A stretch of 48,602 nt of DNA from Candidatus Omnitrophota bacterium (GTDB taxonomy: Bacteria; Omnitrophota; Gorgyraeia; Gygaellales; Profunditerraquicolaceae), in contig JAQTQG010000008.1 of the NCBI GenBank assembly GCA_028712375.1, forward strand, positions 1-48,602. Direction: 5' to 3'. The position numbers and the translations under genes are program-made. The notes under the pieces are model-generated. The model did not search any database. It was not told the DNA's origin and saw only the letters and a program-made list of their open reading frames with translations. Of this stretch, positions 1 through 48,602 are shown piece after piece (position 1 is the first letter of the stretch; the number at the start of each line of letters is the position of its first letter).

Positions 1-50
<50 letters not shown>

Positions 51-109
51 AATCTTTAGGAAAATTATGAATAATGGCTCTAATGATTTACTTAATTTCA
101 AAACCTCGT

Positions 110-165
110 GAATTGACCCCAAAGAATTCTTTATAGGAATTCTTCGTGGCCTCGCTTGGCAATTC
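110..165 (-). promoter_or_regulatory. Nested stem-loop in the 16S leader (likely processing stem)
   Basis: An outer GAATTG/CAATTC pair (110-115 with 160-165) encloses a perfect 8-bp inner stem, AAGAATTC/GAATTCTT (122-129 with 137-144), with a 7-nt loop. Extra GG/CC pairing flanks the inner stem. It lies about 60 nt upstream of mature 16S, where pre-rRNA leaders usually fold into RNase III or antitermination structures. The fold is read from sequence; the role is inferred. Confidence 0.5.
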
Positions 166-211
166 AATTATCAAAAGAGCATTTTGCGCTTGCTACTCTA
201 AATCAGCAAAC

Positions 212-242
212 AAAAAAACGTCCCGACAAAATTGTCGGGACG
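212..242 (-). terminator. Strong intrinsic terminator between the upstream promoter and 16S
   Basis: A perfect 11-bp GC-rich stem (arm CGTCCCGACAA) with a 2-nt loop at 219-242 is followed on the minus strand by a run of seven T (212-218). This is a textbook factor-independent terminator for minus-strand transcription. It sits between a good promoter at 353-380 and the 16S gene. It therefore either ends a ~105-135 nt small RNA or acts as an attenuator in the rRNA leader. There is no gene between pilC and 16S that it could serve. Confidence 0.85.
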
Positions 243-352
243 TAAATTTATACTTACGCACCCTTATTGTCGATGCTATTAACTACCCGAAATTGTCAAC
301 TGCGTTTTAATTATTTTCACAATAATTTAGCCCCTCTTACAAGGGAATGCTT

Positions 353-380
353 ATTTTAATACAAAACGCTTTTTTGTCAA
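353..380 (-). promoter_or_regulatory. Sigma-70 type promoter upstream of the rRNA leader / small RNA
   Basis: Minus strand -35 TTGACA (375-380) and -10 TAAAAT (353-358) are separated by 16 bp. Transcription would begin near 346 and meet the terminator at 212-242 before reaching 16S. A second TTGACA at 294-299 has no acceptable -10 at normal spacing. Apart from this promoter, the terminator and the leader stem, nothing else is recognisable in the 408 bp between pilC and 16S. Confidence 0.7.
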
Positions 381-458
381 GAACTTTTTTTATTTATTTT
401 TTTCAGATTCCATTAAATATCTAAGCGGTTAATTTTACTGAACTTCAGGCTCTCCAAC

Positions 459-1667
459 TTAACGCGCCATCAACTGCGAAATTTTAAAGATCGGCAAAAA
501 TAAAGCAATAACGATACCGCCAATCACTATCCCTAAAAAAGCAATTACTAACGGCTCTATCAAACTAGTTAATGCCCCGGCAGCAGCATCAACCTGGTCA
601 TCATAAAAATCAGCGATTTTAGAAAGCATTTTTTCTAATTGGCCGGTCTGCTCACCCACACTAATCATCCGGGTAACCATGGGCGGAAAAACACCGCTTT
701 TAGCCAGGGGCCGGGAGATCGGTTCACCATTGCGCACGCTCTTAGAACAATTGATTACTGCCTCCTCTACCACTTTGTTGCCCGAAGTTTTACTAACAAT
801 ATCCAAAGCGCTTAAAACCGCAACTCCGCTTTTAACTAAAGTAGAAAAAGTACGGGAAAACTTAGCCACCGCCAACTTACGTAAAAGCGGCCCAAAAACC
901 GGAACCTTTAATATAATTTTATCAAAGTTATACCTGCCTTTTTGTGTCTTTAAATAGTGTTTAAATAAATATGCCCCCACACCTAAAACTAACACTAAAA
1001 ACAGAAAGTATCTCCTTAAGAGATCACTGACAAAAATCAATACCTGAGTAGGCAGTGGCAATGTCCCCCCTAATGAATCAAAAATACCCTTAAAAGTAGG
1101 GACGACTTTAATCAAAAGCACCGCAGTAATAATAATTGCCATAGTTACCACTACTGCCGGATAAACCAGGCTGGAAGTTATTTTACGATTAAGCGCCGCC
1201 TGTTTTTCCATAAATGTAGCCAAGCGATCAAGTATTTCATGCAGCATACCGGAAGCTTCTCCGGCTTTTACCATGTTTACAAAAAGATCGGAAAAAACCA
1301 GCGGATGCTTGGCCAGGGCATCACAAAAACTCATTCCCGCTTCAATATCCTGCCGCACATTACCAATAATGCCTCTTAAGTTATCATTCTCAATCTGCTC
1401 AGCTAGAATGCCCAAAGCATTAACCAGCGGAATACCCGCATCGATCATCGTAGCCAGCTGTCGGGAGAAAACCACTAAATCATCGAGCTTAATCTTTTTA
1501 TCCGCATGCCTCTGACTGGTTACGGCGACTTTGGCAAACTCTACAGAAAAAACCAACATTTCTTTCTTATGCAAAATATCAGCAACCTCTGCCTCCGAAA
1601 CAGCCTGGATTAATCCACTTACGGTTTGCCCTTTTTTATCTTTTGCTGAGTATTTATAGGAATTCAT
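459..1667 (-). CDS. pilC: Type IV pilus / type II secretion inner-membrane platform protein (PilC/GspF)
   Basis: The 402-residue product has the usual length and two-repeat layout of PilC/GspF: a short N-terminal region, a first cytoplasmic T2SSF domain (about residues 65-190), two membrane segments (about 165-235), a second T2SSF domain (about 270-390) and a C-terminal membrane helix ending in LPIFKISQLMAR. Known family members form the inner-membrane base on which the assembly ATPase turns and recruit pilins. The ATG is preceded by AAAGGTGAGGG, a good ribosome binding site that is also the start of a third, partial copy of the 75-nt repeat just upstream. It is last in the pilus module. No pilin, prepilin peptidase, PilT, PilM-Q or secretin gene is in the window, so pilus versus secretion use cannot be decided. 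Confidence 0.9.
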   Translation of the reverse strand: MNSYKYSAKDKKGQTVSGLIQAVSEAEVADILHKKEMLVFSVEFAKVAVTSQRHADKKIKLDDLVVFSRQLATMIDAGIPLVNALGILAEQIENDNLRGIIGNVRQDIEAGMSFCDALAKHPLVFSDLFVNMVKAGEASGMLHEILDRLATFMEKQAALNRKITSSLVYPAVVVTMAIIITAVLLIKVVPTFKGIFDSLGGTLPLPTQVLIFVSDLLRRYFLFLVLVLGVGAYLFKHYLKTQKGRYNFDKIILKVPVFGPLLRKLAVAKFSRTFSTLVKSGVAVLSALDIVSKTSGNKVVEEAVINCSKSVRNGEPISRPLAKSGVFPPMVTRMISVGEQTGQLEKMLSKIADFYDDQVDAAAGALTSLIEPLVIAFLGIVIGGIVIALFLPIFKISQLMAR

Positions 1668-1681
1668 CCCTCACCTTTTTC

Positions 1682-1756
1682 TTATTTAATCATAAAAACC
1701 AATGACTTTACTGCCAAGCGGATAGAAAGGCGGGGGGTTCACCCCACACCTTCCTT
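1682..1756 (-). repeat. 75-nt intergenic repeat, unit 2, with an 18-codon micro-ORF
   Basis: This is the second of two adjacent 75-nt units between the HD-GYP gene and pilC. It contains GGAAGGTGTGGG directly before a GTG codon at 1740-1742 and an ORF to 1686 (MNPPPFYPLGSKVIGFYD). In a second frame it reads KEGVG-stop-TP...S.R...K...FMIK-stop, matching unit 1 residue for residue at 12 of 25 codons counting the stop. The GGGG-TGAA-CCCC core with AGGAAGG/CCTTTCT flanks forms a hairpin over the start codon. Whether it is translated is unknown. Confidence 0.6.
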
Positions 1757-1831
1757 TTATTTAATTACAAAGCCGTACGCCTTTAATATTGAACGAAAAG
1801 AAGTGTCGGGACTCAACCCACCACCTTCTTT
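1757..1831 (-). repeat. 75-nt intergenic repeat, unit 1, with a 19-codon micro-ORF
   Basis: This is the first of the two tandem units, abutting unit 2 with no gap. It has GAAGGTGGTGGG before a TTG codon at 1814-1816 and an ORF to 1757 (MSPDTSFRSILKAYGFVIK). By hand count 48 of 75 bases match unit 2 without gaps. Conservation is strongest in the ribosome-binding box and in the ATTAAATAA end. AAAGAAG and CTTCTTT can pair across a GGG-TTGA-GTCCC core, giving a hairpin around the start. The successive candidate starts 1816, 1742 and 1667 (pilC) are 74 and 75 nt apart. Confidence 0.6.
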
Positions 1832-1835
1832 AGAT

Positions 1836-2906
1836 CTATAAATTATCTACGACTTTCAAAAATATATCTACGATCTTAGGATCAAACTGTGTACCGCTAT
1901 TGCGCTTAATTTCTAAAATTGCCTCTTCTTTAAATAAGGGCACCTTACGATAAGAACGCGCCGAGCGCATCGCTTCATAAGCATCGGCAATGTGGATAAT
2001 CCGTGCCCCCAACAGGATATCGCTCCCCTTTCTCCCATCCGGATAACCCGAACCGTCATAATGCTCATGATGCTGCCTAACTAAGTCTACCACTCCATTA
2101 AGAAAAGTCAACGGCTCCAGGATTTTGGCCCCAATAACCGGATGTTTACGCACCTGCTCCCACTCCAACTCAGTAAGCGCAGAAACTTTCAATAATATAT
2201 TATCCCCGATTCCAATCTTGCCTAAATCATGTAATTCACAAGCCTGCCGTAACATCTCAATTTCCTTAGGCGGCAGCTTCATATAATTCGCAATCTCAAT
2301 TACATAACGCGCCACATTCTCAGAATGGCTATGCGTATAATGATCCCGGGCATCAATGGCTTGAGCCAAAACTTTAATCGTACGCATATACGTCGAGCGC
2401 AGGTCATCATAAAGCCGGCTCAAATTAGTTGAGGCATCCTCAATTCTTCTAGCCAAAAGCATATTCTGTTTTTCTAAAGCACGGTTGCTATCTTTTAAAT
2501 CTAAAGAAAATTTACGGTTAGCCGACAGTAAAATATGCAGGTTAACCCCTTTCTCAATAATAAACTTTAACTTATCTATGTTTATCGGGCTATTAAGAAA
2601 ATCATAAAATCCTGACCCCGGTAATTCTTTTACCCCTTTTTCATTCCCGGGTGCCAACAAAGCAACAACCAGGCAGTCCGGATCAATTTCTTTAAACTGT
2701 TTAGCTAATGAAGCTGTGCCTTCTTTTGCCATACTTTGTTTTATAAAAACTAAATCATGATTGCTTTGCTTAAAGCTTTCCAAGCCTGCCTGCAGGGTAG
2801 ATTCGATAAAAACAGAATGCACGCCTAAACCAAGTATTTGCTCTTCGATACTAGCAGCAAAAATCCGATCATCGCAAATTAAAAGTATCTTCCCGGAAAT
2901 TTCCAT
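1836..2906 (-). CDS. HD-GYP cyclic-di-GMP phosphodiesterase with degenerate receiver domain
   Basis: The 356-residue protein has an N-terminal receiver-like domain (about 1-125), a helical linker (about 130-175) and a C-terminal HD-GYP domain (about 185-350). The HD-GYP catalytic signature is intact: HDLGKIGI, HPVIGA and HHEHYDGSGYPDG, which in this family hydrolyse c-di-GMP. The receiver keeps the acidic pair (CDD) but has lysine where the phosphorylated aspartate should be (DLVFIK) and lacks the conserved lysine-proline near its end (LNSP). It probably does not accept phosphate. The gene starts 2 nt after the stop of the ATPase gene upstream, so it is probably co-transcribed with the pilus ATPases. 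It is followed by the two 75-nt repeats and pilC. Confidence 0.88.
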   Translation of the reverse strand: MEISGKILLICDDRIFAASIEEQILGLGVHSVFIESTLQAGLESFKQSNHDLVFIKQSMAKEGTASLAKQFKEIDPDCLVVALLAPGNEKGVKELPGSGFYDFLNSPINIDKLKFIIEKGVNLHILLSANRKFSLDLKDSNRALEKQNMLLARRIEDASTNLSRLYDDLRSTYMRTIKVLAQAIDARDHYTHSHSENVARYVIEIANYMKLPPKEIEMLRQACELHDLGKIGIGDNILLKVSALTELEWEQVRKHPVIGAKILEPLTFLNGVVDLVRQHHEHYDGSGYPDGRKGSDILLGARIIHIADAYEAMRSARSYRKVPLFKEEAILEIKRNSGTQFDPKIVDIFLKVVDNL

Positions 2907-2908
2907 AG

Positions 2909-4621
2909 TTATTCCTCAGTAGTAATTCTGATTGCTTCCTCCAAAGTTGTCAGTTCTTCTCTTACTTTTTGAAAAGCATCATCACGTAATGTCTTCATTC
3001 CCATTTTTTTAACTGCATAAGACTTAATCTCATCTATAGACTTCTTACGAATAATCATTTCTCTTATATTATCATCAATCAGGATAGTTTCCAATACTGC
3101 AATTCTGCCGAAGAATCCGGTATTATTACAATATTTACAGCCTTGTGCAGCATAAAAAACAGTTTTACCCGTAAACCCGATATCCTTTAAAAAATCTTCA
3201 GGAATCTCGATCGGCTTACGGCACTTAAGGCAAATCTTGCGCGCCAGGCGCTGCGCACAAAGCATGATTACGCTGGAAGCCACCAGAAACGGTTCAACCC
3301 CCATATCGATAAGCCGGGTAATACTCGAAATAGCATCATTTGTGTGCAGCGTAGAAAGTACAAGCTGACCGGTCAGAGCCGCCTTAATCGCAATGTCCGC
3401 AGTTTGCGCATCCCTGATTTCACCAATCATAATCACATCCGGGCTTTGCCGCAAAATAGAACGCAGCCCCGAAGCAAAATCTAAACCGATATCCGGCTTA
3501 ACCTGAATTTGCGTAATTCCTTCTACTTGATATTCTACGGGATCCTCAATTGTAACAATATTTCTTTCAGAGGTATTTAACTGATTCAAAACAGAATAAA
3601 GCGTTGTAGATTTGCCTGATCCAGTAGGCCCGGTAACCAGCATCATGCCAAAAGGCTTAGCTACTGCTGCCTTAAAAGTTGCTGCCGGTTGCTGCGAAAA
3701 ACCCAGCTTATCTAAACCAATAGAAAGATTCCCTTTGTCCAGCGCCCTTAAAACAAATTTTTGCCCAAAAGTTGTCGGTAAACTGGAAACCCTGAAATCC
3801 ACCTCCCGGCCTTCTGTCTTTACCTTAAATCGGCCGTCTTGCGGGACACGATTTTCAGTAATATCCAGGTTAGAGATAATTTTTAAGCGCGCAAGAATGG
3901 CATTCTGATTAATTTTAGGGACTCTCAACACATCCAACAATGAACCATCTATGCGATATCTGATACGTAAACAATCAATCTCCGGTTCAACATGTATATC
4001 AGAAGCCCTTCTTTTCAAAGCCTGGGCTAAAATAATATCCACTAACTGTACAATCGGAGCCTTCTCACTTTCCCGGAGGGCATTCGATAATTCAATTTCG
4101 TCGGTTTTAAATAACTCTAAATTCTTATCCAGGCTACTACTGCGGGCCAACGCTGTTTCATCAAGGATATTTTGCATATCCTTAACATCTTTGCGGTACT
4201 GACTATCAATAACATGGGTGATCTCATCTTCAGGGCTCAAAACAATATCAATATTGCACCCAGTAAAATTACTTAAATCATCTAGCGCGAAAATATTTAA
4301 GGGATCAGACATCGCAACAGTAATCGTATTGCCAATCCTAGATAATGGAATAGTATTATAGAGTTTGGCCATACGCTCCGGAATCAAATTAACGACTTCA
4401 GCATCAAATCTAAACCTTGACAGACGTAAAGTAGGCATATAAAGCTGCTCAGAAAATAATGACAACAAAACATCTTCTGTAATAATCCCCTCATCAACCA
4501 GTATCCTTCTTAAAGGTATCCCTTTTTCCCTCTGCAAGCTCAAAGCACGCTCTAATTGCGGCTTAGTTATATGGCGGCTTTTGAGAAGGATTTCTATTAT
4601 ATTTTCTTTTAATGTATGCAT
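2909..4621 (-). CDS. pilB: Type IV pilus / type II secretion assembly ATPase (PilB/GspE), second tandem copy
   Basis: The 570-residue protein has an N-terminal MshEN-type domain (about 1-145) and a C-terminal secretion ATPase. Walker A is GPTGSGKST near residue 330, and the Walker B/Asp box region reads MIGEIRDAQTADIA. Four cysteines (CLKC and CKYC) form the zinc-binding site typical of PilB/GspE and absent from PilT. Known relatives power pilin polymerisation as hexamers under the platform protein. Both 24-residue MshEN ligand motifs have lost the RLG glycine (IIE and PLR), so c-di-GMP binding is doubtful. No clear Shine-Dalgarno precedes the ATG. It lies 17 nt after the first ATPase gene and appears to be an old tandem duplicate of it. 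Confidence 0.88.
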   Translation of the reverse strand: MHTLKENIIEILLKSRHITKPQLERALSLQREKGIPLRRILVDEGIITEDVLLSLFSEQLYMPTLRLSRFRFDAEVVNLIPERMAKLYNTIPLSRIGNTITVAMSDPLNIFALDDLSNFTGCNIDIVLSPEDEITHVIDSQYRKDVKDMQNILDETALARSSSLDKNLELFKTDEIELSNALRESEKAPIVQLVDIILAQALKRRASDIHVEPEIDCLRIRYRIDGSLLDVLRVPKINQNAILARLKIISNLDITENRVPQDGRFKVKTEGREVDFRVSSLPTTFGQKFVLRALDKGNLSIGLDKLGFSQQPAATFKAAVAKPFGMMLVTGPTGSGKSTTLYSVLNQLNTSERNIVTIEDPVEYQVEGITQIQVKPDIGLDFASGLRSILRQSPDVIMIGEIRDAQTADIAIKAALTGQLVLSTLHTNDAISSITRLIDMGVEPFLVASSVIMLCAQRLARKICLKCRKPIEIPEDFLKDIGFTGKTVFYAAQGCKYCNNTGFFGRIAVLETILIDDNIREMIIRKKSIDEIKSYAVKKMGMKTLRDDAFQKVREELTTLEEAIRITTEE

Positions 4622-4638
4622 ATTAATTATTTATCAGA

Positions 4639-6354
4639 TTATTCATCCGGAGCAGTAACGCGCAAAACTTCTTCAATAGTCGTCTGCCCTTTTAACGCTG
4701 CTTCCAACCCGTCTTCACGTAAAGTTTTCATTCCTTCAATGCGGGCCTGCTGCTTAATAAACTGCTCCTGTGAACCGGTAAGAATTAAATCCCGGATTTT
4801 CTGGCTAAGCTGTAAAACCTCGGCGATTACCGTTCTCCCTGAATAACCGGTATTAAGGCAATGCTGGCATCCTTTACCTTTAAAAAACTGCAATTTATTC
4901 ACGTTGTTTATATTTAATTTTAAGCTTTCAGCGATATCTTCTTGAAGCATATAAGATTCCTTACAGTGCGTACACACTTTACGCACCAGCCTTTGGGCAA
5001 CAACACAAACCAGCGAAGAATTAATTAAATACGGCTCTACACCCATATTCACTAAACGCACCACTGCCCCGGCGGCAGTAGTAGTGTGCAGCGTCGAAAG
5101 AACCAAATGGCCGGTTAAGGCGCTTTTGATGGCAATATCTACGGTTTCGTAATCGCGGATCTCTCCGATCATAATAATATCAGGATCCTGGCGTAAAATA
5201 GAACGCAAGGCGGCAGCGAAACTAAGGCCAATTTCCGGTTTAGCGGTTACCTGATTAATGCCTTCTAACTGAAACTCTACCGGGTCTTCAACGGTAACGA
5301 TATTTTTATCCGGGCTATCTACTGATTTTAAAACTGCATAAAGAGTGGTAGTCTTTCCGCTTCCGGTAGGCCCGCAGACCAAAATCATGCCATGGGGCAA
5401 CGCAGACACCTTAGACAAAATCCTTAGACTATGATCACTGAAACCCAACCGCTTGATATCCAGGTTTGCCTGAGATTTATCCAGGATGCGTAAAGCCACT
5501 TTTTCGCCATAACTAGACGGTAAAATAGAAACGCGAAAATCCACCTGATGATTAAGTATTTTAACCTTAAAACGACCATCCTGGGGGAGGCGGTGCTCAG
5601 CAATATCCAACTCTGAAATAACTTTAATGCGCGAGACAATTGAAGCATGCATATTCTTAGGGGGGGCCTTCTGTTCACGCAATATGCCGTCGATACGGAA
5701 ACGCAGGCGTAATTTTTTTTCAAAAGGTTCAATCAATACATCGGAAGCCTTCTTTTTTATCGACTCTTCTAAGATCATATTCACCACTTTTATCACCGGC
5801 GCTTCATGGCTGATCCGATCCAGCTCCTGATCGCTGGGAGAAACCTCTTTCTCTTCTTTGATTAATTCAATAGAAGAAACAGTCATCTCCTTGACCAAAT
5901 CATCAATAATTCCTTTTGAGGTATCCGGGTAAGATAATTCAATAGTTTGATTAATATCTGCAACCGAAGAAATTATAGGGTTTATTTTAAAACCGGTAAG
6001 CGCCCGCACATGGTCAATAGCAAAGATGTTCAAAGGATCGGCCATTGCCAAAGTAACCGTATCCCCAATTTTAGATATAGGAATGATTTGATAATGGCGG
6101 GCGATATCAACCGGGATTATTTTTGCAATATCCAAGTCGATTTTAAAACGCTTCAGATCAATTAACGGCAGGCCTAAACCTTCGCTCAGAGCAGTAATCA
6201 GCTCATTCTCTTTAACAAACTTAAGCTCAACAATAATATCGCTAAGCTTGCCGCCCTTAGCGACCTGCACTTTAAGCGCCTGCTGCAGGTGCTCGGAAGT
6301 AATAAGCTTATTGTTAATCAGTATTTCCGTAAGCCGGTCTTTAAGTGATAACAT
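4639..6354 (-). CDS. pilB: Type IV pilus / type II secretion assembly ATPase (PilB/GspE), first tandem copy
   Basis: The product is 571 residues from the ATG at 6354. A TTG eight codons upstream (6378) is possible, but neither start has a clear ribosome binding site. Domain order is the same as in the next gene: MshEN-type N-domain, linker, ATPase with Walker A GPTGSGKTT, Walker B region MIGEIRDYETVDIA, and a CTHC/CQHC zinc site. The MshEN motifs read RLT and KLS where functional c-di-GMP receptors have RLG, and both mid-motif glycines are lysine, so nucleotide sensing is probably lost. Two full-length extension ATPases in tandem suggest either two pilin or secretion systems sharing one PilC, or a hetero-oligomer. 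Which is true cannot be seen here. Confidence 0.88.
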   Translation of the reverse strand: MLSLKDRLTEILINNKLITSEHLQQALKVQVAKGGKLSDIIVELKFVKENELITALSEGLGLPLIDLKRFKIDLDIAKIIPVDIARHYQIIPISKIGDTVTLAMADPLNIFAIDHVRALTGFKINPIISSVADINQTIELSYPDTSKGIIDDLVKEMTVSSIELIKEEKEVSPSDQELDRISHEAPVIKVVNMILEESIKKKASDVLIEPFEKKLRLRFRIDGILREQKAPPKNMHASIVSRIKVISELDIAEHRLPQDGRFKVKILNHQVDFRVSILPSSYGEKVALRILDKSQANLDIKRLGFSDHSLRILSKVSALPHGMILVCGPTGSGKTTTLYAVLKSVDSPDKNIVTVEDPVEFQLEGINQVTAKPEIGLSFAAALRSILRQDPDIIMIGEIRDYETVDIAIKSALTGHLVLSTLHTTTAAGAVVRLVNMGVEPYLINSSLVCVVAQRLVRKVCTHCKESYMLQEDIAESLKLNINNVNKLQFFKGKGCQHCLNTGYSGRTVIAEVLQLSQKIRDLILTGSQEQFIKQQARIEGMKTLREDGLEAALKGQTTIEEVLRVTAPDE

Positions 6355-6383
6355 AAAAGAGTAGTTAGCAGATCGCAAGCAGC

Positions 6384-6427
6384 ATGAGGGATAACCGAAG
6401 CACTAGATGCTAGCTACCTACCCTCAT
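6384..6427 (-). promoter_or_regulatory. Hairpin spanning the gap between the MshEN gene and the first pilB
   Basis: ATGAGGG (6384-6390) and CCCTCAT (6421-6427) are perfect inverted repeats enclosing a smaller AGCA/TGCT stem. The stem covers the MshEN stop codon (6424-6426) and ends about 30 nt before the pilB ATG. With no T-run it is unlikely to be a terminator; control of translation or RNA stability is possible. The structure is seen, the role is a guess. Confidence 0.35.
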
Positions 6428-6870
6428 TCTTTATCCTTATAGTATTTTTCAATTGCTCTTTTAACATCAGATGAAGTAGAAACAAATGTTTGCACGCTGC
6501 ACCCGCTAAGCAATTCCACATCCTCGATAGCCTGAATATTCAAAGGATTTGACATCGCCAAGGTAAGATTATTACCAATTTTGTCGATGGGCACCAACAA
6601 ATACTGCCTGGCTACTCTAGCCGGAATAATATTAATAACCTCCGTATCAATATCATAACTACCCAAAGGTAAATAAGGAAACCCATACTGAGCAGTCAAA
6701 GCCTGCGCAATATCATCTTCTTTTACAAACCCTAACTCCACCAGGGTCTCTCCAATCAAGCCGCCTTTTTCTTTTTGAACACTCAAACCCCGATCCAGCT
6801 GAGATTGATTGACAATGCCGCGATCCAACAGCAGCTCACCTAATGGTTTATTGTTAATTCTCCTGATCAC
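6424..6870 (-). CDS. Stand-alone MshEN (GspE N-terminal) domain, candidate c-di-GMP receptor
   Basis: The 148-residue protein (GTG start at 6870, AGGAG ten bases upstream; a TTG at 6897 gives 157 residues) consists only of the domain found at the N-terminus of PilB/GspE/MshE ATPases. No ATPase follows. Two 24-residue ligand motifs (residues about 9-32 and 38-61), spaced by exactly five residues, follow the MshEN pattern: LG..LL..G.....L...L..Q, then IG..LV..G.....I...L..Q. All four motif glycines are present, although the leading arginine is replaced in both (P and L). In known MshEN domains these motifs wrap c-di-GMP. It is first in the pilus module, ahead of two ATPases with decayed motifs and an HD-GYP hydrolase. 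A degraded full-length ATPase is the alternative, but the ORF ends cleanly at the domain boundary. Confidence 0.8.
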   Translation of the reverse strand: MIRRINNKPLGELLLDRGIVNQSQLDRGLSVQKEKGGLIGETLVELGFVKEDDIAQALTAQYGFPYLPLGSYDIDTEVINIIPARVARQYLLVPIDKIGNNLTLAMSNPLNIQAIEDVELLSGCSVQTFVSTSSDVKRAIEKYYKDKE

Positions 6871-6885
6871 CTTGTTAATTCTCCT
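6849..6885 (-). repeat. Short direct repeat carrying two ribosome binding sites at the MshEN gene start
   Basis: AGGAGAATTAACAA occurs twice, 21 nt apart, on the minus strand. The first copy places AGGAG upstream of GTG 6868-6870, which decides the start chosen for the MshEN gene. The second copy lies inside the reading frame and encodes RRIN for a second time. It looks like a small in-frame tandem duplication. Confidence 0.6.
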
Positions 6886-6897
6886 GCTTAAAAACAA

Positions 6898-7120
6898 AAA
6901 ATCTGTTTTTCTCTTGCCTGCTTTATTTTTGAATGACTAAAAGTTTTTAGCGGCCAAATAATCAATTTGTAAAAATGATTATAAGGTCGCATAAATTAAC
7001 TTAAAGTCCCTGCGATTTTTAATTTTAATAAGTAATTATACCTTTTAACTCTTTATCTGGCAATAGATTTATTAACCCCCTGAATATTTAATCTCCCGTC
7101 TGAAATAAAAACGCTTAATC
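6898..7120 (-). promoter_or_regulatory. Intergenic region before the pilus module, with a weak promoter candidate
   Basis: These 223 bp lie between the radical SAM gene and the MshEN gene. A perfect -10 TATAAT is present on the minus strand at 6978-6983, but the region 17 bp upstream has only a poor -35. If used, the leader would be about 100 nt. I see no gene, tRNA or terminator in this stretch. Confidence 0.35.
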
Positions 7121-8878
7121 TTACGAAACAGTTTCACAAAAGCTGTTAAATTCCTTGAGCAAGGCTTCTTTACTAATACCCATATCAATAAAATCCCAGG
7201 GCAGTAAAGAATCAGTTGATTTTTCATCAAGATATTTTTGAGGATCAACCCCTGACTCGCTAAATGCCTCCTGCCATTTAGCAAATGAAAAATAATTGCT
7301 CCAAGCATCAAACCTGGCTCCTTTTTTATAGGCTTCCAGGATAACTTTACTTAAAAGCCGGTCTCCCCGGGAAAGCACCCCTTCTAAAAAACCCATCTGA
7401 TAATTATGAAAATTAAACTTCAGCCTTCTATTTTTACAATGACTTCTCAAATAACTTTGTTTCTCCTGAATTGCTTCCACGGAATCCATTTTTTGCCATT
7501 GTAAAGGCGTATGCGGTTTAGGAATCAACGGATTAATACTGATATTAATCTGCGCAGCAGAACCGTTAACTTTTCTTCTTTCTTCAGAAGCTGCCTGGGC
7601 AAAATCAATAATTCCCTGCAAATCTTCCTGCCGCTCGCCAGGTAAGCCGATTAAAAAATATAATTTTAAATGCTGGTAACCTGACTGATACGCCTGGTTA
7701 ATTGCCGCAAAAAATTCATCTTCGGAAAAATCTTTAGCTAAAGCCTGACGCAACCTGTGCGTACCCGCCTCAGGAGCAAAAGTAAGCCCGGTTTTCTTAG
7801 TTTTAGCAATAAGTTCAGAGACATTACCCAAGAGAGCTTTAGCTTTTAAGGAAGGCAGTGACAAGTTAACCGTCCGGGGATTAAAACGATTGGTCAAATC
7901 GCTAACCAAAGATTCTACTCCTGGATAATCCCCCACAGACAAGCCTGCCAAAGACAGTTCTTCGTAACCGCTGGAGGCATAAGTAAGATCGGCCAGCGCA
8001 ACTATTCTTTCTTTACTTCTTATTCTTAGAGGATAATATTGCGAGCGGGCCTGGCAAAAACGGCAACGATTAGGACAACCGCGCATCACTTCCAGAGTAA
8101 TCCGGTCATGAATAACCGGCACATAAGGTACCAGCCAACTACAAGGAAAATAAGCCAGATTAAAATCGTTTACTATGCGCTTTTTAACCTTTTGCGGCAG
8201 GCAGGCGAACCTCGGCGTAAATTTCACCAATCCCCCTTCAGTATTATAATCCGGCTTATAAAGAAGAGGCGCATAAACGCCTTCTATTTTAGACAACTCT
8301 ATTAAAAGATTTTCCTTAGTCAACCGCCCAGCCTTATAATCATCTTTATGTTTATGGTATAAATCCATTAACTCAACAATCGCCTCTTCTGCTTCTCCGA
8401 TAATAAAGAGATCGAAGAAATCATGCATTGGTTCCGGGTTTAATATACATGGACCACCACCGATTACCAAAGGATATTGACGGTCGCGCAATGAAGCTAT
8501 TAACGGTACCCCCGCCAGATCCAATATGCTTAAAACATTAGTATAATTTAATTCGGAGCCCAGAGAAAATCCTAAAACATCAAAATCGATCAATTCCCGG
8601 TTCGACTCCCAAGAAAAAAAGCGCCGATGAGCATTCCTCAAAGAAGCTTCCATATCCGGCTCCAAAGCAAAAAACCTTTCACAAACTACCTGCGGCATAT
8701 TATTCAAAACACCATAAATGATCCGCAGGCCTAAATTACTCATTCCCACTTCATATAAATCCGGAAAACCTAAAGCAAAGCTTACCGCGCAAGAATTAAA
8801 GTCTTTCTTGGCAGCATTCCATTCATTACCCAGATACTGAGCAGGCCGATGAACATTAACGAATAAGTCTTCAATCAT
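7121..8878 (-). CDS. B12-binding-type radical SAM protein of unknown function (TIGR03960-like)
   Basis: The 585-residue protein has an N-terminal region resembling the cobalamin-binding fold (about 60-190) and a radical SAM core (about 240-480) with the CPNRCRFC cluster motif for the 4Fe-4S/SAM centre. The GGG(P/A) region typical of these enzymes is visible (VIGGGPCILNPEP). It resembles the widely distributed, uncharacterised family often encoded beside a DUF2344 protein and RNase E/G; neither partner is next to it here. It starts 35 nt downstream of the structured element that follows rodA and has no evident Shine-Dalgarno. The substrate is unknown; a role in tRNA or rRNA modification is plausible only by analogy. 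Confidence 0.8.
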   Translation of the reverse strand: MIEDLFVNVHRPAQYLGNEWNAAKKDFNSCAVSFALGFPDLYEVGMSNLGLRIIYGVLNNMPQVVCERFFALEPDMEASLRNAHRRFFSWESNRELIDFDVLGFSLGSELNYTNVLSILDLAGVPLIASLRDRQYPLVIGGGPCILNPEPMHDFFDLFIIGEAEEAIVELMDLYHKHKDDYKAGRLTKENLLIELSKIEGVYAPLLYKPDYNTEGGLVKFTPRFACLPQKVKKRIVNDFNLAYFPCSWLVPYVPVIHDRITLEVMRGCPNRCRFCQARSQYYPLRIRSKERIVALADLTYASSGYEELSLAGLSVGDYPGVESLVSDLTNRFNPRTVNLSLPSLKAKALLGNVSELIAKTKKTGLTFAPEAGTHRLRQALAKDFSEDEFFAAINQAYQSGYQHLKLYFLIGLPGERQEDLQGIIDFAQAASEERRKVNGSAAQINISINPLIPKPHTPLQWQKMDSVEAIQEKQSYLRSHCKNRRLKFNFHNYQMGFLEGVLSRGDRLLSKVILEAYKKGARFDAWSNYFSFAKWQEAFSESGVDPQKYLDEKSTDSLLPWDFIDMGISKEALLKEFNSFCETVS

Positions 8879-8912
8879 AGTTAAAATCAGATTAACAGAA
8901 TGATATAGGCAC

Positions 8913-9014
8913 CGTCGAACTAAGCCTGGATGTTACGGTTGTTATATATTCAAATATCGAAACGTTCGACGTAAAATAAAATTACTAGCCTTATATAATA
9001 GTAATTTTATTTTA
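8913..9014. repeat. Two-hairpin element copy 1 (R1), at the end of the mreBCD-PBP2-rodA operon
   Basis: The first part is an 8-bp inverted repeat CGTCGAAC/GTTCGACG (8913-8920 and 8964-8971) enclosing 43 nt. The second is a perfect 14-bp AT-only-plus-one hairpin, TAAAATAAAATTAC/GTAATTTTATTTTA (8972-8985 and 9001-9014), extended by two more pairs (T-A, A-T) into the loop. The last arm contains the rodA stop codon (9012-9014). A second copy occurs at 24669-24768 after ftsA. Likely functions are a bidirectional terminator or stabilising 3' UTR, a small RNA, or a MITE/REP-like repeat. Confidence 0.8.
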
Positions 9015-10115
9015 AAACACATTCCTGGTGCGGTCAATATTTACCAGAATCCCTAAAGCAATAAAAGTTACTAATATGCTGGAACCGCCATAACTCATCA
9101 AAGGCAACGGCAGCCCGACTACCGGAGCCAACCCCATATTCATTGCAATATTAATAAATACCTGTAAAGCCAATAAAAACGAAATACCATAAGCCAATAA
9201 CCTGCCGAAAGAGTCCTGTGTTCTTTGCGCAATCACGCACCCCTGGCGGATAATCAAATAATACATCAAAATAAGTAAACTGCTGCCCAAGACTCCCCAC
9301 TGTTCAGAAAAAGTAGCGAAAATAAAATCCGTATGTGATTCCGGTAGAAAATATAACTGACTTTGTGAACCGCGTAACCAGCCCTTACCCAAAAACCCAC
9401 CGGAACCAATAGCAATGCGCGACTGAATAACCGTATATCCGGCCCCCAAAGGATCAATATTCGGATTAAGAAAAACTAACAGCCTTTGCTTTTGATAATT
9501 ATGCAAAAAATGCCAGAAAAAAGGCAATGGTATGATTAACGTAATAAGCAGAATAAAAATATATTTTAAACGCACATTCGTTAAATAAAGTAACCCGATA
9601 AAAACCAGCATCAGCATAAGACCGCTTCCCAAATCCGGCTGCTCAATAATCAAAAACATCGGCACAGAGACAAATATAAACGGCAAAATAATCCCCCGGA
9701 AAATACCGAATTTACCCGATGAAAGCGAAGTATCATCAATCGATTTGCGGCTAAAATACCTGGCAAGAAATATTATAATCGCTAATTTAGCGAACTCAGA
9801 TGGCTGAAAATTAAACCAGGCAAACTTAAGCCAGCGCTGCGCTCCCAGCCGGATTACGCCCAGGCCGAAAACTAAAAGCAAAAAGAACAAAGCCACTCCA
9901 TAAATAAAATAGTTTGCATCCCAAAGCTTGCGATAGTTAAGCCGGGACATAAAAAAATAACAGGCTAATCCAATAGTTAACCAAAGAAGTTGACGCATAT
10001 AAATATCCTGCCAAGCACTACCCTCTTTCTGATAAGTACTGCTATAAATAGATAAAACTCCCAAGGCAGCTATAATTAAAGCCAAAATTAAAATTCTAAA
10101 AAAAGAATTCCGCAT
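9012..10115 (-). CDS. rodA: Rod-shape SEDS peptidoglycan glycosyltransferase RodA
   Basis: The 367-residue polytopic protein (about ten membrane segments) is of the SEDS family. Conserved stretches include RLGAQRW, FQPSEFAKL, the loop before HTDFIFA with its SEDS aspartate, and GLPLPLMSYGGSS. SEDS proteins polymerise lipid II into glycan strands with a partner class B PBP. The partner here is the PBP2 gene directly upstream, whose stop overlaps this start (TAATG). The stop codon lies in the last hairpin arm of the R1 element. Position next to PBP2 and mreBCD identifies it as RodA; the FtsW copy is in the dcw cluster (31898-32992). Confidence 0.95.
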   Translation of the reverse strand: MRNSFFRILILALIIAALGVLSIYSSTYQKEGSAWQDIYMRQLLWLTIGLACYFFMSRLNYRKLWDANYFIYGVALFFLLLVFGLGVIRLGAQRWLKFAWFNFQPSEFAKLAIIIFLARYFSRKSIDDTSLSSGKFGIFRGIILPFIFVSVPMFLIIEQPDLGSGLMLMLVFIGLLYLTNVRLKYIFILLITLIIPLPFFWHFLHNYQKQRLLVFLNPNIDPLGAGYTVIQSRIAIGSGGFLGKGWLRGSQSQLYFLPESHTDFIFATFSEQWGVLGSSLLILMYYLIIRQGCVIAQRTQDSFGRLLAYGISFLLALQVFINIAMNMGLAPVVGLPLPLMSYGGSSILVTFIALGILVNIDRTRNVF

Positions 10116-11830
10116 TACATTATCTCCTGACTAACCATTGCTTCGATAATTTGTTTAGCGATAACGCTAGAGGCATGCCCAGGCCCGCCATTCTCCAAAA
10201 AAACACAAATTACATATTTTGGCTTATCAAACGGGAAAAACCCCGCAAACCAGGCATGCGTAGCTCCGCGGGATACCTGAGCAGTTCCGGTCTTGCCGGC
10301 TACTTTAACCGGTAAACCGGACAATGTATTTCCAGTACCCTTAGGGTCAGAAACTACCCTAGCTAACCCTTTATCAATAGCATCAAAAGTGCCTTTCTGA
10401 AATGGTACCCTGGTAAATCTCTTCTTTTTAGCAGAAAGATCCACTCCCCCCACGGATTTTACGATATGCGGAGTTAATAGGTATCCGCGATTTGCAAACG
10501 CTGCCAGCATATTAACCACCTGCAAAGGAGTAGTCAGGCAATCCCCCTGGCCGATACTTAAATTTGCCGTATCCCCATCATACCAATTTTGAAATTTATT
10601 AATTTTTCTCCATAAAGGAGAGGGAATAAAACCGGATGTTTCTCCTGCCAGGTCAAAACCGGTATTCCTGCCCAAACCTAATTTTAGAGCATAATCATGA
10701 ATATTTTGCGCCCCCAGAAGCAGCCCTGCCCTATAGAAAAAAATATCACATGAATGGGCGATCGCCTGAATTAGGTCTTCCGGGCCATGCACATCCCAAC
10801 AATTGAATCTTCTGGAACCTACCATCATCGAACCCTGGCAAACAAAACTTGTAGAAAGATTTATCCTCCTTAACTCTAACCCGGCAGCAGCCACCACCAT
10901 TTTAAAAACCGACGCCGGAGGGTAGCTTGAACTAATAGCTCGATTCATAAACGGCGCATCCGGATCATTGAATAATCCGGAAATAACCTTGCTGCGTTTA
11001 TTCACAAAGATTGAAGGATTGAAATTCGGGAAATTAGCTAAAGCCAGAATTTCTCCGGTATACGGATCCATTAAGATCACGCTTCCCTTTCTCCCGGCTA
11101 ATTTTTCTTCCGCGATTTTTTGAATCCTAAGATCCAGAGTCAAAACAACATCCTTGCCATTACGCGGAGGCTCAAACCCTAGAACACGCATAAATTTACC
11201 CCGATGATTCACCTCTACCGATAAACCACCTTCCTCCTGGCGCAAATAATAATCATACTTCTCCTCTACCCCGCCGAACCCGACGATATCTTTAGTCTTA
11301 TATCCATAATCTTCCAGCTTGGTCAATCTCCAACGGTCAATTTCGTTAACATAACCCAACACATGGGCTGCTAATGCCCCATACGGATAATGCCGCAAAG
11401 GCTTAGGCACAACAATAATACTGGGCTGTTCAATCTTATACTCACCAAGGGCGATCGCATCCTTAAGTCCGATATTCGCAACTACCGTGACCGGCACGCT
11501 GGAAGAAATAAAATTTTTCCTAAATGCCAATCTCAACTCCTTAGCTTCTACCCCTAAAACCCGGCTAATCAAAGCTAAAGCCTGATCAACATTATTCAGA
11601 TCCTGAGGCACAATCATTACATCATATGAAATCTTACTATCAACAATAATCTGCCCATTGCGGTCAAGTATATTACCCCGGCTGCCGGACTGAGATATCA
11701 GGCGGATACAATTACTGTCACTGAGCCGGCGGAACTTACTTCCCTGCACAATACCAAGATTAAACAGTCCGGCAACTAGAGAGAAAAACATAAAAGTTAT
11801 AATTAATTTTAAGATCGTTTTTCTTTCCAT
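10115..11830 (-). CDS. mrdA: Penicillin-binding protein 2, elongation transpeptidase
   Basis: The 571-residue class B PBP has an N-terminal membrane anchor (about 8-28), a dimerisation/pedestal domain and a C-terminal transpeptidase domain. Active-site motifs are ASVFK (SxxK), SCD (the SxN position as in other PBP2 proteins) and KTGTAQ. It cross-links peptidoglycan during side-wall growth with RodA. It starts 9 nt after mreD and overlaps rodA by 1 nt, so the five rod genes are one transcript. Length and motifs are normal. Confidence 0.95.
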   Translation of the reverse strand: MERKTILKLIITFMFFSLVAGLFNLGIVQGSKFRRLSDSNCIRLISQSGSRGNILDRNGQIIVDSKISYDVMIVPQDLNNVDQALALISRVLGVEAKELRLAFRKNFISSSVPVTVVANIGLKDAIALGEYKIEQPSIIVVPKPLRHYPYGALAAHVLGYVNEIDRWRLTKLEDYGYKTKDIVGFGGVEEKYDYYLRQEEGGLSVEVNHRGKFMRVLGFEPPRNGKDVVLTLDLRIQKIAEEKLAGRKGSVILMDPYTGEILALANFPNFNPSIFVNKRSKVISGLFNDPDAPFMNRAISSSYPPASVFKMVVAAAGLELRRINLSTSFVCQGSMMVGSRRFNCWDVHGPEDLIQAIAHSCDIFFYRAGLLLGAQNIHDYALKLGLGRNTGFDLAGETSGFIPSPLWRKINKFQNWYDGDTANLSIGQGDCLTTPLQVVNMLAAFANRGYLLTPHIVKSVGGVDLSAKKKRFTRVPFQKGTFDAIDKGLARVVSDPKGTGNTLSGLPVKVAGKTGTAQVSRGATHAWFAGFFPFDKPKYVICVFLENGGPGHASSVIAKQIIEAMVSQEIM

Positions 11831-11839
11831 GATTTAAAA

Positions 11840-12310
11840 CTATCGGGCTATTTTTTTCGTGAGTTTAAAAACAAAGGGCGACAATAATGTAGTATAGGCG
11901 CTAATTATAATCAGGTTACGCAAAAAAATGCCTGGTGGCATAATATTCCCGGCTGACACACTTTGCAGCCCGATAATAAAATTATTTAATAAAGCTACTA
12001 CCAGCACTATGGCTAAACGGATATAATCTTCTTCAACAGATATCTGGCGGCTAAGCCGCGCCACGGCATAACTCCAAAGGCTAAAACAAATTGTATTTAC
12101 CGCAAAGCCCCAAGGTAAAAATACATCCTTAGCCATTCCGGCAAGAATAGCAAATACTAAAGCAGTTTTAAAATCTGTATAGAAAACCAGAGAAACCGTA
12201 AAGACTAAAAGCAGGTCGGGTTTGCAATAGAAAAAATTCAGAAAATCGGGCCATTTTATTCCTAAGATAGTAAAAATTATTATGACCAGCAAGAAGGATA
12301 AATTTTTCAT
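11840..12310 (-). CDS. mreD: Rod-shape membrane protein MreD
   Basis: The 156-residue protein has about five hydrophobic segments, the size and topology of MreD. Sequence conservation is low in this family, so the call rests mainly on position between mreC and PBP2. The start overlaps the mreC stop by ATGA. MreD links MreC to the RodA/PBP2 synthase in known systems. Confidence 0.85.
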   Translation of the reverse strand: MKNLSFLLVIIIFTILGIKWPDFLNFFYCKPDLLLVFTVSLVFYTDFKTALVFAILAGMAKDVFLPWGFAVNTICFSLWSYAVARLSRQISVEEDYIRLAIVLVVALLNNFIIGLQSVSAGNIMPPGIFLRNLIIISAYTTLLSPFVFKLTKKIAR

Positions 12311-13080
12311 GGAATGATCACCAGCACTTCTTCAATGCTGGAAAGGTCCACTACCGGCTTAATCAAGGCATAACGATTAATCCCGGAAAATTCCCGGCCG
12401 ACATTTACCACCCTGCCAACTAAAAGCCCTTTCGGATAAATCCGGCTAAGTTCAGAAGTAACAATCACATCTCCGGCAACAATCTGCGCATCATCCGGAA
12501 GATAACGCATAATTAAATTTGTGCCCAGCGTCCCACTGACTAATCCTTCCTGGCGGGAACGCTGCACAATACTTGAGATGCCCTGATTAGGATCGCTAAT
12601 TAGTAATACTTTACTGCTTTCCTGCGCACTCTCGATTATACTACCTACTAATCCTTGCGGACTAACCACAACCATCCCCGGCCTGATCCCATTAAACCTG
12701 CCTTTATCAATCAAAACGGAAGATGACCAACTATCAATAGAATGGCCGATCACCCGGGCAGCTACCAGGCGAAACGGAGATTTTTGCTTAAAGTTGAATA
12801 TCTCTTTTAGCCGGGTATTTTCCTGGCTAACTTCGCGCAAATCAAACAAACGCCCACGCAATAGATCAATCTCGCTTTGCAGGCTCTGAGCCTGAATCAT
12901 ATTGCGATGGTAGAAGATAATACCGGAAAGTTCACGCTTAACTAAATCGATAAAGGAAAGTTGGGGTTTAAAAACTACTGATGCGGAATCTTTAAAGCAG
13001 GATAAAGAATTGGACAGCAGGAATATAACAAAGGCCGGCAGGATAAAATTAGTTAAATTTTTACGGGGTAATTTAAACAC
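12307..13080 (-). CDS. mreC: Rod-shape scaffolding protein MreC
   Basis: The 257-residue protein has one N-terminal membrane helix (about 8-28), a short coiled coil (about 65-90) and the beta-rich periplasmic MreC core with motifs ARVIGHSIDSW, GMVVVSPQGLVG and DVIVTSELSRIYPKG. It activates PBP2/RodA in the periplasm. The start is GTG at 13080 without a good ribosome binding site, 55 nt after mreB; coupling to mreB or an internal control is possible. An ATG lies one base upstream in another frame. Confidence 0.93.
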   Translation of the reverse strand: MFKLPRKNLTNFILPAFVIFLLSNSLSCFKDSASVVFKPQLSFIDLVKRELSGIIFYHRNMIQAQSLQSEIDLLRGRLFDLREVSQENTRLKEIFNFKQKSPFRLVAARVIGHSIDSWSSSVLIDKGRFNGIRPGMVVVSPQGLVGSIIESAQESSKVLLISDPNQGISSIVQRSRQEGLVSGTLGTNLIMRYLPDDAQIVAGDVIVTSELSRIYPKGLLVGRVVNVGREFSGINRYALIKPVVDLSSIEEVLVIIP

Positions 13081-13135
13081 ATTTAGTTAGCAAAAATGAC
13101 TGGCCTGGATTCGGCAATATATCCCGTGGAGGAAA

Positions 13136-14209
13136 CTAATTGCGTACTTCGGTTTTCACCGGTACGGTAACTTTTTTAAGGTATTGGATTTCGCTAAGCA
13201 CAACGCCTGTTCCATTGGCCACTGCAGTAACCGGGTCATCAGTGATATGCACCGGAAGGCCTGTCTCTTCAGAAATTAACTTATCTAACCCTCTTAATAA
13301 CGAACCGCCTCCTGCCATCACAATCCCATGGTCGATAAGGTCTGCGGCTAATTCCGGGGGGGTTCTTTCTAAAGATATTTTTATAACTTCCAATATGGCC
13401 CGCAACGGCTCCTGCAAAGACTCGCGAATCTCTTCGCTGGTAATGGTTACCGTTTTAGGTAATCCGGCGACTAAATCCCTGCCTTTTACCTCCATGCTCA
13501 TCTCCTCTTCCAGGGGATAAGCCGAACCAATCTTAATCTTAATTTCTTCAGAAGTACGCTCACCGACCATCAGATTATATGTTTTTTTAAGATACTCGAT
13601 AACCGCTTCATTCATTTCATCGCCGCCAATACGGATAGATTTAGAAAAAACCGTACCACAAAGTGAAATGACGGCAATCTCCGTGGTTCCACCGCCAATA
13701 TCAATAATCATATTACCGATAGGCTCCTGAATAGGTAATCCTACGCCAATAGCAGCGGCAATCGGCTCTTCAATCAAAAACACTTCCCTTGCTCCGGCAC
13801 GCTCTGCAGAATCTTTGACCGCACGTTTTTCCACTTCTGTTATACCGGAAGGAATAGCAATCACAATCCTGGGCCTGACCAAAACCTTACGATGATGCAC
13901 CTTTTTAATAAAATAACGCAGCATCGCTTCCGTAATCTCAAAATCAGAAATTACTCCGTCTTTCATCGGACGAATGGCAATGATATTGCCGGGAGTACGG
14001 CCAAGCATCCGTTTGGCTTCTTCTCCTACCGCTAAAACATGCGAAGTACCTCTTTCAATAGCAACTACCGAAGGTTCACAAAGCACCACCCCTTCCCCCT
14101 TAACAAAAACCAGAGTGGTCGCCGTTCCCAAGTCAATCCCCATATCATTAGAGAAAAGACCTAAAACGTAATTAATCCCCCTCTTTAGCTGCTGATTTAT
14201 CTTTACCAT
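13136..14209 (-). CDS. mreB: Rod-shape determining actin homologue MreB
   Basis: The 357-residue protein has actin-fold nucleotide motifs: phosphate 1 [12 protein letters not shown] (about residues 24-35), phosphate 2 [11 protein letters not shown] and adenosine loop GGGSLLRG. It forms membrane-bound filaments that orient elongation synthesis. It is first gene of the operon mreB-mreC-mreD-mrdA-rodA, with AGGAG six bases before the ATG and a consensus promoter about 30-58 nt upstream. A short basic/hydrophobic N-terminal extension (about 20 residues) precedes the usual start of homology and could assist membrane binding. Confidence 0.97.
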
Positions 14210-14238
14210 TTTTTTCTCCTAAAATTATGCGAGAACAC

Positions 14239-14267
14239 ATTTTAACAAAGTTTAAACCCTTTGTCAA
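14239..14267 (-). promoter_or_regulatory. Sigma-70 promoter of the mreB-rodA operon
   Basis: Minus strand -35 TTGACA (14262-14267), 17-bp spacer, -10 TAAAAT (14239-14244). The predicted start is near 14232, leaving a leader of about 20 nt with AGGAG before the mreB ATG. This is one of the closest matches to consensus in the window. Confidence 0.8.
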
Positions 14268-14384
14268 ATAAATAAATAGGTGCTAAACCTGCAAAAATAC
14301 TGATTTAATATAAGTTTATTTGTGAATTTAATCTAAAAAACTCCCAAACTATCCGCAATAATTTTGCCATCTCTGGCGGCCCAA

Positions 14385-14402
14385 AAAGAAGCTTACTTCT
14401 TT
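14385..14402 (-). terminator. Weak hairpin at the end of aroA
   Basis: AAAGAAG/CTTCTTT (14385-14391 and 14396-14402) form a 7-bp AT-rich stem with a 4-nt loop directly at the aroA stop codon, with only a short T-run beyond. It could reduce read-through into mreB, which has its own promoter. The evidence is limited. Confidence 0.35.
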
Positions 14403-15769
14403 CATTCCAGGCTCTTTAATGCCTTTAAAAATCCGGGGAAAGACTTATTTATACAACCAATATCATCAATCTCGGATTTACCTGCTGCAGCCAGAGCCGC
14501 GACAATCATACTCATGGCAGTACGATGATCACCGAAACTTTCAAGTTTGGCACCGCATAAACCGCCTTGCCCATGAATGATAATACTTTCCATCAAACCA
14601 TCTTTTTCAACCCGGATATCTGCCCCCATTTTCTTTAAATTAACCACCATGGAATTCACCCGGTCGGTTTCTTTAACTCTTAATTCATTCACTCCTTTAA
14701 TTTTAGTCACGCCTTCTGCAAAACAGGCTGCTACCATCAAAATAGGCAACTCATCGACTAAAGAAGGTATTTCACCGGGATAAACCACTGCCCCTTTAAG
14801 CTTACTGCTGCTTATCAAAAGATTCCCCCAAGGCTCAAGACCTACCGGCTTATTCGCCTGGGAAGTTGAAACTTTTATTACAGCGTGCATCCTTTTTAAC
14901 ACATTAATTATTCCGCTACGGCCGGGATTTAAACTAACCTTTTCAATAACTACTCTGGATTTAGGGATTATTGCAGCCAAAACAATAAAAAAAGCAGCTG
15001 AAGAAATATCCCCGGGAATATAAACTTGTCCCGGGCTATTTAAGCCCTGAGTCGGATATAAAGTTATACTTCTATTATTTACAATTATATTTACCCCGAA
15101 AACTTTAAGCATGCGTTCAGTATGATCGCGGGTATTTAACTGTTCAATTACTTTTGTCCTGCCTTTAGCAAAAAGCCCGGCCAGCAGGATCGCCGACTTA
15201 ACCTGAGCAGAAGCAACTTTCGGGCGATAAACAATACCTTTTAAATTTCCTCCGTTTATCGTTATGGGAGCATATTCTTCCCTGCCTCTATTTTGGGCAA
15301 CAATTTGCGCTCCCATTAAACGCAAAGGAATATTCACCCTAGACATCGGCCGTAAAGACAAATATTTACCCGCTACAATTTTAGTTTTAAAACTCACCCC
15401 GGCTAAAACACCCAGCAACAATCGCAAAGTAGTCCCGGAATTATTCACAAAAACCGGCTTACCGGGGGATTTAAGCCCCTGGCGGCCTTTACCTGAAACT
15501 AAAACGATCCCCTTATTCCGGCGTATTTTTACCCCTAAAACACTTAAAGCATTTAAAGTAGCCAGGGAATCTTCATGTATAGGAAAATTTTTAAGGATAG
15601 TCCGGCCACAACTCAAAGCGCTAAGAATTAATGCGCGATGCGCGATAGATTTATCGCCGGGTAGGATAATTCTGCCCTGCGGTATAAATTTATGTTTGAT
15701 TAAAAAAGATTTTACGAGGCGGGTTTTTTTTGCTTTAAACCGGTTAGCAGGTTTTCTAATCTGACTCAC
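14402..15769 (-). CDS. aroA: 3-phosphoshikimate 1-carboxyvinyltransferase (EPSP synthase)
   Basis: The product is 455 residues from a GTG one base after the preceding stop. It carries the EPSP synthase signatures LPGDKSIAHRA (about residue 37), NNSGTTLRLL and ELRVKETDR, with SLVDELPIL supplying the catalytic aspartate region. It joins shikimate-3-phosphate and phosphoenolpyruvate in aromatic amino acid synthesis. The first ~30 residues are lysine/arginine-rich and precede the family's usual start, so translation may begin slightly later. No other aro gene is nearby. It appears to be read through from the coiled-coil gene upstream. Confidence 0.95.
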   Translation of the reverse strand: MSQIRKPANRFKAKKTRLVKSFLIKHKFIPQGRIILPGDKSIAHRALILSALSCGRTILKNFPIHEDSLATLNALSVLGVKIRRNKGIVLVSGKGRQGLKSPGKPVFVNNSGTTLRLLLGVLAGVSFKTKIVAGKYLSLRPMSRVNIPLRLMGAQIVAQNRGREEYAPITINGGNLKGIVYRPKVASAQVKSAILLAGLFAKGRTKVIEQLNTRDHTERMLKVFGVNIIVNNRSITLYPTQGLNSPGQVYIPGDISSAAFFIVLAAIIPKSRVVIEKVSLNPGRSGIINVLKRMHAVIKVSTSQANKPVGLEPWGNLLISSSKLKGAVVYPGEIPSLVDELPILMVAACFAEGVTKIKGVNELRVKETDRVNSMVVNLKKMGADIRVEKDGLMESIIIHGQGGLCGAKLESFGDHRTAMSMIVAALAAAGKSEIDDIGCINKSFPGFLKALKSLE

Positions 15770-15770
15770 T

Positions 15771-16634
15771 TTACTTTTTATTTACCGTATCATTTTCCCT
15801 GATCGCATCTTTTAAATCCACGGCAAATCCGGCGGCAGACATAAATTCATGTACCTTTTCAATTTTTACTTCCCCCACCACCCTGCCGGAACGAGATACC
15901 ACAAATTCATCACCTACATTTATTTTATCTCTACTGCCTAGATTGATTACCACAAAGTTAAATTCTTTGTTTACAATCATAATCTTGCCTTCTATGCCTT
16001 TAGCCGGAATAGACTGGCCTTTTTTAACTGTCTTGGCAGCTTTAACAGCAGCATTACTTTTCTCACTAACTGCCGCCGCGGGAAGCGCCGGCGCAGCAAC
16101 AGCAGCTGGCTGAACCGCTTCAGAATTAACAATAACTTTACCCAATTCTACATTCGCTGCACCAGCTTCCAGATTTTTAATCTTTTCTTCCAGCTCCATC
16201 TTTTGCTGCTGCATGATCTTTACCTGTTCTTTAATTTTTCTGCCGTCATCCTGAACTTGATTTAACCTATTTTCCAAATCCTCCCGCAAAGACTTTTGGT
16301 TGGAAAGATCACTCTTAAATTGTTCCAGCTTGTTAAGCGTTTCGGTATGTGCTGTTTTTTCAGCAGCCAATTCTGCAGATAAAGAATCCATCCTGGTTTT
16401 GGCTTCTTGTAATTTTAGCGCCAGCTCAGTTGCCGTTTTTTTAGATTCCTCCAGCTGACTGGCAGTTTGACGCTGACGGCCTTCCAATTCCGCAAGCTGA
16501 GCCTGCAGCTTAACGTTCTGCGCATCCGCTTTCTGATACATCTGATGCAAATAGAAAACACCGCCGATAAGGGCTAATGAAATAATTATTAATACAATTA
16601 AAGCTGATAATAGAATTGTGCCTTTACGATGCAT
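15771..16634 (-). CDS. Membrane-anchored coiled-coil protein of unknown function
   Basis: The product is 287 residues from the ATG at 16634, chosen because AAAGGAGG lies six bases upstream; an in-frame start at 16679 would add 15 residues and overlap the promoter. An N-terminal signal anchor (about residues 7-29) is followed by a long Glu/Lys/Gln-rich coiled coil (about 35-155), an Ala/Pro-rich linker (about 165-205) and a small C-terminal beta domain (about 210-287) with GKIMIVNKEFNFVVINLG and VGDEFVVSRSGRVVGEVKIEKV. The last part resembles small barrel domains seen in other surface or cell-envelope proteins. Most likely periplasmic; no function can be assigned. It lies between rluD and aroA behind its own promoter. 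Confidence 0.75.
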   Translation of the reverse strand: MHRKGTILLSALIVLIIISLALIGGVFYLHQMYQKADAQNVKLQAQLAELEGRQRQTASQLEESKKTATELALKLQEAKTRMDSLSAELAAEKTAHTETLNKLEQFKSDLSNQKSLREDLENRLNQVQDDGRKIKEQVKIMQQQKMELEEKIKNLEAGAANVELGKVIVNSEAVQPAAVAAPALPAAAVSEKSNAAVKAAKTVKKGQSIPAKGIEGKIMIVNKEFNFVVINLGSRDKINVGDEFVVSRSGRVVGEVKIEKVHEFMSAAGFAVDLKDAIRENDTVNKK

Positions 16635-16649
16635 TTTGCCTCCTTTAAT

Positions 16650-16679
16650 ATAATAAGCGCTTGACCGTTTCACAGTCAA
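16650..16679 (-). promoter_or_regulatory. Promoter with inverted repeat upstream of the coiled-coil gene
   Basis: Minus strand -35 TTGACT (16674-16679) and -10 TATTAT (16650-16655) are 18 bp apart, with AAAGGAGG immediately downstream, so the leader is very short. TTGAC and GTCAA form a 5-bp inverted repeat (16661-16679) across the -35, a possible operator. Confidence 0.55.
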
Positions 16680-16768
16680 ATATCTATCTCAACAGCGTCA
16701 ATATATAAATTTATTAAGTTTATTACCCATTAATATAACACTAGTTAGGTAAAAAGCAAGAAATATGT

Positions 16769-17683
16769 TTAAAAATTACTCTGCACAAACTCTTGGAATT
16801 CTAACGGGATATCACTGGTAAAATGCAGAAGCTTGCCCGTGGAAGGGTGTAAAAAACCGATCTCTTGAGCGTGTAGAGCCAGGCGGGAAAAATTATCCTT
16901 CTTCCCATACTTAGCATCACCAAGTATCGGATGCCCTAAATAAGCCAAATGCACCCGCAGCTGATGCGTCCTTCCGGTAAAAGGTTTTAACTCCAAAAGG
17001 CTGAAATTTTTTGAACGTTTTAATGTTTTATAAAGCGTCTTGGCATATTTAGTATTTTGCGTAAATGATACTGCCATGTTTTTGCGCTGCAGAGGATGCC
17101 GGCCGATAGGAGCTTCAATCACATCTTCATCAAACTCTACCCTGCCGCTGACTATCGCGATATATTTACGCTGGATGCTATGCTGGGCAAACTGTTTAAC
17201 CAATTTTAAGTGGCTGGCATTATTTTTAGCAATCACCAAAAGCCCACTGGTTTCTTTATCCAGCCGATGCACTATCCCGGGACGGTTTTTATTTATATCG
17301 GACAACTCCATCGCACGGCCAAGCAATGCGTTAACCAAAGTATGCTGGCGATTACCCGGAGCAGGATGCACGACCAAACCGGATTGTTTATTAATCACCA
17401 AGACATCTTTATCCTCATAAATGATATCCAAGGGGATCTCTTCCGGCAGAAATTCTGTTTTTTCTTTTTCCGGCATAAAAACCTGAAGCTCATCATTAGC
17501 GTTTAATTTATGGTGCGGTTTATTTACTGCCTGGGAGTTTAAAGAAACTTTTCCATCGCGGATAAGTTTCTGGATATTAGTACGCGATAGGCCCAGATTA
17601 TTGCGCAAGGCATAATCCGCTAAAAACAGATCTAAGCGCATTTTAGCTTCTTGGGGTGCCACCTGTATTAATAGCTCTTTCAT
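16769..17683 (-). CDS. rluD: Ribosomal large-subunit pseudouridine synthase, RluD family
   Basis: The 304-residue protein has an N-terminal S4 RNA-binding domain (about 15-65) and a RluA/RluD catalytic domain (about 85-290). The catalytic aspartate lies in HRLDKETSGLLVIAKN, and FTGRTHQLRVHLAYLGHPILGD is the other family signature. It converts specific uridines of 23S rRNA to pseudouridine. RluD is the likeliest of the RluA/C/D group because of the S4 domain and the lspA/lgt neighbourhood. It lies 46 nt downstream of lgt. Confidence 0.88.
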   Translation of the reverse strand: MKELLIQVAPQEAKMRLDLFLADYALRNNLGLSRTNIQKLIRDGKVSLNSQAVNKPHHKLNANDELQVFMPEKEKTEFLPEEIPLDIIYEDKDVLVINKQSGLVVHPAPGNRQHTLVNALLGRAMELSDINKNRPGIVHRLDKETSGLLVIAKNNASHLKLVKQFAQHSIQRKYIAIVSGRVEFDEDVIEAPIGRHPLQRKNMAVSFTQNTKYAKTLYKTLKRSKNFSLLELKPFTGRTHQLRVHLAYLGHPILGDAKYGKKDNFSRLALHAQEIGFLHPSTGKLLHFTSDIPLEFQEFVQSNF

Positions 17684-17729
17684 AGTCCAATAAGATCGAT
17701 CTTAAGCTGTTACAAATTAAACCTCGGAG

Positions 17730-18464
17730 TTATCTCTTCTTGGCTGCCGATAATCTGATAAAAATGGCTAGGGATAGAAAAAACATTGCTAAACTCAAAA
17801 CCTGAAAAATAGTCAATCCGTAAAATATCCTGGGGCTATCATTACGCAAGAATTCGATAAAAAAGCGCTTGAGAGAATACAGAAAAAGGTAACTGCAAAG
17901 GATTTGCCCGGGGGCATGTTTTGCCTCCTGCTTAAGCCTTAAGATGATAAAAATCAAAAGCAGAAGCAGCGAAGAATACAGCTGGGTAGGAATTAAACTC
18001 TGGCCAAAAACTTTGAAATATAATCCAAATTCGGATTCTCTCCCGTAACAACAACCATTTAAAAGGCAGCCAATCCGGCCGATTGCCTGGCCTAAAGCAA
18101 TAAAAGGAACCACTAAATCCAGCGTTTTTAACAGGTTCATTTTATGCTTTTTAATAAAAATGATTGCTGCCGCTGAGCCGAAAATCAGGCCGCCGAAAAT
18201 AGCCATCCCCCCATGCTGCAGCATAACAATCTCCAGCGGATGGCCAAGGTAAAAACGGAAATTCATTAGCACATAAAAAACCCGTGAACCAATTATCCCG
18301 GAAATAAAGATGAAGAAAAAAAGGTTAAATATCTGATCCCCATCCATATTTTCTTTTTTAGCCTGCAGAGAGCTTAAGTAAGCGCAAACGAAAAAAGCCA
18401 AAACCAGCATCAGGCCGTAAGAATAAACCGTAAAACTTCCGATATGACAGATTTCAGGCAACAT
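17730..18464 (-). CDS. lgt: Phosphatidylglycerol-prolipoprotein diacylglyceryl transferase
   Basis: The 244-residue polytopic membrane protein (about seven segments) carries HGGMAIFGG and the Lgt signature GQAIGRIGCLLNGCCYG. It attaches diacylglycerol to the lipobox cysteine, the first step of lipoprotein maturation. The start overlaps lspA by 11 nt, so the two maturation enzymes are translated from one message. The N-x-E pattern usual in the signature is replaced by NGCCYG, a variant common in many lineages. Confidence 0.93.
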   Translation of the reverse strand: MLPEICHIGSFTVYSYGLMLVLAFFVCAYLSSLQAKKENMDGDQIFNLFFFIFISGIIGSRVFYVLMNFRFYLGHPLEIVMLQHGGMAIFGGLIFGSAAAIIFIKKHKMNLLKTLDLVVPFIALGQAIGRIGCLLNGCCYGRESEFGLYFKVFGQSLIPTQLYSSLLLLLIFIILRLKQEAKHAPGQILCSYLFLYSLKRFFIEFLRNDSPRIFYGLTIFQVLSLAMFFLSLAIFIRLSAAKKR

Positions 18465-18888
18465 TTTTGCTAAATAACAACTCCCATGCTAACACAAACG
18501 CCGCGATAGTAATCACGGAATCCGCGATATTAAAAACCGGCCAAACCCGTAAATCTAAAAAATCAACCACGTAGCCAAAACGTAACCGATCGATCAAGTT
18601 TCCGGCCGCTCCACCCAGGATTAAGCTCAAAGATACCTTCAAAAGAATAGAATTAGCTTTATTTCTTAAATTATAAAAGATGAGCCCGATCGCGAAAAAA
18701 GAAACCAAAATAAACAAAAATAACTGGTCCTGAAAAAGGCCAAAAGCCGCTCCGCGATTATGCACTAAGGTTAAATTTAAAAAATTTTTAATTAACGGAA
18801 CTGGGGTATTTAACTGCAGAAATCTTAAAGCAAGGAATTTACTGATTTGATCCAATAAAATAACAATAGAAACGATGATAAAAATCAT
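18454..18888 (-). CDS. lspA: Lipoprotein signal peptidase (signal peptidase II)
   Basis: The 144-residue protein has four membrane helices. The two catalytic aspartates are visible in GNLIDR and FNIADS, and the conserved NRGAAFG motif is present. It cleaves prolipoprotein signal peptides after Lgt action, in the inner membrane. No Shine-Dalgarno is evident; it starts 15 nt after the dksA-like gene. Confidence 0.95.
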   Translation of the reverse strand: MIFIIVSIVILLDQISKFLALRFLQLNTPVPLIKNFLNLTLVHNRGAAFGLFQDQLFLFILVSFFAIGLIFYNLRNKANSILLKVSLSLILGGAAGNLIDRLRFGYVVDFLDLRVWPVFNIADSVITIAAFVLAWELLFSKNVA

Positions 18889-18903
18889 CCGATAAAATTT
18901 GCG

Positions 18904-19287
18904 CTATTTCTTTTCCTTTTTTTGCTGGCATTTAATACAAAGCCGGGCCGAAGGAACTGCTTTTAACCTGATCTTGGTAATCGGGCCTCGGCAATCATCA
19001 CAGATACCGAAAGTCCCTTCCTCTATCCTCTTGAGCGCGTCATCCAATTCATAAAGAGATTTTCTCTCGCTGGAAGCCAAACCCAGCGAAAACTCACGAT
19101 CATAATTATCGCTGGCCACATCCGCCATATGATAGGTATAGCCGGAGATATCTCCGGATGCCTCTTTCTGCGATTTCCTTAATGTATCATCGGATATATG
19201 CTTAAGATCATTGAGAATTTCTTCTTTTTTCTTCAGCACAATCTTTTTAAAATTTTTTAAGTCGGTTTTAGTAAATTTCTTTTTCAC
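18904..19287 (-). CDS. DksA/TraR-family zinc-finger protein
   Basis: The 127-residue protein has a charged coiled-coil N-terminal half and a C-terminal C4 zinc finger (CDDC ... CIKC, about residues 97-121). This is the layout of the DksA/TraR family, which binds the RNA polymerase secondary channel or, in some members, has other regulatory roles. Its location between ileS and lspA recurs in several bacterial groups. The acidic tip residues of the coiled coil needed for DksA action cannot be confirmed by eye, so a generic family name is safer. Confidence 0.85.
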   Translation of the reverse strand: MKKKFTKTDLKNFKKIVLKKKEEILNDLKHISDDTLRKSQKEASGDISGYTYHMADVASDNYDREFSLGLASSERKSLYELDDALKRIEEGTFGICDDCRGPITKIRLKAVPSARLCIKCQQKKEKK

Positions 19288-19350
19288 TTTAGTTTCTCCC
19301 TATGGCTTTGCTTATTTGAAAAACCTGCCAGAACAGGTAAACATTATTCT

Positions 19351-22122
19351 CTAACTAATCGCCTTAAGGCAATTATCGCAAATTAAAGGATGCGCCGGGC
19401 TACTGCCTACTTTTAACGAATAGTTCCAGCAACGCGGGCATTTAATGCCTTCGGCTTTAGCTACTTCTATTTTTATTTCCTCGCTAAGATTATCTTCTTT
19501 TACTACCTCTACCTGCGAAACTTTGAAAATCTCAGGGAGCTGGGAATCAAAGCTTTGTAAGAATGTATAACGTTCCTGGCTTTTTGTCAATAGTTTTATT
19601 CTGGCATCAAAAGAACTTCCGATCTCACCTTTAGCGCGCAACTCTTCTAATGCCTTAGCCACTAAAGGAATCCGCAATATGACTACACCCATGCGCAGAT
19701 GAATATCATCCTGCGGGATAATAACTTCAGGCGCAGGATATTCTAAAAGATGGACGCTACCGATTGCTCTTGATTCTTTATCTTTAGGCATATTCTGCCA
19801 AATTTCCTCTGCAGTAAACACAAAGATTGGAGCAAGCATCCGCACAAGCATATTTAATACTTCAAAGATCGCTGTCTGGGCTGAACGCCTTTCTGCGCTT
19901 TTAGCGGCATAAGTATATAAACGCCCCTTTACCATATCCAAATAATACATTGAAAGCTGCTCATTGCAAAGATCGTAGACAGCTTTATACGCTTTATGAA
20001 ATTCAAAAGAATCGTAAGAATTCTTCGCCTGCGTCAACACGAATTTTGACTCTTGCAATATCCATTTATCTATTACCCTTAAATCGGCGTAACTAATTTT
20101 ATCTGTATCCGGGTCAAAATCATAAAGGTTGCTTAAAATAAATTTTGCTGTATTACGGATTTTCCGGTAAGCTTCTGAAAGCCGGGTAAGGATCTCCTTG
20201 GAAATACGGATATCCTCGTTATAATCGCTTGAAGCTACCCACATCCTTAAAATATCTACCCCATAATCTTTAATAATCTCCGCCGGCGAAATAACATTGC
20301 CCTGCGACTTAGACATCTTCCTGCCTTCACCATCCACCACAAAACCATGGGTCAGCACATTTTCAAATGGCGGCTTGCCGTCAATGGCCATCGCCGGGAT
20401 AATCGAAGACTGAAACCACCCCCGGTGCTGATCGGAACCTTCCAGGTATAACTGCGCCGGCACACCCCCCAATTCTTTTCTTTTCTTTAATACCGACTGG
20501 CTGCTTACTCCGGAATCAAACCAAACATCCAGGATATCTGACCCCTTAGTAAAGATTTTACCTTTTTTGCATACCGGGCAAACTAAACCTCCCGGAACAA
20601 AATCATTTATATCGCGGCTAAACCAGGCATCAGAACCTTCCTCCGCCGAAAACTGCGCGAATTTCTCAATTACTTGCGGGGCAAAAAATTCTTCCTTACA
20701 TTCCTGGCACACCAAAGCCGGAACCGGCACACCCCAATAACGCTGGCGGGAAAGGCACCAATCCGGGCGCAATTGCACCATTGCCGAAATCCTCTCTCTG
20801 CCCGCCTCAGGAATCCAGCGCACATCTTCTTTGATCGCCTTAAGCACACTCTTACGTAAGCCATTATGGTCAATAATTAAAAACCACTGTTTGGTCGCCC
20901 TAAAAATAATCGGATGCTTGCAGCGCCAGCAATGCGGATAAGAATGCGAAATCTTCTGCTCTAAAAGTAACGCCCCCAATAACTGCAACTTTTCTATAAT
21001 TGCCTTATTGGCATCATACACATTCTGCCCGGCAAACTCTCCGCAGGTAGAATCGAATTTACCCCGGGAATCAACCGGCATCACAATCTCCAAGCCGTAT
21101 TTTAATCCGGTTTGATAATCTTCAGCGCCATGGCCGGGAGCGGTATGCACTAAACCGGTGCCTTCCTCCGCAGAAACATAATCTGCCAAGACTACTTTTC
21201 CCGAACGCAAACCAAATGGATGGTCATAAAAAACCCCCTCTAAATCTTTCCCTTTAAAACTTTTTATCAGTTCATATTGATCAATACCCATTTGTTGCAA
21301 TACCGGCAGGCGCACATCGGCAATAATCAAATTACCTTTGTTCGTCTTAATGTAAGAATACGCAAAATCCGGATGTACCGCTACAGCAACATTAGCCAGC
21401 AAGGTCCACGGCGTAGTAGTCCAAATTACTAAATAGCTGCCTTTTACCCATTCATTATTCTCTTTAATTTCAAATTTCACAAATACCGAGGGAGAAACAT
21501 GGTCTTCGTATTCAACTTCAGCTTCCGCCAGCGCAGTTTCGCATTTAAAACACCAATTAACCGGCTTTAACCCCCGCTTAATAAACCCTTTATCATACAA
21601 ATCAAGAAAAGACTTGATAATTGCTTCTTCATACTCATGGCTTAAAGTTAAATACGGATTATCCCAATATCCAAATACGCCTAAACGTTTAAACTGCTCC
21701 CTTTGATTAGCCACATGCTTCATCGCGTAATCGTGAGCCTTCTTTCTAAACTCAAGCTGCGCAATCTGATGTTTGGCTATTTTTAATTCTTTAAATAACT
21801 GGTGTTCAATGGGCAAACCATGACAATCCCATCCCGGGACATAAGGGCAATCATACCCCTGCATCGTTTTATATTTTATAACTATATCTTTTAAAGTTTT
21901 ATTTAAAGCATGCCCCAGATGTATATCTCCGTTAGCATAAGGCGGGCCGTCATGCAGGACATATTTGCCTTTTACCGCCGGTTTTTTACGGATCAAACCG
22001 TGCAGATCTTTTTTATACCAATCCTCCAGCATCAGCGGTTCACGTTTAGGCAGGTCCGCTTTCATCGGAAAATCTGTTTTCGGTAAATTTAATGTTTGCT
22101 TATATTCAGAATTTTCAGCCAT
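19351..22122 (-). CDS. ileS: Isoleucyl-tRNA synthetase
   Basis: The 923-residue class I synthetase has the HIGH-type motif PPYANGDIHLGHAL (about residue 60), CP1 editing domain with TTPWTL, signature KMSKS in GRKMSKSQGN, an anticodon-binding domain and a C-terminal zinc-binding knuckle (CPRC ... CDNC). It charges tRNA-Ile. The domain order with C-terminal zinc finger is the classical bacterial type. The position upstream of lspA is a conserved arrangement. Confidence 0.97.
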   Translation of the reverse strand: MAENSEYKQTLNLPKTDFPMKADLPKREPLMLEDWYKKDLHGLIRKKPAVKGKYVLHDGPPYANGDIHLGHALNKTLKDIVIKYKTMQGYDCPYVPGWDCHGLPIEHQLFKELKIAKHQIAQLEFRKKAHDYAMKHVANQREQFKRLGVFGYWDNPYLTLSHEYEEAIIKSFLDLYDKGFIKRGLKPVNWCFKCETALAEAEVEYEDHVSPSVFVKFEIKENNEWVKGSYLVIWTTTPWTLLANVAVAVHPDFAYSYIKTNKGNLIIADVRLPVLQQMGIDQYELIKSFKGKDLEGVFYDHPFGLRSGKVVLADYVSAEEGTGLVHTAPGHGAEDYQTGLKYGLEIVMPVDSRGKFDSTCGEFAGQNVYDANKAIIEKLQLLGALLLEQKISHSYPHCWRCKHPIIFRATKQWFLIIDHNGLRKSVLKAIKEDVRWIPEAGRERISAMVQLRPDWCLSRQRYWGVPVPALVCQECKEEFFAPQVIEKFAQFSAEEGSDAWFSRDINDFVPGGLVCPVCKKGKIFTKGSDILDVWFDSGVSSQSVLKKRKELGGVPAQLYLEGSDQHRGWFQSSIIPAMAIDGKPPFENVLTHGFVVDGEGRKMSKSQGNVISPAEIIKDYGVDILRMWVASSDYNEDIRISKEILTRLSEAYRKIRNTAKFILSNLYDFDPDTDKISYADLRVIDKWILQESKFVLTQAKNSYDSFEFHKAYKAVYDLCNEQLSMYYLDMVKGRLYTYAAKSAERRSAQTAIFEVLNMLVRMLAPIFVFTAEEIWQNMPKDKESRAIGSVHLLEYPAPEVIIPQDDIHLRMGVVILRIPLVAKALEELRAKGEIGSSFDARIKLLTKSQERYTFLQSFDSQLPEIFKVSQVEVVKEDNLSEEIKIEVAKAEGIKCPRCWNYSLKVGSSPAHPLICDNCLKAIS

Positions 22123-22167
22123 AATTAATCTGTAAATAATCTCCTATTTAAAATCGGGGCTTTTAGT

Positions 22168-23028
22168 TTATTCCAGATATTTACCAATAATAATACCCAG
22201 GTCTTTTTTGGTTTTTGAAGGAATTAATTTTTTGTCGGTAACAATAGCAAACTTTAAAGCATCTCCGCAGCTACAGGTGCGCTGCGAGCCTAACCCTTTA
22301 ACCACCTGACAAATAAGTTTTTTGGCATTATCAATATTTTTCTGTAAATTACTCATCACCATTTCTAAGGTTACGCTGGACTGATCCGGATGCCAGCAGT
22401 CATAATCAGTAATGCAGGCAAGCGTGGAATAACAAATTTCTGCTTCACGGCAAAGCCTGGCTTCTGCCATATTCGTCATGCCAATTACATCCATGCCCCA
22501 GCTACGATAGAGTTTACTTTCGGCTAACGTCGAAAACTGCGGACCCTCCATATTAAGATAAGTACCGCCTTTATGCATATTTAAATTTAATTCTTTGCCG
22601 GCGGCATATATACTTGCGCTTAATTGCGGGCACACTGGGTGGCTAAAAACAATATGGGCGACCATTCCCCGGTCAAAAAAAGTCGTATCCCGGCCGTGGT
22701 TAGTGCGGTCCACAAATTGGTCTACTACCACAAAATCCAGCGGCTTCAAGCCCTCCTTTAAACTGCCACAGGCAGTGACCGAAATAACCCGTTGGGCCCC
22801 CAGCTTCTTCATTGCAAAAATATTAGCCCGGTAATTTATCTGGCTGGGAGGAATACGGTGCCCTACGCCATGGCGGGGCAAAAAAACAACTTCCTTTCCT
22901 TCTAATCTCCCCAGTGTAAATTTATCCGAAGGTTCGCCAAAAGGAGTCTTAACCTTTAATTGTTTAATAATTTCCAGGCCGTCAATTTTATATAAACCGC
23001 TTCCGCCGATTATCCCGATTTTTGACAT
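22168..23028 (-). CDS. mtnP: S-methyl-5'-thioadenosine phosphorylase
   Basis: The 286-residue protein is of the PNP/UDP phosphorylase superfamily, MTAP branch. Motifs include GIIGGSGLY at the N-terminus, LPRHGVGHRIPPSQINYRAN, NMEGPQFSTLAESKLYR and TDYDCWH. It splits methylthioadenosine with phosphate to adenine and methylthioribose-1-phosphate, recycling the by-product of polyamine synthesis. It follows proC by 2 nt. A general purine nucleoside phosphorylase is the alternative, but the TNMAEARLCREAEICY stretch favours MTAP. Confidence 0.9.
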   Translation of the reverse strand: MSKIGIIGGSGLYKIDGLEIIKQLKVKTPFGEPSDKFTLGRLEGKEVVFLPRHGVGHRIPPSQINYRANIFAMKKLGAQRVISVTACGSLKEGLKPLDFVVVDQFVDRTNHGRDTTFFDRGMVAHIVFSHPVCPQLSASIYAAGKELNLNMHKGGTYLNMEGPQFSTLAESKLYRSWGMDVIGMTNMAEARLCREAEICYSTLACITDYDCWHPDQSSVTLEMVMSNLQKNIDNAKKLICQVVKGLGSQRTCSCGDALKFAIVTDKKLIPSKTKKDLGIIIGKYLE

Positions 23029-23030
23029 TT

Positions 23031-23873
23031 TTATCCCTTCCTAGATAATTCCTGCGCGCGTTTCTTGGCCGCTATCGCAGCCTGCGCCCATGAACCTCCG
23101 TCAATTATAGTTTTAATCGCGGCTTCCGTTGTCCCGCCGGGCGAAGTAACCATTTTACGTAACACTGCGGGAGCCTGGGCTGTCTGTGCCGCCAATGCAA
23201 TACTTGAAACAGCCGTACTGACAGCTAAATCCGCCCCCATCTTTTCATTAAACCCGACTGCCACCGCCGCTTCAGCCAACCTTCTAATATATCCATTCTT
23301 AATCTCCGATGAAATATTTAAAGGGTTTAAACCGTTAATTTCCATATCATAAAATATGTACGCCGGGCCACTACCGGAAATAGCCGTAATACCATCGATT
23401 TTTTCTTCGCTGACTTCCCAAACTTTCCCCAGAAGGCCGAATAATTCCCTTACGAAAGCTAAATCACCATTGGTTGCATAAGCCCCTTTAGCCAACCCGG
23501 ATTCTCCCTGAGCGATTTTCACAGCAATATTCGGCATCGCCCGGATTACCCTGGCTTCCTTTATTATATTCTCAATATATCCGGTAGGTATTCCGGCAGC
23601 AATGGAAATAATTAACCTATCCTTTAGACTGCCTTTTAATTGCTCCAGGGCTGTTTCGAAATCCTGAGGCTTAACCGCTAAAATAATAACCTGGCATTGA
23701 CCGATTAAATACGCAATATCCACTGCTGCCTCTATGCCGGAAACTGCCTGTATTTTTGTCTTCTCTTTATCAAAAACAAAAACCCTGTATTTAGATTTAA
23801 TACCGGCAGCTATTGCCTGCCCCATATTCCCATACCCGATAATCCCGATTTTTTTTCTTAAAAATTTAAACAT
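23031..23873 (-). CDS. proC: Pyrroline-5-carboxylate reductase
   Basis: The product is 280 residues from the ATG at 23873; a TTG three codons upstream (23882) is also open. An N-terminal Rossmann fold (IGIIGYGNMGQAI), the substrate region AVSGSGPAY-like AISGSGPAYIFY, and SPGGTTEAAI near the C-terminus identify ProC. It reduces pyrroline-5-carboxylate to proline with NAD(P)H. It overlaps yggS by a few bases, the common yggS-proC pairing. Confidence 0.94.
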   Translation of the reverse strand: MFKFLRKKIGIIGYGNMGQAIAAGIKSKYRVFVFDKEKTKIQAVSGIEAAVDIAYLIGQCQVIILAVKPQDFETALEQLKGSLKDRLIISIAAGIPTGYIENIIKEARVIRAMPNIAVKIAQGESGLAKGAYATNGDLAFVRELFGLLGKVWEVSEEKIDGITAISGSGPAYIFYDMEINGLNPLNISSEIKNGYIRRLAEAAVAVGFNEKMGADLAVSTAVSSIALAAQTAQAPAVLRKMVTSPGGTTEAAIKTIIDGGSWAQAAIAAKKRAQELSRKG

Positions 23874-24525
23874 TGTTTTCAAAAATGATTCTTCCCAATC
23901 TTACAATATCCGCGCCCTCTTCTATGGCTATTTCAAAATCATCAGACATACCCATAGAAAGAAGCCAATTTGGATTTATTTTATCGCGCAACTGCCGCAG
24001 CCTGGAAAAATACGGCCTGGCTTGCTCCGGTGAATCTAATGCAGGAGCAATGGTCATCAAACCTTTGACCGCCACCTGCTTTAATTTAGCGATTTCTACG
24101 CAGGCATCAAATAAGCCTGTTTCCTTAAACCCGAATTTACTGTCCTCCGGAGAAGTTTTAACCTCCAGGAGGATATCTTGAACCTTATTTATCTTAGCTG
24201 CCTGCCGGTTAATTTCTCCGGCCAAAGCCACTGTATCCACAGAATGGATCAAATCAAATATCTTCACGGCATCTTTTGCTTTGTTGCTTTGCAGGTGCCC
24301 CACCATCTGCCAGCGCGCTTGCGGAATCAGTTTGTATTTTTCTAAAGCTTCCTGGATCCGGTTTTCACCAAGCTGATTGACCCCTGAATTAACTGCCTCC
24401 TGGATTTCTCTAATGCTCCTGCCCTTAGTCACACAAAGCAGCGTAATTTTTGAAGGGTCAATCCCGGCTTTGGCGCAAGCATTAAAGATACGTTGGCGCA
24501 CTTTTTCAACATTCTCTCTAATCAT
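23866..24525 (-). CDS. yggS: PLP homeostasis protein, YggS/PROSC family
   Basis: The 219-residue single-domain PLP-binding barrel has CVTKGRSI (Schiff-base lysine), GENRIQEALEK, HLQSNKA and SMGMSDDFEIAIEEGADIVRLGR. It buffers free pyridoxal phosphate and affects amino acid pools. It is the first gene of the run yggS-proC-mtnP-ileS. A -10 at 24539-24544 would give a nearly leaderless message; another promoter lies at 24623-24651. In many bacteria this gene lies just downstream of ftsZ, which is missing here. Confidence 0.93.
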   Translation of the reverse strand: MIRENVEKVRQRIFNACAKAGIDPSKITLLCVTKGRSIREIQEAVNSGVNQLGENRIQEALEKYKLIPQARWQMVGHLQSNKAKDAVKIFDLIHSVDTVALAGEINRQAAKINKVQDILLEVKTSPEDSKFGFKETGLFDACVEIAKLKQVAVKGLMTIAPALDSPEQARPYFSRLRQLRDKINPNWLLSMGMSDDFEIAIEEGADIVRLGRIIFENNV

Positions 24526-24538
24526 AGCTTAGATTGAT

Positions 24539-24544
24539 ATTATA
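24539..24544 (-). promoter_or_regulatory. Perfect -10 box just upstream of yggS
   Basis: TATAAT on the minus strand ends 13 nt before the yggS ATG, with TTGCTT 16 bp upstream as a weak -35. It would start transcription about 5-7 nt before the ATG. No Shine-Dalgarno is visible before yggS, so a near-leaderless message is possible. Confidence 0.45.
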
Positions 24545-24622
24545 CACAATAAAACTAAGGAAGCAATAAACAAAAGGATAGCGCTTTTAAATTATTAGAA
24601 TAATCAAATCCTTCCCCGATTA

Positions 24623-24651
24623 AATTTAAAATGAAGTTAACTCTAGGTCAA
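24623..24651 (-). promoter_or_regulatory. Promoter candidate for the yggS operon
   Basis: Minus strand -35 TTGACC (24646-24651), 17-bp spacer, -10 TAAATT (24623-24628). It lies immediately beyond the R2 element, consistent with R2 ending the dcw transcript and a new transcript starting here. Confidence 0.5.
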
Positions 24652-24668
24652 ACCTAATACGGTTTTGG

Positions 24669-24768
24669 CGTCGAACTAAGCCTAGATGTTACGGTTTTTA
24701 TATATTCGAATATTGTAACGTTCGACGTAAAATAAAATTACCAGCTCTTATTGGGTAATTTTATTTTA
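24669..24768. repeat. Two-hairpin element copy 2 (R2), at the end of the dcw operon
   Basis: The inverted repeat CGTCGAAC/GTTCGACG (24669-24676 and 24720-24727) is followed by the 14-bp hairpin TAAAATAAAATTAC/GTAATTTTATTTTA (24728-24741 and 24755-24768). Positions 24669-24741 match R1 at 68 of 73 bases without gaps. The hairpin loop differs (13 against 15 nt), and the first extra pair is C-G here against T-A in R1, a change that keeps pairing. GTTAC/GTAAC can also pair inside the large loop. The last arm contains the ftsA stop codon (24766-24768). Confidence 0.8.
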
Positions 24769-26022
24769 AAAATACTCCTGATAAACTTCTTTAAAACGAT
24801 TTATTGTTTTAAAAAACAGGTTTTTGGCGGGCTTGACTAAAGCGATGTTTCCCACAGCTTTATTTTCCAGATCTTCGCAGATCATCCCCAGGCAGGTCAG
24901 ATAAGTCAGATACTTTTGTCCGGATAAATCACTATTTTCTTTAGCTAAAGAAGCAATCTCCTGATTATTAATCCGCCCAATAGCCACCGGCATGCCGGTT
25001 ACGCTCTCCATCATCTCAATAAATCCTTCGGTCAGCAAGGTCTTGCCGGCCATAATAAAACGATCGACTTCATGGAGGGCAATTTTTTGCTCCACCGCAT
25101 CCTTAATTTGCGTACAGATCAGGCGGCTGGAATTGGTAGCCATCACCGCCACATCATGCTGCTTTATAGGTTTATAAAATTCATCCTTTTTAACCAGAAT
25201 CTCTTTATCTTCCGGGATATTATTAATTTCCCCGATTACCCCATATGAGCGCTTGATGTCCTCTGCTAATTCAAAATTTATTTTTAATCCTTCTGACAGC
25301 TGCTGGGTCATACTGTTGCCGCCTAAAGGCAGAATCTGGATACTTTGTAAAAGCCCATCTTTAAAAATCAATATTTCTGTTATATCGCTGCCACAATCGC
25401 AAAACACGCTCCTGCCGCGTTTTTCTTCTATGCCAAATATCGCCTTGCTGGTAGCCAACCCCGAGAAAGAAAGGCTTCTTATCTCATATCCGGCCTGGCT
25501 AATCACGCGGCTTAAACTCTGTAATGATGCTAATCGGGCGCACACTAAATACAGGTCCACCTCCAGCCTATGGCTGTATAAACCAATAGGATTAACCACA
25601 TTGCTTTTAGAATCAATAGCATAACTTGAGGGAATCACATGGATAATTTCATCATCCAGGCTTGAGCCCAGAATACGCGCCTGCTCATTGGCAATAGCGA
25701 TATCAGTAGAAGTAATCACCTTATTCCCCCGCTCAGCAAGCGGGATAATCGCATGGCTGTGTTTAGTCAAAATATCCTTGCCTGAAAAATTAGTATGAAT
25801 AAATTTAATTTTTAATCCGGATTTAGCTTTCAGGCTCTTTAAAACTTTGGTCAAACAAATAACTAACTCCGTGGCGTCAACAATCACGCCTTCTTTAACT
25901 CCCCGCGAAGGAAAACAATCGAAATAAATATTGGTTATTTTATTTTTTTTAACCAAAGCCAGCGCTGCAGATATCTTATTCGAACCGATGTCAATAGCGC
26001 AAATATAACTATTATTTAACAT
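24766..26022 (-). CDS. ftsA: Cell division protein FtsA
   Basis: The 418-residue actin-like protein has phosphate loops AIDIGSNKISAAL and CDCGSDITEILIF and a SHS2/1C domain between. The C-terminal amphipathic helix FKTINRFKEVYQEYF is the kind FtsA uses to bind the membrane. It tethers FtsZ filaments and recruits divisome proteins. It overlaps ftsQ by 11 nt. The protein is full length although its stop codon lies in the R2 hairpin. The next gene is yggS, not ftsZ. Confidence 0.94.
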   Translation of the reverse strand: MLNNSYICAIDIGSNKISAALALVKKNKITNIYFDCFPSRGVKEGVIVDATELVICLTKVLKSLKAKSGLKIKFIHTNFSGKDILTKHSHAIIPLAERGNKVITSTDIAIANEQARILGSSLDDEIIHVIPSSYAIDSKSNVVNPIGLYSHRLEVDLYLVCARLASLQSLSRVISQAGYEIRSLSFSGLATSKAIFGIEEKRGRSVFCDCGSDITEILIFKDGLLQSIQILPLGGNSMTQQLSEGLKINFELAEDIKRSYGVIGEINNIPEDKEILVKKDEFYKPIKQHDVAVMATNSSRLICTQIKDAVEQKIALHEVDRFIMAGKTLLTEGFIEMMESVTGMPVAIGRINNQEIASLAKENSDLSGQKYLTYLTCLGMICEDLENKAVGNIALVKPAKNLFFKTINRFKEVYQEYF

Positions 26023-26800
26023 TATTAAGTTTAATTAAAGGCTCCTTAAACCTAAGGTCAATATATTTAATATTGGCCCATTCTTTACGTTCCTGAGTTA
26101 CCAACCCCCCTAAAATCATCATTTTTTGCCGGATACCGTTTATCCCGGTGCGCACCTCAAAACCCACCCACTCGGCCTGAGGAGAAGGCAAAGCATAATT
26201 AACAAGCTGCCTGGGTAAAAGCATAAAAAACCCGGCACTGCCGGCACTAGACACATCGATTCTCTTTAAAGTAAACCCGGAAAAAGCTTTATTAGAATTA
26301 AACTCTTTAACAATACTTAAAGCCAAAACCAGCTCCGGGCGCTTATAAACTACACCGGGACGGGGAGCAAAAATCTTAGTCTCCAGACCGTAAATTACCG
26401 GAAGCCCTAAATCTTCAACGGCAGTATCCGGATAAAATAAAACACCCTGTTCATCAATAGCAAAATTTTTATAAAATTTTACCAAAGCGACCGGCTTACG
26501 TTTCAAAAAATCTATTACAATACAACCAGGTAAAATCCTGGTAAATCTAACCTTACGGCAATCCGGGCACCGCAAGTAAGCCTTCCAGGCTTCATTGCTT
26601 AAATTCAAATTGAATATATTTTTACCTTTTAAATATTCAAATTGAACATCAGAATTTCTGACGACCACTTGCTTAACGGCAAAAAAATCTGAACTAGACA
26701 ATACTTTCCAAATATAACCCATAACAAAAGAGATGGCAAGTAAAATTATCGCCAGAAAAGTAATAGTTTTTATTGGTAAATCAAACTTTTGTTTTTTCAT
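26012..26800 (-). CDS. ftsQ: Cell division protein FtsQ/DivIB
   Basis: The 262-residue protein has a short cytoplasmic tail, one membrane helix (about 11-33), a POTRA-like region (about 40-115) and a beta domain. Sequence conservation is low, as usual; position between ddl and ftsA supports the name. It bridges the divisome with FtsL/FtsB. It overlaps ddl by ATGA. Confidence 0.87.
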   Translation of the reverse strand: MKKQKFDLPIKTITFLAIILLAISFVMGYIWKVLSSSDFFAVKQVVVRNSDVQFEYLKGKNIFNLNLSNEAWKAYLRCPDCRKVRFTRILPGCIVIDFLKRKPVALVKFYKNFAIDEQGVLFYPDTAVEDLGLPVIYGLETKIFAPRPGVVYKRPELVLALSIVKEFNSNKAFSGFTLKRIDVSSAGSAGFFMLLPRQLVNYALPSPQAEWVGFEVRTGINGIRQKMMILGGLVTQERKEWANIKYIDLRFKEPLIKLNNVK

Positions 26801-27801
26801 TCCATACCTTCTTTTTTATTTAATTGCGCTAGCCCCGGAGTTTCCATGGGACGTTTGGAAAACGCGGGATTTACATATGCTGATTCTAATAGTTTAAGGC
26901 AAAGCTGAGTAAAATCAATGCCTGCTACTTTGGCGGCTTTCGGCAATAGGCTGGTAGCCGTCATTCCGGGTATAGTATTAATCTCCAGAATATAAGCACA
27001 TCCATTTTTCGCCAGAATAAAATCGACCCGGGAACAACCGTAACAACCAAGAAGCTTATGAGCGGCTAAAGCTTCCCGCTGGATTCTTGAGGCTACATGA
27101 GATTCCAAAACAGCCGGAACAATATATTGAGTCGAAACATCCTGGTACTTAGCCGTAAAATCAAAAAATTTACTATGCGGAATAATCTCAATAACCGGCA
27201 GGGCCATTTCATTCAAAATTCCCACTGTAAGTTCTCTGCCGGCGACATACTCTTGTATAACTATATGCTCATCATACTCAAAAGCCAGTTCGATTGCTGC
27301 CGGCAATTGGCCGGCAGCCTCAACCAGCGAAAGCCCGATACTTGAACCGTGATTAGCGGGTTTAACGACTAAAGGAAACCCGAGATTATTAACCGAAAAA
27401 TTTTGTTTCCGGTAATCTGATTTTTTCAGAAACTCAGATTTCGGCACGCACAATCCACCTTGAGCAAATATTTTCAGAGAACCAATCTTATCCATCGCCA
27501 GCTTACTGGCTTTAACTCCCGAAGCGGTAAAAGGAAGCTGCATCTGCTCAAGGATGCTCTGAATTACGCCGTCTTCTCCGAAGCGGCCATGCAAAGCAAT
27601 AAACGCGCAATTTAGGCCATACTTCCCTAACAGTTCAATATTGTCCTGAAAGCTATCCGTCGTTATATCGATCGCCACCGCCTCTGCCCCGGCATCCTTA
27701 AGCGCGGAAAAAACAGCTTTACCGCTTTTTAAGGAGATCTCCCTCTCTGAAGAAGGCCCGCCCATTAAAACACCGATTCTGCCAAATTCTTTTATTTCCA
27801 T
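26797..27801 (-). CDS. ddl: D-alanine--D-alanine ligase
   Basis: The 334-residue ATP-grasp enzyme has GGPSSEREISLKSG near the N-terminus, HGRFGEDGVIQ, KPANHGSSIGL and EINTIPGMTATSLLPKAA. It makes the D-Ala-D-Ala dipeptide used by MurF. It overlaps murB by 10 nt and ftsQ by 4 nt. All expected catalytic stretches are present. Confidence 0.96.
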   Translation of the reverse strand: MEIKEFGRIGVLMGGPSSEREISLKSGKAVFSALKDAGAEAVAIDITTDSFQDNIELLGKYGLNCAFIALHGRFGEDGVIQSILEQMQLPFTASGVKASKLAMDKIGSLKIFAQGGLCVPKSEFLKKSDYRKQNFSVNNLGFPLVVKPANHGSSIGLSLVEAAGQLPAAIELAFEYDEHIVIQEYVAGRELTVGILNEMALPVIEIIPHSKFFDFTAKYQDVSTQYIVPAVLESHVASRIQREALAAHKLLGCYGCSRVDFILAKNGCAYILEINTIPGMTATSLLPKAAKVAGIDFTQLCLKLLESAYVNPAFSKRPMETPGLAQLNKKEGME

Positions 27802-28673
27802 ATTTTTATCTCGGGCTCCAATCCAACCTTAAATTTTTCTTTTACTTTTTTTTGTATCAAATCCATCAGCGATAAAACATCACGGCTTTTTGCGCCTTTA
27901 GCATTTAAGATGAAGTTCGCATGCGATTCAGAAATAACCGCTTTTCCCACGCGCCTGCCTTTTAATCCGCAGGCGTCAATCAATTTGCCGGCGGAATCCT
28001 TTCCAGGATTTTTAAAAATACATCCGGCATTCGGCAGCCTGTTGTTCTGCGCCTGCTTTCGTTTTCGAAGATACTCCCGGATCTTCGCGGTAATTTCATT
28101 CTTCTTCCCCGGAAGCAGCCTAAGCCTAGCCCAAATAATAACATATTTATTTAAATTGGAACTCCGGTAACTAAATTTCAGTTGTTTACCGGATAAAATT
28201 CTAAATTTGCCGGAATAGTCTAAAACGCCTATTTCATTCGCCAATGCCCCGATCGACTGGCCCCAGGCGCCGGCATTCCCCAGCAACGCGCCGCCTAATG
28301 TCCCGGGTATGCCGGTTAAAAATTCTACGCCGCTTAATTTATTCTTTCCGGAAAAAACAATCAGTTTATTTAATTTTAAACCGCCTCCGGCAACAATAAA
28401 ATTTCCCCGGCAGATGCATTTTTGGAAAAATTTACGGTTTAACCTGATCACTAACCCATCCAGGCCGGCGTCGCTAACTAAGACATTACTGCCTAAACCC
28501 AAAATAAAGACGCGCATACCGGCATGCCTTGCCAAAATTAAAGCCTGCTGTAAACTTTTAAGCCCCTCCGGCTCAAAAAAATATTGCGCCTGCCCTCCGA
28601 TCTTAAAACTCGTATAGGCGGATAGATTGACTTTAGTTTTTATCCTTTTACTTAAGCTCTTGGGCCAAAGCAT
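27792..28673 (-). CDS. murB: UDP-N-acetylenolpyruvoylglucosamine reductase
   Basis: The 293-residue FAD enzyme has TSFKIGGQAQYF, GLGSNVLVSD, GIPGTLGGALLGNAGAWG, FSYRSSNL, GCIFKNP and SESHANFILN (general-acid glutamate). It reduces enolpyruvyl-UDP-GlcNAc to UDP-MurNAc. It overlaps murC by 26 nt, implying coupled translation. MurA is not in the window. Confidence 0.95.
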   Translation of the reverse strand: MLWPKSLSKRIKTKVNLSAYTSFKIGGQAQYFFEPEGLKSLQQALILARHAGMRVFILGLGSNVLVSDAGLDGLVIRLNRKFFQKCICRGNFIVAGGGLKLNKLIVFSGKNKLSGVEFLTGIPGTLGGALLGNAGAWGQSIGALANEIGVLDYSGKFRILSGKQLKFSYRSSNLNKYVIIWARLRLLPGKKNEITAKIREYLRKRKQAQNNRLPNAGCIFKNPGKDSAGKLIDACGLKGRRVGKAVISESHANFILNAKGAKSRDVLSLMDLIQKKVKEKFKVGLEPEIKIWK

Positions 28674-30006
28674 CGCTTACCTTTACAATATCACCCGCCC
28701 CTAAGGTAATTACCAAATCGCCATCTCGCAGCATACCTAAAATATGCGGCAGGATTTGGTCTTTAGGCAGATATAAAACCTGCTTTGCCGGGTCAACTTC
28801 TTTTATTTTATTCACCAGCCCCAAAGCATCAACCCCGGGAGTCGGTTTTTCGCTGGCGGCATAAATATCGGTAACAATCAAATAGTCCGCCTGCCTGAAA
28901 GCCTTAGAAAAATCATCTAACAGTAATTGTGTGCGGCTATAACGATGCGGCTGGAACACCACAATCCTGCGTTTGGCTTTCAAATTAGCGATAGCCGCCA
29001 AAGTTGCTTTTATCTCAGAAGGATGATGCGCATAATCATCAATGACCAGATATTTATCGCTGCGGAATTTAGCCTCCAGGCGGCGCCCGGCCCCCTTATA
29101 GCCCTCTAAGCTGCTGCGTATATGTTTTATATCGATGCCTAATTCCAGGGCCAAACCAATTACCGCCAGAGAGTTTGAAATGTTATGCCTACCACCCAAA
29201 GCTAGATGGAAACGGCCGACAAGCTTATCTTTAAAATAACAATCAAAATCTGAAACTAACCCGTCAAAAACAATGTTTTTAGCATAAATATCCGCGGGGC
29301 TGTCTAAACCGAAAAGAATACATTTACCTTCATAATCACGCATCAGATGCAGAAGATTAGGATCGTCGGCGCAGGCAAAAACACAGCCACCGGTAAGAGT
29401 GCGTTTAATAAAAAGCTTAAACGCCTTTAATTCGTTAGTAAAATTATGGTAATAATCCAAATGTTCCTGGTCAATGTTGGTAATAATAGAATACTTGGGC
29501 GCATAACTTAAAAAGCTTCCATCGGATTCATCTGCTTCCGCGACAAAAAACTGCCCATTCCCCAAACAAGCATTAGCCTGGATATTATTCAATATTCCCC
29601 CGATAGCCACCGTCGGGCAAAGCCCGGCTTGCATCAACAGATAAGAAATTAAAGAAGTAGTGGTAGTTTTGCCATGACTGCCGGCAACCGTGATCGCTGT
29701 TTTTTCCTGCATAAGCTGGGCTAAAGCTTCTGCTCTTTTAATCAGGGGAATACCCAGAAGCTTAGCCTGGGATACCTCGGGGTTATCTTGCGTAATCGCT
29801 GAAGAGTATACTACTACATCCTGATCGGAAACATTCTGCGCGCTATGTCCGGAAAAAATCTTTGCCCCTAATCCTGCCAATTTTTGCGTAATCAGATTAC
29901 CTTTTAAATCCGACCCGCTTACTCTAAACCCGCTTTCCAACATTAAATGCGCAATCCCGCTCATACCGATTCCGCCGATTCCGATAAAATGATAATATTT
30001 TTTCAT
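28648..30006 (-). CDS. murC: UDP-N-acetylmuramate--L-alanine ligase
   Basis: The 452-residue Mur ligase has GIGGIGMSGIAHL at the N-terminus, P-loop VAGSHGKTTTTSL, central EADESDGSF and C-terminal DDYAHHPSEI and FQPHRYSR. It adds L-alanine to UDP-MurNAc. Its ATG overlaps the stop of the metallopeptidase gene upstream (ATGA). Confidence 0.97.
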   Translation of the reverse strand: MKKYYHFIGIGGIGMSGIAHLMLESGFRVSGSDLKGNLITQKLAGLGAKIFSGHSAQNVSDQDVVVYSSAITQDNPEVSQAKLLGIPLIKRAEALAQLMQEKTAITVAGSHGKTTTTSLISYLLMQAGLCPTVAIGGILNNIQANACLGNGQFFVAEADESDGSFLSYAPKYSIITNIDQEHLDYYHNFTNELKAFKLFIKRTLTGGCVFACADDPNLLHLMRDYEGKCILFGLDSPADIYAKNIVFDGLVSDFDCYFKDKLVGRFHLALGGRHNISNSLAVIGLALELGIDIKHIRSSLEGYKGAGRRLEAKFRSDKYLVIDDYAHHPSEIKATLAAIANLKAKRRIVVFQPHRYSRTQLLLDDFSKAFRQADYLIVTDIYAASEKPTPGVDALGLVNKIKEVDPAKQVLYLPKDQILPHILGMLRDGDLVITLGAGDIVKVSDALAQELK

Positions 30007-30782
30007 TTTAATATATAGCTCTTCCAGGATGCCTCAAAATCATTAAAGTCCTTAAAAGAATATGCCCGGGATAAAGCAACCATTAAATTCCGGTTATCCC
30101 GCAGGTTCCGGCAGAAAGTCACGAATGCATCCCTACCAAACTCCATTATAAAATATTTGACTATGCTATAAGATTCCGCATAAAAAAGCCTCACCGTTTC
30201 ACTATCCGCGCTTCTTGCATCAAACTTATTTAAAGCATCCAGGCTTAAAAATCCCCCCTGTCTAATCTTATCCGCCAGGAGCGCCTTAACCGAAGAGATA
30301 TTTTTCTCCCGATAAGAAGCAACACCTTCGTGAAGCCAAAGCGGTACGGCCGGATTATTCAAACCCACCATTTCCACAAAAATAATATGCGCCAATTCAT
30401 GAGGAAGGATGCTCTGCAAAAACCCGGGAGCCCCCGCATAACTCTGGATTAACTTAGCGCTGATTTTTACCTGGCCTCCCGACCAATCAAAACTCTGCGT
30501 CGCCTGCTGGTAGTCACTCTGATTATCAAATAAATAAATTTTTGCGCGGTTATCCCAAGTCCAGAAATCAAAACGGTTAAAGCCAAAATCCTCCGCAATA
30601 GAATCATAACACTCTTCGGCTTTCTGGACTAATGCATTAAGCTCATTTTGCGGGGCATTTTTATAAAAAACATTAAAATGCGTGCTCTTAACAACCTGCC
30701 AGGTTTTTTCCCCGGCAAAAGCCAAAAACGGAAAAGATAAAATTATAAAACACAAACCAATCCAACGCATTAGCCTAAACAT
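30003..30782 (-). CDS. Secreted zinc metallopeptidase (peptidase MA-like), inserted in the dcw cluster
   Basis: The 259-residue protein has a cleavable signal peptide (about 1-23, FLAFAG-E). The gluzincin pattern is HELAH (about residue 128) followed by WLHEGVASY, where the glutamate would be the third zinc ligand. This matches peptidase MA-like proteins, predicted periplasmic or outer-membrane-associated proteases of unknown substrate. It lies between murG and murC, starting 18 nt after murG and overlapping murC by ATGA, so it is co-expressed with cell-wall synthesis. A role in processing an envelope protein or in wall remodelling is inference from location only. Confidence 0.8.
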   Translation of the reverse strand: MFRLMRWIGLCFIILSFPFLAFAGEKTWQVVKSTHFNVFYKNAPQNELNALVQKAEECYDSIAEDFGFNRFDFWTWDNRAKIYLFDNQSDYQQATQSFDWSGGQVKISAKLIQSYAGAPGFLQSILPHELAHIIFVEMVGLNNPAVPLWLHEGVASYREKNISSVKALLADKIRQGGFLSLDALNKFDARSADSETVRLFYAESYSIVKYFIMEFGRDAFVTFCRNLRDNRNLMVALSRAYSFKDFNDFEASWKSYILK

Positions 30783-30800
30783 GTTATCCTTTTTATAGAA

Positions 30801-31877
30801 TTAACCACAGGTTAAAACTTCTCTGGCCAATAAATGCACCGCATCAAGCTCCTGAAACTGCGCATACCCCTGGCGCATTAATTCCAGATTCCGCGGATTC
30901 GTAATAAGTTGTTCAAACTGAATAGTTAATCTTTCCCCCGTCAAATCCTGATCCGGAATAATCCGGGCAGACTTAACACTTGCTAAAACTTCGGCATTAA
31001 GCAGTTGGTGCGCATAAGCAAAGGGATACGGGACTAAAATTGCCGGGACCCTGAATTTTTGTAATTCCGCAATAGTGGTTGCTCCTGCCCGGCAGATAAT
31101 CAAATCCGCTGCGCTATAAGCATACTGCATTTGGGCAAAAAAATCAAAAACCTGGCAAGCCGCCCCCAAAGGCGCATACCCGGATTTAAGCCAGGCAAAA
31201 TCCTGCGACCCGCAAATATGGATTATTTGTAAATCCCCCTTTCGATAGGATGATAGCGCCTCAAGGCAAGCCGCATTTAACCTATGCGACCCCTGGCTGC
31301 CGCCGATAATTAAAATAGTAAATTTACCGTCTTTAAACCCGAAAAAATCCAATGCTTCTTTTTTATCCAAACGCAGTAAATCCTTGCGCAAAGGATTTCC
31401 GGTTAAAACAATTTTGTCAGAAGCAATATCTAAATAATTACGCGTTTGAGTAAAAGAAATCGCCACTTTATCTACCAGCCTGGACAACAGCCTGTTTGCT
31501 CTTCCGCAAACAACATTCTGCTCATGAATTACCGTTTTGATTCTAAACAACCAGGCCCAAAATACTAAAGCGATTGAGTTTAAGCTACCGAACCCCACCA
31601 CCACATCTGGCTTAAATTTTAGAATAATCCGAAAAGACTCCCAGGCTCCGAGCAAAAACAAGTAGACGCCAAACAAATTTTTACCGCTTAACTTAAAACT
31701 TAAATTAGCTGCATGGATATACGCTATCTCTTGATCAACAACCGGAATATTTTCCTGGCGCATTTTTTGCGGTAAGACCAAAAGCACCCGCTCCCCGGAA
31801 CCTCTTAACCCATCCGCTAATGCCGTAGCCGGAAAAATATGTCCGCCACTGGAACCGGTAACGATCAAAATACGCAT
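30801..31877 (-). CDS. murG: UDP-GlcNAc:lipid I N-acetylglucosaminyltransferase
   Basis: The 358-residue GT-B glycosyltransferase has TGSSGGHIFPA near the N-terminus, HEQNVVCGRANR, IIGGSQGSHRLN and CRAGATTIAELQ with PYPFAYAHQ (UDP-GlcNAc binding). It converts lipid I to lipid II at the inner face of the membrane. It is 20 nt downstream of ftsW in the usual order. Confidence 0.96.
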   Translation of the reverse strand: MRILIVTGSSGGHIFPATALADGLRGSGERVLLVLPQKMRQENIPVVDQEIAYIHAANLSFKLSGKNLFGVYLFLLGAWESFRIILKFKPDVVVGFGSLNSIALVFWAWLFRIKTVIHEQNVVCGRANRLLSRLVDKVAISFTQTRNYLDIASDKIVLTGNPLRKDLLRLDKKEALDFFGFKDGKFTILIIGGSQGSHRLNAACLEALSSYRKGDLQIIHICGSQDFAWLKSGYAPLGAACQVFDFFAQMQYAYSAADLIICRAGATTIAELQKFRVPAILVPYPFAYAHQLLNAEVLASVKSARIIPDQDLTGERLTIQFEQLITNPRNLELMRQGYAQFQELDAVHLLAREVLTCG

Positions 31878-31897
31878 TTAATCGAATCTCCAAAAAA

Positions 31898-32992
31898 TTA
31901 AGGATACTCCCCGCAACGGGCAATATTTATCAAAATCCCCAAGCTGACCATATCAAAGATTAACGAAGAACCGCCATAGCTGATAAACGGCAAAGGTAAT
32001 CCTTTAGTGGGAAAGACTCCGCAGGATACTCCAATATTGATAATCGCCTTAAGCGAAATCATCAAGATCAAGCCCAAAGCCAGAAAATAACCAAACCTAT
32101 CCTGGGCGTTCTTAATGATCTTAAGCCCTTGCTGGATAAAAACCATAAACAAAGCGATTAACCCCAGGGTGCCGAGCAGACCGAGCTCTTCGCCAATAAT
32201 GGAAAATATAAAATCCGTATGCGCAGCAGGAAGATAAAATAGTTTCTGCTGGGAATGCCCCAAACCTCTCCCGAACAATCCTCCTGAACCAATAGCAATC
32301 TGAGACTGAATAATCTGAAAACCCGTCCCCTTAGGGTCAAGCCAGGGATTTAAAAAAGCCAGGATTCTTGCCCGGCGGTAAGGTACGCTGAAAACTAAAA
32401 AATAAAGCGCAGGTAAACTGGAGAGTATCAAAGTCAGGATATACCTGCCCCTGACCCCGGCCACAAAAAGCATGATTAAAACTACACTGCTTAAGGCAAT
32501 AACCGTGCCCAGGTCCGGCTGCAAAAGTATAAGCACAGCTACTGCGCCCAACATACACATTCCGGGCATAAAACCGGCTAACAACATTTTAATCTTATCT
32601 TCTTTGCGGGAAACAAAATCCGCGATATAAACAATCAACGCTAAATTTGCAAACTCTGACGGCTGAAAACTGATAAACTTAAACCTGAACCAACGCTGCG
32701 CTCCGGAGACCTCCCTGCCTACCCCGGGGATCAATACTAAAACCAATAAAGCTAAAGCAATCCAGATCATCCAGTGGGCATATTTCCTGAAAAAATGATA
32801 ATCAATGACCATTGCTAAAAAAGCCAGCACTATACCGATGCACAAAAAAGATAAATGCCGTTTCAAAAAATAAAAGCTATCCCCATATTTTTCCCAGGCA
32901 TAAATACTGGAAGAGCTATAAATCATTACAATACCAACACACACCAAAACAATTGATATGTTCAGTAAGTTGATACGTGTTTTTCTGACCAC
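31898..32992 (-). CDS. ftsW: Septal SEDS peptidoglycan glycosyltransferase FtsW
   Basis: The 364-residue SEDS protein has about ten membrane segments. Shared motifs are GAQRWFRF, FQPSEFANLAL, HTDFIFSIIGEELG and GLPLPFISYGGSS. Location between murD and murG and the FIGEE-type loop identify it as FtsW, partner of the FtsI encoded in the same cluster. The start is GTG overlapping the murD stop by one base (TAGTG). Confidence 0.95.
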   Translation of the reverse strand: MVRKTRINLLNISIVLVCVGIVMIYSSSSIYAWEKYGDSFYFLKRHLSFLCIGIVLAFLAMVIDYHFFRKYAHWMIWIALALLVLVLIPGVGREVSGAQRWFRFKFISFQPSEFANLALIVYIADFVSRKEDKIKMLLAGFMPGMCMLGAVAVLILLQPDLGTVIALSSVVLIMLFVAGVRGRYILTLILSSLPALYFLVFSVPYRRARILAFLNPWLDPKGTGFQIIQSQIAIGSGGLFGRGLGHSQQKLFYLPAAHTDFIFSIIGEELGLLGTLGLIALFMVFIQQGLKIIKNAQDRFGYFLALGLILMISLKAIINIGVSCGVFPTKGLPLPFISYGGSSLIFDMVSLGILINIARCGEYP

Positions 32993-34266
32993 TAAGACGC
33001 TTCCTCCTTAACTAAATCCAAAACTATCTTTTTAAAAACCCTGCCGCGCTCTTCGTAATCCGTGAACATATCATAACTTGAACACATCGGGGACAACAGC
33101 ACAACATCCCCGGATCCAGCCTGTTGATAAGCCTTAATTACCGCTTCCTTCAAGCTATCCGCCTTATTTATCGGAAAACCGCCCTCTTTCAGATCAGCGG
33201 CAATTATATCTTTAGCTTCTCCGATCAAAAAAGCCTGTTTAATTTTATTTTTAGCCGCTTCCAGGATTACCCGATAATCAATCCCTTTATGCCTGCCTCC
33301 GGCAATCAAAATAACCGGTGAAGCAATATTAGTAATTGCCCAGATAGCAGAATCGGCGGTAGTTGCTTTGGAATCATTAATGAACTTCACTCCGCTTAAC
33401 TCTGCCACCTCCTCCATGCGATGCTGAATCCCTTTAAACTCCCGGAAAACATTTTGCATTGTCTCCAGGGCGACTCCAAAAATTCTTCCTACCGCAATTA
33501 CCGCGCTTTGATTAGGATTTGAGCCAATTTTCTTATCAAAAAAATTCACTTTTGATTTTGCCTCAACAGCTGCAGCGGTTAAAACAGGATCATCGGCATT
33601 TAACACCAAAAAATCATTACTATCCTGGTTGATAAAAATACGTTTTTTCGCATCCAAATACTCCTGGATATTATTATAACGGTCCAAATGATTCGGAGTC
33701 AGATTTAAAATAACTGCTAATTTGGGTTTAAAATCTTTAATTGTTTCCAGCTGAAAAGAGCTTACCTCAAGCACCACAAAATCACCTTCCTGCATTTTCT
33801 CTACTTCCCCGCAGAACGGGTTACCGATATTACCGCAGACAAAAACTTTTTTTCCGGCCGCCGCCAAAACCTTGCCAATCAAAGTAGTAACGGTAGTTTT
33901 CCCGTTTGAGCCGGTAACCGCAATAATGTCCGCCGGGCACAAAATACTGGCTACTTCAATTTCACTAATCAATAATTTATTAAATTCCCTGGCCCAGTTG
34001 GCGCACAAAGAATCCAGCGGCACGCCCGGGGAAAGCACCACCAGGTCCGCTTGTTTAATTAAACCCTGAGTATGCCGGCCCAACTCTACCTTAATTTGTC
34101 CGGAACAAAGTTTGGCACAGGCTTGCCGGCTCTGCGCATCATCCTTAATATCCGTAACACTCACCATAGCGCCAAGCTTATGCAAAAGATTGGCGCAAGC
34201 GGCTCCGGAACGCGCTAAACCGACAATCGTAACTTTTTTATTTTTAAAATATTCTCTATTACGCAT
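32992..34266 (-). CDS. murD: UDP-N-acetylmuramoylalanine--D-glutamate ligase
   Basis: The 424-residue Mur ligase has GLARSGAACANLL, P-loop VTGSNGKTTVTTL, ILNLTPNHLDRY and FINDSKATTADSA, followed by AGGRHKGIDY. It adds D-glutamate to UDP-MurNAc-L-Ala in the cytoplasm. It follows mraY by 46 nt, the longest gap between consecutive genes in this part of the cluster. There is no visible promoter in that gap. Confidence 0.97.
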   Translation of the reverse strand: MRNREYFKNKKVTIVGLARSGAACANLLHKLGAMVSVTDIKDDAQSRQACAKLCSGQIKVELGRHTQGLIKQADLVVLSPGVPLDSLCANWAREFNKLLISEIEVASILCPADIIAVTGSNGKTTVTTLIGKVLAAAGKKVFVCGNIGNPFCGEVEKMQEGDFVVLEVSSFQLETIKDFKPKLAVILNLTPNHLDRYNNIQEYLDAKKRIFINQDSNDFLVLNADDPVLTAAAVEAKSKVNFFDKKIGSNPNQSAVIAVGRIFGVALETMQNVFREFKGIQHRMEEVAELSGVKFINDSKATTADSAIWAITNIASPVILIAGGRHKGIDYRVILEAAKNKIKQAFLIGEAKDIIAADLKEGGFPINKADSLKEAVIKAYQQAGSGDVVLLSPMCSSYDMFTDYEERGRVFKKIVLDLVKEEAS

Positions 34267-34312
34267 AAACCAAAGGCGAACTCATACTGTTTAGATAAAA
34301 CCGAAATAAAGT

Positions 34313-35398
34313 TTACCTGATCTTTAAAGTTACCAGGGTAAACATGGCAAGCAGGCCAGCAATAATCCAAAACCTGACAATTACTTTATTCTCGGGCCAA
34401 TCCAAAAATTGGAAATGATGATGCAAAGGGGCAATTTTAAAAATCCGCTTTTTCGTCAATTTATATGAACCTACCTGCAATATAACCGAAAGCGCCTCCA
34501 ATACGAATATTCCGCCGACAATTATCAGCAACATTTCTTTTTTAATTAACAGGGCGACGGTCCCAATCGCCCCGCCCAGGGCCAGCGAACCGACATCCCC
34601 CATAAAAATTGTCGCCGGATAACAATTAAACCATAAAAACCCCAGGCCGGCTCCGATAATACTAGAGCAAAAAATAGTTAGTTCCCCGCCGCCTTTAATA
34701 TAAGGAATCAATAAATAATTACTTAAATTAACATTACCTGAAACATAACAAAGAATACTAAAAGCAATTGCCACCATCACCACGATACCAATGGCTAATC
34801 CATCCAGGCCATCAGTAAGGTTCACCGCATTTGATGAGCCGGCAATAACCAAAATAACAAATAAAATATATAAACCGTCTAAATCCAGGTTGACCCCTTT
34901 TAGGAAAGGGATCTCTAAGTTAACATTATGCTGGCTATGAATAAGCATCGCCCCCAAAATCACCCCCAGGATAATCTGGCTGGAAAGTTTCACCTTAGCA
35001 GACAATCCGCTGGCTTTCTTTTTAGTTTGCTTCAAATAATCATCAACAAACCCGGTAATCCCCAGCCAAACCGTGCTGAACAAAACAATCCAAATACATT
35101 GATAAGTAATATCCGCCCAAAGCAAGGTAGAAATTATTACCACTCCCAAAATAAGGATTCCCCCCATAGTCGGAGTGCTCTTCTTATGAAGATGCAAATC
35201 ATCCAGCTTTTGGCTATCGGCTTTATTTATCTTCTCTCCGACTTTTAAGGCTTTTAGTTTTTTAATTAATAGCGGGCCAAAAATCAGGCTAAGCACAAAA
35301 GCAGTTAAAGCAGCCATCGCCGCGCGGAAGGTAATATAGCGGAATATATTAAAAGCAAAAATAAAATCCCTGAGGGGATAAAGCAGATGGTACAACAT
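34313..35398 (-). CDS. mraY: Phospho-N-acetylmuramoyl-pentapeptide transferase
   Basis: The 361-residue polytopic protein (about ten segments) has KSTPTMGGILIL, GFVDDYLKQ, NAVNLTDGLDGLA, GDVGSLALGG and KIAPLHHHFQ with the histidine cluster. It transfers the UDP-MurNAc-pentapeptide to undecaprenyl phosphate, making lipid I. The ATG overlaps the murF stop by one base (TAATG). Confidence 0.97.
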   Translation of the reverse strand: MLYHLLYPLRDFIFAFNIFRYITFRAAMAALTAFVLSLIFGPLLIKKLKALKVGEKINKADSQKLDDLHLHKKSTPTMGGILILGVVIISTLLWADITYQCIWIVLFSTVWLGITGFVDDYLKQTKKKASGLSAKVKLSSQIILGVILGAMLIHSQHNVNLEIPFLKGVNLDLDGLYILFVILVIAGSSNAVNLTDGLDGLAIGIVVMVAIAFSILCYVSGNVNLSNYLLIPYIKGGGELTIFCSSIIGAGLGFLWFNCYPATIFMGDVGSLALGGAIGTVALLIKKEMLLIIVGGIFVLEALSVILQVGSYKLTKKRIFKIAPLHHHFQFLDWPENKVIVRFWIIAGLLAMFTLVTLKIR

Positions 35399-36759
35399 TA
35401 GATTCCTAAGACCTCTTCCATTTTCATCGAACGGGAGCCTTTTACTAAAATCAAATCATCCTTATCCGGAGATATTTTCTTCCATAACAAATCTCTGGCC
35501 TGGGATGCATTAGCACAGCAAAATACCTGCTTGGCCGCTAAACCGTTTTTTCTGGCCGCCAATGCAGTAACGCGGGCTAAATCGCCAACAGTAACCAGCA
35601 AATCACATATATTAGTTATACTCCAAGCAATTTGCCTATGCAATAACTCTTTTTGCCTGCCCAATTCCAGCATATCCCCCATTACCAGTATCTTCCTTCC
35701 GGCACACTGCGCATCATGCAAAGCAGAAAGAGCCGCGCTCAAAGAAAGCGGATTAGAATTATATGTATCATCGATAAATCTTAAACCATTATACTCTACC
35801 AAATTAAGCCTGCCCTTAGGAAATTTAAATACCGCCAGCCTTGCGCGGATATCCGGATAACTGAAACCTAAAATACGCCCGGCTCCGATTGCCGCCAAAG
35901 CATTATAAATATTATAATCCCCCAATGTCGGTAACTCAAATTTAAAACCGGAGTTTACCTTAAACTCTACCTTGACACCGGTTAATTTAATATCCCAAGC
36001 GCGAAAATCACATTTTGTATTAATGCCATAACTAAATATTCGCCGGCCCGTAACCGGATACTTCATCAGCCCTTTTAACAATTTATCGTCGGCATTAATC
36101 AAAGCAATCGCCGGATCGACTAAACTATCCAGCAAAGCAGATTTTTCTTTCAACACTCCTTTTAAACTTTTTAAAAATTCTAAATGGCTCGGGCCGACAT
36201 TAGTAATAATGCCGATATTAGGCCGGGCAATTTTAGCCAGATAATCCACCTCTCCAAAATGATTAGTGCCGATCTCAACAACCGCAAAACGGTCTTGTTT
36301 TGTAAGCTGAATCAAAGTCTGCGGAAGCCCAATCTGATTATTTTTAGTCCCTTCGTTTTTAAGCACCCGGGCACCGGCCGATAATACCCAAGAGACCATA
36401 TCCTTGGTTGTAGTTTTACCATTGGAACCGGTAACCGCGATAACCGGTAAATTAATTTTCCGCCTTTGATAGCTGGCGATATCCCCTAAAGCTAAAACAG
36501 TGTCTTTAACCTTAATCACCGACAATCCCAGCGGAACCGGATTTTTTAACTTCTTATCCACAATTAAACAGCCGGCTTTGGATTTAATGGCAACGGGGAC
36601 AAAATCATGCCCATCGAAATTATTCCCCCGCAGAGCCAAGAAGGCCTCAAGCGGTTTTAATTTTCTGGAATCAGTAGAAATACCGGGCACCTTAGCTGCC
36701 GGACTGCCCTGCATAAGCATGCCATTAGTAGCTTTAATTATTTCATTAACGCTAAACAC
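35398..36759 (-). CDS. murF: UDP-MurNAc-tripeptide--D-Ala-D-Ala ligase
   Basis: The 453-residue Mur ligase has P-loop VTGSNGKTTTKDM, EIGTNHFGEV, FIDDTYNSNP and VMGDMLELG. It adds D-Ala-D-Ala (from Ddl) to complete the pentapeptide precursor. It overlaps murE by 22 nt, suggesting coupled translation. Confidence 0.97.
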   Translation of the reverse strand: MFSVNEIIKATNGMLMQGSPAAKVPGISTDSRKLKPLEAFLALRGNNFDGHDFVPVAIKSKAGCLIVDKKLKNPVPLGLSVIKVKDTVLALGDIASYQRRKINLPVIAVTGSNGKTTTKDMVSWVLSAGARVLKNEGTKNNQIGLPQTLIQLTKQDRFAVVEIGTNHFGEVDYLAKIARPNIGIITNVGPSHLEFLKSLKGVLKEKSALLDSLVDPAIALINADDKLLKGLMKYPVTGRRIFSYGINTKCDFRAWDIKLTGVKVEFKVNSGFKFELPTLGDYNIYNALAAIGAGRILGFSYPDIRARLAVFKFPKGRLNLVEYNGLRFIDDTYNSNPLSLSAALSALHDAQCAGRKILVMGDMLELGRQKELLHRQIAWSITNICDLLVTVGDLARVTALAARKNGLAAKQVFCCANASQARDLLWKKISPDKDDLILVKGSRSMKMEEVLGI

Positions 36760-38153
36760 TCTTTAACTACCTTTCGATCACTAAACTCCAACTTCTTGTT
36801 TTTTAATACTTGGTAATTTTCATGCCCCTTACCGGCAATTAATAAACAGTCCCCTTGCTTTATCAGGGATAAGCCTTTGCGTATAGCACGGCGCCTTTCA
36901 CAAACTACGGAATAATTATTTTTCTTTATTCCCCGCTGGATATCTTGAATAATCTGCCCCGGCGGCTCAGAGCGCGGGTTATCACTGGTAATCACCGCAT
37001 AATCCGCTAACTCACTAACCACCCTGCCCATTTGCGGGCGCTTAAGTTTATCCCGCTCTCCGCCGCAACCAAAAACTACAACAATTTTTCCTTTAACCAG
37101 CGGCCTCAAACAACTAATCACATTAAAAAGCGCGTCCGGAGTGTGCGCATAATCAATAAAGATATCCAAGCCTTGCGGCACATTAACCCTTTCCAGCCTG
37201 CCAGGCACGCTGCTGAATTTTTCTAGCGCAGACTTAATATCTAAAACCGGAAATTTTTCACTTAACCCCCAGCTGATCGCCGCAAGAATATTATAGATAT
37301 TATGTAAACCGGTTAATTTTGTCTTAAATTTCAGTTGTAAATTATCCGCAACCAACAAAAATTCCGTAGCGCCAATTCCAAATTTAATATCCTTTGCCAT
37401 TACATCAGAGTTATTTTTTACCCCATAAGTCAATATTTTAGCTTTCGTTAAATGCTTAACCCTCCTGCCGTATTTATCGTCGTTATTTATAATTGCCTTG
37501 CCGGTTAACGGCAGCATGCCAAAAAGCTTGGTTTTCGCTAAAAAATAATTTTCCAGATTCTTATGGTAATCCAGATGATCTTGGGTGAGATTGGTAAATA
37601 TGGCATGGCTGAATTTAATCCCGGCCACCCTCTCCTGGTCTAAAGCGTGGGAAGAAACTTCCATAGCGCAATACTTAACTTTTTGCATATACATCTTCTT
37701 TAATAATTCCTGCAATTGCCCGGCTCCGGGAGTAGTATTTTTGGCGATAATCACTTTATTTTTAAAACGGTAGTTTATTGTACCGATTACCCCGCAGGCA
37801 TAACCGGCTTCTTTGGCGATTGCTTCCATTAAATATGAAATAGTGGTTTTTCCATTTGTCCCAGTGATTCCGGCAACTTTAATCTTACTGGAAGCAGACC
37901 CATAAAACTTATCGGTTACCCTGGCAAAAAACTTGCGGCAATCGTCAACTACCAAAAATACAACTTTTTCCGCAGCCTTTACCGGCAATACCTCTTCTTC
38001 TACGGCGACCATACTGGCCCCCTTGGCAATTGCTTCCTTGATAAACCGGTTGCCATCCTGGCGGTTACCCTTAATTGCGACAAAGAGAAAACCCTTTTTC
38101 ACATCTTTAGAGTTTGAGGTTATGCCTTTAATTTCTAAATCGACGATCTTCAT
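36738..38153 (-). CDS. murE: UDP-MurNAc-L-Ala-D-Glu--diamino acid ligase MurE
   Basis: The 471-residue Mur ligase has P-loop ITGTNGKTTISYL, NTTPGAGQLQ, EVSSHALDQ and DYAHTPDAL. The third-residue pocket reads TSDNPRSEPP; the DNPR motif is typical of enzymes that add meso-diaminopimelate, so meso-DAP peptidoglycan is likely. The start is ATG at 38153 with GAAGGTGCGGG before it, the same style of binding site as in the 75-nt repeats and xerD. A 76-nt gap separates it from ftsI. Confidence 0.96.
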   Translation of the reverse strand: MKIVDLEIKGITSNSKDVKKGFLFVAIKGNRQDGNRFIKEAIAKGASMVAVEEEVLPVKAAEKVVFLVVDDCRKFFARVTDKFYGSASSKIKVAGITGTNGKTTISYLMEAIAKEAGYACGVIGTINYRFKNKVIIAKNTTPGAGQLQELLKKMYMQKVKYCAMEVSSHALDQERVAGIKFSHAIFTNLTQDHLDYHKNLENYFLAKTKLFGMLPLTGKAIINNDDKYGRRVKHLTKAKILTYGVKNNSDVMAKDIKFGIGATEFLLVADNLQLKFKTKLTGLHNIYNILAAISWGLSEKFPVLDIKSALEKFSSVPGRLERVNVPQGLDIFIDYAHTPDALFNVISCLRPLVKGKIVVVFGCGGERDKLKRPQMGRVVSELADYAVITSDNPRSEPPGQIIQDIQRGIKKNNYSVVCERRRAIRKGLSLIKQGDCLLIAGKGHENYQVLKNKKLEFSDRKVVKECLALMK

Positions 38154-38229
38154 CCCGCACCTTCATTTTTATTCAACTTATTAGGCCATATGTTTATAAT
38201 AGTAATTAAATACACATAAGGCATGGAAT

Positions 38230-39927
38230 TCATTGCGCGATAACTTCCATTGGTATTTGATTTCCTTTTAAGTAACGGATCACATCGCTGGCGACTTTTT
38301 GAAATACCGGCGCAGCAACTACCCCGCCAAAATGAGATCCATGCGGCTCATCCACAGTAACCACAATAGTCAATAATGGGTCTTCCGCCGGAGAAAAGCC
38401 AATAAAAGAAGCGATAAATTTATCATGCGAATAAGTCCCGTTAGCTTCAAGTTTCTGGGCAGTCCCGGTTTTTCCCGCCGCGCTAAAGCCCAAAACCTTA
38501 GCCAATTTCCCAGTCCCTTCTTCGATTACTCCGGTAAGGATTTTCTTGATGCGCATGGCCGTATCTACGGAAATAACTTTATGTATTAATACCGGCTTAT
38601 TTTGTTTTATGATACGGCCCTGGTTATCACGCACAGAATCAATAATGTAAGGCTTCATTAATTGCCCCCCATTGGCAATCACGGAAATCGCGCTGGCTAA
38701 TTGCAAAGCTGTCACTCCTACCCCCTGCCCCATCGGTATAGCAGTAATAGATGATTTGGACCAGGAACGCACAGGAATAATCATTCCGGAAATTTCGCCT
38801 GAAATGTCTACTCCTAATTTGGCACCAAAACCAAACGCTTTTATGTAACGATAAACCGTATCCGGGCCCAATAATTGCGCTACTTTTACAGTACCGATAT
38901 TACTGGATTCCTCAATAACCTGCCTAAAAGTAAGGTTTCCGTGCGGCATATGATCATGCAAAATTCGCCCGCCTACGCGATAGGCGCCATTTTCGCAATA
39001 AAACACATCCTCTTCAGTTACTTTTTTTTCTTCAAGCGCAGCGGAAGCAGTAACAATCTTAAATACCGAACCGGGCTCAAAAAGGTCGCAAATCGCCCGG
39101 TTACGCATTGTATCCTTGCTCACATTAGAATGATTATTTAAATCATAAGTAGGCCGGTTAGCCATCGCCAGAATTCTGCCGGTATGCGGGTCCATTACAA
39201 TAATGCTGGCTCCCTTGGCATGAAAAGTTTTAAAAGCTTTATCCAGCTCTCTCTCTGCGATATATTGGATAACTTCATCAATCGTCAAAACTAAATCTTC
39301 GCCGTCAACCGGCACAACCATCTTCTCCCAAATATCCAACTTCTTCAGGCGGGCATCACGTAAAAATATCGCCCAGCCGGGAACCCCTTTTAAATAGTTA
39401 TTAAACCCTCTTTCTACCCCTTCTAAGCCCACATTATCCATCCCGCTAAAACCAATTACGTGGCTGGCCAAATAGCTGTTTGGATAAATACGCTTGGTCT
39501 CCTTGACAAAACCTAACCCTTTAATATTTAATTTTTTAATCGCTGCGGACTTCTCCGGAGTAAGTTTGCGCGCCAGCCAAATAAACGATTTTTTACGATT
39601 CAACCTTTCCTGAAGATAACTACGCTCAACACCCAATATCGGCAGCAACTGATTTATAACGTTTTCTTTATTTTTAATAGCATTGGGAACAGCATAAAGG
39701 GAATCCATGGACATATTCACTGCCTGGGCCTTGAGATTACAATCATAGATCGTTCCCCGCCTTGGCTCAAGTTCTACAAGTTGATTATGCTGTTTTTTGG
39801 CGATTGCGGTAAGATAATCCGAACGGAAAAACTGAATAAAAAAAAGACGCCCCACGCAAAGCAGGAGAAAAATAAAAAAAAGCAGGAATACCGCCTCACA
39901 CCTTCGGCGATAATTACTAATATACAC
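38230..39927 (-). CDS. ftsI: Penicillin-binding protein 3, septal transpeptidase FtsI
   Basis: The 565-residue class B PBP has an N-terminal membrane anchor (about 12-32), a dimerisation domain and a transpeptidase domain. Motifs are EPGSVFKIV (SxxK), SSNIGTVK (SxN) and AAGKTGTAQK (KTG). No PASTA domains follow. It cross-links septal wall with FtsW. The start is GTG with AAGGA about seven bases upstream. It follows the ftsL gene by 21 nt. Confidence 0.96.
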   Translation of the reverse strand: MYISNYRRRCEAVFLLFFIFLLLCVGRLFFIQFFRSDYLTAIAKKQHNQLVELEPRRGTIYDCNLKAQAVNMSMDSLYAVPNAIKNKENVINQLLPILGVERSYLQERLNRKKSFIWLARKLTPEKSAAIKKLNIKGLGFVKETKRIYPNSYLASHVIGFSGMDNVGLEGVERGFNNYLKGVPGWAIFLRDARLKKLDIWEKMVVPVDGEDLVLTIDEVIQYIAERELDKAFKTFHAKGASIIVMDPHTGRILAMANRPTYDLNNHSNVSKDTMRNRAICDLFEPGSVFKIVTASAALEEKKVTEEDVFYCENGAYRVGGRILHDHMPHGNLTFRQVIEESSNIGTVKVAQLLGPDTVYRYIKAFGFGAKLGVDISGEISGMIIPVRSWSKSSITAIPMGQGVGVTALQLASAISVIANGGQLMKPYIIDSVRDNQGRIIKQNKPVLIHKVISVDTAMRIKKILTGVIEEGTGKLAKVLGFSAAGKTGTAQKLEANGTYSHDKFIASFIGFSPAEDPLLTIVVTVDEPHGSHFGGVVAAPVFQKVASDVIRYLKGNQIPMEVIAQ

Positions 39928-39948
39928 TATTTTCCTTAGGAATAATAA

Positions 39949-40317
39949 TTAGGGATTAATTGTCTTTGCCTGGGCTTCTCGCTTCAAACTAAAAATCTTC
40001 GCCAAAAGGCCTTCTTGAGAACGATTCTGATTCGCAAGCTTTAAGCCATCTGATGAAGAAATAAATTTAACAAAACGATAATTATCCGGCATCTGAAAGT
40101 CATTAGTACCATTTATACGCGCGCCAATATTTACCAAAGAAGAACTCTTATTAATATTATACCTTAACGCCGTATTTTTATCTAGAAGCTCTGTATAAAT
40201 TGCTTGTTTTTTCTGGCCCAGGTAAGCCAGGCGGAAAATTTCACTCTGCTGATAGACATAGAGCACTGAAAAAGAAGTAATAAATACTACTGTGGAAAAA
40301 AATTTAGTTAACCGCAT
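39949..40317 (-). CDS. ftsL: FtsL-like cell division protein
   Basis: The 122-residue protein has one N-terminal membrane helix (about 5-24) and a periplasmic helical segment (about 30-65), the FtsL architecture. Sequence alone is not diagnostic; position between rsmH and ftsI is. The C-terminal half is longer and less helical than in the shortest FtsL proteins. It would join FtsQ and FtsB to activate FtsWI. Confidence 0.75.
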   Translation of the reverse strand: MRLTKFFSTVVFITSFSVLYVYQQSEIFRLAYLGQKKQAIYTELLDKNTALRYNINKSSSLVNIGARINGTNDFQMPDNYRFVKFISSSDGLKLANQNRSQEGLLAKIFSLKREAQAKTINP

Positions 40318-40322
40318 ATCGT

Positions 40323-41225
40323 CTATATCCTTTCAGCAACCCTAAACTTAGAGCTGCGGCTAGAAGGGTTAACTTCTATTTCACCGAATCCGGGAGTTAG
40401 GGGCTTAGCTGTAACAATATCAATTAATCCGTCGGCGGCAAGCGCGCGGAATGTATGCTTAATTACACGATCCTCTAAAGAATGAAATGAAATAACACAT
40501 ATTCTAGCTTGCTTTTTCAAAATATCAACAGCTTTCTTAACGGCACTTTCCAAAATTTCTAACTCGCGGTTCACGGCGATGCGCACCGCCTGAAAAGTGC
40601 GCGTAGCCGGATGAATACGGTAAAAACTCCTGCGGTAACGATGCGGAATCGCCCGCATCACTAAATTCGCTAATTGCTTGGTAGTCGAGATCGGTTCGCT
40701 CCTGCGCTCCTGCACTAAGAGGTGCGCGATACGGTTATGCCAACGTTCCTGTCCAAAATTCCAGAGTATCTGAGAAATTTCGTTTTCATTCAGGTTATTT
40801 ACTAAATCATATGCTGATATATAACTGCTTTTATCTAAACGCATATCTAGCGGGCCTTCCTCCTGAAAACTAAAACCTCTTTGCGGATCGCGCAGCTGAT
40901 AGCTGGATATCCCCAAATCAAAAACAATACCATCAATTTTTTCGATACCCAGGTTAACCATTACCTGGTCAAGATCCACAAAATTGGCATGGACAAATTC
41001 AGCGCTATCTTTAAACTCTGCCAGCCTCTGGCGGCAAATACTTAAGGAATTTTCATCGCGGTCTATCCCGATCAATCGCCCCCCCGGAGTAATCCTTTTT
41101 AATATCTCCAGTGAATGCCCGCCGGTTCCTAAAGTAGCATCAACAATTATCTGTCCGGGTTTTAGATTTAAAGAATCCAATACTTCCTGTAACATTACCG
41201 GGACATGCAAGGTATCTTCTAACAT
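40323..41225 (-). CDS. rsmH: 16S rRNA (cytosine1402-N4)-methyltransferase
   Basis: The 300-residue SAM methyltransferase has HVPVMLQEVLD, DATLGTGGHS (SAM loop), FDLGISSYQL, RGFSF...PLDMR and CVISFHSLEDR. It methylates C1402 of 16S rRNA. The start codon follows the mraZ stop with no intervening base. It is the second gene of the dcw transcript, as in most bacteria. Confidence 0.97.
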   Translation of the reverse strand: MLEDTLHVPVMLQEVLDSLNLKPGQIIVDATLGTGGHSLEILKRITPGGRLIGIDRDENSLSICRQRLAEFKDSAEFVHANFVDLDQVMVNLGIEKIDGIVFDLGISSYQLRDPQRGFSFQEEGPLDMRLDKSSYISAYDLVNNLNENEISQILWNFGQERWHNRIAHLLVQERRSEPISTTKQLANLVMRAIPHRYRRSFYRIHPATRTFQAVRIAVNRELEILESAVKKAVDILKKQARICVISFHSLEDRVIKHTFRALAADGLIDIVTAKPLTPGFGEIEVNPSSRSSKFRVAERI

Positions 41226-41663
41226 TTATACATCCATTAATTTTTCAGCGATTTCTTCAAAAGACTGGCGGCTGTTGCCGTAAAAATCATGCCACAAATT
41301 TTTTGCCCAGATTTCAATGCGGTTAGAAACGCCGACAATCATCACATCTTTTTTAATATCCGCAAAATCTTTTAAGTATTGCGGCAGAAGGACCCTGCCC
41401 TGTCTATCGGGAGAAACATCTACCGCCCCGCTAAATAACAAACGGTTAAAAATACGCGATTGCTGCTTAGTAAAAGACATGGTTTTAAATTTATTTTCCT
41501 GGGAACGCCATTCTTCTTCCGAGAACATGAAGAGGCATTTATCTAAACCGCGGGTAACAAAAAACTTTTCCACGAATTGATTTTTAGCAACTTCGCGGAA
41601 TTTAGCGGGCAAAATTAAGCGCCCTTTACGATCTATAGAATGTTCAAACTCACCGTAGAACAT
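41226..41663 (-). CDS. mraZ: Transcriptional regulator MraZ
   Basis: The 145-residue protein has two AbrB-like MraZ repeats, each with the DxKGR-type DNA-binding motif: SIDRKGRLILPAKF (about residue 9) and SPDRQGRVLLPQYL (about 84). It binds direct repeats upstream of its own gene and represses or tunes dcw expression in studied bacteria. A matching operator is present immediately upstream, so autoregulation is likely. Confidence 0.96.
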   Translation of the reverse strand: MFYGEFEHSIDRKGRLILPAKFREVAKNQFVEKFFVTRGLDKCLFMFSEEEWRSQENKFKTMSFTKQQSRIFNRLLFSGAVDVSPDRQGRVLLPQYLKDFADIKKDVMIVGVSNRIEIWAKNLWHDFYGNSRQSFEEIAEKLMDV

Positions 41664-41672
41664 TTTTTTCTT

Positions 41673-41702
41673 CCTTCCACTTTACTCCACTTTTATCCAC
41701 TT
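41673..41702 (-). promoter_or_regulatory. MraZ operator: three direct repeats with 10-bp period
   Basis: AAGTGG occurs three times on the minus strand (41697-41702, 41687-41692, 41677-41682) at an exact 10-bp period, between the promoter and the mraZ ATG. Known MraZ boxes are short G-rich repeats spaced one helical turn apart. The last repeat runs into the mraZ ribosome binding site (AAGGAAG). Confidence 0.85.
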
Positions 41703-41710
41703 ATGTACAG

Positions 41711-41739
41711 AGTATAGACAAAATCCTCCCCCTTGTCAA
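41711..41739 (-). promoter_or_regulatory. Sigma-70 promoter of the dcw operon
   Basis: Minus strand -35 TTGACA (41734-41739), 17-bp spacer, -10 TATACT (41711-41716). The start site would fall near 41703-41705, at the edge of the MraZ repeats, so bound MraZ would block initiation or clearance. No terminator is evident between ribF and this promoter. Confidence 0.85.
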
Positions 41740-41826
41740 GAAAAAATTTTTCATAAATACTGTAAATACAATTGATTGTGGATGTCAGGTTTAAAAACTC
41801 TAGCTATTGTGGTATTCTGGGGGAAG

Positions 41827-42726
41827 CTACAGAATCTTTCGGCAAGAAATAATATCTTTTTTAATTTGAGCAGATAAATCTTTGAGGCTGGTGAATTTCT
41901 GATCTGAACGGATTAATTTTATAAACTGGATTTCCAGAACCTTGCCATAAATATCTTTGTGAAAATCAAAAATGTGCACTTCTATGCGCATAGCCGCATC
42001 TGCTGGATAAATGGTAGGCCTTTTGCCGATATAACAGACGCCATCATATCTTTTTTTAGAAAATATAACTTGTACTGCATAGATACCTGCCGGTGGAACG
42101 ACCTCGTGGTGAGGATTAATATTTGCTGTCGGAAACCCCAGCAGCCTGCCCAACTTACTCCCTCTGATTACAGTCCCTAAAACACTTACCCGGCGTCCAA
42201 GTAATTTTTGAGCCTGCTTAAGCTTAGAATTTTTTATTAATTTCCTTATCGTCGTACTGCTTACCGTCAGAGTGCCGGATTTTACAACATCAAAAATTCT
42301 AACTCCGATTTTATAATTTTTTGCTTCTTTAACTAATAACCGGTAATCTCCGGCTGCCTGGCTGCCAAACCTAAAATTCTTTCCCACATAAATAAAACTA
42401 GCCCCGATATTCCCCGCCAGTATTTCTGAAATAAAATCTTTGGCGCTTATTTTCGCAAAGCTACGGCTGAATTTTACCACAATGCACACATCTACCCCCA
42501 TCTCCGCAATTAATCTTAGGCGATGCTGCAAAGAATAAAGGCTTTCTTTTTCTTGCGGATGCGGAAAAAATGTCAAAACCAAGCTAGTGCCTTTTATGCG
42601 CTTTGCTTTTTTAACAGTCGCCCGCAGGATATTGCGATGGCCAAGATGCAAGCCGTCAAAAACACCCAAGGCAACCACCGGCCTACGTAATTTCTTAATC
42701 TGTTTAACTCCATAAATAATTTTCAT
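41827..42726 (-). CDS. ribF: Bifunctional riboflavin kinase / FAD synthetase
   Basis: The 299-residue protein has an N-terminal nucleotidyltransferase domain (about 15-165, GVFDGLHLGHRNIL and FFPHP) and a C-terminal flavokinase domain (about 175-295, LLGFPTANI). It converts riboflavin to FMN and FAD. It is last in the run rbfA-nrnA-ribF; truB, which often lies between nrnA and ribF, is absent. Confidence 0.95.
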   Translation of the reverse strand: MKIIYGVKQIKKLRRPVVALGVFDGLHLGHRNILRATVKKAKRIKGTSLVLTFFPHPQEKESLYSLQHRLRLIAEMGVDVCIVVKFSRSFAKISAKDFISEILAGNIGASFIYVGKNFRFGSQAAGDYRLLVKEAKNYKIGVRIFDVVKSGTLTVSSTTIRKLIKNSKLKQAQKLLGRRVSVLGTVIRGSKLGRLLGFPTANINPHHEVVPPAGIYAVQVIFSKKRYDGVCYIGKRPTIYPADAAMRIEVHIFDFHKDIYGKVLEIQFIKLIRSDQKFTSLKDLSAQIKKDIISCRKIL

Positions 42727-42763
42727 GGTTATTATCGATTAACTTCTGAGGCGTTGCGCGTAA

Positions 42764-43741
42764 CTACTTCTGATTAAAAACCTGGCAAATTTTAGAAATA
42801 ACTTTACGGCGCACGCTCAAAAGATTTCCGGAAACAGTGCAGCCAGCAGCAGTCCTGTGCCCTCCACCGCCAAAGAATGCCGCCACCTTGTTCACATCTA
42901 CTGCCCCCTGGCTTCTTAAGTTAACGCGAACCTGAAATTTTGGCCCCAGATTTTTCTTAAACAACGCTACCACTTCCACCCCTTTAATCGTCCGGCCAAA
43001 AGTCAAACACTGATCCGCTAAATCCACACCGGATGTTTTGGCTTTAGTAATCTTTTGGTCAATCTGAAAAACAGCCAACCTGCCATCGGCGAAAAATTTA
43101 ATTTTTGACAAAAATTTAAGCAATAACTTTGCCTCTGCCGGAGGAATATTTTCATAAGTGTAGCGATAAACTTGCGCCACATTAATCCCGAATTTCAAAA
43201 GCTCAGCAGCAGCCCTGAATGTAGAACTAGAAGTATTGGAATAACGAAAAGATCCGGTATCGGTCATTATCCCCGTGTAGAGAACTAAAGCGGTGTCCCT
43301 ATCCATCGCTAGATGCAATCGTTTGTGAAGCTTATAGATCATTTCCGAACAAGAAGAAGCCCGGGCATCCACCCAATTTACATCACCAAAAGATTGATTA
43401 CTGATATGATGATCGATATTTAATACCGGCTTATTGTCATGATTTAGTTCATACACTCTTCCCGTGCGCTTTAAATCAGCGCAATCCAGGACCACTAAAC
43501 AATCAAATTTGATATATGCAGATTCTTTATCCAAGCGGCGGATAATCTTAGCCCCGGGTAAAAAATCGTAACCATAGGGCAACCGATCATCGCTGACAAT
43601 AGTTGCCTGCTTACCCAGCTTCTTGATAATATTATAAAATCCCAGCTGGGCTCCCAAAGCATCCCCTTCAGGGCTGGTATGCGCAGCAATCAAAAAATTA
43701 TTATACTTTTTTATACTCCGGCAAATTTTACTTAGTCCCAT
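42764..43741 (-). CDS. nrnA: DHH/DHHA1 phosphoesterase, NrnA-type oligoribonuclease
   Basis: The 325-residue protein has a DHH domain with AAHTSPEGDALGAQLG, VLDCAD and NIDHHISN, and a DHHA1 domain ending in FGGGGHRTAAG. NrnA-type enzymes degrade short RNA oligonucleotides and dephosphorylate pAp; some family members cleave cyclic-dinucleotide products. It overlaps rbfA by 14 nt, a common pairing. Confidence 0.9.
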   Translation of the reverse strand: MGLSKICRSIKKYNNFLIAAHTSPEGDALGAQLGFYNIIKKLGKQATIVSDDRLPYGYDFLPGAKIIRRLDKESAYIKFDCLVVLDCADLKRTGRVYELNHDNKPVLNIDHHISNQSFGDVNWVDARASSCSEMIYKLHKRLHLAMDRDTALVLYTGIMTDTGSFRYSNTSSSTFRAAAELLKFGINVAQVYRYTYENIPPAEAKLLLKFLSKIKFFADGRLAVFQIDQKITKAKTSGVDLADQCLTFGRTIKGVEVVALFKKNLGPKFQVRVNLRSQGAVDVNKVAAFFGGGGHRTAAGCTVSGNLLSVRRKVISKICQVFNQK

Positions 43742-44078
43742 CAGTCTCCTTTATCTTATTCAATACCTCCTGGATCTTAACGCTATACTCTGTGGAATGA
43801 TCTTGGCAAAACATAAGCTCGGTAGCAAAACGCAAATTAATCCTCTGCGCAACTAAGCTGCGGATATAGCCTAAAGCGGAATCTAAAGCGATTTTCGTTT
43901 TTTTACAAGCATCTTCTTTGCCTAAAACACTGTAAAAGATTTTCGCGTTTCTTAAATCTTTAGACAACTCTACCCGGGTAATCGTAACGAAACCTACGCG
44001 CGGATCTTTTAGTTCATCGTGAATAATAAGGCTAACTTCTTTTTTTATCGCTTCTTCAACACGTTCTTGCCTGGACAT
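43728..44078 (-). CDS. rbfA: Ribosome-binding factor A
   Basis: The 116-residue protein has the KH-like RbfA fold: an N-terminal RQERVEEAIKKEVS helix, LKDPRVGFVTITRVELSKDL and a C-terminal RINLRFATELMFCQD. It assists 30S maturation near the 16S 5' end. In many bacteria it follows infB; here a CCA/poly(A) polymerase gene precedes it by 19 nt. Confidence 0.93.
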   Translation of the reverse strand: MSRQERVEEAIKKEVSLIIHDELKDPRVGFVTITRVELSKDLRNAKIFYSVLGKEDACKKTKIALDSALGYIRSLVAQRINLRFATELMFCQDHSTEYSVKIQEVLNKIKETDGTK

Positions 44079-44097
44079 TATAATCCTTTCCGTTTTG

Positions 44098-45372
44098 TTA
44101 TGTTTTATACACTAACCTTTTAATCAGAGCCAACTCGGTCTGACGGTTCCTTACTTGGCCATTAAGCTTGGCCGCTAAAACTTTCGCAAATATCTTCTGG
44201 TACTCCGGGCCCGGCAAAACACCCAAACCGCCCAAATCATGCCCGGAAATACAAAGCCGCATACCGTTGTAGATTTCGAAAAAATCTTTTAAATATTTTT
44301 TAAAATTCTTATTTTGTGAAGTAGCGCTAAGTAAAATAATCGTTTCATAACTCAAGGGTTCCAACAACGAAAAGATTTTTTCCGGAGCTACCTGCTTTTT
44401 GCTCAAAACAGGAATAATTTTCCGGCGCCCCTGATAATAACTGATCATGCGTTTTTCTTCGCCCTTACGCAAACCCAACCGGTTAACAATAATTTTAATC
44501 TGCGGCAAAGTTAAAGATTCTAAAAGTACCGTAAAATAAATTAACCAGCTGTCCAACTGCCTGCGCGCAGGGAAATTTTTAATAAACCAGGCAATTTCTT
44601 TAGCAACCGATAAAAATAGCCCCCGGGTAGCCCTATCAATCTTTAGCTGAGCACTGATAAAAGATAATGCGCCCAAATGATTAAGCGCCTTAATCAGCCT
44701 AAAAGGATGCTGTTCTTTAAGTATTAATATCAATTCATCCCGCATTCTATGCGGATTTACTTTATTTAATAAACCATCAGCGATTGCTTCTTTAAGCAGC
44801 AATAATGTCTTTGGTTCAATTTTAAAACCAAAGCGCTGGCTAAAACGTACCGCCCTTAATATTCGCGTGGGATCATCTTTAAAACTTAAGTCATGTAAAA
44901 CGCGGATCCTGCCGGAAACCAAATCATTTTGCCCGCCAAAAGGATCGATTATTTTTTTACTTTTATCAGCCGCCAAGCTTAGCGCCATGGCATTAATTGT
45001 AAAATCCCGGCGCTTAAGATCTTCCTTTAATGAACCAGGCTTTACTTCCGGAAGTGCAGCAAAATGCGGGTATCTTTCCTGCCGCGTAGTGGCAATATCC
45101 ACTTTCAAGTTATTGCTAAGAATTAATGTTGCCGTACCAAAACGTTCATGAATTATCAGTTTGGATCTAATCTTCTGTGCTAAATGCCGGGAGAAAATAA
45201 TGCCGCTGCCCTCAATCGTAATATCTAAATCCAAGTTTTTCACCCCCAAAATTAAATCGCGCAGGCACCCGCCAACCAAATATGCCGGCATTCGGGTTTT
45301 CTGAGAAACCCAGCAAGCCTGCCGGATAATCTCCCTTAATTCTTGAGGCAACTTTTTAAAATATTTATCCAT
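44098..45372 (-). CDS. tRNA nucleotidyltransferase / poly(A) polymerase family protein
   Basis: The product is 424 residues from the ATG at 45372, chosen because the longer frame would run 154 nt back into xerD. The class II nucleotidyltransferase head has LVGGCLRDLILG, LDLDITIEG (metal aspartates), RRDFTINAMA and DPTRILRAVRF. The C-terminal half is helical. Family members add CCA to tRNA or poly(A) to RNA; the two cannot be separated by eye. It starts 4 nt after xerD. Confidence 0.88.
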   Translation of the reverse strand: MDKYFKKLPQELREIIRQACWVSQKTRMPAYLVGGCLRDLILGVKNLDLDITIEGSGIIFSRHLAQKIRSKLIIHERFGTATLILSNNLKVDIATTRQERYPHFAALPEVKPGSLKEDLKRRDFTINAMALSLAADKSKKIIDPFGGQNDLVSGRIRVLHDLSFKDDPTRILRAVRFSQRFGFKIEPKTLLLLKEAIADGLLNKVNPHRMRDELILILKEQHPFRLIKALNHLGALSFISAQLKIDRATRGLFLSVAKEIAWFIKNFPARRQLDSWLIYFTVLLESLTLPQIKIIVNRLGLRKGEEKRMISYYQGRRKIIPVLSKKQVAPEKIFSLLEPLSYETIILLSATSQNKNFKKYLKDFFEIYNGMRLCISGHDLGGLGVLPGPEYQKIFAKVLAAKLNGQVRNRQTELALIKRLVYKT

Positions 45373-45376
45373 CTTT

Positions 45377-46264
45377 TTATGGCCGCGGGTGAAACATTTT
45401 ATGAATAGTTTTAAGCCGGTCTTTATCGATATGCGTGTAAATCTGGGTAGTGGAAATATTAGAATGGCCCAGCATCTCCTGCACAGAACGCAAATCCGCG
45501 CCTCGCTCCAGCAAATGCGTAGCAAAGGAATGCCGCAAAGTATGCACTTTTATTAGCTTCTTGATCTTTGCTTCTTTAGCATAACGCTTAATCAGCTTCC
45601 AAATGGATTGCCGCGATAGTTTAGCGCCGCTACGGCTGATAAACATAAATTCCGAGGCTTTCTGTTTTAGAAAATGCGGCCGGCTAAACTCTAAATAACG
45701 ATTAATGCTATGGATAGCTTTTTTGCCTAACGGAATAATCCTTTCCTTATTACCCTTTCCAATGCAGCGTAAAAATCCAATATCTAAATTAACATTATTG
45801 ATTTTAAGATTACTCAGCTCTGATACACGCATCCCCGTAGCATAAAGGGTTTCTAAAATTGCCTTATCCCTGGCTCCTTGATGATCCCGCACATCAGGCT
45901 GGCTGATTAAAGCTTCTACTTCATTTAAAGAAAGCGTATCCGGAACTTTCTTCCACAACTTTGGAGAATCAATCAATGTAGTCGGATCAGTTTTTAAAAC
46001 CCTCTCCCTGGCTAAAAACCGATGGAACATGCGGATTGCTGCCAGCCTGCGTGAAATACTCGTAGGGGATACCCCTTTAGTTTTTTGAAAAAGCATAAAT
46101 TCAACAATATCATTTTTAGTAACTTTAGAGAGTATAATAATTCCGCGTTTTTCAATAAAATCTAAATAAAGGTTCAGGTCTGCCCGGTATGCAAGAATAG
46201 TATTCTTAGCCAAAGCACGCTCAACCGAGAGATAGTCTAAAAACGAATCAATGAGTTCTTTCAC
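45377..46264 (-). CDS. xerD: Tyrosine recombinase XerD-like
   Basis: The 295-residue protein has an N-terminal SAM-like core-binding domain (about 1-85) and a catalytic domain with the RHRHY residues visible in GMRVSEL, HTLRHSFATHLL, LGHSN and the tyrosine in TQIYTHI. Length and placement suggest the chromosomal dimer-resolution enzyme rather than a phage integrase. The start is GTG within GAAGGTGTGGGGTGAA, 16 bases identical to repeat unit 2 near pilC. XerC versus XerD cannot be decided here. Confidence 0.88.
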   Translation of the reverse strand: MKELIDSFLDYLSVERALAKNTILAYRADLNLYLDFIEKRGIIILSKVTKNDIVEFMLFQKTKGVSPTSISRRLAAIRMFHRFLARERVLKTDPTTLIDSPKLWKKVPDTLSLNEVEALISQPDVRDHQGARDKAILETLYATGMRVSELSNLKINNVNLDIGFLRCIGKGNKERIIPLGKKAIHSINRYLEFSRPHFLKQKASEFMFISRSGAKLSRQSIWKLIKRYAKEAKIKKLIKVHTLRHSFATHLLERGADLRSVQEMLGHSNISTTQIYTHIDKDRLKTIHKMFHPRP

Positions 46265-46384
46265 CCCACACCTTCTCTTATATTCAATACAGGCCTTTCA
46301 TTGAACCCGCAAACAGATATTCTTAACATATATTTTACATACCGCTTTCTTTATTTAATAAAAACTTGCTTAAGGAGCGGAATT

Positions 46385-47008
46385 TCATTCTACCCCAAAT
46401 GTGCCGCTAGCTTGTTCTTTTCCGATCGTAGTAGATGCTCCGTGCCCCGGATAAACTTTAGTATCAGCCGGCAGGACAAATAACCTGTCCCGAATTGCTG
46501 CCTCCAACGCCTGCTGGCTACCCTCCGGTAAATCCCAACGCCCCACCCCGCGATAAAATAAAGTATCTCCGGTAAAAACAATATCCGTTTGCGGTTTTTT
46601 CATCAACAGACCGATACCCCCGGGAGTATGCCCGGGCAAATGCATTACTTCCAACTCCAGGCAATCTAATTTAATAATCTCTTTATCCGCCAAAGCCTTA
46701 ATTTCTGAATTAACTTTATAAGCCGAAGAAAAAACAGCAGAAAGATTTTTCGCAGCATCCAGCAGCATCGGTAAATCATTTTTATGTACATAAACACAAA
46801 CCCCAAACTCATCATCACAACCAATATGGTCATAATGCCCATGTGTATTAATCACTATCGCCGGCTTTAGTTGATGCTTATCCAACACAGCTTTAATCTT
46901 AGAAAATTGATCGCCAGGATCAATAATAATCGCCTCAGCACCTTGAGCACAAGCCAATACATAACAATTAACCTGCATAGGGCCGACTTTAATTATTTCC
47001 AGAATCAT
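46385..47008 (-). CDS. Metallo-beta-lactamase-fold hydrolase (glyoxalase II-like)
   Basis: The 207-residue protein has the zinc motif NTHGHYDHIG (about residue 55), LPGHTPGGIG, FTGDTLFYRGVGR and YPGHG. It is of the short YcbL/glyoxalase II-like group that hydrolyses thioesters such as S-lactoylglutathione; the actual substrate is unknown. It overlaps the lipoprotein gene stop by ATGA. The 120-nt gap to xerD holds no clear gene or promoter, only a 17-codon ATG frame starting inside this gene's stop codon. Confidence 0.85.
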   Translation of the reverse strand: MILEIIKVGPMQVNCYVLACAQGAEAIIIDPGDQFSKIKAVLDKHQLKPAIVINTHGHYDHIGCDDEFGVCVYVHKNDLPMLLDAAKNLSAVFSSAYKVNSEIKALADKEIIKLDCLELEVMHLPGHTPGGIGLLMKKPQTDIVFTGDTLFYRGVGRWDLPEGSQQALEAAIRDRLFVLPADTKVYPGHGASTTIGKEQASGTFGVE

Positions 47009-47499
47009 TTTAAATAATTCCTGATTTCAGGATAAGTAAAATCCCGATGAATATTAGATTTAATGCGTTCAGCCGCATGCAGATTACGGTTATCATTTGC
47101 GCCATACAGATCACTCTTTATATCGGCCAAAAGACCTTGAAGATTAGCGATTTGGGGATCGAAATTCTTTTGCTCATCCCCTACCAGCATTGTCTTCATA
47201 TTCAACAGATATTTTAACGCTTCCTGAGCACAATCAATTTTTTTCTTTAAACTTGATTTTTGGGTAAGGGCATTAATCAGCTCATCCTGCCAAGAGCTCC
47301 AATAAAGATAGTGCTGCCGATAAAGTTCTTCCTTAGTCATGTTCGGCCCCTTGTATTCTTCCGGGGCAAGCACTAATTCTACCGCCGCCTCAGGCTTCTT
47401 AGATTTACGGGTAAATTTCCGCGTAAATGCCTCGCAACCTAATATGTCTAATAACAGAAAACAAAACAATAAAACTGATAATATTTTCTTGGCTTTCAT
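47005..47499 (-). CDS. Small lipoprotein of unknown function
   Basis: The product is 164 residues from the ATG at 47499, chosen because AAAAGGAG lies seven bases upstream; an earlier frame start at 47526 has no binding site. The N-terminus is a lipoprotein signal (MKAKKIL, hydrophobic stretch, lipobox DILGC at about residue 22). After a basic patch (TRKFTRKSKK) comes a helical region (about 55-155). Substrate for the Lgt/LspA pair in this window. I do not recognise the family. It sits between ligA and the MBL hydrolase. Confidence 0.7.
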   Translation of the reverse strand: MKAKKILSVLLFCFLLLDILGCEAFTRKFTRKSKKPEAAVELVLAPEEYKGPNMTKEELYRQHYLYWSSWQDELINALTQKSSLKKKIDCAQEALKYLLNMKTMLVGDEQKNFDPQIANLQGLLADIKSDLYGANDNRNLHAAERIKSNIHRDFTYPEIRNYLK

Positions 47500-47561
47500 C
47501 CATGATCTCCTTTTATCTTTACTCAATTACAATACAACACCGTAAACCCCGCAGTTTTAGC

Positions 47562-48602
47562 TTAGCCCGCTAAACGGGAAAATTCCTCCTCATCAATAAT
47601 TTTTATTCCTAATCTTTGAGCTTCCTTTAATTTAGTACCCGCATTCTCTCCCGCCACTAAAAAATCAGTATTTTTACTTACACTGGAAGTAGCAATACCC
47701 CCGGACCGGCGTACCAGGTCTTCTGCTTGCGCACGTAAAAACCCTTTTAGTTGGCCGGTAAAAACTATTGTTTTACCGGTTAGCTGGCTAATCTTGGTTT
47801 TTACAATATCCTGGCGCATATTTACCTGCGCATTCTTTAACTCACGGATCAATTTTTTAGTTTGGCTCAAAGCAAAATAGTCAGCGATTGATGCAGCCAT
47901 CACTTCACCAATTTCAGGTATTTTATCCAAATCCTGAAGTTTAGCGCGCATAAGTTTATCCATACTGCCAAACTCTACCGCCAAAGTATAAGCGGCTTTT
48001 TGCCCTACATGGCGTATCCCTAAAGCAAAAATCAAGCGCGCCAAAGGCTGCTGCTTGCTTTTTTCAATCGCTTCCAACAAATTACTCGTTTTCTTTTCCT
48101 TAAATAATTCCAACTGCAATAAATCATCGGCGCCTAGCTTATAAATATCCGCCAGGCCCTTTAACTGCCCCGACTTTACCAATTGCATGATTACCGCCTG
48201 GCCTAAACCTTCAATATCCAACGCGTCCCGGCTGGAGAAATGTAAAAGCGCGCGTTCCAGCTGCGCAGGACAATTGGAGTTAATACACCGATAGGCAACA
48301 TCCTCTGCTTTTTCTTTAACGATATTTTCCTGGCAAGCCGGGCACTTTTGGGGTTTATGGTAAGCCTGTTTGCCTCTTTGTTCCACCACTTTGACAACTT
48401 TAGGGATTACATCTCCTGCACGTTCAATAAGCACCCGGTCGCCAACCCGCAATTTAAGCCTTTCTATCTCATCAAAATTATGCAAAGTCGCATTACTAAT
48501 CATCACCCCGGAACATTCTACCGGCTCAAGCACAGCCACCGGAGTAATCACCCCGGTACGGCCGACATTAACATTAATCGCTAAAACTTCGGTGGTTGCC
48601 TG
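47562..48602 (-). CDS. ligA: NAD-dependent DNA ligase, C-terminal part (5' end beyond window)
   Basis: The frame is open to the window edge. Visible parts are the OB region (VGRTGVITPVA), a four-cysteine zinc finger (CPAC ... CINSNC), helix-hairpin-helix repeats and a C-terminal BRCT domain (KTIVFTGQLKG to the end). LigA seals nicks in DNA using NAD. The N-terminal adenylation domain with the catalytic lysine lies outside the window. A 62-nt gap separates it from the lipoprotein gene. Confidence 0.96.
   Translation of the reverse strand, partial: QATTEVLAINVNVGRTGVITPVAVLEPVECSGVMISNATLHNFDEIERLKLRVGDRVLIERAGDVIPKVVKVVEQRGKQAYHKPQKCPACQENIVKEKAEDVAYRCINSNCPAQLERALLHFSSRDALDIEGLGQAVIMQLVKSGQLKGLADIYKLGADDLLQLELFKEKKTSNLLEAIEKSKQQPLARLIFALGIRHVGQKAAYTLAVEFGSMDKLMRAKLQDLDKIPEIGEVMAASIADYFALSQTKKLIRELKNAQVNMRQDIVKTKISQLTGKTIVFTGQLKGFLRAQAEDLVRRSGGIATSSVSKNTDFLVAGENAGTKLKEAQRLGIKIIDEEEFSRLAG

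Follow-up and report, generated by a model that had tools for sequence, protein, structure and literature searches.

The window analysed here, a stretch of 48,602 nucleotides from Candidatus Omnitrophota bacterium, carries two similar elements of ~100 nt at the 3' ends of rodA and ftsA, raising the question of why a rod-shape gene and a division gene should end in the same way. The original prediction proposed a shared 3' module tying elongation to division, and named as an alternative a repeat family favouring operon ends. Its description of the two elements held in detail. They stand at 8913-9014 and 24669-24768; an ungapped comparison of their first 73 bases gives five mismatches (68/73 matches), the closing arm GTAATTTTATTTTA is the same in both, the hairpin loops are unlike (GCCTTATATAA versus AGCTCTTATTG), and the loop-side pair T-A of one copy is C-G in the other. 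Since a DNA search of the whole genome recovered the second copy at E = 6e-29, the match is not due to chance. Both host genes lie on the minus strand, and their TAA stop codons form the final three bases of the elements (9012-9014 and 24766-24768, TTA on the plus strand). The features of the two loci are the following:

8913..9014, plus strand: copy 1, a 60-nt core closed by stem P1 and followed by a second hairpin, with the minus-strand end of rodA inside (R2 match, E 8.6e-16)
8913..8920, plus strand: 5' arm of P1 in copy 1, CGTCGAAC, read from the sequence, pairing with 8964-8971 and covarying among copies
8964..8971, plus strand: 3' arm of P1 in copy 1, GTTCGACG, from sequence, pairing and covariation
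8972..9014, plus strand: second hairpin of copy 1, a 16-bp A/T-rich stem ending in the rodA stop TAA (minus strand)
9012..10115, minus strand: rodA, host gene beside copy 1 (Pfam FTSW_RODA_SPOVE, 3e-100), last of mreB-mreC-mreD-pbp-rodA
24640..24668, plus strand: probable remnant, the left half of an older copy (ACTCTAGG TCAAACC TAATACGG TTTTGG), read by eye against the core form TCAAACC..GATACGGTT
24669..24768, plus strand: copy 2, with the anatomy of copy 1 and the minus-strand end of ftsA inside (R2 match, E 2.9e-16)
24669..24676, plus strand: 5' arm of P1 in copy 2, CGTCGAAC, from sequence, pairing and covariation
24720..24727, plus strand: 3' arm of P1 in copy 2, GTTCGACG, from sequence, pairing and covariation
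24728..24768, plus strand: second hairpin of copy 2, a 15-bp stem ending in the ftsA stop TAA (minus strand)
24766..26022, minus strand: ftsA, host gene beside copy 2 (Pfam FtsA, 3e-20, and SHS2_FTSA)

On the plus strand each unit thus consists of a conserved core of ~60 nt enclosed by the 7-8 bp closing stem P1 (CGTCGAAC..GTTCGACG in the window), followed by a terminator-like second hairpin, TAAAATAAAATTAC..GTAATTTTATTTTA. Both window copies outdo shuffled sequence in folding by a wide margin (z -4.2 and -4.8). The assignment of 24640..24668 to an older copy is tentative.

The predicted near-consensus promoter before each operon was recovered, with a sigma-70 match of 11/12 and a perfect TTGACA in both cases (TTGACA-17-TAAAAT upstream of mreB, TTGACA-17-TATACT upstream of mraZ). 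The claim that the element caps both operons fell at rodA, where it lies within a series of genes of one orientation. The next gene, encoding a radical SAM protein on the same strand, begins at most 6 nt after rodA in 16 of the 23 genomes compared, so that here the element lies within an operon. On the minus strand at 9037-9009, TAAAAT at the start of the hairpin and TTGACC in the rodA end form a promoter-like site (10/12, spacing 17) reading into this next gene, which did not rise above chance in the scan; nor did that scan reveal any promoter excess at the window sites. Since the stems of both window hairpins are A/T-only and neither copy scored in the terminator scan, they are candidate terminators at most.

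A search of the genome and its relatives with covariance models, suggested together with the original prediction, showed that the element is not confined to these two genes. Among 27 genomes of the genus, and counting matches at E 0.01 or better, the repeat is present in 10 and absent from 17. There are 25 copies in Candidatus Omnitrophica bin-608 (G100), 17 in G081, five in G085, four in G086, two pairs at the contig ends that probably stem from one duplicated region, and three in G000, the genome of the window itself. The third G000 copy lies near recG on contig C61 and has a different palindrome inside its core. When 384 genomes of the class were searched, matches were found in three genera only, all of this one Omnitrophota family; weaker matches in other genera were those of G054 (1e-7), G105 (3e-4), G053 (3e-4), G063 (0.003) and G033 (0.014). 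No Rfam family matched the window or seven loci with copies above the gathering score, in agreement with the earlier remark that no named RNA family was recognisable. No match came from viral contigs, scanned with four patterns of the core, or from a search of plasmids; the strict core pattern found nothing in genome contigs, and a looser one retrieved the bin-608 assembly only. Our literature searches returned no description of an Omnitrophota repeat of this kind.

One location recurs across genera. Behind the 5S rRNA terminator, six species of the genus (G076, G083, G084, G085, G086 and G101) and three of genus g55 (G070, G073 and G075) have a form of the repeat in antisense orientation, and G089 has a copy in front of the 5S gene. 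GC-rich versions of the hairpin with A and T tracts occur at these sites, and by eye the 5S copies fit a terminator. The 5S terminator appears without the core in G000, G100, G096, G077 and G074, and of the genomes whose 5S end could be read, half have no element there. Downstream of 5S in G071 (L217), G004 (L254), G093 (L242) and G094 (L257) we also observed G/C-run hairpins (GGGGGAAG..CTTCCCCC; GCGTTAGGAGGGGG..CCCCCTCCTAAC), together with a fragment of the 5S 3' end in inverted orientation and another 5S end in direct orientation, possibly a separate repeat or RNA.

In the repeat, the outer end of the hairpin adjoins a gene boundary, be it a convergent stop codon, a co-directional ribosome site or ATG, or a tRNA or 5S gene. 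By our own approximate count of 43 well-formed copies, the hairpin overlaps a convergent stop codon in about 8, lies just before a co-directional start with the ribosome site directly after it in about 15, and abuts the 5S 3' end in 4, an outer copy in 4 and tRNA 3' ends directly in 3. Many copies stand inside operons, upstream of a gene. The neighbours, named by us from their sequences, are unrelated (QueH, ClpP, ribosomal protein L13, Apt, PilT, PanE and others). Because hairpins overlap convergent stops in other copies too, the overlap with the rodA and ftsA stop codons is a trait of the family. A reading as promoter or operon leader was dropped, given that neither the neighbours nor the orientations are uniform.

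Comparison of orthologous junctions revealed filled and empty sites, the pattern looked for in a mobile repeat, at rodA, ftsA, tig-clpP and 5S. Behind rodA the element is found in G000 and G081 only (2 of 23 genomes), and the same two genomes are the only ones to have it behind ftsA (2 of 22). G098 lacks it at both genes despite proteins that are 91-92% identical, and none of the 25 copies of G100 lies at either. The tig-clpP gap is occupied by the element in G100 only, the other species having short gaps or other palindromes. Palindromes of the GGGGACGGTTCT type stand exactly at the rodA junction in G086 and G090, and other palindromes lie behind ftsA in G082, G086, G087, G090, G095 and G098. 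Given this filled and empty pattern and the presence of other palindromes, the rodA, ftsA and tig-clpP junctions are general landing sites. TTTTAA on both sides of the G000 rodA copy and TATTT at the G073 5S copy are compatible with target-site duplication, but none could be fixed, the left ends being unclear. Taken together, comparative sequence evidence indicates that the window element is probably one instance of a non-coding, palindromic and mobile repeat that is dispersed in a single Omnitrophota family; the alternative offered with the original prediction was right in substance.

The pairing of the repeat might nevertheless speak for RNA. Among 37 copies, 90.5% of cells pair and double changes number 98 against 29.6 in shuffles, counts that lean towards structure because the sequences were partly collected with a model of that same structure; the signal collapses once partners are slid by one column. 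Variants of P1 stay paired (CGTCGAAC/GTTCGACG, CACCGAAC/GTTCGGTG, CTCCGAAC/GTTCGGAG, CTCCGCGC/GCGCGGAG, CACCTGGC/GCCAGGTG), and second hairpins range from all-A/T to GC-rich with pairing kept. It had been held that many scattered copies without covariation would mean a plain repeat; here, scattered copies covary strongly. The covariation shows that pairing is maintained, and leaves regulatory RNA and DNA palindrome unseparated. A structured RNA family transcribed from the plus strand, as a multi-copy small RNA with its terminator or as a leader, with the copy antisense to the 5S region ancestral and functional and the others duplicates, would account for a core followed by a terminator-like hairpin on one strand, for the recurrence behind 5S in several genera and for the ribosome site that about 15 copies have immediately 3' of the hairpin. 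Two inner helices, AGCC/GGTT and GTTAC/GTAAC, contain many G-U cells and are less well supported; they could form an H-type pseudoknot, a possible structure that is not proven. This tolerance of G-U pairs, as RNA would have, and the recurrence behind 5S, not required of a pure parasite, both count against the mobile repeat, as does the failure to fix a target-site duplication or to find a mobilising gene among the Y1 transposase loci. However, G-U cells number only three in P1 and none in the second hairpin, which leads us to read both as DNA fold-backs; moreover, the window sites lack a promoter excess, downstream genes share no common theme, Rfam gave no match and the 5S site is so often empty. 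As an account of the family a structured RNA is thus improbable; at the 5S site itself a functional RNA is possible. A tRNA-like reading of the core (7-bp stem, TA, a D-arm-like AGCC/GGTT) was also tried and dropped, there being no anticodon arm and the TTCGAAT motif lacking a T-stem.

Less can be said for ordinary terminators of independent origin whose cores are similar by coincidence or recombination. The second hairpin does start at stop codons and at 5S and tRNA 3' ends, with the GC-rich, tract-flanked versions at 5S, but sequence conservation of the ~60-nt core exceeds that of any terminator, and the hairpin must have arrived with the core because no hairpin of this kind stands at the rodA, ftsA and clpP junctions of relatives. 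The silence of both window copies in the terminator scan and the many copies upstream of genes within operons make this explanation highly unlikely. Least credible of all is a regulatory module at both 3' ends, be it a terminator or a small RNA, that coordinates the rod-shape and division operons, a link that we reject: it fits the presence of the element at both operon ends in G000 and G081 and its folding, but such a regulator would be conserved at both genes and scarce elsewhere, whereas nearly all relatives, G098 included, lack it there, dozens of unrelated gene boundaries carry it, G100 alone has 25 copies, and at rodA it lies within the gene run and not at its end.

Further traces of movement come from copies that lie within copies. 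Full nesting with both outer arms kept was found at two loci. At G081:C25 the segments GTTACGGTT and ATATTCGAAT of one unit, whose outer arms CGTCGAAC/GTTCGACG both persist, enclose a second, complete unit, and at the G081 rodA site an inner unit lies between the outer arms CGTCGACC/GGTCGACG. Three other copies bear an extra right half, and at the G081 ftsA site a reading by eye gives a row of about five left halves ahead of a single complete unit. Both kinds of remnant would be explained if units first inserted into one another and the DNA between similar hairpins was then deleted, an order of events that we infer. In G100, left flanks (L042, L068 and L093, for example) often repeat the copy's own hairpin arm and loop (TAAATTAAAAATTACCACT..AGTGGTTGATT) before P1, as if a new unit had split an earlier hairpin.

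The best reading is that the elements of this uncultured lineage form a new family of intergenic palindromic repeats, mobile and self-nesting, with a terminator-like hairpin. We propose that the unit is copied into gene boundaries, often into the loop of an earlier copy, and that insertion may be tolerated, since a stop codon comes with the hairpin and the ribosome site is spared. Deletions between similar hairpins would then strip halves from nested copies, so that half-elements accumulate in stacks. Complementarity of the arms might persist through re-templating of DNA hairpins or through selection for the fold-back. Any effect on transcription would be local at most: the hairpin may weakly terminate or reduce it in both directions, and rodA is tied to ftsA no further. 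A more specific version, which we put forward only tentatively and regard as rather unlikely, is a terminator-seeking, self-nesting element whose structured core and hairpin would be copied into transcription-unit ends and into its own loops by some enzyme or by template switching that hairpins drive, the founder copy standing behind 5S rRNA in several genera.

Among known systems, the RAYT-moved REP/REPIN sequences (Y1, IS200/IS605-like) are likewise dispersed, intergenic, palindromic, non-coding, lineage-restricted and clustered. Compared with these and with GTAG-REPs (PMC3733652), the Omnitrophota unit is larger, with two hairpins over ~100 nt, and shows no 20-40 bp palindrome with an unpaired tag, GTAG being absent from its foot in all 43 aligned copies. 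Nor does it accompany RAYT genes. No mobilising gene was found among the Y1 transposase loci examined, and 21 Y1_Tnp loci in 8 genomes gave no significant match to the element and one weak match within a RAYT coding region, so that linkage to RAYT was rejected; an apparent half-copy near a G081 RAYT gene, located in open sequence and lacking a hairpin, was ascribed to chance. The partners of RAYT genes in this genus are instead the GGGGACGGTTCT palindromes, which occur within a few hundred bases of one at four loci and on both sides of one in G098.

These other palindromes deserve mention in their own right. Members of the GGGGACGGTTCT.. and GGGGTCAGAGCT.. families, some nested in each other, stand at the 3' ends of rodA (G086, G090) and ftsA (G082, G086, G087, G095, G098; L103, L123, L137 and others). 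A further family, centred on TTATAGGAATTG within CACCCGGCGC..GCGCCGGTGTG arms, occupies the tig-clpP gap of G078, G081, G083, G093, G094 and G098 and recurs at about 1912-1960 of L045 and inside L004; the palindrome inserted in the third G000 copy is likely a relative of it.

CGTC-REPs and Rickettsia palindromic elements have been reported as palindromic repeats without a dedicated transposase (PMC3733652), a likeness to our repeat. The CGTC of CGTC-REPs is a tag left unpaired on a palindrome of 20-40 bp (PMC3733652), whereas here it lies within the paired P1 arm, in some copies only and varying to CACC, CTCC or CGCC, and an unpaired CGTC at one end was not seen in the copies. ERIC, RUP and BOX are MITE-like bacterial intergenic repeats (PMC10969869; for BOX and RUP, PMC3049150), and resemble the present one as ~100-nt non-autonomous folded repeats between genes. 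The Omnitrophota repeat differs in its bipartite build of core and covarying hairpin, its frequent self-nesting and the apparent lack of terminal inverted repeats joining its ends, the P1 arms bounding the core and not the whole unit; no parent IS was found, Y1 transposases being those searched. With intrinsic (Rho-independent) terminators it shares A-tract, stem and T-tract at gene 3' ends, most clearly in the 5S copies, but it has a conserved 60-nt core attached, and the window copies, whose stems are not of the G+C-containing kind that a T run follows in such terminators but A/T-only, did not score as terminators. Integron attC sites have the boxes RYYYAAC/GTTRRRY and lie in cassette arrays near an integrase. 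The repeat is like attC in that a 7-8 nt inverted pair ending in AAC and beginning with GTT closes a folded, sequence-variable site; the comparison was dropped, the arms xxCGRRC/GYYCGxx misfitting at the fourth box position and the copies being isolated and not in cassette arrays.

Overall, a regulatory story about rodA and ftsA gives way to a more general one, in which gene boundaries, even those within operons, gather several unrelated palindrome families in these small genomes. The Omnitrophota repeat keeps its pairing as its sequence drifts, and because it nests in itself it records the order of insertions. It also advises caution, since strong covariation, double changes included, is by itself no proof of a functional RNA. 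The series of species assembled here is a ready test set for the movement of orphan palindromic repeats without an obvious transposase.
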